Shown here one piece after another: positions 1 to 47,474 of a DNA stretch of 47,474 bases. Positions within the stretch are counted from its first letter, which is position 1. The number at the start of each line of letters is the position of its first letter. Source of the stretch: Methanothrix sp. Lineage in GTDB: Archaea; Halobacteriota; Methanosarcinia; Methanotrichales; Methanotrichaceae. The DNA lies in NCBI GenBank assembly GCA_025361645.1, contig JANYKI010000010.1:1-47474 (forward strand), read 5' to 3'. The notes below the pieces were generated by a model. It ran no database searches. It saw only the letters and a list, made by a program, of their open reading frames with translations, and was not told the DNA's origin. Both the position numbers and the translations under genes were made by a program.

Positions 1-128
1 CCTTTATCATAGATCTGTAAAATGTCTTCGCGACTCAAAGGAAGGGATGTACTTGATTGTGAAGACGAGAGGGAATTATCTGGATTGATAACTGTCGTTA
101 GGATTTGATGAGATTTGCGCCCCTCCAT
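1..128 (-). CDS. 5' part of an unidentified gene (runs off the left edge)
   Basis: Reading the minus strand from ATG at 128, 42 codons stay open to the window edge (MEGRKSHQILTTV..., then a Ser-rich stretch and SREDILQIYDK). Only the first 42 residues are visible and no domain can be named. The region just upstream, 130-175, is AT-rich with a TTTAAAATATTAATA-like stretch that could hold a TATA box. I see no clear ribosome binding site, so a leaderless transcript or a chance open frame are both possible. It is co-directional with fdhA, whose stop lies at 192. Confidence 0.4.
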   Translation of the reverse strand, partial: MEGRKSHQILTTVINPDNSLSSSQSSTSLPLSREDILQIYDK

Positions 129-191
129 TATAACGCGTATAGGATTATTATTAATATTTTAAATTTTTGGTCAAATATCGCACATTATGAT

Positions 192-2243
192 TCATGGAGT
201 ATCGGACGAAAAATAGGGTTTTGACTGGGTGGCTGAATAGTTACCCGGGATCTTGGCCACCGGATCCAGGGCATCGGAGGTGATGATGTTGGTCCCCTGC
301 CAGTGGAAGGGCATGAAGACCATGCCCGGCTTTACCTTCTCCGTCACCCTTGCCCGAGCCTGTGTCTCTCCCCGAAGCGTTTTCACCTTTACCAGATCTC
401 CGTGGCCCACCTTCAGCAGGGCTGCGTCCGTTGGATTGATCTCAACGTAGAGCTCAAAGTCTCTTTCCAGCAGCGAAGGACAGCGACGCGTCATGGAGCC
501 GCTGTTGTAGTGAACCGCAATCCTACCGGTGCTGAGCAGTAGGGGATATTCCGGGCTGGTCTGCTCGTCTGCCGGCCTGTTCTCTACAGAGGCGATATTT
601 GCCTTTCCGCTGGGGGTGGAGAATCTCTCCCGGTGCAAAATGTCCGTTCCTGGATGCCTATCATCCGGGCAGGGCCAGCGCAGGCCTCCGATCTTGGCGA
701 TCCTCTCTCGGGTCATACCACCATACTGCGGCACAGTCCGGTTGATCTCCTCCAGCACATCTGCGGCGCTGCCACCATTGAGATCGAGCCCCATCCTCTT
801 GCCGATCTCATTGATGATCCACACCCCCTCTCGAGCTTCGCCCACAGGGGGAACAGCCCGGTCGATCCACTGCACCCGCCTCTCCATGGAGGTGTAGCTG
901 CCGTCCTTCTCTGCCCAGGCGGCAGCCGGCAGGACGAGATCGGCCATCTTGGCCGTGTCCGTCATGAAGATCTCCTGCACCACGAGAAAATCCAGGCTGT
1001 CCAGAGCAGCTTTGGTCTTATTGGTATTGGCATCGCAGACGACGGGATCTTCTCCGATGATGTACATTGCCTTTATGTCGCCTTCCAGCGCAGCCTGTGT
1101 CATCTCCGTTGAGGTCAGCCCAGGTCCCAGGGGCAGATCATCGACATGCCAGGCCGCTTTGAAAAACTCCACGGACTTCGGATCTGAGGTACTCCTGTAG
1201 CCTGGATAATACTCAACCATGCCGCCCATATCGCAATTTCCCTGAACGTTGTTCTGTCCGCGCATGGGCCACACTCCAGCGCCCGGTCTGCCTATTTGGC
1301 CGCAGATCAAAGCTATGGTGGCGCAGGCCTTCACATTATCTGTACCGCAGACATGCTGAGTTATGCCCATGGAGTAGAGCAGAGAGGATGCAGGGGACCG
1401 GGCATAGGCGCGCGCCGCCCGGACGATCAGCCCCGCCGGGACCCCAGTCAGCTCTGCCGCCTTCTCCAGGGAAAAGTCTCTGAGGTTAGCAAGGAGCTCT
1501 GCAAAGCCCTCCGTTCTCTCCTCGATGAACTTCTTATCGGTCAGCCCCTCCTCCACTATCACCTTCATCATGCCTCTTTGCAGATCTATGTCGCTGCCGG
1601 GATTGATCTGCAGGTGCAGATCCGCCATCCAGGTGGTGGAGGTGATGCGCGGATCGGCAACGATCACAGTTGCTCCGTTGTCTTTGGCTTCTTGCACCCA
1701 GCGGGCGACGATGGGGTGAGCCTCGGCGAAGTTTGTGCCTATGGCAAAGATGCATTTGGAGTTTTGCAGGTCGATGAGATTGTTGGTCATAGCTCCCGTT
1801 CCCAGAACCGCACCAAGACCTACCACAGTAGGCGAATGGCAGAGGCGGGCGCAGTTGTCCACATGGGGCGAGCCCAGAAGACGGGAGAGCTTTTGCATCA
1901 GGTAGTTCTCTTCGTTATTGCAGCGGGATGAGGCCAAAAATCCCAGGGATTTAGGCCCGTGCTTCTTGATATTGCGGGACAGGCCACAGGCTACCAGATC
2001 CAGGGCTTCCTCCCAGGAGATCCTCACAAAATCCTCGCCCACTCTTTTCAGGGGATACTTGAGCCTCTCCTCATGATTCAAGACCTCCAGGACGGCATTG
2101 CCCTTGGGGCAGAGGGCACCCTCACATGCGGGGTGGTCGGTCATATACTCAATGCCAGTAGCAATGCCCTTCTCGACTGCAAGGTACATACCGCAACCTA
2201 CTGCACAATAGGGGCAAAGAGACGGCACTAATTTGGTAGACAA
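192..2243 (-). CDS. fdhA: Formate dehydrogenase alpha subunit (molybdopterin oxidoreductase)
   Basis: Cytoplasmic catalytic subunit of the FdhA/FdhF family, which oxidises formate to CO2 at a Mo/W-bis-pterin centre. Of 683 residues, the N terminus carries a [4Fe-4S] motif (Cys10, Cys13, Cys17, Cys45). The active-site loop NCARLCHSPTVVG has Cys135 where selenocysteine sits in the Sec enzymes, so this is a Cys form. The C-terminal part (about 560-680) is the molydopterin-dinucleotide-binding domain. The start is TTG at 2243, set by GGAGG about 7 bases upstream (2251-2255). No fdhB (F420-reducing beta subunit) or transporter lies beside it in the window, so its electron acceptor is unknown; other family members (non-formate substrates) cannot be fully excluded. 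Confidence 0.9.
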   Translation of the reverse strand: MSTKLVPSLCPYCAVGCGMYLAVEKGIATGIEYMTDHPACEGALCPKGNAVLEVLNHEERLKYPLKRVGEDFVRISWEEALDLVACGLSRNIKKHGPKSLGFLASSRCNNEENYLMQKLSRLLGSPHVDNCARLCHSPTVVGLGAVLGTGAMTNNLIDLQNSKCIFAIGTNFAEAHPIVARWVQEAKDNGATVIVADPRITSTTWMADLHLQINPGSDIDLQRGMMKVIVEEGLTDKKFIEERTEGFAELLANLRDFSLEKAAELTGVPAGLIVRAARAYARSPASSLLYSMGITQHVCGTDNVKACATIALICGQIGRPGAGVWPMRGQNNVQGNCDMGGMVEYYPGYRSTSDPKSVEFFKAAWHVDDLPLGPGLTSTEMTQAALEGDIKAMYIIGEDPVVCDANTNKTKAALDSLDFLVVQEIFMTDTAKMADLVLPAAAWAEKDGSYTSMERRVQWIDRAVPPVGEAREGVWIINEIGKRMGLDLNGGSAADVLEEINRTVPQYGGMTRERIAKIGGLRWPCPDDRHPGTDILHRERFSTPSGKANIASVENRPADEQTSPEYPLLLSTGRIAVHYNSGSMTRRCPSLLERDFELYVEINPTDAALLKVGHGDLVKVKTLRGETQARARVTEKVKPGMVFMPFHWQGTNIITSDALDPVAKIPGNYSATQSKPYFSSDTP

Positions 2244-2391
2244 TTCAAATCCTCCTAAAGTAAGTGGCGAGTATTCAGGCTGAGATAAAGACGATCGGGC
2301 CTTTGTCGTCGATGGTTTGCGCCAAATGCTATCATTGCTCCCAGCATATCATCCCTGCCGTCATGCTCATTCCGCCTGATGTCTTAAAAGT

Positions 2392-2416
2392 TTGCATTAT
2401 AGCTGACTTTAGTCAA
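2392..2416 (-). promoter_or_regulatory. Probable fdhA promoter with palindromic operator
   Basis: On the minus strand a TATA-like GCTATAATGC (2393-2402) directly abuts a perfect inverted repeat TGACT-TT-AGTCA (2404-2415). It lies about 150 bases upstream of the fdhA start, so the transcript would have a leader of roughly 120 bases. An operator on the upstream side of the TATA box suggests an activator or repressor site. The regulator is unknown. Confidence 0.4.
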
Positions 2417-2479
2417 CCCTGCCGTGCTGATGCTAGGGCAGAAAAGAGGAATACCGCAAGTAGAAGTCCCGGCTGAGCC

Positions 2480-2580
2480 GCCAAGTGGGGCGCGTGCTGG
2501 CTCCCGCATGGGCACGCGCGTTCCCGCGTGGGGTTGAGGCCTGGGGGCCGGGAGGCCGGTTGGGCCTGATGTCAGGATGA
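2480..2580. repeat. GC-rich repeat element, copy D
   Basis: GC-rich island in an otherwise AT-rich gap between fdhA and hicB. Positions about 2547-2570 match 3347-3370 in direct orientation with two mismatches over 24 bases (core GGGGGCCGGGAGGC). The rest of 2244-2678 shows no gene I can support; open frames across it are artefacts of GC-rich composition. Confidence 0.45.
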
Positions 2581-2678
2581 GTTGGAGTCGAGCTTACCGG
2601 AATTCTACGGTCCATCAAATCCAGTCCCCGGAGCATACAAATATTAAGCAGTAGCAATAATCTTAGCAGAAGGAAGCG

Positions 2679-2912
2679 GTGGTTTGGTTGCTTGTGAAGT
2701 TTGAGGTTTACTTTGATGGAGAGAACTGGTGCGCTCGTGGAATAAGTGTCGGTATATTCACACAAGGAAAAACCCTTGATGAGCTAACTGAAAATATAAA
2801 AGAGGCAACTAGTCTGCATTTTGAAGATATTCTTGAATCAGGTGAAGAGCTGAAGATCTTATCGATTTCTGAATTTGAGGTGCATCCTCTTGCGAAAGCG
2901 TCCGGTTGTTAG
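2679..2912 (+). CDS. hicB: HicB-family antitoxin
   Basis: Small (77 residues) protein of the HicB partial-RNase-H fold: FEVYFDGENWCARG near residues 8-21, then GKTLDELTENIKEA, the usual HicB helix. HicB proteins bind and neutralise HicA and often autoregulate the operon. The start is GTG 2679 with AAGGA at 2670-2674; TTG 2688 is an alternative. A TATA-like tract (about 2637-2650) precedes it. It overlaps hicA by 23 bases. The order HicB-HicA is the less common arrangement but is well known in archaea. No C-terminal DNA-binding domain is present in this short form. Confidence 0.8.
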   Translation: MVWLLVKFEVYFDGENWCARGISVGIFTQGKTLDELTENIKEATSLHFEDILESGEELKILSISEFEVHPLAKASGC

Positions 2913-3138
2913 CGGCGAGAAGCTTCTCAAAGTGCTCGTTCGACTGGGCTATGAAGTCATTCGCCAGAGAGGAAGTCACGTTAGGCTGAGAAAGCTAACT
3001 GCCGCAGGAGATCATAATATCACTGTTCCATTGCATGACGAGCTGGCGAAGGGTACATTGAACGATATTTTGTCTCAGGTATCCATCTGGAATGGGATTT
3101 CAGAGGATTCCTTGATAGAAATGATTAAGCAATCATAA
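2890..3138 (+). CDS. hicA: HicA-family mRNA interferase toxin
   Basis: An 82-residue dsRBD-like toxin of the HicA family, which cleaves mRNA when free of HicB. It shows the family's PVVSGEKLLKVLVRLGYEV start and the catalytic RQRGSHVRLR segment, whose His is the active-site residue; a conserved IPVH-like stretch follows (TVPLHDELAKGTL). I chose TTG 2890 because GAGGTG (2877-2882) sits 7 bases upstream and the protein then begins where the family normally does; an upstream TTG at 2875 would add five residues. The gene starts inside hicB, so translation is coupled. AT-rich composition contrasts with the GC-rich islands on both sides. Confidence 0.85.
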   Translation: MRKRPVVSGEKLLKVLVRLGYEVIRQRGSHVRLRKLTAAGDHNITVPLHDELAKGTLNDILSQVSIWNGISEDSLIEMIKQS

Positions 3139-3189
3139 ACCAAACGACCAAAAAAGAACTCTCATTGCAGTCTTCATCTTTGTGATCCG

Positions 3190-3398
3190 ACGACTTACGG
3201 CAGCAGCGCCCGGGCAGCCCATCGACCGTGCCGCATCCTCGCCTCGGGCTCGCGCTCGTGGCCGTCGCCCGTGGGCCGGGCCGTCCGGGCTTGCTGCGAT
3301 GCTGTCCGGTCGGGGCTGGCTTGCCTGACGAGCGATCGTGCCAAGGGGGCCGGGAGGCGGGTCGGGCCAGCGGTCTGGGGGCGCTTGCCTTTGGGATT
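3190..3398. repeat. GC-rich repeat element, copy C
   Basis: A long GC-rich block between hicA and the helicase remnant. Part of it (about 3224-3305) is an inverted copy of 26898-26966: GACCG, GCCTCSGGCT, GCTCG, CGCCC and GTGGGCCGGSCCSTCCGGGC occur in the same order when the latter is read on the minus strand. Its right part (3347-3370) matches copy D at 2547-2570. No start and ribosome site supports a gene here. The remaining gap (3399-3500) is AT-rich and empty. Confidence 0.5.
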
Positions 3399-3500
3399 GC
3401 ATTTTATTCATAAAATCATTTTCCGACCTTGGAGATGAAGTGTGAACTTAGCCCTTAGAATTAATATGATATTGGTTCGTCGTATTCTTCAATTTGATAA

Positions 3501-5843
3501 GATCAATTCATCTCTAATTATAAGGATTTTCTTAATACACTTGGATTCTTGCAGCAGGATCAAGAAGATACGCGCGCTTGCGAAAAACTCCTCAAAGACT
3601 ATCGATATGAATTATTCCACATAGCAAATGGGGATTTCAATCGATTGCTCAGCATCAAAGGTGAATTGGAAGCACATTTTCGCAGAATTATGGTTAGAAA
3701 TGAACGCCTTGCAGTCTCAAAAGATCGAAACGGGATGTTAGTTGAAAAGCTAAGTCCCAACGTCAAGCTCGATTCAAAGGACCTTCTCACATATTGTAAA
3801 TTGCAGAAAATATCGAGCATTCTAGAGATGGATGATGTCCTTGAATATTGGAAGTCTTCCCCATATCTATTGAACTTCATGGAAAATTATAAGCTAAAAC
3901 AAGCTTTCATTTCGGCATGCAAAAAATCATCGAAATGCAAAATACTATCACAGGAAATGGCCTCATCCGATGGCCTGCTTCTTCCATGGAATGACATAGC
4001 CCGATACAAAGAAATTGATTCGGCAAATTTCAGACTTAGAAGCCAGATCGCCGAATTGATTGATAATGGCGCTTGGAGGCTATTATGGGTTCCGCCTGCA
4101 CTTCCATATTATAAAATGGAAGCGCCTTTCTCTGATCTAAATCTAAGAGAATTCACGAAGCGGCTCGTTTTCTCATCCTGGCGAGTCGTCCCTAAAATGG
4201 CTGCAAGCATGATAAGCTACGAAGCTGAAAGACAAATGATGAAGTCTTTTGATCCCAAAGTGAAAAACACCCTCGAAGCAAAGAAGAGCTTCAGTCCTCT
4301 GCTAAGATTTGCTCGCAGCAGCGACAAAGAGAAAAGGCTGATAGGAATGCATGTCTTTGGTTTAATTTATCCGAGTCTTGCACTTCCCAAAGCATGCGAC
4401 CCTCTTTCCATCTGCATATCGGCACCGAATAACGATAAAAACGGGCTCATATCAATGAATGAAACACAAAAAAAAGCTAAAAAGCAAATCGAAGAGCTGC
4501 TGGCTCCTTTGATTAAAAATGTCACAAAGAAAGGGCCTGAAGATGAGAATTGGTACTGGGCGGCTCCAATTCTATTGGATCTATCTAACGATTCTGAAAA
4601 TATTAAAAATATATTTAATCAAATTAATCTCGCGGAAGTGTGGAGCGGAGAGGATTTAGCTGAACAGGAGGAAGAGGAAACCTCTCAATGGCATGCACAT
4701 GTCTCAGAAGCTAAAAAGCTCATTGATGATCATCAAAATATGGGGCGGCCGCCGCATGATTTATCAGAGGTACTTGCCAAAATGGCTCTGGCAGGACCGG
4801 GCGTAGCCTCTCTGCGAGCATTAGCCCGCGTGACAGGAGGCTTAGATCTGTCCCCTGTAGATATTTGGAATTCTGCTTCTCAGATCTCCTTTGCATTTCG
4901 CCATCTCTTCAATTTGCCCGCGGCAACATACCTCATTCGTGGCCTAAATTCAAACGAGGCACAAAAAGAACTGCCATATTGGCGCATGGTTTTGGATTAT
5001 TGCCTAAAAGGATGCCTCCAGGCAACGCTGGATGAGTATGCCCATTTCTTACTTGAATACGAGGGCTTATTCAATCAACCCCGCAAAAAAATTGCATGCG
5101 GTATTGCCTCTGCAATCAGAGAAGCGCTAACCCTTCGTACGGCCAGTCTCAACATCGAAGAGATTCGCCTCGATTCAACGTCAAAAAAAATAAGCCTAAT
5201 GCCGCATAAAATGAGAACTCAATTCGCTCTACGCCTTGCGGATGAACAAAGCGACGATGGAAAGATAATAGCGAGATCCGCTCAAGTTCGTTGTGCTTTC
5301 AACTCGCCTTTTTGGCCGTTTGTACTGATAACTACTTCTGTAGGGCAAGAAGGATTGGACTTTCATCCTTACTGTCACGCCATTGTTCACTGGAATTTGC
5401 CTGCAAATCCTGTGGATCTTGAACAGCGTGAGGGGAGAATTCACAGGTACAAAGGCCATGCTATAAGAAAAAACCTAGCAATGTATTATGGCATCTCCAA
5501 GCTCAATGCAGATGATAGCGATCCATGGGAGACGCTTTTTAAAGCTGGCGTGCATGATCGTGCGAAAGGAACTGGAGATCTAGTTCCTTTCTGGATATAT
5601 GACGGGAAGGCCAAAATTGAGAGATATGTGCCTGCTCTTCCCTTGAGCAAAGACCTAGAGCACCTCAACGAGCTGCATCGTTCTCTTGCAGTTTATCGTA
5701 TGGTTTTTGGACAACCCAGGCAAGAGGATCTAATAGCATATCTTAACCGCGTTCTGCCGCCAGAAAACATTGATCAAATTGCAGAACAATTAAGATTCGA
5801 CCTTTCACCACCATCGAATCTTTCTCCGGTTAAGGTGGATTGA
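3501..5843 (+). pseudogene. SF2 (SNF2/RapA-type) helicase, N-terminal ATPase domain missing
   Basis: The frame is open from directly after a TAA at 3498-3500. It reads ISNYKDFLNTLGFLQ at once, which in full-length relatives follows the motif III SATP region of the first RecA domain. Walker A (motif I) and the DEAH/DEAD box are absent and not found in any upstream frame. The second RecA domain is intact near the C terminus: motif V (TTSVGQEGLDFH, about 5332-5367) and motif VI (QREGRIHRYKG, about 5422-5454). The central ~450 residues are a family-specific helical insert. If translated, TTG 3549 would give 764 residues. Relatives are large helicases typical of defence islands. I read this as a 5'-truncated remnant that cannot hydrolyse ATP. 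A separate role for the C-terminal part cannot be excluded because the frame is otherwise undamaged. Confidence 0.75.
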
Positions 5844-5960
5844 ATATTATGATAATATCCTGTCGCAATCAATTTCTTAAGTCAATTGATGACGGAAAGA
5901 GCCAAAACCAAAGTTGCGGATCCAAGGTTTGTGACAAACATGCTGGCAGAGAAAGGCCAT

Positions 5961-6136
5961 ATTACTACCGCCAGCTCGCCTTCGTAGTCCACCTGCCGAC
6001 TGGAGGAGGGATAGATGATATGCCCGTCCGGGTCCAGAATGGCAGACGGGGGCTTTAAGAAGAGAATGGTCTCCTCGAGAAGGGACATCTTCAGCTCCTG
6101 GAGATTATGCCATTATCGAGCGCTGTACGATCCCCA
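5961..6136 (-). pseudogene. Decayed partial duplicate of the FAH hydrolase gene
   Basis: 5961-6098 repeats 7226-7363 of the intact FAH gene at roughly 88 per cent identity by eye. The copy then jumps, losing about 95 bases, to a match with about 7459-7490 (CTGGAGATTATGCCATT). The minus-strand translation contains ILFLKPPSAILDPDGH and VDYEGELAVVI, then runs into unrelated sequence, so both ends and an internal piece are missing. The rest of 5844-6193 holds no gene that I can support. Confidence 0.85.
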
Positions 6137-6193
6137 TCTTCCAGAATTGCCACCAACTATTAGCCCTGGCCTCTTTCTGGATTCGCGGCAAGC

Positions 6194-6769
6194 TCACTGC
6201 ATCCCCAGTCGTTCCTTTATCGCTCTGACATCGGCCTGCATTTGCCTGGCATATCCTGGTTGAATGTCTTCCCTCATGCCTTTGATCTCTTCCGTGACCT
6301 CACTCATATTCGCTTTCACGGCCTTGATGTCTTCCCCGATTTGAGGGATGATATCGGTATTCTTCCGCACTGCTTTCATATCACCCTTCAACTCTTTCAG
6401 ATCACCCGTCATCTCTTTGAGATTGTCTCTCATATCCAGGAGTAGCGGGATTGCCTTGTTTAGCTGTATAGTTGTGCAAACATAGGCATACTCGCTGGTC
6501 CTCATAATATCGCCCTCATAGTCCTCAAAGACAATGCTCGATACTTGGGAATGGTCAGGTTTTTGGGTCTCTACCAGCTTCTTAAAATCTGCGATTGTTT
6601 CTTCATCGCCTTCGACCAGGGCTGTTACCTCCGGCCCCTTCTCGCCCGTCCTATTGCGAGCGTGAAAGCCCTTAAGACCCAAGTCTATGGCGTTGCTCAT
6701 CAGAAAGTATCTGTAGCCTACATCATGCACTTTAGGACCGGTAATCTTAACTTTCAGCTTCATAGTCAT
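6194..6769 (-). CDS. Acylphosphatase-like domain with C-terminal coiled coil
   Basis: 191 residues in two parts. Residues about 1-95 resemble acylphosphatase: the loop GPKVHDVGYRYF keeps the phosphate-binding Arg, and ARNRTG keeps the catalytic Asn position. The usual Gln-Gly of the loop is replaced by His-Asp, so activity is uncertain. Residues about 105-190 are a charged heptad-rich helix (LKEMTGDLKELKGDMKAV and similar), predicted coiled coil. No signal peptide or membrane segment is visible. It lies between the FAH fragment and the intact FAH gene. The start is ATG 6769 (MTMKLKVKITG); the second ATG at 6763 is equally possible. A role in oligomeric assembly or acyl-phosphate sensing is only a guess. 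Confidence 0.7.
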   Translation of the reverse strand: MTMKLKVKITGPKVHDVGYRYFLMSNAIDLGLKGFHARNRTGEKGPEVTALVEGDEETIADFKKLVETQKPDHSQVSSIVFEDYEGDIMRTSEYAYVCTTIQLNKAIPLLLDMRDNLKEMTGDLKELKGDMKAVRKNTDIIPQIGEDIKAVKANMSEVTEEIKGMREDIQPGYARQMQADVRAIKERLGMQ

Positions 6770-6814
6770 CCTTGGTATCTATCGTCAAGCTATTTGGTTG
6801 TTTCCTCAATCTTG

Positions 6815-7531
6815 CTACACTACAAAGTTCCTCAGAACTCCAATCCCCTCGATCGCTACTTCCACCGCATCTCCTTTTTGCAGCGGCCCCACTCCTGGGG
6901 GCGTGCCCGTGGCAATCACATCACCCGGCTCAAGAGTCATGACGCCGCTTATGAACTGCACCAATTTCGGCACGTCGAATATCAGGTCTGAGGTGTTCGA
7001 CTTCTGCACCGTCTTTCCGTTGACGCGTGTCTCAATATCTGCGTCCGAGGGATCGATTTTGGCGATCCAGGGGCCGAAGGGGGCAAAGGTGTCGAAGCTC
7101 TTGGCGCGCGTCCACTGGCCATCCTTGCGCTGCAAATCACGGGCCGTCACATCGTTGAAGCAGGTGTAGCCCAGGATGTACTTCTCCGCCTCTTCTGCCT
7201 GGATATTTTTGCAGCGCTTTCCAATAACTACCGCCAGCTCGCCTTCGTAGTCCACCTGGCTGCTGGAAGCAGGATAGACGATATGCCCATCCGGGTCCAG
7301 GATGGCAGAAGGGGGCTTTAAGAAGAGAATGGGCTCCTCGGGAAGCGGCATCTTCAGTTCCTCTGCATGCTTTACGTAATTTAAGCCCACGCAGACGATC
7401 TTCGTCGGCTGGCAGGGAGGCAGAAGGAATACTTCGTCCAATCTTAGCACCTCTCCCCTGGAGATTATGCCATTCTCTTTGCTGTACGATCCTCCCCGAA
7501 CTATGCCATCAAGCATGAATCGAACTATCAT
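6815..7531 (-). CDS. Fumarylacetoacetate hydrolase family protein
   Basis: 238-residue protein of the FAH/HpcE-MhpD superfamily of Mg2+-dependent hydrolases, decarboxylases and isomerases of beta-dicarbonyl acids. It shows KIVCVGLNYVKHAEEL, the metal-binding VDYEGELAVVIG acid cluster, the DVTARDLQRKDGQWTRAKSFDTFAPFGPW core and the ATGTPPGVGPL loop near the C terminus. Length and order fit the small bacterial/archaeal form. Start ATG 7531 is supported by GGAGAG about 10 bases upstream. The frame is open further upstream, but that part is the antisense of pyrK. It follows pyrK by about 75 bases on the same strand. The physiological substrate is unknown; oxaloacetate decarboxylase/tautomerase-type activity is possible. 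Confidence 0.88.
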   Translation of the reverse strand: MIVRFMLDGIVRGGSYSKENGIISRGEVLRLDEVFLLPPCQPTKIVCVGLNYVKHAEELKMPLPEEPILFLKPPSAILDPDGHIVYPASSSQVDYEGELAVVIGKRCKNIQAEEAEKYILGYTCFNDVTARDLQRKDGQWTRAKSFDTFAPFGPWIAKIDPSDADIETRVNGKTVQKSNTSDLIFDVPKLVQFISGVMTLEPGDVIATGTPPGVGPLQKGDAVEVAIEGIGVLRNFVV

Positions 7532-7605
7532 TTTTAACCATCTCTCCAAGCCAAATATTATTAAGTCGTCTTTGTGCCTTTGTGGTGATCGTATTCGCAA
7601 GTCAA

Positions 7606-8376
7606 CTATCCTTTGCATGGACCCTTGCCACCGGTGGGGCCTCGCCGGTATCGCCCAAACTCGCTCTCCAGCAATCGGTCGGCCATTACGACCGGCCCTT
7701 CCACACAGACCCGCAGGCCATCCGGGTCCAGGCAGCAGGATCCGCAGATGCCTGCCGCGCACTTGAAGTAGCGATTGATGCAGGCCTGGGTCTTTTTGGC
7801 GTGCTCCTGGGTTCGGGAAATTATGTCCCACATCATCATCTCCGGGCCGCAAAGATAGATCTGATCGTACTCGAATAAGTTTAGCTCTTTAAGCCCGGAT
7901 GCAACGCGGCCGTGTATGCCCAGGGAGCCGTCATCGGTGGTGATAATTGTATCTCCCAGAGCCTCAAATCGATCCCGGAAGATGAGGTCTTCTTTGCAGC
8001 GGAAGCCGAGCAAGGAGGCGACCTTCATCCCTGCGCTTTTGGCCTGCTCCCCCAAAAAAGCCAGCGGCGCAGTGCCCACGCCGCCGCCCATGAGCAGAAT
8101 TCTCTTGCCCCGCAGGACAAAGCCATTGCCCAGAGGGCCGCGCAGGCCGACGGTGCTTCCTCTGCCCAAGCTAAAGAGCGCGGCTGAAGCCTCGCCTACC
8201 GACTGCACCGTTATGGTATCAGGGCCCGAGAAGCTCATGGGAATCTCATCCACGCCTCTGATCCAGACCATGACGTACTGCCCTGGTGCCGGGTCAAGGT
8301 TTCTATCCAGCCAAAAGGTCCTGATCAGAGGAGCCTCCGAGCGCACTTCTTCTATGATGCAGTTTATGGGTTTCAT
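7606..8376 (-). CDS. pyrK: Dihydroorotate dehydrogenase electron transfer subunit
   Basis: 256-residue FAD/[2Fe-2S] subunit that passes electrons from PyrD (dihydroorotate oxidation, pyrimidine synthesis) to a soluble acceptor. It has a ferredoxin-reductase-like FAD domain (residues 1-95), a nucleotide-binding domain with LLMGGGVGTAPL (about 94-105), and a C-terminal [2Fe-2S] motif Cys206-x4-Cys211-x2-Cys214-x9-Cys224. The start ATG 8376 overlaps the pyrD stop by four bases (ATGA), which fixes the start and shows translational coupling. The C terminus is extended by a Gly/Pro/Arg tail. Confidence 0.93.
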   Translation of the reverse strand: MKPINCIIEEVRSEAPLIRTFWLDRNLDPAPGQYVMVWIRGVDEIPMSFSGPDTITVQSVGEASAALFSLGRGSTVGLRGPLGNGFVLRGKRILLMGGGVGTAPLAFLGEQAKSAGMKVASLLGFRCKEDLIFRDRFEALGDTIITTDDGSLGIHGRVASGLKELNLFEYDQIYLCGPEMMMWDIISRTQEHAKKTQACINRYFKCAAGICGSCCLDPDGLRVCVEGPVVMADRLLESEFGRYRRGPTGGKGPCKG

Positions 8377-9275
8377 GAGCGTCTCCTCCCTGCCAGGCCG
8401 CATAGCTCTTCAAGTGTCAACGATTTTCTCTCCAGGTAGCGGGACAGGCCGGTTGTGATCTCCTCGAAGACCCCGTAGCCCCTGAGAAGAGCTGTTCCTA
8501 CCTGCACCGCCGAGGCTCCGGCCATGATCATCTCCACGGCGTCCTCCCAGGTAGATACTCCACCCACGCCAATCACCGGAATCTCCAGGCGCCCGGCCAG
8601 CTCGTAGACACAGCGCACGGCCACCGGTTTGATGGCCGAACCGGACAGGCCGCCAAAGCGATTGCCCAAGATGGGGTAACCGGTCTCGATATCAATGGCC
8701 ATGGCCTTGAGAGTGTTTATGGCTACTATGGCGTCGGCCCCGCCCCGCTGCGCCGCCAGGCCCAGCTCCAGGATATCGGCCGTGTTCGGAGTCAGCTTGA
8801 CCCAGACCGGCACATCTGCTGCAGCCTTCACGGCCCCAGTGACGGATTCCACCAGATCGGGATAACGGCCCAGTTCGCTGCCATACTTCTCGGCATGGGG
8901 GCAGGAGAGGTTCAGCTCGAAGGCGTCTGCCTTCAGGCTGCGAGCGATCTGGGCGAACTCTGCGGCAAAAGATCCGAATATGCTGGCGATGACAGGCACC
9001 CCGCCTTTGCGAGCTGTATCGATCTCGTCCTGAAAGTATTTGTAGGAAGGATTGGGCAGGCCCATGGCATTGAGAAGGCCACCGTCCACGTGTACAATGG
9101 TGGGACCAGGGTGGCCCTCCCGCGGCAAGGATCCCACGGATTTGGTGACCACGCCGCCTGCGCCTGCCCGGGCGGCACGACAGAGAGAGGCACCGGTGGT
9201 GCCCAGGATGCCCGCCGCCAGCAGGATCGGATTATTAAGCTGCAGGCCGCCGGCATGGATGGAAAGGGATGGCAT
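8373..9275 (-). CDS. pyrD: Dihydroorotate dehydrogenase, class 1B catalytic subunit
   Basis: 300-residue FMN TIM-barrel enzyme oxidising dihydroorotate to orotate in the cytoplasm. Lys45 (VVTKSVG) and NAMGLPNPS bind FMN and substrate, and Cys125 in ELNLSCPH is the catalytic base typical of class 1B enzymes, which need PyrK. VWVKLTPN and GVGGVSTWEDAVEMIMAGA are the later barrel motifs. The start is ATG 9275. It is the first gene of pyrD-pyrK, with an AT-rich promoter region (9330-9360) upstream, itself just past the cdc48 terminator. Confidence 0.95.
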   Translation of the reverse strand: MPSLSIHAGGLQLNNPILLAAGILGTTGASLCRAARAGAGGVVTKSVGSLPREGHPGPTIVHVDGGLLNAMGLPNPSYKYFQDEIDTARKGGVPVIASIFGSFAAEFAQIARSLKADAFELNLSCPHAEKYGSELGRYPDLVESVTGAVKAAADVPVWVKLTPNTADILELGLAAQRGGADAIVAINTLKAMAIDIETGYPILGNRFGGLSGSAIKPVAVRCVYELAGRLEIPVIGVGGVSTWEDAVEMIMAGASAVQVGTALLRGYGVFEEITTGLSRYLERKSLTLEELCGLAGRRRS

Positions 9276-9354
9276 GGCAGTGGGAAGGACATCTTGGAGT
9301 AAAAGAGTTGCCCTTTGTGAGCTTTGAGCGCTTCGTGGTTAATATTATAATAAT

Positions 9355-9402
9355 AGAAAAAAAAAATAAATTAAGGCAGGAGGCCGGAAATGTCGGCCTC
9401 TG
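9355..9402 (-). terminator. Hairpin and T-run terminator after cdc48
   Basis: On the minus strand a stem GAGGCCG/CGGCCTC (9380-9400, 7-base loop) is followed by a T-rich run ending in at least nine Ts (around 9357-9366). It lies about 30 bases past the cdc48 stop, and the AT-rich run also feeds into the pyrD promoter area. Confidence 0.65.
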
Positions 9403-9432
9403 GCCAGAATTATCCCCGGCCAATGCCTTAGC

Positions 9433-11589
9433 TCAGGCAAACCTCTTGTAGATGTCCGCATCGGAGGCGGTGGGCTTGACCGTCTTCAATGCCGCTTCAA
9501 AGTGCTTGTTTTCCAGTTTATACTCGCAGAACTGCGCATCAACCTTCGCCTTTCCGCCCAAGACACACTCCCGGATGGCGAGCATTACCGCCTCGCCTAC
9601 CAATGCACCCAGGTCGGCTCCGGAGAACTCCGCGGTCCTCTTAGCCAGATCCTCGATCTTGACATCATCGGCCAGGGGCTTTTTGGCGGTGTGGATCTTC
9701 AGGATCTCCCGGCGGGCCAGCTCATCCGGCAGACCGATCTCGATGAGCCGGTCAAAGCGTCCCGGTCGGAGGAGCGCCGAATCGATGATGTCCGGTCGGT
9801 TGGTGGCGGCAATTACCATGACGCTGTTCAGAGACTCAAGGCCGTCAAGTTCAGTCAGGATCTGCGATATGACGCGCTCCGTGACGTGCGAATCGCTGGT
9901 CGATCCGCCCCGGGCCGGGGCTATGGAGTCGATCTCATCCAGGAAGATCACGGAGGGGGCAGCCTGCCGGGCCTTCCTGAAGGTCTCACGCACCGCCTTC
10001 TCGGACTCGCCCACCCACTTGCTGAGAAACTCCGGGCCCTTGATGCTGATGAAGTTGGCCTGGCTCTCGGTTGCTACCGCCTTGGCCAGCATGGTCTTGC
10101 CCGTGCCGGGCGGGCCGTAGAGCAGTATGCCCTTGGGGGCCTTGGCATCCATGTGAGTGAAGAGCTTGGCATAGGTCAGTGGCCACTCCACGGACTCGAT
10201 GAGCTGCTGCTTGACATCGGAGAGACCGCCGATATCATCCCAGTGCACATTGGGCGACTCCACCATGACCTCACGCATGGCGGAAGGCTCCATCTCGCGG
10301 AGCGCCTCCAGGAAGTCGTCATTGTTGACCTCGATCTTATTCAGGGTCTCGGCTGGTATGGATTCAACCTCCAGGTCGATTTCAGGCAAAACTCGTCGGA
10401 TGGCGCGCATGCCTGCCTCGCGTGCTAGTGCCGCAAGATCAGCGCCCACAAAGCCGTGCGTCACATCAGCCAGTTTCTCCTGGTTCACGTCCTTGGCGAG
10501 AGGCATATTGCGGGTGTGGATCTGCAAGACCTCCAGACGGGATTGACGATTGGGAACGCCGATTTCAATCTCCCGGTCGAATCTGCCGGGCCTACGCAGC
10601 GCCGGGTCCAGGGAGTCTGGCCGGTTGGTCGCACCGATGACCACTACTTTGCCGCGTGTCTCCATACCGTCCATGAGGGCCAGCATCTGAGCCACTACGC
10701 GCCGCTCTACCTCGCCCGTCACCTCTTCTCTCTTGGGAGCGATGGAGTCGATCTCATCGATGAGGATGATGGAAGGCGCCTGCTCCTCAGCCGTCTTGAA
10801 GAGACTACGCAGCTTCTCCTCGGACTCGCCGTAGTACTTGGACATGATCTCCGGGCCGCTCAAAGTCTCGAAGTGAGCATTGGTCTCGGAGGCCAGAGCC
10901 TTGGCGAGCAATGTCTTGCCGGTGCCGGGCGGGCCATAGAGCAAGACCCCTTTGGGCGCTTCCACGCCCAGCCGCTCGAAGAGCTCCGGGTGCTTCATGG
11001 GCAACTCAATCATCTCCCGCACCTTCTTGATCTCGGCAGACAGTCCGCCGATGTCCTCGTAGCTGATGTGGGGCCCCTTTTTCTCTTCCTTGGCGGGCTT
11101 ATCCGACATTTCGATCCTGGTCTTGTCACCGATCACGGCCGCTTCTCGGGAGGGAGAGACGCGCGTGGCCATGAGCTCGATCTTTCTGCCCATGACAGGG
11201 ATCTCAATGATGTCACCTCGGGTGATGACCCGCCCTTCCATGTATCTTTGCAGATAGGCCTCAGCGCCGGTAATGCGCAGGGGTACGGTGGGGGCAAAAG
11301 TCACCGATTCGGCTGCTGCCGCCTGGGCGATCTTCACAGGCACCTTGTCATCTATGCTTGCCCCCGCGTTCCGACGGGTATTGCCGTCCAGGCGCACGAT
11401 GCCCGTTCCCATGTCCTCGGGATAGCCGGGCCAGAGCAGTGCCGCAGTCTTCTTCTTTCCATGAATGCTGACCACGTCTCCGGCCTGCCAGCCCATCTCG
11501 CCAAATACGGCCGGATCTATGCGAGCGATGCCACGTCCGACATCAGTGGGACGCGCTTCTATGACTTTGAGTGTGATTTCTCCTGCCAT
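9433..11589 (-). CDS. cdc48: CDC48/VAT-type AAA ATPase
   Basis: 718-residue archaeal p97/VAT unfoldase that extracts and unfolds proteins, often for the proteasome. Order: N domain (double-psi barrel and clam, about 1-165); first AAA module with Walker A GPPGTGKT near 219, DEID near 278 and an RRPGRFDR arginine-finger segment; second AAA module with another [16 protein letters not shown] and LLRPGRFDR; and a short C-terminal helix ending [18 protein letters not shown] and VGESEKAVR pore-side segments are intact. I use ATG 11589 rather than the adjacent TTG 11592; GGAGG lies at 11596-11600. It is transcribed alone, bounded by a hairpin terminator. Confidence 0.96.
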
Positions 11590-11718
11590 CAAAATCCTCC
11601 AAGGTATATGTACATGTTAAGCTTAAGTAATTTTTTAGTCAGTTATTCTGAGATTGATTGCTATTTGAGCATTGCTTACATGATAATACTAACTTGTGGT
11701 TAGTGATGGGCTAAATAT

Positions 11719-12528
11719 TTAAACCTTTCGAATGAGATCTATTTTCTTCAATACCAGCTCGTGCCGGGCCTTTGTAGCCTGGAAAAGCTGGTCGAACATG
11801 CCGGGCGCCTCGCGCTGGATGACCTTCACTCCCGCCTCCGTGATCCCTCCCTTCGTGGCCACGCTCTCGATCAGCCCGGCAAAGCTCTCCTCCTCCAAGA
11901 GCAGGGCCGTGCCGAGCAGGGTCTGCTTGACCAGGCGTTCCGCCAGCTCCGGCGAGATCTCCCTTCTTTCCGCAGCCAGCACGAACTCGCGCATGAGGGC
12001 TGCGAAGTAGCCGGGAGCGGAGCTGGTAAGGTCGGCCAGCACGGCAAAGTCCTTCTCCTCGACCTCTACAGCCTGGCCGATGGCATTAAAAAGGCCGGCA
12101 ATAAGCCGCTGGTCTTGTGCAGTTGTATTATCCCCGAAAACGAGCAGAGTCACGCCCTGCAGCTTCAGAGAGGCCATGCTGGGAAAGGCGCGGGCCAGGC
12201 GGGCCGGGCAAAGGCCCTGCAGTTTTTCCAGCGACACATCCCCGGCCACTGAGACGACTAGCTTCTGGGAATTGAGCAGGTAGGCGACGTCGCTGAGTAC
12301 GTCCCTGACCTCCAGAGGCCGAACGCAGATGAAGATCACATCGGAACGCTCTGCCACAACGCGATTGCTCGCCGAGCGGATGCCGGTAGCCTCAGCCAGC
12401 CGCTCCACCTTCTCCGCTGTCCGGTTGCTGGCCAGGATCTCTTCTGCTTCGATGGCCCCCGTCTCCACGAACTGCTTGACCAGCATGCTTCCCAGATGAC
12501 CGGTGCCGATGAATCCAAAAGTAGTCAT
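11719..12528 (-). CDS. Pyrroline-5-carboxylate reductase-like NAD(P)-dependent protein
   Basis: 269 residues of the ProC fold. The Rossmann start is FGFIGTGHLGSML, VIFICVRPLEV follows, and the C-terminal dimer domain ends with the ProC-like VATKGGITEAGVKVI (about 225-239). The usual proline-synthesis signatures are altered: RAFPSM replaces the common R-MPN, and SSAPGYFAALM replaces GSGPAY. Proline synthesis is therefore uncertain, and a paralogous oxidoreductase role is possible. The start is ATG 12528. It lies downstream of the initiator tRNA on the same strand; no clear shared promoter. Confidence 0.75.
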   Translation of the reverse strand: MTTFGFIGTGHLGSMLVKQFVETGAIEAEEILASNRTAEKVERLAEATGIRSASNRVVAERSDVIFICVRPLEVRDVLSDVAYLLNSQKLVVSVAGDVSLEKLQGLCPARLARAFPSMASLKLQGVTLLVFGDNTTAQDQRLIAGLFNAIGQAVEVEEKDFAVLADLTSSAPGYFAALMREFVLAAERREISPELAERLVKQTLLGTALLLEEESFAGLIESVATKGGITEAGVKVIQREAPGMFDQLFQATKARHELVLKKIDLIRKV

Positions 12529-12688
12529 TTTGTATATCTCCGCTTCCAGCGTGAACTGATCTAATGTCCACCTTCAAAGATCCTGTGGGCATGCGGCTGG
12601 CAGGGCCTCACTCCTCCATCCGGCAAGTATCGCAGAAAAATAGAATCTAAAAGCTCGAATGGGTCATATTTTTATTTTGGTAAAATTA

Positions 12689-12763
12689 TAGCGGGGAGTA
12701 GATTTGAACTACTGATCTACGGGTTATGAGCCCGTCGGGATATCCTGACTACCCTACCCCGCT
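12689..12763 (-). tRNA. Initiator tRNA-Met (CAU)
   Basis: A 75-base cloverleaf on the minus strand, with acceptor stem starting at 12763 and discriminator at 12689. The anticodon CAT is at 12726-12728. Initiator hallmarks are an A1-U72 end pair next to GCGGGG/CCCCGC and three consecutive G-C pairs in the anticodon stem (GGG-CTCATAA-CCC). The T arm contains AGTTCAAATCTACT. CCA is not encoded and no intron is present. Confidence 0.93.
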
Positions 12764-12794
12764 GCATTTGGGATATACTCAATGACTTTACTCT

Positions 12795-12806
12795 AGCTTA
12801 TAAAGC
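12795..12806 (-). promoter_or_regulatory. TATA box of the initiator tRNA gene
   Basis: GCTTTATAAGC on the minus strand is centred about 38 bases upstream of the tRNA 5' end, the expected archaeal distance given a start a few bases before the mature end. Nothing else is supported in 12807-13051 except a small direct repeat TCGCTTACTG/TCGCTTACTT at about 13004-13021. Confidence 0.65.
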
Positions 12807-13051
12807 TTGCGTACAAAAAGGCGCAGTTCTGGTGAGAAGAAAAAGAGGCGTTATGCATTTTTCCAGCAAAATAAGTCCATCCCATGCTAAAATCCACTCA
12901 TCTAACATCGTGATCTTGCCGGGCGCGCAAATCATCTCGCCGCGCCGTTGGCTGGAGACAGCTCTTTGCAGTCTGGGTTTTTTCGGGCGCATCTGGACCT
13001 GGTCGCTTACTGTCGCTTACTTAATGTATCTGAAAGTGCTAGTGCGGCCTT

Positions 13052-13684
13052 ATGTTACTTCTGGGCGCAGACGAAGCTGGAAAAGGCCCCGTCATCGGCT
13101 CCATGTTCGTGGCCGGCCTGGTAATCGAGGAGGATAGGCTCTTCGACCTGGCGGGCTTTGGGGTCAAGGACTCCAAGCTTCTCGCGCCGGCGAAAAGAGA
13201 GATACTGGCCAGAAAGATCAACGGGATTGCCACCGACCAATATATCCTGGAGGTAAAGGCCCAGGTCATCGATGAGCTTCGACTTGTTATGACCATGAAC
13301 GATATCATGGTGAGGAGCTTCTCAACGGTTGTGGCAAAGCTGCATGCCGACCGGGCTATTCTCGATGCCGCCGATGTAAATGCAGAAAGGTTCAGAGATC
13401 GAGTGAAGGCCGCGAGCAAAACCACCATGGACCTTGTGGCCGAGCACAAAGCCGACCAGCGTCACCACGTCGTCTCGGCTGCCTCCATCCTGGCCAAAGT
13501 GCGGCGGGATGCATCCATGCGGGAGCTGGAAGAAGCCATGCACTGCAAGATTGGCAGCGGCTATCCCCACGATCAGGATACCTTAAATTTTTTGAACGAA
13601 TGGGTGAAGGAAAACCGGTGTCTTCCACCCTGCGCCAGGCATAGCTGGGCAACGGCGCAGCGCATAAAAGCTAGTTTTATATAG
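13052..13684 (+). CDS. rnhB: Ribonuclease HII
   Basis: 210-residue enzyme that cuts the RNA strand of RNA-DNA hybrids and at single ribonucleotides. Catalytic residues are visible as Asp7-Glu8 in GADEAGKGPVIG, Asp105 in AILDAADV and the acidic EHKADQRHHVVSAASILAKVRRD block at 131-153. The start is ATG 13052 (MLLLGADEAG), the usual distance from the DEAGKG motif. The C-terminal region ends shortly after ARHSWATAQRI, as in the archaeal type. The aminotransferase follows 38 bases later in the same direction. Confidence 0.95.
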   Translation: MLLLGADEAGKGPVIGSMFVAGLVIEEDRLFDLAGFGVKDSKLLAPAKREILARKINGIATDQYILEVKAQVIDELRLVMTMNDIMVRSFSTVVAKLHADRAILDAADVNAERFRDRVKAASKTTMDLVAEHKADQRHHVVSAASILAKVRRDASMRELEEAMHCKIGSGYPHDQDTLNFLNEWVKENRCLPPCARHSWATAQRIKASFI

Positions 13685-13722
13685 GCTGCCTGAAACTAAA
13701 GGCGCAAAGAAGAAGGGATCTC

Positions 13723-14868
13723 ATGGATATAGAGGATACTTTGCTCATGATTCCAGGGCCGGTCAAGGTCGCGCCTCGCGTTCTACGCGCCCTGTCCAAG
13801 CCTATGATCAGCCACCGGAGCGGTGACTTTAGCGTGATTTACAGCGACTGCTGCAAACTTCTCAAGCAGTTCTTCGAGACCAAGAACGAGATAGTAGTAA
13901 TGACCGGTAGCGGCACGGTGGGCATGGACGCCGCGGTTGCCGGCCTCATCGGCCATGACGACAAGATCGTAACCATATCCAATGGCAAGTTCGGAGAGCG
14001 GTTCACCGAGATTGGCGAGCGCTATGGCAAAGCCATTCCCGTGAAGTTCGAATGGGGCACTCCCTTCGACCTGGACAGGGTAGAGGCCGCGCTGGAAGGG
14101 GGCGCCAAGGCCGTGGCTATGGTTCACAATGAGACCTCGGTGGGCCTCACCAACCCTGCCAAAGAGGTAGGCAAGCTGGCCAGGAAGCATGATGCAGTCT
14201 TTATCGTAGACGGCATATCCTCCATCGGCGGCAACGAGTTCTTTACCGACGAGTGGGGCATAGACATTGCCATCACCGGTTCGCAAAAGGCTCTGGCCGT
14301 GCCACCGGGACTGGCCGTGGTCTCCACTTCCCCCAGGGCGGAGGAGCGTTTCCTGCCCAAGAGCGCCAGCTACTACTCCGACCTGAAGGCGCACCTGAAG
14401 AGCGTGCGAAAGAGCCAGCCTCAGACGCCGTTTACCCCGGCTGTGTCGCTGTTCTTCGCCATGCAGGAGTCCCTGCACATGGCCGCCGAGGAGGGCTTTG
14501 CCCTCCGCCGGGCCAGAACTGCCAAACAGGCGCAGTCGGTTCGCTCCGCGGCTAAGGCGCTGGGCATCGAGCTGTTCCCCCAGGTGAATGAGCACACCCA
14601 CTACTCCAATACCGTCACCGCCATGAAGATGCCCGAGGGCGTCACGGACGACAAGCTACGTGGCGGCATGAAAAAACAGGGCGTAATAGTATCCGGCGGA
14701 CAGGATCTCATCAAGGGCAAGATCTTTCGCATCGGCACCATGGGCATGTGCTCTTCCAGCGACATCCTGCGAACCATCCAGACTTTGGAGCTGATCCTGG
14801 TCAAGGAAGGGAAGATCGCCTCATGCGGCGCGGGAGTCGAGGCAGCGAGCACTGTGCTGGAAAGTTGA
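13723..14868 (+). CDS. PLP-dependent aminotransferase (serine-pyruvate/alanine-glyoxylate family)
   Basis: 381-residue class V aminotransferase. MIPGPVKVAPRVL near the N terminus, HRSGDFSVIY, TGSGTVGMDAA, Asp163 (FIVDGISSIGG) for the pyridine nitrogen and Lys189 (TGSQKAL) for the Schiff base are all present. The archaeal members include broad-specificity aspartate/alanine-glyoxylate and phosphoserine-type enzymes used for amino-acid synthesis in methanogens, so the exact substrate cannot be set. ATG 13723 follows AAGGGATC. The C terminus adds a short tail after the domain. It may be co-transcribed with rnhB. Confidence 0.9.
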   Translation: MDIEDTLLMIPGPVKVAPRVLRALSKPMISHRSGDFSVIYSDCCKLLKQFFETKNEIVVMTGSGTVGMDAAVAGLIGHDDKIVTISNGKFGERFTEIGERYGKAIPVKFEWGTPFDLDRVEAALEGGAKAVAMVHNETSVGLTNPAKEVGKLARKHDAVFIVDGISSIGGNEFFTDEWGIDIAITGSQKALAVPPGLAVVSTSPRAEERFLPKSASYYSDLKAHLKSVRKSQPQTPFTPAVSLFFAMQESLHMAAEEGFALRRARTAKQAQSVRSAAKALGIELFPQVNEHTHYSNTVTAMKMPEGVTDDKLRGGMKKQGVIVSGGQDLIKGKIFRIGTMGMCSSSDILRTIQTLELILVKEGKIASCGAGVEAASTVLES

Positions 14869-14954
14869 TAGGCCGATAAATAGCATTCATTCTTCTTTTT
14901 TTTGGATGATAACACAATCTTAATTTGGTGAGAATACGCCATCCCAAAAGGGCA

Positions 14955-14972
14955 AAAAGACTTTATAAGTAG
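14955..14972 (+). promoter_or_regulatory. Promoter of the tubulin-like operon
   Basis: AAAAAGACTTTATAAGTA matches an archaeal BRE plus TATA box (TATA core 14961-14969). It predicts a transcript start near 14990 and a leader of about 50 bases to ATG 15042. A GCATGCATGC-like palindrome (14976-14983 and around) lies just downstream. Confidence 0.6.
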
Positions 14973-15041
14973 GTATGCATGCAGTAGAATATATTCTTGG
15001 TTTCATGGGGGTCGAAGCTGTTGAGTGGACTAAAGGCAGAA

Positions 15042-18000
15042 ATGCGCACTGAATTATCAAATCGGGGCTTATCACTATGCAAGAAAGTAGGAAGAGAGCA
15101 ACTTAATCTCACACTATTGCTAGTATTAGTAAGCATAATTTCTGCTTTATCCCTTGTCGCACCATGTGCGGCCCAGAGCGGCTATGAAATCAGAGGCGCC
15201 GTGGTAACTCCGGAATATGGCTATGAGGATTTCACCTACTCTGCCCAGGTATGGATGAGCGAAGAGGCGGACCGCGAAAAGGGCGTCATTGCCGTCACCA
15301 AATTCAGCTTGAAACTGAATATCTACGACAAAGGCGAATTGATCCACACCGAATCCTCCGACCAAAGGGGATTGAGCAAAACCACTTTCCTCTTCGGGCC
15401 CTACAGCTTCAAGGATAGATTCGGCATAACCAGCACCAGCAATGCCACCTTTGAATATATTTTTTATGCGGGCAGTCAGCTGGTCGCAAAAACCGCCAGA
15501 ATAAAAGGCCCCATCGTCCAGCCACCCACATTAACCGGCACCCCCAGCTTCGAGAAGAAGCCTTATTTTTTCCAGGGGATCGCAGTCTCAGCGGGATTCA
15601 AGGACATGGACGGGCTAAACCCCAAGCCGACATGCCATCTGGAGATTACAGGCCCGCTGGGCACCCCTGATTCCAGGAGCTGGATCACAGCCGACGTTTC
15701 TTGCCAGCCCTCAGGAAAGAGCACATATTCCTGCACAGTGGCTGAAGATCTATCCAGCTACAGAAATGGCGGAGATTTCACTTTCAAGCTGGTCTACAAC
15801 AACCTCAAGCTTGACCCTCTGAACTACGGTCCATACAACGTCAGCCTTCAGCCCTATAATCCTGCCCTGGAAAAAGTCACCATTCCTAAGCTATTAGATT
15901 ATACCAACTTCACCATTCAGGCTTACGTTAAGGACGCCGGGGCCAGGATGGTGGGCGGCACCCCGGACGGTAGCGTGGCCAGCCTGATAATCAGCCACCC
16001 CCAGAAAGGCGAGATCTCTTACAGCTCATCTGAGCCCGCTGTGCGGGGCAACAGCCTGGTCTACGAGTGGACCAATGATAATATCCCGGCCCTCTTCAAC
16101 CGCAGCGATGTGCAGCTCGCCAAGAATGCGCCCTTCCAGGCCAAAGTGGTGTACAAGAACGAAAACTGGAATTACCAAGCTGAAAAGTCCAACATCAGCT
16201 TCAAGATAGTGGAAGAGATTCCCAAATTGGACCTGCAATATCCCTCAACCGTTTATGTGCGGGGCGGCGAGAGCACCACTCAGGATATAATTGCCACAGT
16301 TACCTTCTCCAAGGGTGCAGGAGATATGAATTTCATGCTGTCGGGCCCGGATCAGGATCTGAACTTGACGGAGAAGGGAGTGCCTCTGGGAGGTAATCGG
16401 TATCAGTACAAGTGGCAGGTTAAGTTCGACGACCGCCATATCAATAACAACTACACCCTGGGATTATCCTTTGTCCACCCTACGCTCGAAGGCGGCAGTT
16501 ATGCCTTCGAGGACAAATTCATTAGAGTCTCACCGCTTTCCGTGCAGTTTTCCGAAGGACTTGTGTCCCCAACTACGGGTCTATGGAACGAAAGCTACAC
16601 ATATTCCCTGAAGATCGAAACCACCATCGTACCTCTAGAAGTCCGTATCCAGACCTACGACCCATGCAGCAGCGAATGGACGGATAAAGGAGCCCAGAAA
16701 GCGACAGCGGAATCGTCATTGTTAAATTGGACCCTCTCACCTTTTGGCTATGAATGTAAAGAGATGCAGCAGGAAGGAGCTAAGTATCGTTTCAAGGCCA
16801 GCTTTGCCGGAAATGATTACTCCTCAAAGCCCTACCAGGGCCCGACCTTCGAAGGAGCAAGACCCGTCCTCGTCTCTCTGGATAGCGATCCAGTGGTCTA
16901 TGTCTCAGAGGGCAGCGAATCTTCCAGCAGCATTCAGGCTGTAGTGGAATATGGAGCCGGCCAGGGCCAGGCCGTCCTCAGGCTGGATGGCCAGGAAAAG
17001 AGCATCGATGAGACAAGCCAGGGAATAGCTCTGGGCGGCAATCGGTATCGGTACGATTGGAGCCTGCCCTTCGAAGAGACAGATATAGGCAAGAGTTTCA
17101 ATTATACTATCAGCTACAAGCACTCCAGTCTTGCAGCGGAAATGCGACTGGCAGAAAAGTCGATTGATGTTAAAGCAATATCAATCAACTTTGGCGATGC
17201 GACCGTGTCGCCTGTAAAAGGCAAATGGAATGAGACCTATGCCTACTCGGTGGCTGTAAGCAGCAGCGTCGAAATGAAGGTGGCACTGGAGGTCTATAAC
17301 CCATGCAGTAAGGAGTGGGTGGAGCGAACTTCCGGCACGGCAACGAGCGGCGAGAGCCTTGTCAATCTCACTGCCAGGCCCTTCAAGTATAAATGCGTCG
17401 ACGCGGAAGGAAAACAGGCTAGCTATCGTTTTGTTGCCCGATTTGCCGGAGCGAGATTCGAATCCGAGGGATATTCGGGACCGTTTATCAGCGGAGGCAA
17501 ACCGGAACTGGTATCACTGGACTATACTCCGATAATTTATGTGACTGAGGAGGTCCCCATTTATCAGGTGGTAAAGGCAATCATAGACAGTCCCCTGGGG
17601 CCGGGCGCTGTGGCCTTGAGCATCAACGGCCCAAAGATGGACTTCACAGAGGTGGGCATAGTGACCTTCCTGAGTGGACAGAGGTACGCTTACACCTGGT
17701 CAATTCCCGTTAGCGTCGATAACGCCGGAAACCATACCTTATCGCTGCGCTACCTGCATCCTGAAATCACAGGCGGCGAGATCTCTTTCCCAGAGCAGAA
17801 CATGAGGGTAATGAAAGCAGAAGTTAAAAAGAAAGAAGAAATAATTAAATTTGATCAGGCATCTGTTACACCTGCCAACGGCTCGATCTTCACCGGATTC
17901 ACTTATTGTGTGAATGTGACATCCAATCTGAAAAATTATGACTTGGAGCTTTTCACGCAGGAGCCCGGCTCAACCAAATGGATCTCTCAGGGTACTATTC

Positions 18001-18710
18001 CCTACAACGGCACATCTCAAGTCCTCTGCTGGCCGGAGGTTGTGATCGATGGATCGCATTACGGAACGGCAAAGTACAGATTTAGCAGTGGATTGTCGGC
18101 CTCAGAGATCTTCGAAGGCCCGAGCATTGAGCCGGTGAGCTTCATGAACGCCACAATAAGCCCGACCCACGGGCCTCTTTACATAACAAACCCGCTCCTG
18201 GGCGAGATATCCAAGGTATACATGTACACCATCAGCGTGCAGTTCATGAAGCTCCTGGCAGGCAACATGAAAGAGGTCAAGCTGGAGGTCTACGATCCGT
18301 CCTCTGAATCATGGCTTTATGCCGGCAGCCAGACTTATGATGCTTCCAAAACCAAGATTGTATTCAAGGTCAATTTCGCAGGTCTGCCATTCCAGGAGCC
18401 CTTCTTAGGGGAGACTAGGTACAGACTGCTGGCTTATAGCGAGAATCTGGGCGAATTTGTTGGGCCGACCATTGATGTGAACCTGAGAAATGAGCAAGCA
18501 ATCGCACAGGGCAAGAATTACACCTATCAGCTTGAGGTGAGGTCAAGTCTACCCAAGGTCGATGTTGCTCTGGCTTATACCAAGAATAATGTCAATTGGC
18601 TGAAAGGAGACAAGAGGACCTACGAATCCACGAACCAGGAATGGAAAGCCCTGAAGTGGGAGAAGTATCCCAAGCACTATGCTTACGAGTTTGAGGTGGC
18701 TTATGCTTAA
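15042..18710 (+). CDS. Large secreted protein with three Ig-like tandem repeats (operon gene 1)
   Basis: 1,222 residues. The N terminus is a signal peptide: charged region, hydrophobic LTLLLVLVSIISALSLVAP, probable cleavage after CAAQ. The body is beta-rich and Asn-glycosylation-rich (many NxS/T). Three repeats begin near residues 396 (LDLQYPSTVYVRGGE), 608 (LVSLDSDPVVYVSEG) and 821 (LVSLDYTPIIYVTEE), a period of about 212. Each holds a LGGNRYxYxW-like block and a VSPxxGxWNExYxYS block; the first two also share a Cys pair (DPC/NPC ... YEC/YKC). No C-terminal membrane anchor is visible. I chose ATG 15042; the frame reaches TTG 14997, but that would place the start almost at the transcript start. 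The last codons overlap the next gene by eight bases. Function unknown; a surface or sheath-facing structural role is inferred. Confidence 0.8.
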   Translation: MRTELSNRGLSLCKKVGREQLNLTLLLVLVSIISALSLVAPCAAQSGYEIRGAVVTPEYGYEDFTYSAQVWMSEEADREKGVIAVTKFSLKLNIYDKGELIHTESSDQRGLSKTTFLFGPYSFKDRFGITSTSNATFEYIFYAGSQLVAKTARIKGPIVQPPTLTGTPSFEKKPYFFQGIAVSAGFKDMDGLNPKPTCHLEITGPLGTPDSRSWITADVSCQPSGKSTYSCTVAEDLSSYRNGGDFTFKLVYNNLKLDPLNYGPYNVSLQPYNPALEKVTIPKLLDYTNFTIQAYVKDAGARMVGGTPDGSVASLIISHPQKGEISYSSSEPAVRGNSLVYEWTNDNIPALFNRSDVQLAKNAPFQAKVVYKNENWNYQAEKSNISFKIVEEIPKLDLQYPSTVYVRGGESTTQDIIATVTFSKGAGDMNFMLSGPDQDLNLTEKGVPLGGNRYQYKWQVKFDDRHINNNYTLGLSFVHPTLEGGSYAFEDKFIRVSPLSVQFSEGLVSPTTGLWNESYTYSLKIETTIVPLEVRIQTYDPCSSEWTDKGAQKATAESSLLNWTLSPFGYECKEMQQEGAKYRFKASFAGNDYSSKPYQGPTFEGARPVLVSLDSDPVVYVSEGSESSSSIQAVVEYGAGQGQAVLRLDGQEKSIDETSQGIALGGNRYRYDWSLPFEETDIGKSFNYTISYKHSSLAAEMRLAEKSIDVKAISINFGDATVSPVKGKWNETYAYSVAVSSSVEMKVALEVYNPCSKEWVERTSGTATSGESLVNLTARPFKYKCVDAEGKQASYRFVARFAGARFESEGYSGPFISGGKPELVSLDYTPIIYVTEEVPIYQVVKAIIDSPLGPGAVALSINGPKMDFTEVGIVTFLSGQRYAYTWSIPVSVDNAGNHTLSLRYLHPEITGGEISFPEQNMRVMKAEVKKKEEIIKFDQASVTPANGSIFTGFTYCVNVTSNLKNYDLELFTQEPGSTKWISQGTIPYNGTSQVLCWPEVVIDGSHYGTAKYRFSSGLSASEIFEGPSIEPVSFMNATISPTHGPLYITNPLLGEISKVYMYTISVQFMKLLAGNMKEVKLEVYDPSSESWLYAGSQTYDASKTKIVFKVNFAGLPFQEPFLGETRYRLLAYSENLGEFVGPTIDVNLRNEQAIAQGKNYTYQLEVRSSLPKVDVALAYTKNNVNWLKGDKRTYESTNQEWKALKWEKYPKHYAYEFEVAYA

Positions 18711-20262
18711 GTGGCTGATTGCTGCAATACTAGCTTTGTTTCTGATTTCCGGATCGACCCTGGGCGGAGAGGTTCTAGGCGGAGGCGATTCTAGCGGCGG
18801 AGGCGACAGCGGGCCTTCCGTCTCAACGGGTGGCGGTGGAGGAGGCGGCAGCAAGCAGATCGATATCGACCGATTGATTAAGACCGTGCAGGACGGAAAG
18901 AAGAGCAAGCCTGCCAAGTTCGAGGAGCTCCGGACCTTATTGTGGAAGGATCCGATCACAAGCGAAGAATACAAATGGCCTACTGTACTCATGTACTACA
19001 AAGGAAACAATACCACAGTCAGCCGGAATCAGCCGCTGGAGATCATAACGGTTGCTACCAATAACAATCCTCTGGAGATGCGCCGTATGCTTGACCTTTA
19101 TCTAGAGGTAAAAGAGCCGGGTTCGAGTAAGTACGAGCGCATCAACTCCTGGCCGGAAAAGATTCAGACCAATGAGTATAGCGAAACAACCAACACCACC
19201 TTGAGAATCTGGGGCATGCTGCCCTCATTTTCCTACCTCAAGAATGTGGGGGTGGTAAAGGTGCGCGCCAATGTGAGCGACGGAGTCAATAAATGGAGCA
19301 CGGCAAGCTACTCCGGGCTAAAACCACCCTATTATACGGAACTGGTCTTCAATGTAACCTACAGCCTGCCGGCCATGAGCGACTTCAATGTTACTCCATC
19401 GGGCCTTGTAAGGTATAATGATCCCATAGAGTACAAGGCTAATATCGCCGATGCAGATGGAGATTTGCTCAATGTAACACTGCACATTCTGGATGAGAAC
19501 GGCGTTGAGCTGAAGAATGAAACACTGAACATGAAACCAGGCCCTGTCAGCTTCAAGGCCAATGAATATGGATTCTTTAAAGAGGCTGACGCAGGCAGGA
19601 ACTTTACTTACTATTACAGCTATGATGATGGCATTGATTTTATCAGCAAAGATCCCGTGGATGCATTGAACGGACCTAATATCCGGAAAGGTCCAAAGCT
19701 CTCCGTGGATAAGCTGGGCCTTTCCTCTACCAGCGAGAATTATTACTGGTGGGAGAAGTATGGATTCAATCTGAGAGTAAAGAATCTGAACCCTGAAGAA
19801 TACGAAGTATCCTTTACTCTGAGCACCAGAACCGGTCGCAATGAATGGACTACAGTGGAGACGAAGACGGTCAGAATAGGACCTGATCCCGTAGAGGTGA
19901 ACTTCAATGACACCAAGCCCTTCCAGGTTACCGATGCCGGGCAGAATTTTTACTACAGAGTCAAGTACTCGGAATATGATCAGAGCGGCAAGGACGCCAT
20001 GGAGCAGACGGGTGTTCATATCAACGGCAAGATCGTGCCCTACAGTATCTATAATCCGGTAATGGTCCTGAATTTGGTGCCAATGCTCTTCCTGATATTA
20101 TTGGGAAGCTTTTTCGTGGAAAGAAAGCTCAAAAAAGGAAATGAGGCTCATGAAAGCGCATCAGGCAAAACCAGGGACAGGAAGAACAATAAGCAAGAAC
20201 GCCGGGGCAAATCCGGCGGAAGCTTTGCCGACAAAGTTCTCAAAATGTTGAGGAGGGGCTAG
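18703..20262 (+). CDS. Membrane-anchored surface protein with Gly-rich linker (operon gene 2)
   Basis: 519 residues. Signal peptide LKWLIAAILALFLISGSTLGG is followed by a Gly/Ser-rich linker (about 20-50, with a run of seven Gly) and an extracellular beta-rich region with Ig/cadherin-like phrases (IEYKANIADADGDLLNVTL near 245). A single C-terminal transmembrane segment (about 449-472, MVLNLVPMLFLILLGSFF) leads into a ~50-residue Lys/Arg-rich cytoplasmic tail. ATG 18703 is chosen because GAGGTGG (18692-18698) precedes it; ATG 18679 lies inside the previous gene without such a site. This is the one protein of the operon that could physically connect the outside with the cytoplasmic tubulin-like partner. 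No known family recognised. Confidence 0.8.
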   Translation: MLKWLIAAILALFLISGSTLGGEVLGGGDSSGGGDSGPSVSTGGGGGGGSKQIDIDRLIKTVQDGKKSKPAKFEELRTLLWKDPITSEEYKWPTVLMYYKGNNTTVSRNQPLEIITVATNNNPLEMRRMLDLYLEVKEPGSSKYERINSWPEKIQTNEYSETTNTTLRIWGMLPSFSYLKNVGVVKVRANVSDGVNKWSTASYSGLKPPYYTELVFNVTYSLPAMSDFNVTPSGLVRYNDPIEYKANIADADGDLLNVTLHILDENGVELKNETLNMKPGPVSFKANEYGFFKEADAGRNFTYYYSYDDGIDFISKDPVDALNGPNIRKGPKLSVDKLGLSSTSENYYWWEKYGFNLRVKNLNPEEYEVSFTLSTRTGRNEWTTVETKTVRIGPDPVEVNFNDTKPFQVTDAGQNFYYRVKYSEYDQSGKDAMEQTGVHINGKIVPYSIYNPVMVLNLVPMLFLILLGSFFVERKLKKGNEAHESASGKTRDRKNNKQERRGKSGGSFADKVLKMLRRG

Positions 20263-20264
20263 GA

Positions 20265-20909
20265 ATGGCAATTGATATCCCAACTGTAATGAATAGCCTA
20301 TTTCCTGCAGGCACGTTGCTGCTGGCATTATTGCTGATCTTTGCAGCAATTTTGCACATTAATAACCTAAATCGGGTCCACAAGCTTATGGCCGTACTGC
20401 AGCATAAGAAAGAGGTCTCCAAGGCAATTTTTTATAAAGAGATGACTGTCCCGCAAGGCTCAAACTTCACAGCCCTGGCCCTGGCCGCGTGGATTATGCT
20501 CACGGTAGCCGTTGCTTACCTTTACCTGCTGGTTCCAACCGTCCTTCCCTTCAGCTACATGGATATAGCCGAACTGGCCTCGAGTACTTTGGGATTTGCC
20601 ATTTTTGGAATTCTTGTGGCCTGTCTTGTGGGGGCAATAATTCTCTTTCTCGACAAGCTTCCAGAAGATCACAGAGATTTACGGCCAATGGAATTGTATA
20701 GCTTTTATTCCATCTCCAAAACCATGAAGAAGATGATCAGCATGACGGTTATTGCCTTATGCATCTCCGTACTGCTATCGGCCTACATCGGCACAATTTT
20801 TCCGGCTCATTCGCAGCCTGCCGAGCTTTTGAGCCTGATGCTTTTGGTTGTATCGGCTGGCGTACTTGTCATGCCGATTTATAGAGAGGCCTGGGAGGCG
20901 AGAAGATGA
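20265..20909 (+). CDS. Small multi-pass membrane protein (operon gene 3)
   Basis: 214 residues with about five hydrophobic segments (roughly 12-32, 67-90, 102-126, 158-178, 184-202). Between the second half of the segments lies a charged cytoplasmic-looking loop (DKLPEDHRDLRPMELYSFY). GAGGAGGGG and the stop of gene 2 lie directly before ATG 20265, leaving a two-base gap, and its own stop overlaps the next start (ATGA). I do not recognise the family. Tight coupling on both sides argues that it works in one complex with genes 2 and 4. Confidence 0.75.
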   Translation: MAIDIPTVMNSLFPAGTLLLALLLIFAAILHINNLNRVHKLMAVLQHKKEVSKAIFYKEMTVPQGSNFTALALAAWIMLTVAVAYLYLLVPTVLPFSYMDIAELASSTLGFAIFGILVACLVGAIILFLDKLPEDHRDLRPMELYSFYSISKTMKKMISMTVIALCISVLLSAYIGTIFPAHSQPAELLSLMLLVVSAGVLVMPIYREAWEARR

Positions 20910-22585
20910 GATTATGCATTGTAGGAATTGGTGGAGCTGGGGGCAAAATCGCCCAGGAGTTTCTGGGAAACGAGGATCTGGATTTCCAGCTTCTTTCCCG
21001 TATAACTGATGCGCAATATATCTCTCCCGGCATGATACAGGGCATTTGGCTTGAAGCCGATAAGAACGATGCTAAGAACATCCAGCATTTCTTCGGAGAT
21101 CTGAATGAGGGGTGCTATCCCTGCTTTTATATTCCACATGATGTTGTAACCGATGGCTGCGAGGTTCATAGAATAGTCCGGGAAAAATACGGCTACGACG
21201 TAAAGAAGCAGGGCTTTGTAAGAGACGCCCAATATCTCAAGGCCATATTTGAAATTTTTGATACGGATAAAGAGATCCAGGCAATCGTTGCCAAAACCAT
21301 GAATAAAGAGATGATCGAATCGCTGGGAGGAAACGGGGCCAATAGCAGTGCATCATTCAGCCAGGCTCCCAATCCCATATTCGACAGTGCCTGGAATGCC
21401 ATAAGAGACTTCACAACTCTGGGAAAAGGAGAGTGCGATGGCATCCTCTTTGTGGTCTCCTTTGGCGGAGGAACAGGGACAGGATTTATTAATCCTATTA
21501 TTAACCATATCAGAAATGAAGGCAAGGCGGATTACCCTGTTTTTGCACTGGGCATATTGACCGAACCTGGTGACTATGCAGACAAGGCTCAGTTTTCAAA
21601 GAGCGCAAGAAGGAACCTGGCGGCGATAAGCGCCATTTACGATCTTCTCACCAAGGGTGGCGGGGCCAATGGGGTCATCATCGTCGATAATGAGATTCTA
21701 TTGGAAAGATATGGAAATGATTACGTTGCAGCCAACAAATTCATTCATAAGATGATGCAGCCCCTTGTGGCGGCACGTGACTATCCCGGAGAGATACCCC
21801 CCAGCCAGGCTGTAGCTCAGCACTCATCCGGCGGCCTCTCCCGGCCACCTATATTTGTGCCCCTCTTTGCCACTCTACCGAGGTGCGTCGATCCTGAGGA
21901 GGCCCTTATCAAGAAAGCGCTGAGCGAAGAGGGAAAGCTCTTTGGCTGCTCTCCGGAAAAGGCGGACTTTGCCATGGTCTTCTGCCGCGGTTTCATCGAT
22001 TCGGAGAAGATAAGAATGATTCTCTCCAGGGAGACGGGCATCGCGCCGGAAAGCGTATGGCCGTCCAGGAAGATGGGTGAGGGAAATAATGAGATATTGA
22101 TTCTGCTAAGAAATCCCTATGGAGGCGATACCAAGGCCTACCTGAAGGTGGGCACGCTGGAAAATAGATTTTGCATGGTGATCTCTCAGGCTTTGCAGTA
22201 CATGAGCCAGCAGCCGGAAGATCTGTTTTATGAAGGCAAACAAGAAGAAAAGAGCAAAAAAGATGGCAAGTCGACCGAGCAGGTCAAGCTGACTGAGGCT
22301 TCCAAGGAGGCTCTTAAGATGTTCTTCTTTGGGCCGGAGGGAATGGGCAAAGACGGTTTTGGCAAGACGAGCGGTTTTGCCTTTGAGCTGAAGGAAGCTA
22401 GAAGAAGGCTGAGGAATGGAAAGGTGCCTTTCTTCCTCCATCCTTTGAGAATATTTAATAAGGATGATAAACACGTGGGAGACAATAAAAATAAGGCCCC
22501 CGAACCGGATAAAGATGAGATCGCCAGGGCTGTTGACAAGAGGATAGACGAGCTGATAAAAAGGGGACAAATAAGGGGTGTGTGA
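20906..22585 (+). CDS. Divergent tubulin/FtsZ-superfamily GTPase (operon gene 4)
   Basis: 559 residues. It begins MRLCIVGIGGAGGKIAQEF, an FtsZ/tubulin T1-type glycine loop right at the N terminus. It carries the superfamily signature SFGGGTGTGF at about 186-194 (T4 loop), followed by a FALGILTEPGD segment (like FtsZ T5) and VDNEILLERYGNDYVAANKFIHKM (260-283), which corresponds to the nucleotide-base-contacting T6/H7 helix. The gap between T1 and T4 is about 75 residues longer than in FtsZ. I cannot find a convincing NxDxxD T7 catalytic loop. The C terminus (about 445-559) is charged and Lys-rich. It fits the Tubulin_2/FtsZ-like group rather than FtsZ1, FtsZ2 or CetZ. Translationally coupled to the membrane protein (ATGA overlap). 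Polymerisation at the membrane is inferred. Confidence 0.82.
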   Translation: MRLCIVGIGGAGGKIAQEFLGNEDLDFQLLSRITDAQYISPGMIQGIWLEADKNDAKNIQHFFGDLNEGCYPCFYIPHDVVTDGCEVHRIVREKYGYDVKKQGFVRDAQYLKAIFEIFDTDKEIQAIVAKTMNKEMIESLGGNGANSSASFSQAPNPIFDSAWNAIRDFTTLGKGECDGILFVVSFGGGTGTGFINPIINHIRNEGKADYPVFALGILTEPGDYADKAQFSKSARRNLAAISAIYDLLTKGGGANGVIIVDNEILLERYGNDYVAANKFIHKMMQPLVAARDYPGEIPPSQAVAQHSSGGLSRPPIFVPLFATLPRCVDPEEALIKKALSEEGKLFGCSPEKADFAMVFCRGFIDSEKIRMILSRETGIAPESVWPSRKMGEGNNEILILLRNPYGGDTKAYLKVGTLENRFCMVISQALQYMSQQPEDLFYEGKQEEKSKKDGKSTEQVKLTEASKEALKMFFFGPEGMGKDGFGKTSGFAFELKEARRRLRNGKVPFFLHPLRIFNKDDKHVGDNKNKAPEPDKDEIARAVDKRIDELIKRGQIRGV

Positions 22586-22597
22586 GATAGATCGAAG

Positions 22598-22621
22598 CGA
22601 GGCCGAAGTCTTAAGGCCTCG
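22598..22621. terminator. Bidirectional hairpin between convergent genes
   Basis: Perfect 7-bp stem CGAGGCC/GGCCTCG with a 10-base loop sits in the 50-base gap between the tubulin-like gene (+) and catalase (-). It has no strong T-run, so termination strength is uncertain. Confidence 0.5.
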
Positions 22622-22635
22622 TCCCTCTTGCCCCT

Positions 22636-24087
22636 CTACTTCTCCAGCCCGAGCCCCGCCGCCACCCCTCTTCCCAGCCCCTCATCCGCCTTTGCCAGAT
22701 TCTCTACAGCTCGCTTCTGAATGGCAGGGTTGGTGACGTGGCTCAGATCGGCTACCAGGTTTTCCACCAGATGCTTCATCTCCGTCTTGCTCATGGAGCG
22801 ATATCTCTCCCCAGCCTGGGTGAAGTCGTCCGTCTTCTTGATCTTCTCTCGAACCAGGTTCCCTTGAATATGGGGACTGTAAGGCGTGCCCTCCACGGGA
22901 GTCGTCACCGGCCCGCCCCGGCTGCTGGGCCCAAAGTTCACCGGCCCCTGGAACACCTGGGACTGCATGGCTCCATCGCGCTGGTTGTTCGCCGGGGGCG
23001 AGAGCGGCCGGTTGGTCGGCAACTCATGAAAGTTGGCGCCCAGGCGGTAGCGTTGCGTGTCTACATAGGAGAAGGTCCTGCCCTGCAGCAGCTTGTCATC
23101 AGAAAACTCGATGCCGGGAACGAGGTTGGCCGGGCAGAAGGCTGCTTGCTCAACCTCGGTGAAAAAGTTCTCAGGATTTCTGTCCAGCACCATCTTGCCT
23201 ACCGGCATCAAGGGGAACCTGTCCTCCGGCCAGGTCTTGGTCGGGTCCAGGGGATCGAAGCTCTGGTTTTGCTCTTCTGCGATGTTCATAATCTGCACGA
23301 ATAGCTCGTACTCCACATACTCGCCTCTTTCGATAGCCTCCCACAGGTCTCTTGTGAGATAGTCAGGGTCCTCCCCGGCGATGCGGGTAGCTTCCAGGCG
23401 ATCGAAGTTTTTCACACCAAGCTTGGGCTTCCAGTGGTACTTGATCAGAGCCGTCTTGCCCTCATTGCTCGCCCATTTGTAGGTGTTGACTCCAAAGCCT
23501 TCCATCTTTCTGTAGCTGGCCGGAGTTCCCCGATCCGAGAATACCCAGGTGAGCATATGGGTAGCCTCAGGGGTCAGCGATATGAAATCCCAGAAGTTGT
23601 TGTGGCCGGTAGAAGAGGAAGGGATATTGTTGTGCGGTTCCGCTTTTACGGAATGAACCAGGTCCGGAAATTTCATGGCATCTCTTATGAAGAAAACCGG
23701 TATGTCGTTGCCTACCAGGTCGTAGTTGCCCTCCTTCGTGTAGAATTTGGTTGCAAATCCCCTCACATCTCTGACCGTGTCAGCAGAGCCTCTGCTTCCG
23801 GCCACGGTCGAGAACCTGACAAAGACCGGGGTTTTGGCGTCCGGTTCCCGGAGGAATTGGGCCTTTGTGTATTTGGCCATTGATTTGTAAACCTGGAAGA
23901 AGCCAAATGCCCCAGCGCCCTTGGCATGCACCACCCTTTCCGGAATGCGCTCTCGGTCGAAGTGGGCGATTTTTTCAATGAACTGGAAATCCTGCAATAA
24001 GGTAGGACCGCGATTTCCGACAGTCAGGGAGCTGTTGTCGTCGGAGATCGGATAACCCTGGTTTGTGGTCATTTTTTCTTCCGCCAT
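22636..24087 (-). CDS. katA: Heme catalase (monofunctional, small subunit)
   Basis: 483-residue catalase that dismutates H2O2 in the cytoplasm. Active-site His54 (VVHAKGAGAFG), Asn127 (LVGNDIPVFF) and the heme-ligand Tyr341 (FSYVDTQRYRLG) are present, and FSTVAGSRGSADTVRD is the conserved distal segment. Length fits the clade 3 small enzymes. I chose ATG 24087, which has AGAGGTAC 8 bases upstream; ATG 24111 would add eight residues over that site. Catalases of this type in anaerobic archaea probably came from bacteria. It faces the tubulin-like operon and is divergent from the redox pair at 24.4 kb. The 289-base region upstream (24088-24376) holds only AT-rich promoter-like sequence. Confidence 0.95.
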   Translation of the reverse strand: MAEEKMTTNQGYPISDDNSSLTVGNRGPTLLQDFQFIEKIAHFDRERIPERVVHAKGAGAFGFFQVYKSMAKYTKAQFLREPDAKTPVFVRFSTVAGSRGSADTVRDVRGFATKFYTKEGNYDLVGNDIPVFFIRDAMKFPDLVHSVKAEPHNNIPSSSTGHNNFWDFISLTPEATHMLTWVFSDRGTPASYRKMEGFGVNTYKWASNEGKTALIKYHWKPKLGVKNFDRLEATRIAGEDPDYLTRDLWEAIERGEYVEYELFVQIMNIAEEQNQSFDPLDPTKTWPEDRFPLMPVGKMVLDRNPENFFTEVEQAAFCPANLVPGIEFSDDKLLQGRTFSYVDTQRYRLGANFHELPTNRPLSPPANNQRDGAMQSQVFQGPVNFGPSSRGGPVTTPVEGTPYSPHIQGNLVREKIKKTDDFTQAGERYRSMSKTEMKHLVENLVADLSHVTNPAIQKRAVENLAKADEGLGRGVAAGLGLEK

Positions 24088-24376
24088 TTTTACGTACCTC
24101 TTAAAATCCATTCGATTGCTAATGAAACTACATGAATCTATTCCTCTTAATCATTCCTTCTTTTTTTCGAATATTTTCGCCCAAAAACAATAAATATGAT
24201 CATCACATCCAGGTACCTGTTAATGTTTCTATGCTGTGGATGCAAGAGGCCGGAAGCAGGCGCAATTTTTCCAGGTCTTTTATCGATCTTTCGCCAAACT
24301 GAATTCTCAAGGTCGTTAATGAGCTTTCAGGCTAGTTGAAGACAAGCTCTAAATATTATATTTTGGGGGTTAAATC

Positions 24377-24958
24377 ATGCAGAGTGAGTTCAAGAATTTC
24401 GCATTATTGATATTGACGGCAATGGCGGCTTTTTCGATTGCCGGATTCGTAATGGCGGACACAGCCCTTTGCCAGGATTGGAATAGCTACAGTCCTGCGC
24501 ATGCCGTAGGCTCAGGAGATGATGATTGGTGGACGACATATCCCGATCAGCATGAAAACTCCGGCTCGGCAGTAAAACATCCGGACTGGGTTTTGAAGGC
24601 TCTCAAGGAGAAGCCGCTGATCATCCTCATTCACAGCAGCAACTGCGTGCCCTGCCTGACCCAGACGCCCAGAATCAACGCGGCTGCAGAGAGTTTTAGC
24701 GGCGATCTCGCATACTACGATATTCTGGGAGAAGGAAGCAGCTTACCAGAGGCGATTGAGATACTGGATGTCTACAGCCCAACCGGTGGAGCCCAGTATG
24801 TCCCGACGACCATCTTCATCACCCTGGCTAAGGGCCCGGATGGAACTGTAGATGTAGCATGGCGAAGTGAAATCGATGCCATGAGCCAGGGAAGGATCGA
24901 TGCTTATGTGAAGGACGCCATCTACTACAACAAGCAGAATAGTGCCGCCTGGATCTGA
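24377..24958 (+). CDS. Exported thioredoxin-like protein
   Basis: 193 residues. An N-terminal signal/anchor (FALLILTAMAAFSIAGFVMA) is followed by a thioredoxin-like fold with CVPC at Cys90-Cys93 and a VPTTIFI cis-Pro segment near 145. WWTTYPDQHENSG lies between them. It would act outside the membrane in thiol-disulfide exchange. The next gene, an electron-delivering CcdA fusion, starts two bases after its stop, so the two form an operon. A GGGGGTT ribosome site precedes ATG 24377. Confidence 0.82.
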   Translation: MQSEFKNFALLILTAMAAFSIAGFVMADTALCQDWNSYSPAHAVGSGDDDWWTTYPDQHENSGSAVKHPDWVLKALKEKPLIILIHSSNCVPCLTQTPRINAAAESFSGDLAYYDILGEGSSLPEAIEILDVYSPTGGAQYVPTTIFITLAKGPDGTVDVAWRSEIDAMSQGRIDAYVKDAIYYNKQNSAAWI

Positions 24959-24960
24959 GA

Positions 24961-26367
24961 GTGATATCAATAATTGCCAATACCCAAAAAAAGACGCTGC
25001 ATTCAGCAGCTTTTCTCCTCATTTTAGCCCTGGCTTGCCAGGCCCTCTTTTCCAGCCCCGCCTTTGCCGCCGATGCCATAAAGGCCCCGCAGTTCACGGC
25101 TGTGGGTGTGGACGGCAAGAACTTCTCTCTTTCCGACTTTTTGGGTGCGCCCCTTATCCTGCATATCACCAACATCGAGATTCCGCTCTGCGTGGAATGC
25201 GAAGAGTCCCTGAAAGGACAGGTAGAGGAGCTGGCAAAGCTCAAGGCTGCGCATCCGGCCGTCCAGATAGCCACAATAAACATGCGGAAGAATTCCTACT
25301 CGCGTGACGGCAAATCCCTGGCTGAGAAGTGGTGGAAGGTCAATATCACCTGGCCCTGGGCCGAGGATATTGAGCCTTACACCATCGCCGGCAAATATCT
25401 CGACTACTGGAATGTAAGAGGTGGCTCTTCCAACCCCACTCTCCTACTGATCGACAAAGAGGGCAATATCGCCGCAGTCTATCACGTCTACCGGGTGGGC
25501 GAGGGCGTGCTGGAGGGCGTGCAGAGTGCCGAGAAGCTTTACCAGAAGCTGCAAGATGTGGGCGGCAGAGAGTGGAAGGGCCTGGAAGGAGAAGTCTTCC
25601 GGCAGGAGATGTCGGCCTTCGGCATGTTCTTGCTAGGCATACTAACGTCGCTTGCCCCCTGCTCCATAGCTCTTATGATCGCCGTATTCTCATATGTCAT
25701 GACCATAAGAAAGAAGGATGAATATCTGAGAAAGAGCGTCTCCACCTCAAGAGAGGGCTTTATGATCGGCATTGCCTTCACCTTGGGCATGGGCGTCGTC
25801 TTCTTTGTGCTGGGGCTGTTCATCTCTCAGGTGGGCCTGTTCATAAGAGACTCCAGGGTCTTCGACCTGATGGCGGGCCTGATCATGATCACCCTCGGCA
25901 TCAGCAACCTCAAGCCCCTGGATGAGATCTTAGAGCCCGTAACATCTCGAATCAGGCCCAATCGAGGGGAAGGAGAGTACTGTGATACCCACAAGAGCCT
26001 GCTGCAAAGGTCGGTTGAGGCCTCTATTGCTCTATTCAAGCACTCCTCTTTCATTGGCGCCTTCACCTTAGGCATCTTCTTTGCCCTGGGCTGGGCACCC
26101 TGTGCTCTCTCCATGGTTCTGCCGGTATTGATCTGGCTGGCCTCGCAAAATATCACCCCCCTGGCGGGAGGCGTGATGCTCTTCATCTTCGGAATCGGAC
26201 ATGGCGTGCCCATCATTCCCATTGCCACCTTCTCCCGGGCGGTGGGAGGAAGGATCGGAGAGAAATATGTCTCCATCGGGGCCTGGACCACCAAATTCTT
26301 CGGGCTGCTGGTGATAGTGGTGGGCGTGGTGTATGCGGCAAGGTATGCCGGGTTCTTGCTGTGGTAG
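24961..26367 (+). CDS. TlpA-like thioredoxin domain fused to CcdA/DsbD membrane domain
   Basis: 468 residues. A signal segment (about 13-37) is followed by an exported TlpA/AhpC-TSA-like domain (40-205) with Cys77-x2-Cys80 in LCVECEES. A CcdA-type membrane domain of about six helices follows. Its two reactive cysteines are Cys234 (TSLAPCSIALM) and Cys381 (LGWAPCALSMV), each before Pro/helix starts as in DsbD/CcdA. Such proteins move electrons from cytoplasmic thioredoxin to exported thiols. The start is GTG 24961, three bases from the upstream stop. The likely electron client is the preceding exported thioredoxin-like protein. The domain order (redoxin first, CcdA second) makes it a self-contained relay. 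Confidence 0.85.
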   Translation: MISIIANTQKKTLHSAAFLLILALACQALFSSPAFAADAIKAPQFTAVGVDGKNFSLSDFLGAPLILHITNIEIPLCVECEESLKGQVEELAKLKAAHPAVQIATINMRKNSYSRDGKSLAEKWWKVNITWPWAEDIEPYTIAGKYLDYWNVRGGSSNPTLLLIDKEGNIAAVYHVYRVGEGVLEGVQSAEKLYQKLQDVGGREWKGLEGEVFRQEMSAFGMFLLGILTSLAPCSIALMIAVFSYVMTIRKKDEYLRKSVSTSREGFMIGIAFTLGMGVVFFVLGLFISQVGLFIRDSRVFDLMAGLIMITLGISNLKPLDEILEPVTSRIRPNRGEGEYCDTHKSLLQRSVEASIALFKHSSFIGAFTLGIFFALGWAPCALSMVLPVLIWLASQNITPLAGGVMLFIFGIGHGVPIIPIATFSRAVGGRIGEKYVSIGAWTTKFFGLLVIVVGVVYAARYAGFLLW

Positions 26368-26446
26368 AGAAGATGTCCTGGCAAATGGGAAGACGGCTTT
26401 GCTTTCCGCTCGGGCTTTGCTGCCCCATGACTCTGGTGCGGGCGGC

Positions 26447-26512
26447 ATCAGAGAAATGGGATAGCAGGTCGGGCCGAAGGCGACGGCAGGGAGCCGCCCG
26501 GAGAGCCTGGCC
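26447..26512 (+). repeat. GC-rich repeat element, copy A
   Basis: Direct-repeat partner of 26851-26920. Shared order: ATCAGA, AATGGG-TAGC, GGCGACGRCAGGGAGCYGCCCGGAG, GCCKGGCC. It is downstream of the CcdA fusion, and no gene spans it. The flanking stretch 26368-26446 is GC-rich and shows nothing else. Confidence 0.65.
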
Positions 26513-26550
26513 ACCAATTTCACGCGAAGCCGCGAAGTCAAAACATTGGT

Positions 26551-26778
26551 TTATTTCGGCTCTGAAATCCAACGCAAACAATCCCTTTTGTGATGAGCAC
26601 CTGCAATAAACGGAAGCGCACCGCAGAACTTACAGGGGTATTTACGACTTAGTTCAGATTCATAAGCCATCTGCGATTGATATCTACGACAATCTTCTTT
26701 GTGATGTGGCCCCTCTGGGATTGGCCAAACACCACAATACTTGCAAGAGTCATCATATTGGAACGGATTCGCCTGCAT
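26551..26778 (-). CDS. Tandem CCHC mini zinc-finger protein
   Basis: 75 residues made almost wholly of two copies of one module: CKYCGVWPIPEGPHHKEDC and CKFCGALPFIAGAHHKRDC (consensus C-x2-CG-x2-P-x3-G-x-HHK-x-DC). Each could bind one zinc through two Cys, a His and a Cys. GGAGG lies 8 bases before ATG 26778, so it is a genuine gene. No known family is recognised. It sits between two direct copies of a GC-rich repeat, which suggests a mobile or recently inserted unit. Nucleic-acid binding is possible but not shown. Confidence 0.7.
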   Translation of the reverse strand: MQANPFQYDDSCKYCGVWPIPEGPHHKEDCRRYQSQMAYESELSRKYPCKFCGALPFIAGAHHKRDCLRWISEPK

Positions 26779-26850
26779 TGAAATTTCCTCCTATTGAAGT
26801 ACTGCAATTTTCTTGATATAGATGTTTCTGTATGCTTAATTGTAGTGAAT

Positions 26851-26970
26851 ATCAGATCTGAGAATGGGTAGCCAACCGAGCAGATGGCGACGACAGGGAG
26901 CTGCCCGGAGGGGCCGGCCCACATGCGGGCGAGCTAGCGAGCACAGCCGGAGGCAGCGCGGGAGTGCGGT
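26851..26970. repeat. GC-rich repeat element, copy B
   Basis: 26851-26920 is a direct repeat of 26447-26512. 26898-26966 read on the minus strand matches copy C at 3224-3305. This copy therefore links the two patches into one dispersed family. It ends just before the stop codon of the P-type ATPase at 26979. Confidence 0.65.
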
Positions 26971-26978
26971 CGAGAGAT

Positions 26979-29804
26979 CTAAATGGTTTTCTTTGTCGTT
27001 CGTCTCCGAAGCCACGCTTTTCTCAGCTCGTCCGCCAGCAGAAGCGACGGCGTCCAGGCAAAGAGGAAAATCCAATTGCTGATGGGAAAAGCGGTCGTCC
27101 CAAAAGCCCACTGGAGCTGGGGGACGTAGATTATGGCGCAAACTATGATCAGCTCTACAGCTATTCCTACCCAGATGAGAGGATTGGAAAACATCCCGAC
27201 TTTAAGAAAAGACCGAACTTCAGTTCTCTGGGCAAAGAGGTTGCCTATCTGAGTGGTTACGATGGCCGCCAGGGTCATGGATGTTGCAGCCAGGTAAAGC
27301 TGGCCGCTGGCAGGCAGGTCCAAAAACTGGCCCCAGTAGCCGTTAGTCCAGAACATGAAGTAAAAGGCAGACATGGCAGCCAGGCTCTGTATTGTTCCCA
27401 GGAATAGGTAGGATCTAGCCAGCATGCGGGCAGTTATGATGTGTTCTTGTCGGTCTCGGGGCGGCCTATTCATCAGGCCGGACTCAGGAAGCTCGGCTCC
27501 CAAGGCCAGTGCGGGTATGATATCTGTGCCCAGGTCCACGGACAGGATCTGCATGACGTTTAGAGCCAAAGGTATTCGCCCGCCGCTGAAGGCATAGAGG
27601 ATAAATGGCACTGCCTCTGGAGTATTGCTGGTGAATATATAAGAGGTGAATCTCTTGATATTGGCATAGACAGCCCTGCCTTCCTCTACGGCGTTTACGA
27701 TGGACGCAAAGTTGTCGTCCGTCAGAATCATATCTGCAGCTTCTTTGGCAACGTCCGTCCCGCTTCCCATGGCAACTCCAATGTCTGCCTTCCGAAGGGC
27801 AGGAGCATCGTTAACTCCGTCTCCTGTGACTGCCACCACCTGCCCCAATTCTTGCAGAACCCTGACCACCCGAAGCTTATGTTCGGCAGTGACTCTGGCC
27901 AGTATCAACTCGCCTGCCAGGCATTCTTTCAAGGCCGGGTCACTCATGGCGTCCAGGTCCTGGCCGGTCAAGACCATTGGATTGGATTTGACGATGCCTA
28001 TACGCCGGGCTATGCTTTCTGCAGTCAGCCCATAGTCGCCGGTGATCATGATGATCCGAATTCCAGCGGTGTGGCACTTTTCCACAGCATCCTTCACCTC
28101 AGGCCGGGGTGGATCCATCATGGCCGCCAGGCCAAGGAAGGTCAGATCCTTTTCTACGACCTCAGCAGTCCGCTTATTCTCCTCTGGAAGACCATCAAGA
28201 AAACGCATGGCCACAGCCAGGACCCTCAGCCCGTTTTTTGCGAGCTCATCGTTAGCTGCCAGAATCCTGGCCCGGCTGGCATCGTCGAGTTGAATTCGGG
28301 CGCCTTTTGTCAACGCATATTTGCATAGCTGCAAAGTCTCCACCAGAGAGCCTTTGGTATAGGCCACAAGGTCATTATTCAGGCCATCATTTAGTCCGTC
28401 ATTCAGAACTTTATTCAGACCATCATTGAAGCGATCATTAAGGCCACCATTTGGGCCATCTTTTAGCCGATGAACTGTGGTCATGCGCTTACGCAAAGGA
28501 TCGAAGTGCAGCTCGAAAAGCCGGGGAGACCCTAGCGCCTGCTCATGAAGATCTATCCCGGCCTTAGCTGCTGCCACTAAAAGCGATGCCTCGGTAGGAT
28601 CTCCCAGGACAACCCACTGGCCGGACTTCAGTTCCAGGCGGGCATTGTTGCACAGACTAGCTGCTACCAGCATATGATGCAGCTCACTCTTCACAGTCTC
28701 GGATCCGATTATCTCTCCTTCCGATGTGTATCCGGTGCCGGTAACCGCGATCCTTACTCCATCCACCCATAGATCGCTGACGGTCATCTGGTTCTGAGTT
28801 AAGGTTCCCGTCTTATCTGTGCAGATTACTGTGGTCGAGCCTAAAGTCTCTACCACGGAGAGCTTCTTGATCAGAGCGTTCCTTTTTGCCATGCGCTGAA
28901 CACCCAAGGCCAGGGCCAGGGTGACTGTGGGAAGCAGCCCCTCCGGGACAAAGGCCACGATCATGCCTATCGCAAAGATAAAACCATCGGCAGTTCTCAT
29001 TCCTGCCATCAGAACGGCCACTAAAAAGAACACCAGGCCGATGCTAACTGCGATCAGGGTAACCATCCGGGTTACTCTTTCCATCTCCTTTTGCAGAGGG
29101 CTCAGCTCCCGGCCCATTGTCTGGGTCAGGGAAGCTATATTGCCAAATTCGGTCTGCATGCCCGTGGCAAAGACCACCGCCACGGCAGAGCCGCCGGTCA
29201 CACTGGTTCCGGCGAATACAATGTTCGATGATTCAGCCGCTGCGTCGTTCGATGAGGATTTCCGGACCGGCCTGGACTCGCCGGTCAGAGTGGACTGATC
29301 TATGCGAAGATCACTGTCCCGGATGAGACGAGCGTCTGCGGAGACGCGATCGCCCTCTTCTATGATGATGAGATCCCCCGGCACCAGCTCCTCTGCCAGT
29401 ATTTGATGTTCCTGGCCGCTTCGCAGAACCCTGGAATAGGCGGGCAGCATACTGGCCAGGGCCAGTGTGGCCTTTTCCGCTTTGCGCTCCTGCCAGTAGC
29501 TGAAAATACCATTGATCAGATTGACCAGCCAAACGGCTATGCCAAGCTGGGGCAGCCCTGCCACAAACGCTATCAGGCCAGCGGCCCAGAGCAGCAGAGC
29601 CATGAGATGAGTGAAGTTGGCAGCCAGGGCCGCAAAGCGATTCTCCGGGATCCTGGTGATGGCATTTCTTCCGTAATGTGCCAGCCTCTTTTGGGCTTCT
29701 TCTTGGCGGAGTCCCTCTGGCCCGGTTTCCAGTGTCCCGTAGACCTCCGGCTGAGACAACATCTGCATCTTCTTTCTTGCGCGGTCCGAAGTCAGTTGAG
29801 CCAT
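26979..29804 (-). CDS. P2-type cation-transporting ATPase
   Basis: 941-residue membrane pump. Order: N-terminal cation-ATPase domain; TGES actuator motif (174-177); PEGL in helix M4 (287-290, IVAFVPEGLLPTVTLALA), typical of Ca2+/Na+-type P2 pumps; phosphorylated Asp330 in DKTGTLTQNQM; GDPTE in the nucleotide domain; TGDGVNDAPALRKADIGVAMG hinge; then a C-terminal six-helix domain. Residues about 449-478 hold a repetitive insert of NDGL/LND units, encoded by a minisatellite. The ion is uncertain (Ca2+ or Na+/K+-like). The start is ATG 29804 (MAQLTSDRA). It follows the 2-oxoacid oxidoreductase genes on the same strand after 30 bases, but a functional link is not obvious. Confidence 0.92.
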   Translation of the reverse strand: MAQLTSDRARKKMQMLSQPEVYGTLETGPEGLRQEEAQKRLAHYGRNAITRIPENRFAALAANFTHLMALLLWAAGLIAFVAGLPQLGIAVWLVNLINGIFSYWQERKAEKATLALASMLPAYSRVLRSGQEHQILAEELVPGDLIIIEEGDRVSADARLIRDSDLRIDQSTLTGESRPVRKSSSNDAAAESSNIVFAGTSVTGGSAVAVVFATGMQTEFGNIASLTQTMGRELSPLQKEMERVTRMVTLIAVSIGLVFFLVAVLMAGMRTADGFIFAIGMIVAFVPEGLLPTVTLALALGVQRMAKRNALIKKLSVVETLGSTTVICTDKTGTLTQNQMTVSDLWVDGVRIAVTGTGYTSEGEIIGSETVKSELHHMLVAASLCNNARLELKSGQWVVLGDPTEASLLVAAAKAGIDLHEQALGSPRLFELHFDPLRKRMTTVHRLKDGPNGGLNDRFNDGLNKVLNDGLNDGLNNDLVAYTKGSLVETLQLCKYALTKGARIQLDDASRARILAANDELAKNGLRVLAVAMRFLDGLPEENKRTAEVVEKDLTFLGLAAMMDPPRPEVKDAVEKCHTAGIRIIMITGDYGLTAESIARRIGIVKSNPMVLTGQDLDAMSDPALKECLAGELILARVTAEHKLRVVRVLQELGQVVAVTGDGVNDAPALRKADIGVAMGSGTDVAKEAADMILTDDNFASIVNAVEEGRAVYANIKRFTSYIFTSNTPEAVPFILYAFSGGRIPLALNVMQILSVDLGTDIIPALALGAELPESGLMNRPPRDRQEHIITARMLARSYLFLGTIQSLAAMSAFYFMFWTNGYWGQFLDLPASGQLYLAATSMTLAAIVTTQIGNLFAQRTEVRSFLKVGMFSNPLIWVGIAVELIIVCAIIYVPQLQWAFGTTAFPISNWIFLFAWTPSLLLADELRKAWLRRRTTKKTI
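28380..28465 (-). repeat. In-frame ~12-base minisatellite in the P-ATPase gene
   Basis: Six or seven degenerate 12-base units (forms of AATGATGGTCTG on the coding strand) encode the run NDRFNDGLNKVLNDGLNDGLNND. Length is a multiple of three, so the frame is kept. Confidence 0.75.
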
Positions 29805-29834
29805 ATCGTAATTAATTTAAAAAATATTTTGGGT

Positions 29835-31280
29835 TTACTTCCTCGCCGACATCTCCAGAACTCGTGTAGCCTGCGCCCCTGCCTCCAGAATATCCAGGTT
29901 CTTGGTTATGAGCTTGGGCTTCTTGGCAAAGGTGACGCGAAAAGCGTTCCCATAAGCCTCATTGGGCAGGCCCAGATTCCCTGCCTGCATCAAGGCCCCG
30001 AACATGGCCGTGTTGGCCGCCTGCGCTGTTCTCCGCTCCGTGGCGATCCCCGTGGCCGGAACGGATATGGCTTTCACGCCCTCCGGTGCCTGAAACTGTC
30101 CGGCTAAGGAGTCGTAGAGAATCAGGCCGCCCTTCTTAACAGTGGGCGCAAACTTCTCCAGAGACGGCCGGTTGAAGGCCACCAGAACGTCGGGATGGTC
30201 CACCACCGGCGAGCCGATGGGCTGGCCGGAAATGACCACGGAGCAGTTCGAGGTTCCGCCCCTCTGCTCCGGGCCATAGTCGGGATAGTAAGACACATAG
30301 CGCCCGCTGCCAAAGCCCGCCTGGGCCAGGGCTAGGCCCATGCTCAGCACCCCCTGTCCTCCAAAGCCGGCTATCTTCACGCCCTTGACCACAAACACCG
30401 GGTCCTCCTGGAACTGCACGCATATCCCGCTCTCACAGCCAAAGATCTTATCCAGCGATTCCTGTGAGAAGTCGCTCTTCGGCCTGGTTATGGCCTGTGC
30501 TTCGGCGGATTTGTCCCGGAATCGCTTTAATGGGAATTCCTTTTCCATCTGCTCATTGATGAACCTGGCAATGGCCTTTGCATCCATCCTCAGGATAGTA
30601 GGACAGGGGGAAAGCAGCTCCACGAAGGCGTAGCCTTTTTTGTCCCTCTGAATCTCCAGAGCCTTCTTGACCGCTCGGCGCGCTTTTCTGATATGCTCAA
30701 TGTCTGAAAGCGATGCGCGCTCGATGAATACCGGCGCTTTTAGCGTATCCAGCAGTTCGCAGATGTGAATGGGGTAGCCCTGCTCCTGCGCATCGCGCCC
30801 ATTGGGCGTGGTGGCCGTGACCTCTCCAATCAAGGTAGTGGGCGCCATCTGGCCACCGGTCATGCCGTAGACGCTGTTGTTGACGAAGAATACTGCCAGC
30901 TTCTCGCCCCGGTTGGCTGCCTGAATGGTCTCGTTCAGGCCAATGGAGCCCAGATCGCCGTCTCCCTGATAAGAGATGACGACAGCATTGTCCTCGGCCC
31001 GGGATATGCCTGTGGCGACAGCTGGAGCACGACCATGAGCGGCCTGTACGTGACCGCTGTCCAGATAGTAGTAGGCGAAAACGGCGCAGCCCACCGGACT
31101 GATCACAACGCACCGATCCTGGATACCTAGATCTGCCATGGCCTCGCCGATGAGCTTATGCAAAATGCCGTGTCCACAGCCAGCACAGTAATGGGTGGCA
31201 GTGATAGCAGCTCCGCCTTTCCTGGGAAACGTCTCATATATGCCGGGATGCCCGCCGATCACTTTTTCAATAGCTGCCAT
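29835..31280 (-). CDS. vorA: 2-oxoacid:ferredoxin oxidoreductase, beta-gamma fusion
   Basis: 481 residues. The first ~270 are the TPP-binding beta subunit: [30 protein letters not shown], then the TPP/Mg site [11 protein letters not shown] and [16 protein letters not shown]. The last ~175 (from [19 protein letters not shown]) are the gamma subunit, with [13 protein letters not shown]. The separate genes of typical VOR enzymes are fused here. With the alpha subunit it would convert a branched-chain or other 2-oxo acid plus CoA to acyl-CoA, CO2 and reduced ferredoxin, or the reverse. The ATG 31280 start is preceded by GAGGTGG that overlaps the end of the alpha gene. Substrate specificity cannot be read from sequence. 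Confidence 0.9.
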
Positions 31281-31282
31281 TT

Positions 31283-32326
31283 TTAAGCCACCTCCCTGAT
31301 CTTCTCCAAGATTGAATCCAGTCTGATCAAATTTCCTCCGTAGCGGCAGACCAGCTCTACCGGCTTGCAGCCACTGGCCAGGCGAATGTCTTCACGCATC
31401 TGTCCGTTACTCATCTCCACAGAGATGAACTTAGAGCCCTTCTCCGCCAGGGCGCGAACGGCCTTTTCCGGGAAGGGGAAGAGCGTGATGGGCCGGAAGA
31501 GACCGGCCTTGATGCCCTCCTTTCGGGCGGCATCCACTGCTGACCTTGCGATCCTGCTGCTGATGCCGTAGGAGACCAGCACAACGCTGGCATCCTCCAG
31601 CCGATAGCCCTCCCATGCCACTTCATTCTCTTTTATGAGTTCATACTTCTCCTGCAGCTTGGAGTTGTGCCTCTCCAAATCATCAAAATTGAGCATAATT
31701 GAGGTTACCAGATTTCCTCTGGTCTCGGCCCGACCATTCACAGCCCAGGTGGTGTCAATGCCAGGCAGGAGCGCCTCTTTTGGAAACTCTAGAGGCTCGA
31801 CCATATGCCCCAGCACTCCGTCCGCCAAAATCACCACGGGATTTCTGTACCTAAAAGCCAGACTGAAACCCTTCCGGGTTAAGTCGCACATCTCCTGCAC
31901 GCTTGCCGGTGCCAGAACGATGTTGTGATAGCAGCCATGCCCTCCGCTCTTGCAGGCCTGATTGTAGTCCGACTGCTCCGGACCAATGTTGCCCAGACCC
32001 GGCCCCGCCCGGCAGATATCGACAATAACGCAGGGTAGCTCTGCACCCGCGAGGTAGGTTATTCCCTCCTGCTTCAGGCTCATACCGGGGCCGGAAGAGG
32101 CCGCAAGCACGCGGTGTCCTGCGGCTGCCGCCCCGTAGACCATGTTGATTGCCGCTTCTTCCGATTCCGCCTGCACGAACTTGCGGTTAACCATCGGGAA
32201 ATAGCGAGAGGCTTCGTGCAATATCTCGCTGGCAGGAGTAATGGGGTAGCCAAAGAAGCAGTCACATCCTGCATAAAGAGCGCCAACGATAACGGCGCTG
32301 TTTCCAGCCACTAATTGAGACGCCAT
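31283..32326 (-). CDS. vorB: 2-oxoacid:ferredoxin oxidoreductase, alpha subunit (VorB-like)
   Basis: 347-residue pyrimidine-binding/C-terminal transketolase-type subunit. [28 protein letters not shown], the [20 protein letters not shown]-partner Glu region and [28 protein letters not shown] are characteristic of VorB-type alpha chains. ATG 32326 starts four bases after the stop of the synthetase-ferredoxin gene, with GGAGAA inside the end of that gene, so the three genes are translated as a unit. It pairs with the beta-gamma fusion to form the catalytic core. Confidence 0.93.
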
Positions 32327-32330
32327 TTAT

Positions 32331-34229
32331 TCAGTTCTCCTCAGCTTTTTCTTTCTGGGGCACATGAACCTCAACGGCCAGCGGCTCAGGGCAGGTGTAA
32401 TAGCACGCAACGCAGCCAATGCAACCGTCGCCTGAATAGAGCACATAGTGATAGCCACGGGAATTGAGCTCTTCGCCCATCTTCAATACATCCACAGGAC
32501 ATGCCTCAATGCACCGCTCGCAGGCTTTGCATTCCAGGGCATTGATTATTGGATAGGGCTTGTCTTTGTCCCTGATCTCCACCCGCCGGATCTTCCCGCT
32601 TATGGTCTTGGGCAGCTCCTCTACGAACTCGATGATCCTCGGATACTTGTAGGGCGCTGTGACCAACTTTACGTGGTCTTGCAGCTCCTTTTTCAGCTCC
32701 TCGGTGGCGGCATAACCGCGAGTCAGGACTATTGTTGCCTTCACCACCTGTCCCCGAATGGAGTCAGGCACACCGGTAATTGCCACCTCCATTACGGAAG
32801 GGTGTGACATGAGGGCGCTTTCCACTTCGAATGGCCCTACCCGGTAGCCGGAACTCTTGATCATGTCGTCCGTTCGGCCTATGAACCAGAAGAATCCGTC
32901 CTCGTCTTGCCAGGCGGTGTCTCCGGTATGGTAGTAATCGTCATGCCAGGTGCTCTTGGTCTTGTCCGGATCGGAATGGTAGTCGGTGAAAAGGCCGACG
33001 GGCTTTCCCTTGTCCGTCTTGATCACAATCTCGCCCTCTTCGCCCACCTCGCATAATTTATCGTTCTTGCCCACCAGTACTATCTCGAATCCCGGTGCGG
33101 GCTTGCCCATGGAGCCGGGCTTGGGATTCATCCAGGGATAGTTGGCAATGCAGACCACAGTCTCCGTCTGGCCGAATCCTTCCATGAGCCTTAGGCCCGT
33201 GGTCGCGAGGAAGCTCTCATAAACAGATGCATTGAGCGGCTCTCCTGCCGTGACCGCGTATTTAAGCCGGGAGAAGTCGTATCTGGACATGTCGCTCTTG
33301 ATCATGAACCTGAAGATGGTCGGCGGAGCGCAGAAGGTCGTCACTCCATATTTGCCCATCTCGTCCATCATCTTCCCGGCGTCAAATCGATCATAATCGT
33401 AGACGAAGACCGCCGAGCCGGCCAGCCATTGGCCATAGATCTTGCCCCAGGCGCATTTGGCCCATCCCGTATCCGCCACGGTGTAATGAAGCCCGTCGTC
33501 CTCCACATTCTGCCAGTACTTGGCAGTGAGGATATGGCCCAGGGGATAGGTCTGATCGTGTTTGACCAGTTTTGGATATCCGGTAGTTCCAGAGGTAAAG
33601 TATCCGAGGAGGATGTCCTCATTTCTCGTCGCCTGCTCTTTGGTAGGGCGAACGAATTCTGCCGATGCCTCCATTAGCTCCTTATTGAAATTGATCCAGC
33701 CCTCGCGCACATTGTCAGCACTTCCTGCAAAGGCTTTGACCAGAGAAATATTGCCCAGACCCTTTTGGGCCGTATCGAACTCGTCCGGCACCCCGTTCTC
33801 TGCTATGCAAATGATCATCTTCAGATCGGCCTTCTTGATGCGATAGACAAAGTCCTTGGCCTTGAGCATATGCGTGGAAGGTATGGAGACGGCCCCTATC
33901 TTGTTCAGGCCCACCATGCAGACCCAGAACTCCCAGCGGCTTTTGAGGGTGAGCATGACCGTATCCCCTTTTTGCAGTCCATATTTAGAAAAGAGATTGG
34001 CGGCCCGATCACTCAGGATCTTTAGATCTTTGAAGGTGATGATCAACTCTTCGCCGTGATCATTGCACCAGACTAAGGCGCGCTTATCAGGATTCTCTGC
34101 TGCATAGGCATCAACTACATCGTAAGCAAAATTGAAGTTCTCGGGAACCAGGATCTTCAGATTTTCTTTAAAATCCTCGTATGATTTGTAATCGACCCGA
34201 GAGACGAACTTGGACAATAATGACGACAT
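32331..34229 (-). CDS. AMP-forming acyl-CoA synthetase fused to 2[4Fe-4S] ferredoxin
   Basis: 632 residues. Residues about 1-555 are an ANL-family acyl-CoA synthetase: [16 protein letters not shown]-loop, [31 protein letters not shown] hinge and the acyl-adenylating Lys in ISGKIRRVE. Residues about 567-625 are a 2[4Fe-4S] ferredoxin: [12 protein letters not shown] and [14 protein letters not shown]. The ferredoxin part resembles the VOR/POR delta subunit, which is otherwise missing from this operon. So the fusion probably supplies the delta function and couples acid activation with ferredoxin redox chemistry. ATG 34229 has GAGAGGAT upstream. The residues that set chain length cannot be judged by eye. 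Confidence 0.9.
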
Positions 34230-34250
34230 TTTTCCAATCCTCTCTCCTAC

Positions 34251-34799
34251 CTACATGACCACAGCCAGCAGCTTCACCGGCTTGTCGTTTAGGGCTTGCA
34301 TGAAGTGATCATAAGACGAATCAAAGAATATGGAGTCTCCAACGTTTAGCACTACATCGTTGTCATGAATAGTGATTTTTAGAGACCCCTCGAGCACATA
34401 TTCAAACTCCTGGCCCGGATGACTGTAGAATGATGGGCTGCCCTTCCGAGGATCTATCGTGACTATAAACGGCTCCGCTTTTTTATGAGCGAACTTTCTG
34501 GCCAGGCTCTGGTAGTGGTATTGCTTTCTGCGCTCCACTTCCACCGCCTCGCCCTTTCGAGTAATGGTGAATATGCTCATCTTGGACTCTTCGCCTGTGA
34601 GCAGCAGGCCTGTATCGACGTTGAGTTTTCGCGCAATGCCGATGAGAATGCTGGCAGGAATGTCCAGCTTTCCATCTTCATAGCAGTTGTATGTCCCCAC
34701 AGGCACATTAAGGTGCTCTGCCATCTCCTCGGACGATACCAGATTTAGCTCCCTCAGCTCACGAAGACGTGAACCTATTTCATCAAGCCTCTCCTTCAT
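34251..34799 (-). CDS. XRE-type HTH regulator with cupin domain
   Basis: 182 residues. The N-terminal HTH is [41 protein letters not shown]; the C-terminal cupin (about 110-180) contains [19 protein letters not shown] and [18 protein letters not shown]. Such proteins sense a small ligand in the cupin and repress nearby operons. It is the first gene of the acyl-CoA synthetase/VOR operon (22 bases upstream), so it is the likely local regulator. I chose the second ATG (34799), since GAGG then sits 7 bases away; ATG 34805 is only one base from it. An AT-rich TTAAAATATG promoter-like motif lies upstream (about 34838-34848). Confidence 0.85.
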
Positions 34800-34969
34800 A
34801 CTCATTCCTCAGCGCATTGTGACTGCCTCACATGCATATTTTAATCTATCCATGAGCAATTTCTTGCCGGGATTGCTGAAATTCATAATTAAGAGATCAC
34901 AGAAAAAACAGGGTAAACCATCTTCGCAGCAAAAAATAGAATGTGTTAATTGCAGAGACTAATTAAGCC

Positions 34970-35335
34970 TCAGTTGGTCCAGTCGTCCTCATCAAGCCAG
35001 TTTTGGGTCCTTTTCTTTGAGCTTACCGAGCTTTTTATCTGAGATTGTCCTGAGAAATTTAGCGATGCGGATCGGTAGCCGGAATTTCCTCGCATCAGAT
35101 TGTAGGCAATCTCTGGATCAATGCCGTGCTTATTTAAATATGCATCGCGGGAGAGATGCTCCCCCATCCCGGAAATGTATATCGGATCGCCGATAATTGG
35201 GGTAATTTTTCCCGCGGGCAAAATCCATTCGAAACCCTGAGGAAGTGCACATTGCAGCCAATCGCTATTGCCTTCCAGATCGTCTTTGGATGCCTCATTT
35301 ACAACTCCGCAGTTTCTACATATGAACTTCTTCAT
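34970..35335 (-). CDS. Small zinc-ribbon hypothetical protein
   Basis: 121 residues, family not recognised. The N terminus CRNCGVVNEAS is one half of a zinc ribbon; the only other Cys (QCALPQGF, near 28) cannot complete a four-Cys site, so metal binding is uncertain. The middle is hydrophobic-poor (GFEWILPAGKITPIIGDP) and the C terminus is Ser/Lys-rich ending LDEDDWTN. A TATATATAATTT tract (about 35358-35371) is a likely promoter. It is divergent from the rhodanese gene across a 266-base gap (35336-35601) with no gene supported. Confidence 0.55.
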   Translation of the reverse strand: MKKFICRNCGVVNEASKDDLEGNSDWLQCALPQGFEWILPAGKITPIIGDPIYISGMGEHLSRDAYLNKHGIDPEIAYNLMRGNSGYRSASLNFSGQSQIKSSVSSKKRTQNWLDEDDWTN

Positions 35336-35601
35336 ATCAGCTTAATAAGTCCATAACAGTATATATAATTTACTTAACAAATCTTTTAATTGCGGCTCCA
35401 TCATTTTTTATATAGGAATACTGATTATTATATTATTGGAAGGGGATGATCGAGACAGCGATTAAGATCAATTGCCCCCAACTCATGTGCAGGACTGCAG
35501 CCCAATATTATTAGTATAAGATGGCCACATAGAACCTCAATAATAATCATCCTCAGGCCACTACATGAGGCTGATTACTTTGATAAAGCAGGTGTTTGTA
35601 A

Positions 35602-36231
35602 ATGAGATCAAACAATTTACTTCTCGGTTTAATGGCACTGGCTTGCCTTCTGGTTCAAGCATGTGCGGTGGAAGATAGCCCGGAACTGATTGATCAAAAT
35701 AAAGTGGATCAAATGAATAAGCAGATCCTGGGAGAGAAAAAAACAGATATAAACAGCTATAAGGGCCAGCCCTGGGCAACTTCATCGCTTAATGATTCCA
35801 ATAAGAAAACCACGTCAGTAGAGTCTATCTCTGCCGTCCAGGTCTCTTTGGTACAAGGTCAGTCATCCGACTACCTGGGTCAGGCCGATTCCTTCCTTAA
35901 GGAGGCAACGAACAATGGTTTCTATCTCCTCAGTGTTGCACAGTTCCTTAACAAATCCAGCACGGATAAGAACTGGGCCATTGTGGACGTTCGGCCGGCA
36001 CAGCTATACCTAGGCGGCCACATTCCAGAAGCATTGAACATCCCCTTGGAAAATCTGATATCACAGATGGGCATGATTCCTGCCGGCCAGAAGGTTGCCG
36101 TCTACTGCGCGATTGATACCAATGCCGCATTTGCCGTTCAGACGCTGAGAGTCTATGGTGGTCGCGATGCATTTGTCCTCTCGGGCGGAATTGTTACCTG
36201 GCAGGCAGCAGGGATGCCTGTAGTCACTTAG
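35602..36231 (+). CDS. Exported rhodanese-domain protein
   Basis: 209 residues. N-terminal signal MRSNNLLLGLMALACLLVQACAVE; the LVQAC run could also be a lipobox. A Lys/Asn/Ser-rich spacer is followed by a rhodanese domain (about 95-209): WAIVDVRPAQLYLGGHIPEALNIPL, catalytic Cys in VYCAIDTNAA, and YGGRDAFVLSGGIVTWQAAGMPV. The loop is short and lacks the usual C-x4-R/K-x-S/G motif, so sulfur-transfer activity is uncertain. CAGGTG precedes ATG 35602. Acting outside the membrane, it may handle sulfur or bind sulfur compounds. Confidence 0.8.
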   Translation: MRSNNLLLGLMALACLLVQACAVEDSPELIDQNKVDQMNKQILGEKKTDINSYKGQPWATSSLNDSNKKTTSVESISAVQVSLVQGQSSDYLGQADSFLKEATNNGFYLLSVAQFLNKSSTDKNWAIVDVRPAQLYLGGHIPEALNIPLENLISQMGMIPAGQKVAVYCAIDTNAAFAVQTLRVYGGRDAFVLSGGIVTWQAAGMPVVT

Positions 36232-36328
36232 ATTAATTCCAAAGCATTACTGCATGATGGGGGCCATCACTCAATAACTTTTTTTTCGATCGCAAAAGTT
36301 ATAAACTTTAAAAAATATCTGTTTATGT

Positions 36329-37234
36329 ATGAAGGACTTTGCAGGGTCGAGCATTACCTACTACGGTCTGGCTCGCGAAAGATTGATGAATAAATATCCC
36401 AGGCTGATCAGCGTACTCGTGATACTAGCTTTAATCTGCATGACCGGCCTGGCCTTATTTATCATATCCGATCTCGTCTCTTTTGCCTCAAATTCTGATC
36501 ATAATGGCGTTCTAGTCGGCCTTAATCTCAAGGGTCCGGAAAACGGCATCACATCCATGACGAACGGTAAGGAGGAGAGCGGAAATATTAGCAAGAATTC
36601 TTCCCGGTCATTGGACAACTTGAGCCGCCCAACCAAAATGAATGCCTCGCTGCCATCCAGTCAGGCTGCAAAAGAAGACGTTTCCGCAAGCAAATCGTCT
36701 CCCGTAATAAGACATCATAGTTCATCCTCGTCGTCTTCTTCCTCATCTTCTTCGACGTCTCCGGCAAAGTCTGCAAAAAAAAGCAGCGACAATAACAACC
36801 TGACAAATGAGACGGCATCGATGAAAAATTCTCAAAGATCCAATGACTCGATTCTTGCATCCTTGCCCTCAGTTGTTGCATTCGGCGCTATCACCAATCC
36901 AGCTAAGGACACCACTGCAAGAGAGCCTGTATCAATAATTAAGTTCAAAACAAAAGCGACTCTTAGCCCGAAATCTGATCAAGGCATGAATCCGGATAAC
37001 GGGATAAATACCGCTGGTGCGACTGTCTCAGATAATAGTAATAAAGCGCAAAGCTCAAAAGATGTAAGCACGAAGAGCGCTTCTTCGCAAAATAGCAAAG
37101 TGACTGCCTCCAGCCAAACCAAAAAAACACAGGAAGCCAGAGCTAAGCAGAAAGCCAATAGAGATAGGATTGCGGAGAACATGAAGAAAAAAGCGGCTCA
37201 ATCGCGGGCCAAAGCTGCACAACAATTGCCTTGA
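36329..37234 (+). CDS. Ser/Lys-rich single-pass membrane protein
   Basis: 301 residues, not recognised. One N-terminal transmembrane helix (LISVLVILALICMTGLALFIIS, about 27-48) is followed by a long low-complexity region rich in Ser, Asn, Thr and Lys, including eleven consecutive Ser (about 133-143). The last ~45 residues are very basic and Ala/Lys/Arg-rich and could be coiled coil or nucleic-acid or glycan binding. A TATA-like GTTATAAACTTTAAA (36297-36312) lies about 25 bases before ATG 36329, suggesting a leaderless transcript; ATG 36386 is an alternative. Confidence 0.6.
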   Translation: MKDFAGSSITYYGLARERLMNKYPRLISVLVILALICMTGLALFIISDLVSFASNSDHNGVLVGLNLKGPENGITSMTNGKEESGNISKNSSRSLDNLSRPTKMNASLPSSQAAKEDVSASKSSPVIRHHSSSSSSSSSSSSTSPAKSAKKSSDNNNLTNETASMKNSQRSNDSILASLPSVVAFGAITNPAKDTTAREPVSIIKFKTKATLSPKSDQGMNPDNGINTAGATVSDNSNKAQSSKDVSTKSASSQNSKVTASSQTKKTQEARAKQKANRDRIAENMKKKAAQSRAKAAQQLP

Positions 37235-37310
37235 CAAAAACCTGTCAGCTCAAAGATCAATCTCTGCAAAGAATCCTCGGCAAGGCGGATCTGCATTAAA
37301 GGAATGCATC

Positions 37311-37778
37311 TTATTGCTTGGAAATCCTCATGACGCATCCGTCTTCCGTATGCTCTACATCGAGCTTCATCTTCAGGTCGGAGAATACCTTTCGCCAGTG
37401 GCTTTCCACACAGGTCTTGCAGTGCTCCTTGGCGATCAGGCTGGCCCCCACGCGAGCAAAGGATTTGGCACCATCCATCAAGCCGCAACGACTGCGTTTG
37501 ATCTCCACAAAGCCATCCCCCTCTGTAACCACCACCACGCTTCCGAAGAGGTTCTTGTCGTTGGTTGCCATGGCCAGGGCCACATCCTCTGGCTTCTCCA
37601 GGCCCAATTGCTTGAAGGTGGCCGCCACCTGGCGAGCGCCGTTGCCCTGAAACTCGCGCAGACCCTTTTTGCCCAGCTTGCGGGCTACGTAGCCGCTGCT
37701 GCCGTAGAAGCTGCCCATCCACATGGCCACTACACGCTGCTGAATCTGTTCCAGGGGAATATCAGGGACGTCTGTCAT
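37311..37778 (-). CDS. Conserved hypothetical protein with CKTC motif
   Basis: 155 residues, cytoplasmic, no signal peptide. Residues 1-60 are helical (VVAMWMGSFYGSSGYVARKLG, REFQGNGARQVAATFKQLG). The second half has GFVEIKRSRCGLMDGAKSF and CKTCVESHWRKVF, giving three Cys and one His that could bind a metal or cluster. It resembles small archaeal L-2-amino-thiazoline-carboxylate-hydrolase-like proteins, but that assignment is weak. The start is ATG 37778. Confidence 0.6.
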   Translation of the reverse strand: MTDVPDIPLEQIQQRVVAMWMGSFYGSSGYVARKLGKKGLREFQGNGARQVAATFKQLGLEKPEDVALAMATNDKNLFGSVVVVTEGDGFVEIKRSRCGLMDGAKSFARVGASLIAKEHCKTCVESHWRKVFSDLKMKLDVEHTEDGCVMRISKQ

Positions 37779-37849
37779 ATGGTTTTAGCTTTGCGGAACG
37801 GGATTATAATGCTTTTGCGTCCAAATCGGTTCTCATCTCAATTCGATCC

Positions 37850-38227
37850 TTACATCACCTCGATCAAGACGCTTCCCTGGGCAGAGTTGCCGGCCGCATC
37901 AGTGACCTTTAAAATGATCACATGCCCGCCTTTGCTTAGCCGAGAGGGGTTTTGCATAAATTTGAGGCTGGTCGAGAGTTCTTCGTCGATGCTTGAACTC
38001 CAGCTATAGCTAAGCGGTGCCTTACCTTTGCTGACCACGGCATCAAAGCTGACATCTTTGTTTCCCTGCAAGATCTCTCCTGATTTGGGCGAAGTTATGG
38101 TCACGGTTAACTTTTCCACGCTCTTGTCAGCAGCATTGGTGCCACTCTTGGAGGGGCTGTCCTTCTGCTCCAGGCACCCTGCGCAAAAGAGCACAAGACA
38201 TAATGCAATTAAGAATACCCATCTCAT
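37850..38227 (-). CDS. Small lipoprotein with PKD/Ig-like domain
   Basis: 125 residues. The signal ends in a lipobox (LVLFCAGC, Cys about 18), so it would be anchored outside the membrane. The mature part is Ser/Lys-rich then a PKD-like beta domain: LTVTITSPKSGEILQG, PLSYSWSSS and VIILKVTDAAGNSAQG. The function is unknown. It is downstream of rps3ae but separated by a 179-base gap that contains an apparent terminator. Confidence 0.7.
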   Translation of the reverse strand: MRWVFLIALCLVLFCAGCLEQKDSPSKSGTNAADKSVEKLTVTITSPKSGEILQGNKDVSFDAVVSKGKAPLSYSWSSSIDEELSTSLKFMQNPSRLSKGGHVIILKVTDAAGNSAQGSVLIEVM

Positions 38228-38280
38228 AAGATACTTAGAGAATCTTCATGAATATATTTCATTCTCTTGTTTCTAGAAAT

Positions 38281-38372
38281 ACTAAAAAACCTTTTTTTTA
38301 AAGCAAAGCTGGGTGCTACTAAAAATCTCTTTTCGCGCCCTTCAAGCCTTGCAGCAAGAAAGGCGCTGGAGA
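38281..38372 (-). terminator. Putative terminator after rps3ae
   Basis: On the minus strand a possible GCGCC/GGCGC stem (within about 38333-38371) is followed at 38281-38300 by long T-runs (TTTTTTTTT and TTTTTT). The stem is weak; the T-runs are the better evidence. Confidence 0.4.
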
Positions 38373-38405
38373 ATTGCCATTAAATTTGGCGTGTTAAACT
38401 TACAA

Positions 38406-39038
38406 TTAGGCAGTAGGAGCTTCCGATACGGGAGTTGGCGCTGCTGCTGTTGCCATAACCGGCTCGGACTTGATCTCGGTCTTGCGCACTTCCACGCGCC
38501 TGAGGGGATAGATTGCCTTGGCTTCTTTGTAGATATCCAAAGAGATCTTGCCACCCACAGCTTCCTGGATCAACTGGTTTAAGTCCAGACTCTTTGACCT
38601 CTCTAAGACGACCCTCTTGGAGAGCTCTCTGATGCTCTTGACCTGATTGGCCCGCGCCCTCTTCACTGTGAAGCAGCTGGGCTTGACCCGGACATGGTAG
38701 CCATCTGTGGTGATTACGTCCACAATGGAATCAATTCTTGATGTCCTTCTCTTGACCAGGGAGCGCACATAATCCGTGGTCATCTCATGGCCCAGGAACT
38801 TAGTGTATGCCGAATCTCCGGCCACACGATCTACTTTAAACTTGAGCTTGGTGTTCTGTTTAGAGAAGTTGTTGGTGAGGTCTCCTAGCGTGGTCTCAAC
38901 GATCCTTCCTACAATCCTTTCCGGATCGTTGGCGACCGTCTCGCCAAAGGGAACTCTGCCGAACATCTCCGGACTTACAACCTTATACCATTGCTTGGCC
39001 TTTCTGCTCTCAGCCTTTCTTTGTGATCTTCTTGCCAA
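38406..39038 (-). CDS. rps3ae: Ribosomal protein S3Ae
   Basis: 210-residue small-subunit protein of archaea and eukaryotes (eS1). KQWYKVVSPEMFG, LGDLTNNFSKQNTKLKFKV, VRSLVKRRTSRIDSIVDV and IYPLRRVEVRK match the family. An Ala/Thr/Pro-rich tail (VMATAAAPTPVSEAPTA) ends the protein. The start is TTG 39038, fixed by GGAGG about 8 bases upstream; an ATG at 39044 is out of frame. A TTTAAATA box (about 39088-39095) is the probable promoter. Confidence 0.95.
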   Translation of the reverse strand: MARRSQRKAESRKAKQWYKVVSPEMFGRVPFGETVANDPERIVGRIVETTLGDLTNNFSKQNTKLKFKVDRVAGDSAYTKFLGHEMTTDYVRSLVKRRTSRIDSIVDVITTDGYHVRVKPSCFTVKRARANQVKSIRELSKRVVLERSKSLDLNQLIQEAVGGKISLDIYKEAKAIYPLRRVEVRKTEIKSEPVMATAAAPTPVSEAPTA

Positions 39039-39119
39039 TAAACATCCTCCGAGGTAATATCAATCCGAACATCGTTCAAGCTCACGGTATTTAAACCGAT
39101 CGCCCAAAAAAGATGAGAA

Positions 39120-40679
39120 CTAGTCTGCCGGCCAGACATAGATGTAAATGTAGTTGGACCAATCATTGCTGCAGTAGCTGAGTATATGCCAGCCGGGATT
39201 ATTTCCCTTAAACCAGGTCTGGTACCATCCGGTGCTTTTGTAGCCGAAATTTTTGACCTCAGGGGGGCAATAGTAGCTTGGCCCGCTGCTGCATGCCGTC
39301 CACTCAAAGGACCAATATGCACCTGGTCGGCTTACTTTGGACCAGAGAGGCAGCCATCCCCCACAGAATACGCCTGCCACCGTTGCCAGCCTTCCCGGGC
39401 AGCTCTGCACGTAGTACTCATTGCATTTGCAAATGGATGGCAGGGGATAGACGGCCTGGTAGCTTTGCGTAGCGTAGCCGTAAGGCGCGCTTTGGCTTGA
39501 TGGGGTGGCGCAGGTAGGGCAGCTCTTCTCATAGGGATAGCTGCTGGAAACGCCGCCTGCAATTACAGTGGAGCTTGTACAGGTAGTGCAGGTTTTGCGA
39601 GAAGAGCTTGCCTGGCCGGGAAGACTTGCTGCACCGGGATAAGCGGCTTGATCCGGATAGCTCATCAAGGCTGGATTTGCTATCGCGGGATTTTCTACCA
39701 GTCCCGTCCCGCTTGAAGAAAAGGGAACATTATTAGGATAACTGTAACCGTTCTGAGATGACTGGTCTGGCCTGTAAAGGTTGAAATCAGGCAGAACTAT
39801 CCTTTCAGCGCCTGGATCAGGAGGAATGGGCGCACCTAAGGGCAGAGATGCTGCGCTCATGCTTGCCGCAGCATTTGAGTAGCTTGATGGCATAGATAGA
39901 GGAGCACCTCTGGGATACACATAAATGTAGATGTAGTTGGACCAGATGCCGTTGTTGTAGCAGAGGATATGCCATCCCGGGACATCTCCGCAAAACCAGC
40001 CCTTTTTCCAGCCCGTCCCCGTCCAGCCCCACCATCGTACTGAAGCAGTGGACCGTCCGGGATACCATTCATAGACAAAGAAGTTGCCGCTTGATTTGAT
40101 ATCCGCCCAAAGGGGCAGATAGCCTCGATAGCTGCATCCTCCCACTGTTCTAAAGCCGGAGGCGGTCTGGACAAAAAATCGGTTGGCGGAAACCACGGAA
40201 CTAGGATAATACCAGACGCTGGAACCGGGCAAAGCCGCCTGAACTGTAGATTGCATTGAAGGCAACACCGGCGCGGACATTACCTGGGCCGTATCGAACG
40301 GCTGTGAGGCAGACACGAAACCCAAACTCGTATCGGGAGCGAAGCTCTCCATTTGCGGCTGCGAGAGTCCCAGCACCTCTGCCGTCATTTGCTCTTGCAT
40401 TGGCCCGCCGATCTGCGGGGCCGGGTAAGCGGATTTTTGACCCAGGGAATAATCCTGGCCCTGCTCAGGATAATTGCCATAAGACGATAACGATGGCTGG
40501 TTTAGCGATGCCTGACTTGGCAGTCCTGGCATGTAAGAATTTGTATCCATGCCGGCCAAAGAGCTTTGCTCCGGCTGAATAGTAGCAGCTGTATCCGAGA
40601 TACCCGCATCGCCTACTGCACCTAAGGCGGTGTTAATCATAACCAGAAACATGACCGATAACGTAAGATAAAATTTCAT
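39120..40679 (-). CDS. Secreted protein with two Trp-rich domains
   Basis: 519 residues. Signal peptide MKFYLTLSVMFLVMINTALGAVG; then a Gln/Ser/Pro/Tyr-rich low-complexity region. Two copies of one ~85-residue domain follow. Both have GGCSYRGYLPLW or FCGGWLPLW, then a Trp-rich stretch, GTGWKKGWF or STGWYQTWF, PGWHILCYNN or PGWHILSYCS, and a shared ending WSNYIYIYV(Y/W)P. They are about 180-270 and 435-519, separated by a Pro/Ser/Cys linker (SRKTCTTCTS). ATG 40679 is chosen because GGAGGTG precedes it by about 7 bases. No membrane anchor. Not a known family; carbohydrate or surface binding is plausible from the aromatic content. Confidence 0.8.
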   Translation of the reverse strand: MKFYLTLSVMFLVMINTALGAVGDAGISDTAATIQPEQSSLAGMDTNSYMPGLPSQASLNQPSLSSYGNYPEQGQDYSLGQKSAYPAPQIGGPMQEQMTAEVLGLSQPQMESFAPDTSLGFVSASQPFDTAQVMSAPVLPSMQSTVQAALPGSSVWYYPSSVVSANRFFVQTASGFRTVGGCSYRGYLPLWADIKSSGNFFVYEWYPGRSTASVRWWGWTGTGWKKGWFCGDVPGWHILCYNNGIWSNYIYIYVYPRGAPLSMPSSYSNAAASMSAASLPLGAPIPPDPGAERIVLPDFNLYRPDQSSQNGYSYPNNVPFSSSGTGLVENPAIANPALMSYPDQAAYPGAASLPGQASSSRKTCTTCTSSTVIAGGVSSSYPYEKSCPTCATPSSQSAPYGYATQSYQAVYPLPSICKCNEYYVQSCPGRLATVAGVFCGGWLPLWSKVSRPGAYWSFEWTACSSGPSYYCPPEVKNFGYKSTGWYQTWFKGNNPGWHILSYCSNDWSNYIYIYVWPAD

Positions 40680-40871
40680 ACACCCCACCTCCTCCCAAGG
40701 GTTTGCTTTCTCCATTTCTCCATTCTTTTTAGCACGCTCTATCTATTTAATACTTGTCTTATGGTTCCGAGAGCAGGAAGCCAATTAGTTTATTATAATA
40801 ATATTTGTTCGGCTAATTCGCTTACATAAATAGAAAAAATATTAACTAAAAAATATAGTGGTCCCGGCAAG

Positions 40872-41642
40872 CTATTGACTACTGCTCCGGCACCAGTTGC
40901 TTCTCACCATCTCTGCCAGACGAGGATTGTCAAACTGATTGTAGATATCCAGATCGGTAGTATAACCTATAAAGGGATCTATGGTGCCCTTCTCCAGGTT
41001 CATTATCCAGATCTTAAGACCTTTATCCTCTGCTGCCAGCCCATTCTCTTGGAAGAACTGCATAAATGGCTCTACGGTCTCGCTGCTTGCCACCAGGATA
41101 ATATAATCAGACCCAGGCTCAGGATTGTAATTATTAATATCCAGGGACTTTATGCTCGTGACTACAAACACCTTTGCGTTCCGTTTTTCGGCTGAAAATG
41201 TCAACTCTTGCCTGTTCTGTGCACGAATGGTGTACCCGGCGTCATTCATGAAATTTGTCAGTCGATCCACCAGGCACTGCTGCAGGATGATCTTCAGCTC
41301 GGGAAGAGATCGAAGAAGCATGCCGGCTGCATCAGCGAAGGCCTGTTTGCTGTATTTCTTGGTGTGCGAAAAATGGAAGATGCGGCCATCAATTTGGGTG
41401 TAGGAATCAAGCATGGGCAGGTCGAATAATATGGGCTCTTTGCCCATGATACTGGCAAAGATAGAGGGGGCAATTCTCCCGCCAACCGTTTTGCCTAGCT
41501 CCATTCGCTCCTTGTCGCTTAATTTTGCTGATCGAACGATATCGTAGGTGCGAAGGAGAAGCTCACACCTGGCAATGATCTCCCTCTCGCGGAGCAGCTC
41601 TCGGAGAGGACCGGCTATTTTTTCAATTTTTGTCATTATCAT
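40872..41642 (-). CDS. Hypothetical protein in the mptA operon
   Basis: 256 residues, not recognised. A helical N-terminal half ([24 protein letters not shown]) and the segment [17 protein letters not shown] precede a mixed alpha/beta region ([45 protein letters not shown]). The second half suggests a nuclease-like or nucleotide-binding alpha/beta fold, without an assignable catalytic motif. ATG 41642 overlaps the end of mptA by 20 bases, with AAAGGT upstream, so the two are translated together. No signal peptide. Confidence 0.6.
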
Positions 41643-42597
41643 CAATACCTTTAACGCGGGCCAATTCCATTCTTAGCTCGCCCATCTTGGCCGTTCTCTC
41701 CGCAAAGGCATTGTGCTGGTGAATGCTCTCCTCGTTGATCTGCTTTAGGGTCACAGCAGCGTCATCAGGAAGATCGGAAAATGCCTCGACCAGCTTCTGG
41801 GCCATAGTTCGAACGCAATCCTCCACGAACTTGGGGTTGCTGTGCGCCCTCTTTACCACCACGGCCTCGTCCGGACGCTTGAGCAGCCCATAGACTTTAG
41901 AACTCATGGACTCTTCAATGATCTTAATGATCCTGTCGATGGAAACGCAGCGCCGGTCATGAACCTCTACGGATATGCTGCCCCGGCCACGTTGATTGTG
42001 CGTGGCCACGGGCAGCTGCTCCGCGAGTTTTGCGGCCGCTTCCAGAGAGAGCCCCGCTTTGGCCAGCTCCTGGCGAACCTGCTCTTTCATGATCTCCTGG
42101 GCACAAGGGCATGCCGTCATGCCCAAAACCTCGGCCCCAACCGTCTTTCGCACGTATCCGGTGGGCCCGGCCCTGGCCACGGCCTCGGCAAAGATGTCCA
42201 CTACCTCCTGGCAGTTGACCTTTGTCACCGGCGTTTGTCTACGCACAATGTACTCGCTTTTCATTTTTACTTCCGCCCGGGAAGCGTACTCATGCCGGGA
42301 AAGAAGTCTCTTGGCAATCTCTCCACATAGCTCCTCGATCTCATAGACAGGGCAGTTTATGGCCTCTTCTAAAACCTCGTCTATCACCTCAAAGTTGCGA
42401 GAGAGATTGGCCCCTTTGCGGTCAGAGGGAAGATCGACAAATACCTCAAAATTGGAGATGAGAACTACGGGCCTCTCATCGTTCCCACGTTCAACTTTCA
42501 CCAGCTTTTTAACGCCGGTCACTCCCACTCTGGTTAAATTGAAGGGATAATCAGGCTCGCACGCTTGAATATCAGGTAGGCTATCCACTAATTTCAC
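41623..42597 (-). CDS. mptA: GTP cyclohydrolase MptA (methanopterin biosynthesis)
   Basis: 324-residue archaeal FolE2/MptA-type enzyme. It converts GTP to 7,8-dihydroneopterin 2',3'-cyclic phosphate, first step of tetrahydromethanopterin. [34 protein letters not shown] (a MptA signature), [15 protein letters not shown] (metal-site Cys) and [13 protein letters not shown] are visible. The start is GTG 42597, overlapping the upstream gene's TGA by four bases (GTGA). An in-frame ATG at the N terminus is not available. It lies in the operon 42824 (small acidic protein) - mptA - 41642 (unknown). Confidence 0.93.
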
Positions 42598-42824
42598 CTT
42601 GGGCTCGATTCCTCATCACGGTCTTCGAGCGACTCGTCCTCTGTCTCGTCAATGCGAGAGATGAGCCGGTCTACTTCTTGCATCATCTCCTCCAGGGTAT
42701 CGCTGATCCACTGGTGGCGCTCATCCGAGGTACAAAAAGACCGTTCTAGCTCCGCTAACAGCTCCTCATCACCCATATCGAGCATCTTGCATATCTCTTT
42801 CTCGACATCCTTCGAACCGGGCAT
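42594..42824 (-). CDS. Small acidic hypothetical protein upstream of mptA
   Basis: 76 residues, highly acidic and helical ([57 protein letters not shown]). No metal or catalytic motif. It starts with ATG 42824 and its TGA overlaps the mptA GTG by four bases, so translation is coupled. Its role is unknown; an MptA partner or modulator is possible. It is a short gene supported mainly by this coupling. Confidence 0.6.
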
Positions 42825-42917
42825 GAGGTTTTATTTAGCACGAACATATTTGAGACTTTGCTCAGCGGTCAGATATATCTATGCGTAGAACCCACCCTAA
42901 GATAAGGAGTTCTACTG

Positions 42918-43559
42918 ATGATCAAGCGTTGCCCTCAACACGGTTTTTTCAGGGGAGAGCATTGTGAGTGCGGCTCTGCCGGTCAGCTTCTTTTGGACGA
43001 GACCAAGACGGAGCAGCTAGGTCGGCTGGTAGCGGGCAGTCTCCGGCATTTTCCTGGTGATCTGGGCCTGGACATGGACTCCCGCGGTTGGGTTGATCTC
43101 ACCAAGCTTGGCCAGGTGGTGACGAGCAGGCATCGCTGGGCCGGCAAAGAATTGGTGATTGCGCTCGTACAGTCGGATTCCAAGCAGAGATACGAGATTG
43201 CCGACGACAAAGTCAGAGCCAGATATGGCCATTCTGTAGATGTGGAGCTTGATCACCCGGAAAATAAGCTACCCAAACTCTACTACGGGGCAAGTGAAGA
43301 GGAGGCGGACCGCATCCTGGAGATAGGCATCAAGTCTGCATCGCAAAGGTACGTCCATCTATCCACCACTCCCGAGAAGGCCTGGCATGTGGCGACTTTC
43401 CGCACCGGCAACCCCAGAGTGATCCAGGCGGATGCCGCCGCAGCGCAGGAGGCCGGTGTGAAGATGATGACCGTGAACGACGATATCGTCATCTCGGAGA
43501 CGATTCCGTCCCGGTTTCTTTGCATCCTTGCCGCCAAGGACATTGTCAAAAATATCTAG
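42918..43559 (+). CDS. kptA: RNA 2'-phosphotransferase
   Basis: 213-residue Tpt1/KptA enzyme. It transfers a 2'-phosphate from RNA to NAD+. An N-terminal zinc-ribbon-like extension (CPQHGFFRGEHCECG, residues 5-19) precedes the catalytic body: LRHFPGDLGLDMDSRGWVDL, a KQRYEI segment, GHSVDV and HLSTTPEKAWHVA. RNA-binding Arg/His residues are in place. ATG 42918 has AAGGAG 8 bases upstream. It is divergent from the small acidic protein and convergent with the UppS-like gene, four bases away. Confidence 0.93.
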   Translation: MIKRCPQHGFFRGEHCECGSAGQLLLDETKTEQLGRLVAGSLRHFPGDLGLDMDSRGWVDLTKLGQVVTSRHRWAGKELVIALVQSDSKQRYEIADDKVRARYGHSVDVELDHPENKLPKLYYGASEEEADRILEIGIKSASQRYVHLSTTPEKAWHVATFRTGNPRVIQADAAAAQEAGVKMMTVNDDIVISETIPSRFLCILAAKDIVKNI

Positions 43560-43563
43560 AACT

Positions 43564-44175
43564 CTAGCGGCCGAAGCGTCTCTCCCTTCGCTGGCAGTCG
43601 CGGATGGCACGCAGAAAATCGATCTTTCTCAAATCCAGCCAGTTGACATCGGTAAAATAAAGCTCTGAATAGGCTGCCTGCCAGATCATGAAGTCGCTCA
43701 GTCTCTTTCCGCCCGCCCTTATCACCAGATCAGGCTTCTGGGAAAATCTCAGATGCGATTCTATAGTTTTTTCGTCGATCTGCTCGGGATAAAGAAGCCC
43801 CGTTTCCACGTCCCGGAGAAGACCTCGGAATGCCTCGGCCACCTCGCGCTTGCCTCCATAGCCCAGAGATATTACTACCTTGAGCGGGCCGCCGGAGCCC
43901 GTTTGCTCTACGCCCTCTCTGGTATGCAAGCTGATTTGGGCGGGCGTCGCAGCGAGTAGGGTGGCAATCTTGCGCAGGAGCAGGGGCGCATCATCGTTTA
44001 CATAGAGCATCAGGGAGATAAGACCAATGGATCTGCTCCATTCCAGCAGCTCGGAAAGTCGCACCAGACCATCATCGAATAGATCGCCACAGCTGAGAAC
44101 AACGGCTACACAGCCGGGCAGATTGCTTTTTGCGATCCGCGCTTGCAGGAGATGCTCGTAGAGGCGGTAAATCAT
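43564..44175 (-). CDS. Undecaprenyl diphosphate synthase-family protein lacking motif I
   Basis: 203 residues of the cis-prenyltransferase (UppS) fold. Conserved parts are LVIRAGGKRLSDFMIWQAAYSELYFTDVNW (about 150-180) and the basic end RRERRFGR, with the RxG-type motif. The N-terminal catalytic motif (MDGNxRWA in active enzymes) is replaced by VVLSCGDLFDDG, so the Mg-binding Asp is not in the right setting. This is the pattern of the noncatalytic Nus1/NgBR-type partner of heteromeric cis-prenyltransferases, which is known in Methanosarcina. The catalytic partner is not in the window. The start is ATG 44175. It is divergent from the DUF92 gene. Confidence 0.85.
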   Translation of the reverse strand: MIYRLYEHLLQARIAKSNLPGCVAVVLSCGDLFDDGLVRLSELLEWSRSIGLISLMLYVNDDAPLLLRKIATLLAATPAQISLHTREGVEQTGSGGPLKVVISLGYGGKREVAEAFRGLLRDVETGLLYPEQIDEKTIESHLRFSQKPDLVIRAGGKRLSDFMIWQAAYSELYFTDVNWLDLRKIDFLRAIRDCQRRERRFGR

Positions 44176-44240
44176 AGTTGGTTTTTATTGAATCTTCCAT
44201 AGGCAAAGTATTTTTGCAATGAAAATTGTCATGTAGTTTC

Positions 44241-45446
44241 ATGGAGCGGGAAGATATCGCCCGGATGGCCATCGGACTGATGGTCCTGCTGCTGCCCTAT
44301 GCCGGAGCCTTCACCGTCCTTCCCCTGGCGGTTGTATTCTTCCTGAACCGCGGCTCTCGCCTGCTCTGCGCGTCCCTGGCCATGCTGCTCATCATGAGGC
44401 CGGCGCTTTCCCTCACTGATACCAATCTGCCGCAATATGTCATAGCCATCTCCTTTGTGGCCTCCACCTTTGCCCCTCTCGCCTTCAAGAAGTTCGATTC
44501 CCTGGCGGGCAGCATCATGTATCTGCTCATCAACGTGGGGCTCGGCTATCCCGTCGCGAGCCTGATCTCGGGGGGCAGCCTCTCCTCGGAGAGGATATTG
44601 TTCCTGGTCATCTTGGGAGGGCTGTCCGGCGCCTTTTTGCACCATGTCTCCAAAGAGCGCGACTTCACAGTGCCCTTTGGCACTGCTATGGTGATGTGGC
44701 TTTTTTCCTTCGACTATCCGCTGCCCGAGCTGCCGCGCATTCTGCTCATCTGCATCTTCGCCCTGGTTCTGGGCATCGGTGCTTACTTTGCGAAAGCGGC
44801 GGACTCGGATGCCGTGCTAAGCGAGACCATCGTCTGCCTGCTGGTGATCCTCTTTGCCGGACTCTCCTGGTTTATCCTGCTGCTCGCGTTTTATTTGCTG
44901 GGGGGAGCTTTTACTCGCTATGGATATTCCCAAAAGCATAAGCTTGGCATTGCGCAATCCCATGGAGGCCGTCGCGGCTACAAGAACGTCTACAGCAACA
45001 GCCTGGTGCCTCTTGTTCTGGCCATCTGCTTCGGAGTTTACGGCAATGATGTCTTCATCTTTGCCTTCATTGCCTCGGTGGCTACCGCCAACGGGGATAC
45101 TCTGGCCAGCGAGATTGGCGAGACCAGTCGCTCCAAACCCCGCATGATTACCACGCTTAAAGAGACGGAGCCGGGCGTGGACGGAGGCGTAACGCCCCTG
45201 GGAGAAGCCGCTTCACTTGCCGGAGCCATCATTATCGGTCTATTAGCCACAGGCATGGGAATGGCGGGCGTTTTTGGCATCGTCGTCGCAGCCATTGGCG
45301 GATTCTTGGGCACGAACTTCGACAGCCTTCTCGGGGCAACGCTGCAAAGCCGGGGCATTTTGAGCAACAATGGTGTGAATCTGGTGGCAACGGCCTTCGG
45401 CGCTCTGGTGGGGGGCGCCCTCTGGTATATTCTACAAATTATTTAG
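44241..45446 (+). CDS. DUF92 (TIGR00297) integral membrane protein
   Basis: 401 residues with about ten membrane segments. The DUF92 signature IASVATANGDTLASEIGE lies about 277-294, and the end GFLGTNFDSLLGATLQ then GILSNNGVNLVATAFG is typical. Plant DUF92 member VTE6 is a phytyl-phosphate kinase, so an isoprenoid-phosphate kinase role is possible here, but not shown. ATG 44241 (MEREDIARMAIG) is used; an upstream TTG at 44226 has no ribosome site. aroE follows eight bases later, so the two are one operon. Confidence 0.88.
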   Translation: MEREDIARMAIGLMVLLLPYAGAFTVLPLAVVFFLNRGSRLLCASLAMLLIMRPALSLTDTNLPQYVIAISFVASTFAPLAFKKFDSLAGSIMYLLINVGLGYPVASLISGGSLSSERILFLVILGGLSGAFLHHVSKERDFTVPFGTAMVMWLFSFDYPLPELPRILLICIFALVLGIGAYFAKAADSDAVLSETIVCLLVILFAGLSWFILLLAFYLLGGAFTRYGYSQKHKLGIAQSHGGRRGYKNVYSNSLVPLVLAICFGVYGNDVFIFAFIASVATANGDTLASEIGETSRSKPRMITTLKETEPGVDGGVTPLGEAASLAGAIIIGLLATGMGMAGVFGIVVAAIGGFLGTNFDSLLGATLQSRGILSNNGVNLVATAFGALVGGALWYILQII

Positions 45447-45454
45447 GATTGATT

Positions 45455-46282
45455 ATGAAAATATTCGGAATCTTTGGCGACCCAATAGAGCACAGCCTCT
45501 CTCCCGCCATGCAAAACGCTGCCCTGAGGGCGCTGGGTGAAAATGCCTGCTACCATGCCTTTCGCGTTGCACAGGAGGATCTGGGAGATGCCCTTATGGG
45601 GGCCGCTGCCATGGGCTTTGCCGGACTGAATCTGACCATTCCGCTCAAGGAAAAGGCGCTGGAGCTGGATTTCTTGCAGCCCGATCCTCTCGCCAAGGCT
45701 ATCGGCGCTGTGAACACAGTGAGCTTCGGCCCAAAGGGCATGGCGGGCTACAACACAGACGGATGGGGCGCGCTTTTGGCACTACAGGATGCGGGCGTTA
45801 AAATCAGGGGCAAGAATGTGCTGATAGTCGGCGCAGGTGGCGCGGGAAGGGCTATTGCCTACACTTTAGCGCAGGAAGGGGCGGAGATCACCATTGCGAA
45901 CCGCAGCCTGAAGAGGGCAGAAGAGCTGGCGGCTTGTGTGGGTGCCATGGGCTTTTGCCTTTGCGACCTCGGAAGGCTCGTCCCTCTGGCGGACATAATA
46001 ATAAACTGCACATCGGTGGGCATGCGCGAGGGGGACGCCAGGCTGCTGGAGGGCAGGCTCTTGCAAAGCCATCAGGCAGTCTTTGATATCGTCTACAACC
46101 GGAAGACAGAGCTGCTCCAGGATGCCCGCGCCGCCGGGGCGGTGGCCGTCGATGGGGTGATGATGCTGGTCTATCAGGGAGCCAAGGCTCTGGAGATCTG
46201 GACAGGCAAAGAGGCTCCTGTAGATGTGATGGAGAGGGCGGTTCGCGAGGCTCTGGCGGCCAGGCGGGCTGGAAAGGGCTGA
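45455..46282 (+). CDS. aroE: Shikimate dehydrogenase
   Basis: 275-residue NADP-dependent enzyme reducing 3-dehydroshikimate to shikimate. IFGIFGDPIEHSLSPAMQNAA binds the substrate; LNLTIPLKEKA contains the catalytic Lys; GAVNTV and GYNTDGWGAL carry the partner Asn and Asp; GAGGAGRAIAY is the NADP loop. NRSLKRAEEL fits NADP. VDGVMMLVYQGAKALEIWTG ends the domain. The start is ATG 45455 rather than TTG 45449. Second gene behind DUF92. Confidence 0.94.
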   Translation: MKIFGIFGDPIEHSLSPAMQNAALRALGENACYHAFRVAQEDLGDALMGAAAMGFAGLNLTIPLKEKALELDFLQPDPLAKAIGAVNTVSFGPKGMAGYNTDGWGALLALQDAGVKIRGKNVLIVGAGGAGRAIAYTLAQEGAEITIANRSLKRAEELAACVGAMGFCLCDLGRLVPLADIIINCTSVGMREGDARLLEGRLLQSHQAVFDIVYNRKTELLQDARAAGAVAVDGVMMLVYQGAKALEIWTGKEAPVDVMERAVREALAARRAGKG

Positions 46283-46507
46283 AAAGAGGCACGCTTATGC
46301 GAAATGCATGGCTGGAATCAAGTCAGAGCAATGCAACGAAAGCGTCCTGCTGGATCGGCTGCTTCTCGCCCCATTTCCGAGATCGATCTTAGGAAGATTG
46401 TATTGTATATAAAGCAGGCAGCGATTAGACAAAATAACAGGGCAATTTTTTACTGTATCTTTGAGAGATCTCCGTAGCCAGAGGATCTACCCCAAAAGTT
46501 TTTCTTC

Positions 46508-46523
46508 CGAGATCCCAATCTCG
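46508..46523 (+). promoter_or_regulatory. Perfect hairpin before the lysozyme gene
   Basis: CGAGAT-CCCA-ATCTCG forms a perfect 6-bp stem and 4-base loop, 15 bases before the AGGG ribosome site of the lysozyme. A TATA-like TATATAAAG (about 46406-46414) lies upstream. The rest of 46283-46546 shows no gene. It might modulate lysozyme translation. Confidence 0.35.
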
Positions 46524-46546
46524 AAGCAAGACAAATGAGGGATCAC

Positions 46547-47335
46547 ATGGTAAACGGACATTGTTTGGCAATATTGATATCTTTGGTTATAGCCACCTCA
46601 ACAACTGCAATTGCACAAGGTGGTTACTCTGTAAGCGCAGATGGGCTTAATTTTATCGCAGAACATGAAGGAATTGAGTACAATTTATATAATGACCCTG
46701 CGGGTCATTGCACTATTGGAATTGGACATCTGGTACATAAAGGGAATTGTGATGGAACAGATCCTAGCGAGCAAGAATTCCTTGAAGGCATTACCAAAGA
46801 TCAAGCACAAGAGCTTCTTAGGGCTGATGTAGCAATTGCAGAACAAGACGTAAATTCGCAAGTGACTGTACCATTAACACAAGCTCAGTTTGATGCTCTT
46901 GTTTCCTTTGCCTATAACTTAGGAGGAAGTAACTTGGCAACTATGCTACGTGATTCTGGTTTAAATGAAGGCAATTATGATGCGGTTCCTACAGAGTTAA
47001 ATCGATATGTCTATGGAGGTGGAGAAGTTTTACCTGGCCTTGTTACACGTCGCAGTGACGAAGGAACTCTATTCCAAAGTGAAGGTAACCCAGAACCAGT
47101 ATCTCCCAGCTACCAAGGCTCCAATACCCTGGGTGAAAGGGTAGTGACAACCCAAGGCTTACATGTTAGATCTGATCCGGGAACCAGCTCTAATGTTATA
47201 ACCACTGAGGCCGCAGGAACAACGGGTACTATCACAAGTGGTCCTATCTTCCAAGACGACTATTGGTGGTGGCAAGTGAGCTTTGATGATGGTACCATAG
47301 GGTGGTCTGCCGAAAACTGGCTTGGCTTAGCTTAG
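46547..47335 (+). CDS. Exported GH24 (T4-type) lysozyme with SH3b domain
   Basis: 262 residues. Signal peptide (VNGHCLAILISLVIATSTTAIAQ) exports it. The lysozyme domain has the T4L catalytic arrangement in order: Glu in EHEGIEYNLYND (about 41), Asp in YNDPAGHCTIG (50) and Thr (56), then GIGHLV and FDALVSFAYNLG. The C-terminal part (about 195-262) is a bacterial-type SH3 domain: VVTTQGLHVRSDPGTSSN, WWWQVSFDDGTIGWSAENWL. Its target, peptidoglycan, is absent from archaea, so it should act on bacteria. ATG 46547 has AGGG five bases upstream; ATG 46535 would add four residues. AT-rich composition differs from the aroE side, and an IS fragment lies downstream, which favours lateral acquisition. Confidence 0.85.
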   Translation: MVNGHCLAILISLVIATSTTAIAQGGYSVSADGLNFIAEHEGIEYNLYNDPAGHCTIGIGHLVHKGNCDGTDPSEQEFLEGITKDQAQELLRADVAIAEQDVNSQVTVPLTQAQFDALVSFAYNLGGSNLATMLRDSGLNEGNYDAVPTELNRYVYGGGEVLPGLVTRRSDEGTLFQSEGNPEPVSPSYQGSNTLGERVVTTQGLHVRSDPGTSSNVITTEAAGTTGTITSGPIFQDDYWWWQVSFDDGTIGWSAENWLGLA

Positions 47336-47393
47336 TAATTGTAACGAAATAAACTAGGTAATTTTTTATATTAGAAGTGCTCTATTAAGTCGT

Positions 47394-47474
47394 ATGGATC
47401 AATTGAGCGAAATAAAAAGTAGATATAACTTAATCAAACCATTTTTTAATGAAAAGGCAAGACGATTATTTCTT
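47394..47474 (+). mobile_element. Start of an ISAzo13-like transposase (truncated by the window)
   Basis: From ATG 47394, 27 codons remain open to the window edge. They read MDQLSEIKSRYNLIKPFFNEKARRLF when split at its two halves, which resembles the N terminus of ISAzo13-family transposases (IxxRYxLxxPxLxExxRRLWAAAEA). No inverted repeat can be confirmed in the 58 bases after the lysozyme. Based on a short match only. Confidence 0.5.

Follow-up and report, generated by a model that had tools for sequence, protein, structure and literature searches.

A conserved four-gene unit in Methanotrichaceae encoding predicted surface proteins and a divergent tubulin-superfamily protein

Organization and conservation of the unit

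Does an operon that encodes two surface proteins, a membrane protein, and a tubulin-like protein specify one system reaching across the archaeal envelope and, if so, of what kind? We examined this in a 47,474-nucleotide stretch of a Methanothrix sp. contig (JANYKI010000010.1; the window), on which four co-directed genes occupy approximately positions 15021 to 22585; all features described here lie on the plus strand. The genes overlap or abut throughout: genes 1 and 2 share 8 bases (18703 to 18710), 2 bases separate genes 2 and 3 (20263 to 20264), and a 4-base ATGA (20906 to 20909) is common to genes 3 and 4. These coordinates agree with the initial annotation, and the packing stays tight in relatives. 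A single TATA box, also proposed there, is indeed present ahead of the four genes (CTTTATAAG at 14961 to 14969, with AAAAAG before it), and an upstream-region alignment shows that the element AAAAAGxCTTTATAAG is kept in close relatives.

Genes for rnhB and a class-V aminotransferase, identified by profile matches, flank the unit at 13052 to 14868 and are kept in relatives, providing a synteny marker outside the unit; where the unit is missing, the two still lie next to each other. In one relative, a vWA gene precedes rnhB; it is not a member of the unit.

Among 50 genomes of the Methanotrichaceae, a family of methane-making archaea, 45 carry the block containing gene 4, including 32 of the 33 that are near-complete; outside the family it occurs in one MAG, labelled Methanocellaceae. 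Co-occurrence in relatives, whose absence the initial annotation had named as a refutation, holds across the family, with the four genes in order and tightly packed. The arrangement is far beyond chance, because dozens of genomes have the four genes in this same order. With flanking genes removed, the distance matrices of genes 2 to 4 give partial r values of 0.79 to 0.88; gene 1 co-varies less tightly (partial r 0.56 to 0.61). Some genomes hold second copies, in which the unit stays together. Mere hitch-hiking is an unlikely source of the gene order, since genes 2 to 4 correlate once flanking genes are accounted for and the second copies keep the whole unit. As read from these genome comparisons, gene order and co-evolution demonstrate that the genes are functionally linked; they are not evidence of contact between the products.

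Predicted surface and membrane proteins

Gene 1 (15021 to 18710) is predicted from hydropathy, self-BLAST, upstream alignment, and homologues to encode a secreted Ig-like repeat protein. Its longest open reading frame begins at 14997. The ATG at 15042, earlier proposed as the start, is not conserved, whereas a TTG at 15021 and the GGGGG ahead of it are conserved in the upstream alignment of close relatives; the TTG is the likely start. The hydrophobic core of a signal peptide lies at 15114 to 15170 (hydropathy 2.54 over 19 residues). Whole-length self-BLAST returned no repeats, but splitting the sequence into windows revealed three tandem units of ~210 residues each (16251 to 18131; ORF residues 419 to 634, 634 to 849, and 839 to 1045), with pairwise identities of ~26 to 38% and E values down to 1e-48. 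This signal peptide core and the three related units bear out the initial reading of a secreted repeat protein. Homologues at the equivalent position in relatives range from 537 to 1460 residues.

Gene 2 (18703 to 20262) is predicted from hydropathy, a structural model, and alignment to have a signal-like N terminus, a beta-sandwich (Ig-like) ectodomain, and one C-terminal transmembrane segment (20059 to 20115; hydropathy 2.41), which appears as a helix at residues 452 to 486 in the model. The C-terminal membrane anchor described in the initial annotation thus stands, but the basic cytoplasmic tail described with it is not a general feature. Most gene 2 proteins terminate in ER(R/K)xYR straight after the membrane segment; the long basic tail belongs to one clade only and, in the window protein, extends this ER-x-YR tail. 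We therefore reject the basic tail as a defining feature and take ER-x-YR as the conserved one. Fold searches with the gene 2 model return complement and alpha-2-macroglobulin sandwiches at a global TM of ~0.2, matches that we take to indicate no more than a series of Ig-like domains. PDB sequence searches gave no match for the product of gene 1 or gene 2.

Topology prediction and alignment indicate that gene 3 (20265 to 20909) encodes a membrane protein with five transmembrane segments, as first proposed. The predicted topology, N terminus out and C terminus in, obeys the positive-inside rule, with two basic cytoplasmic loops that carry the conserved motifs QGSNF and YSFYxISK. Sequence searches of Pfam and the PDB gave no match for this protein.

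Gene 4 and its relation to known tubulin families

Gene 4 (20906 to 22585; 559 residues) matches PF00091 (Pfam Tubulin) at 1.5e-7. The window sequence scores 32.3 bits, slightly below the cut-off of 33, and reaches 35 bits, above it, in a genome scan with its neighbors; all 39 aligned relatives match the profile (best 2.1e-10). Structure prediction, where a non-tubulin fold would have refuted the initial proposal, returned a complete AlphaFold tubulin fold in which helix H7 lies between the two domains (pLDDT 76, pTM 0.80). The best PDB matches in Foldseek are tubulins, at a probability of 1.00 and TMt of 0.52 to 0.61 over nearly the whole chain.

The T1 and T4 motifs reported in the initial annotation were both found. 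Within GIGGAGGKI (residues 7 to 15), the T1 loop GIGGAGG (20924 to 20944) has five invariant positions among the 39 sequences, and its last glycine is kept in 37; the T4 signature GGGTGTG (21464 to 21484; residues 187 to 193) is invariant in all 39. The T6 Asp-Asn of the guanine-recognition region (21686 to 21691) is nearly as constant (D in 39/39, N in 38/39). In tubulins, the T7 motif NxDxx[DE] completes the GTPase site of the neighboring subunit and drives GTP hydrolysis. By alignment and model, the T7 region of gene 4 (21776 to 21817) instead reads R-x-Y-P-G-E-x-P-P-S..., with the N, D, and E positions all replaced. Beta-tubulin likewise lacks the last acidic T7 residue, so the change lowers claims about activity, not about superfamily membership. 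Toward the C terminus, the alignment reveals a peptide, G-E-K-P-F-F-x-x-P-L-R-I-F (22418 to 22456), in which G505 and F510 are invariant, I516 is kept in 37/39 and F517 in 38/39; it is a candidate partner-binding tail. Judged by its sequence and predicted fold, gene 4 genuinely belongs to the tubulin superfamily, as a very divergent member.

Comparison with the FtsZ, CetZ, and Tubulin_2 profiles, also suggested initially, and a tree place gene 4 outside all three families. It scores 19.7 bits against the FtsZ profile TIGR00065 (cut-off 295). FtsZ1 and FtsZ2, which have T1 and T4 loops in common with gene 4 but differ in T7, are encoded by separate genes in the same genome. CetZ is the closest profile match (hhalign 97.9%, E 4.5e-13; 97.3% for Tubulin_2), although the alignment spans only 177 columns at 25% identity. 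CetZ proteins resemble gene 4 in having DN(Q/E) in T6 and, in Methanosarcinia, in having the gene for a single-span ectodomain protein immediately upstream. However, they form their own split in the tree, without gene 4 (UFBoot 100), and are ~370 residues long, whereas gene 4 carries a C-terminal extension, has lost the T7 acidic residues, and has three partner genes rather than one.

Tubulin_2 (PF13809) is a poor fit by profile (15.1 bits; cut-off 27), with weak matches in 9 of 39 gene 4 relatives (best 4e-4); in the tree, gene 4 falls tentatively beside Tubulin_2 as its sister (UFBoot 91, on very long branches). Makarova and Koonin described FtsZl1/Tubulin_2 systems with vWA, P-loop GTPase, and OmpA partners (2010; PMC2875224). 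As in the present unit, the operons of these systems combine a divergent homologue of tubulin with genes for membrane and secreted proteins, in genomes that also have a normal FtsZ, and in this class the Tubulin_2 genes mostly stand behind a secreted single-TM gene. The differences lie in the C-terminal half and the partners: the 559-residue gene 4 model has no extended coiled coil or helical C-terminal domain of the FtsZl1/Tubulin_2 type, and, as the initial annotation stated, no vWA, P-loop GTPase, or OmpA gene occurs among the window genes scanned. We found no description of the gene 4 family in the literature searched.

A possible link across the envelope

The positions of CetZ and Tubulin_2 genes in Methanosarcinia suggest a wider pattern. 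Counting only CetZ cases with complete upstream open reading frames, 45 of 45 of these frames encode a secreted, single-span anchored ectodomain protein, against a background of 14/249. In what is presumably the Methanosarcina acetivorans genome, the anchored protein encoded ahead of CetZ has the tail RRHRQYRY. Among 25 readable cases, 22 Tubulin_2 genes lie directly behind a gene of this kind, usually overlapping it by 4 bases. The four-gene unit is probably one version of this arrangement. The recurrence of non-division tubulin relatives beside single-span surface proteins hints at how archaea may connect a tubulin system inside the cell with the cell exterior.

For the unit itself, we lean toward a tubulin-like scaffold that binds nucleotide and docks on a complex of membrane and surface proteins, with the four genes forming one membrane-spanning module. 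Gene 4 would be a soluble protein with a tubulin fold, binding guanine nucleotide by way of the T1, T4, and T6 loops seen in its sequence and kept at the cytoplasmic membrane by gene 3 through its basic loops, by gene 2 through its ER-x-YR tail, or by both. Gene 2 would span the membrane once, its Ig-like ectodomain outside, and could present the secreted, variable-length repeat protein of gene 1. Assembly or a change in conformation of gene 4 under nucleotide control might then gather the surface proteins into clusters, set their positions, or signal inward that the surface is engaged. With the usual activating residues missing from T7, stable assemblies whose hydrolysis is slow or depends on a partner are more likely than dynamic filaments of the FtsZ type. 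Of the tubulin-like polymer linked through the envelope that was originally proposed, the tubulin fold is upheld and the link is plausible, supported by the CetZ/Tubulin_2 pattern; the polymer is no more than putative, with T7 altered.

The retention of T1, T4, and T6 alongside loss of the T7 catalytic residues would also suit a non-polymerizing nucleotide switch, in which gene 4 acts like a G-protein subunit and reads a gene 1/gene 2 receptor via gene 3; the receptor-like single span of gene 2 and the small polytopic gene 3 fit as well. We consider this unlikely: to our knowledge, essentially all characterized tubulin-fold proteins form polymers, and no gene for a downstream effector is conserved beside the unit in relatives' neighborhoods. 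It is rather improbable that genes 3 and 4 are instead an assembly platform that exports, places, or anchors the surface proteins encoded by the first two genes. The small polytopic gene 3 is compatible with such a role, and CetZ offers a precedent, its genes occurring in type IV pilus loci of Thermococcales and some haloarchaea, where a scaffold role has been proposed (PMC9856176). Yet the N termini of genes 1 and 2 are signal-like and of an ordinary kind, and gene 2 has a transmembrane segment of its own, so dedicated export seems unnecessary, and no secretion ATPase was recognized among adjacent window genes.

A sheath or filament-architecture system appears very improbable, even though the unit is found almost exclusively in a family in which every member encodes sheath proteins, as do all Methanotrichales (PMC11576556). 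Sheath proteins resemble the unit's surface proteins in being large and secreted, with Ig-like repeats, and they occur in the same organisms. The block is nonetheless missing from a 99%-complete genome in which rnhB and the aminotransferase gene are still adjacent, and which is presumably that of the sheathed filament former M. soehngenii GP6. If so, this empty site rejects a requirement for the unit in the sheath, and the sheath role initially proposed is not a required function.

Returning to the scaffold docked at the membrane, the surface-protein pairing of CetZ and Tubulin_2 supplies a specific candidate mechanism by which tubulin-like proteins of archaea could attach to the membrane and to the cell exterior. 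The match between gene 2 and the CetZ-partner ectodomain is weak (hhalign 60%, E 8e-5), and we do not claim homology; as the two are not clearly homologous, the parallel may be convergent. A general coupling in the class, with Ig-like single-span proteins tied by short basic or aromatic tails to tubulin-like assemblies, is a tentative idea that we hold to be possible but doubtful; CetZ, Tubulin_2, and gene 4 would be three versions of it and the four-gene unit the most elaborate. If true, such proteins would function as integrins do on the cytoskeleton. Both CetZ and Tubulin_2 pairs occur in a genome that is presumably that of Methanosarcina acetivorans C2A, which has working genetics, making the coupling idea directly testable.

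Gene 4 in the tubulin superfamily

The four open reading frames, gene overlaps and TATA box of the initial annotation all match the sequence at about 15021-22585 (+). The start proposed there for gene 1, which encodes the secreted Ig-like repeat protein, is probably not the right one: in an upstream alignment of close relatives GGGGG at 15007-15011 and TTG at 15021 are conserved and the ATG at 15042 is not, which favors 15021. Within gene 1, a unit of about 210 residues occurs in three related versions; the gene's overall length runs from 537 to 1460 aa among relatives.

As originally suggested, gene 4 belongs to the tubulin superfamily. Pfam Tubulin covers residues 3-267 (1.5e-7, narrowly below the family cut-off) and is matched by 39/39 aligned relatives (best 2.1e-10). 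PDB matches of the family profile include FtsZ, an archaeal "tubulin-like protein" and tubulins, most of them spanning profile positions of about 155-357. An AlphaFold2 model built from the alignment of 39 relatives (pLDDT 76, pTM 0.80) has the strand and helix order of tubulin, and Foldseek returns tubulins as its top PDB matches, with a probability of 1.00 over almost the entire chain. Domain placement is uncertain, because the rmsd to PDB tubulins is large (about 7 Å) and the TM-scores, normalized to target length, lie at 0.52-0.61.

We compared gene 4 with FtsZ1, FtsZ2, CetZ and Tubulin_2 (PF13809) from the same class. In the resulting tree it forms a separate long-branched clade, which both FtsZ1+FtsZ2 (support 100) and CetZ (100) leave outside; it groups with Tubulin_2 at 91, a grouping that long branches could create. 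Profile comparison by hhalign gives 97.9% for CetZ, 97.3% for Tubulin_2, 95.2% for FtsZ2 and 69% for FtsZ1, and gene 4 falls below the cut-off of the Tubulin_2 profile. Gene 4 represents a new family within an established superfamily, and its gene context is also new.

In the 39-sequence alignment, T1, T4 and the Asp-Asn of T6 are conserved, and residue 277 in helix H7 is Asn or Asp in 39/39, which fits guanine binding. The T7 loop, R-x-YPGE-x-PPS-x-A, aligns to tubulin RFPG-x-x-NxDxxE and lacks its N, D and E, with an Asp near the middle position retained in one clade. Nucleotide binding is therefore likely on sequence grounds, and GTP hydrolysis at the subunit interface doubtful. Since the window's genome has separate genes for FtsZ1, FtsZ2 and CetZ, gene 4 is probably not the division protein; strict replacement of FtsZ2 is ruled out, as other genomes have both.

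Distribution and integrity of the four-gene unit

A pattern-based scan of 84,980 species (one genome each), in which distant members may be missed, found 45 loci, labeled nearly all Methanothrix, Methanosaeta, Methanocrinis or Methanotrichaceae. In whole-genome searches of the window's family, gene 4 is present in 45 of 50 genomes (32 of 33 near-complete); the other genomes of the class yield only weak matches, in frames about as long as FtsZ or CetZ. The distribution of gene 2 is nearly the same. In the phylum sample the single extra genome, G269, corresponds to the Methanocellaceae-labeled MAG of locus L104, placed outside the family and carrying all four genes, either through transfer or through a binning error.

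The neighborhood recurs in relatives, usually behind rnhB and a class-V aminotransferase gene (13052..14868 in the window). The sole near-complete family genome without gene 4, G004 (chromosome of 3,008,626 bases; presumably M. soehngenii (concilii) GP6), has rnhB, the aminotransferase gene and then a TrpB-like gene. FtsZ2 is present in this complete genome and was not found in G237 and G228, which are complete and have gene 4. One genome has a vWA-domain gene (PF13519, PF00092) immediately upstream of rnhB (L245:2-688); none was seen in the window.

For genes 2, 3 and 4, correlations of pairwise distances are 0.93-0.94; with rnhB and the aminotransferase gene regressed out, these genes correlate at 0.79-0.88 and gene 1 at 0.56-0.61, with no P value claimed because the pairs are dependent. 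M. natronophilus Mx has two copies of the unit: in one, genes 2, 3 and 4 are all nearest to locus L077, and in the other they have a common nearest-relative group. The four-gene finding is real, beyond chance. Some genomes have two diverged copies (L078/L088, L073/L092, L082/L091), with gene 4 42-47% identical between them. In two MAGs gene 4 is broken by a stop (L094:8721-10478) or lies in two frames (L099:5501-7977), as a pseudogene or through sequencing error.

Membrane partners and a putative scaffold

Gene 3 has five hydrophobic segments. Its Lys/Arg residues are confined to loops 31-71 (6) and 130-156 (6) and the C terminus (3), with 0 in the remaining loops, and this predicts an N-out, C-in topology. 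Gene 2 begins with a signal-like segment and has a modeled beta-sandwich ectodomain and one C-terminal transmembrane segment, in keeping with the anchor first described; the basic tail is not a general feature, the long tail being limited to one clade and the conserved intracellular portion to ER-x-YR. Most likely, gene 4 would act as a tubulin-like scaffold that binds nucleotide and docks onto a complex of membrane and surface proteins, a mechanism for which we infer docking, assembly and biological role.

Anchored partners upstream of CetZ and Tubulin_2

Pairing with anchored surface proteins extends to CetZ and Tubulin_2, and may outweigh the four-gene unit in importance. In Methanosarcinia, all 45 cetZ genes with a complete upstream ORF lie directly behind a gene whose product is secreted and anchored by its C terminus (L196-L243, L151, L254-L260). 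Such a gene precedes 14 of 249 close same-strand neighbors, a background drawn from loci around the operon rather than at random, and one of two readable cetZ cases outside the class. The partners (about 380-445 aa) have a signal-like N terminus, one C-terminal transmembrane segment and a short basic/aromatic tail (e.g., RRYKEYKY, RHKQYKF, RRSQFRM), with Ig-like CARDB/DUF11 domains in 4/4 tested. In a published CetZ synteny survey (PMC9856176), cetZ loci of Methanosarcinales are reported to have NAD genes nearby and to share little else; of the four arCOGs listed there as conserved, one is left unnamed in the text and might be this anchored protein.

In 22 of 25 readable cases, the Tubulin_2 gene follows a secreted single-transmembrane gene (about 240-295 aa), and most of these pairs share a 4-base ATGA overlap (L160, L170-L195, L244). 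The same arrangement occurs in a genome of 5,751,492 bases, the length of M. acetivorans C2A. At L244, a membrane protein gene lies downstream of the Tubulin_2 pair.
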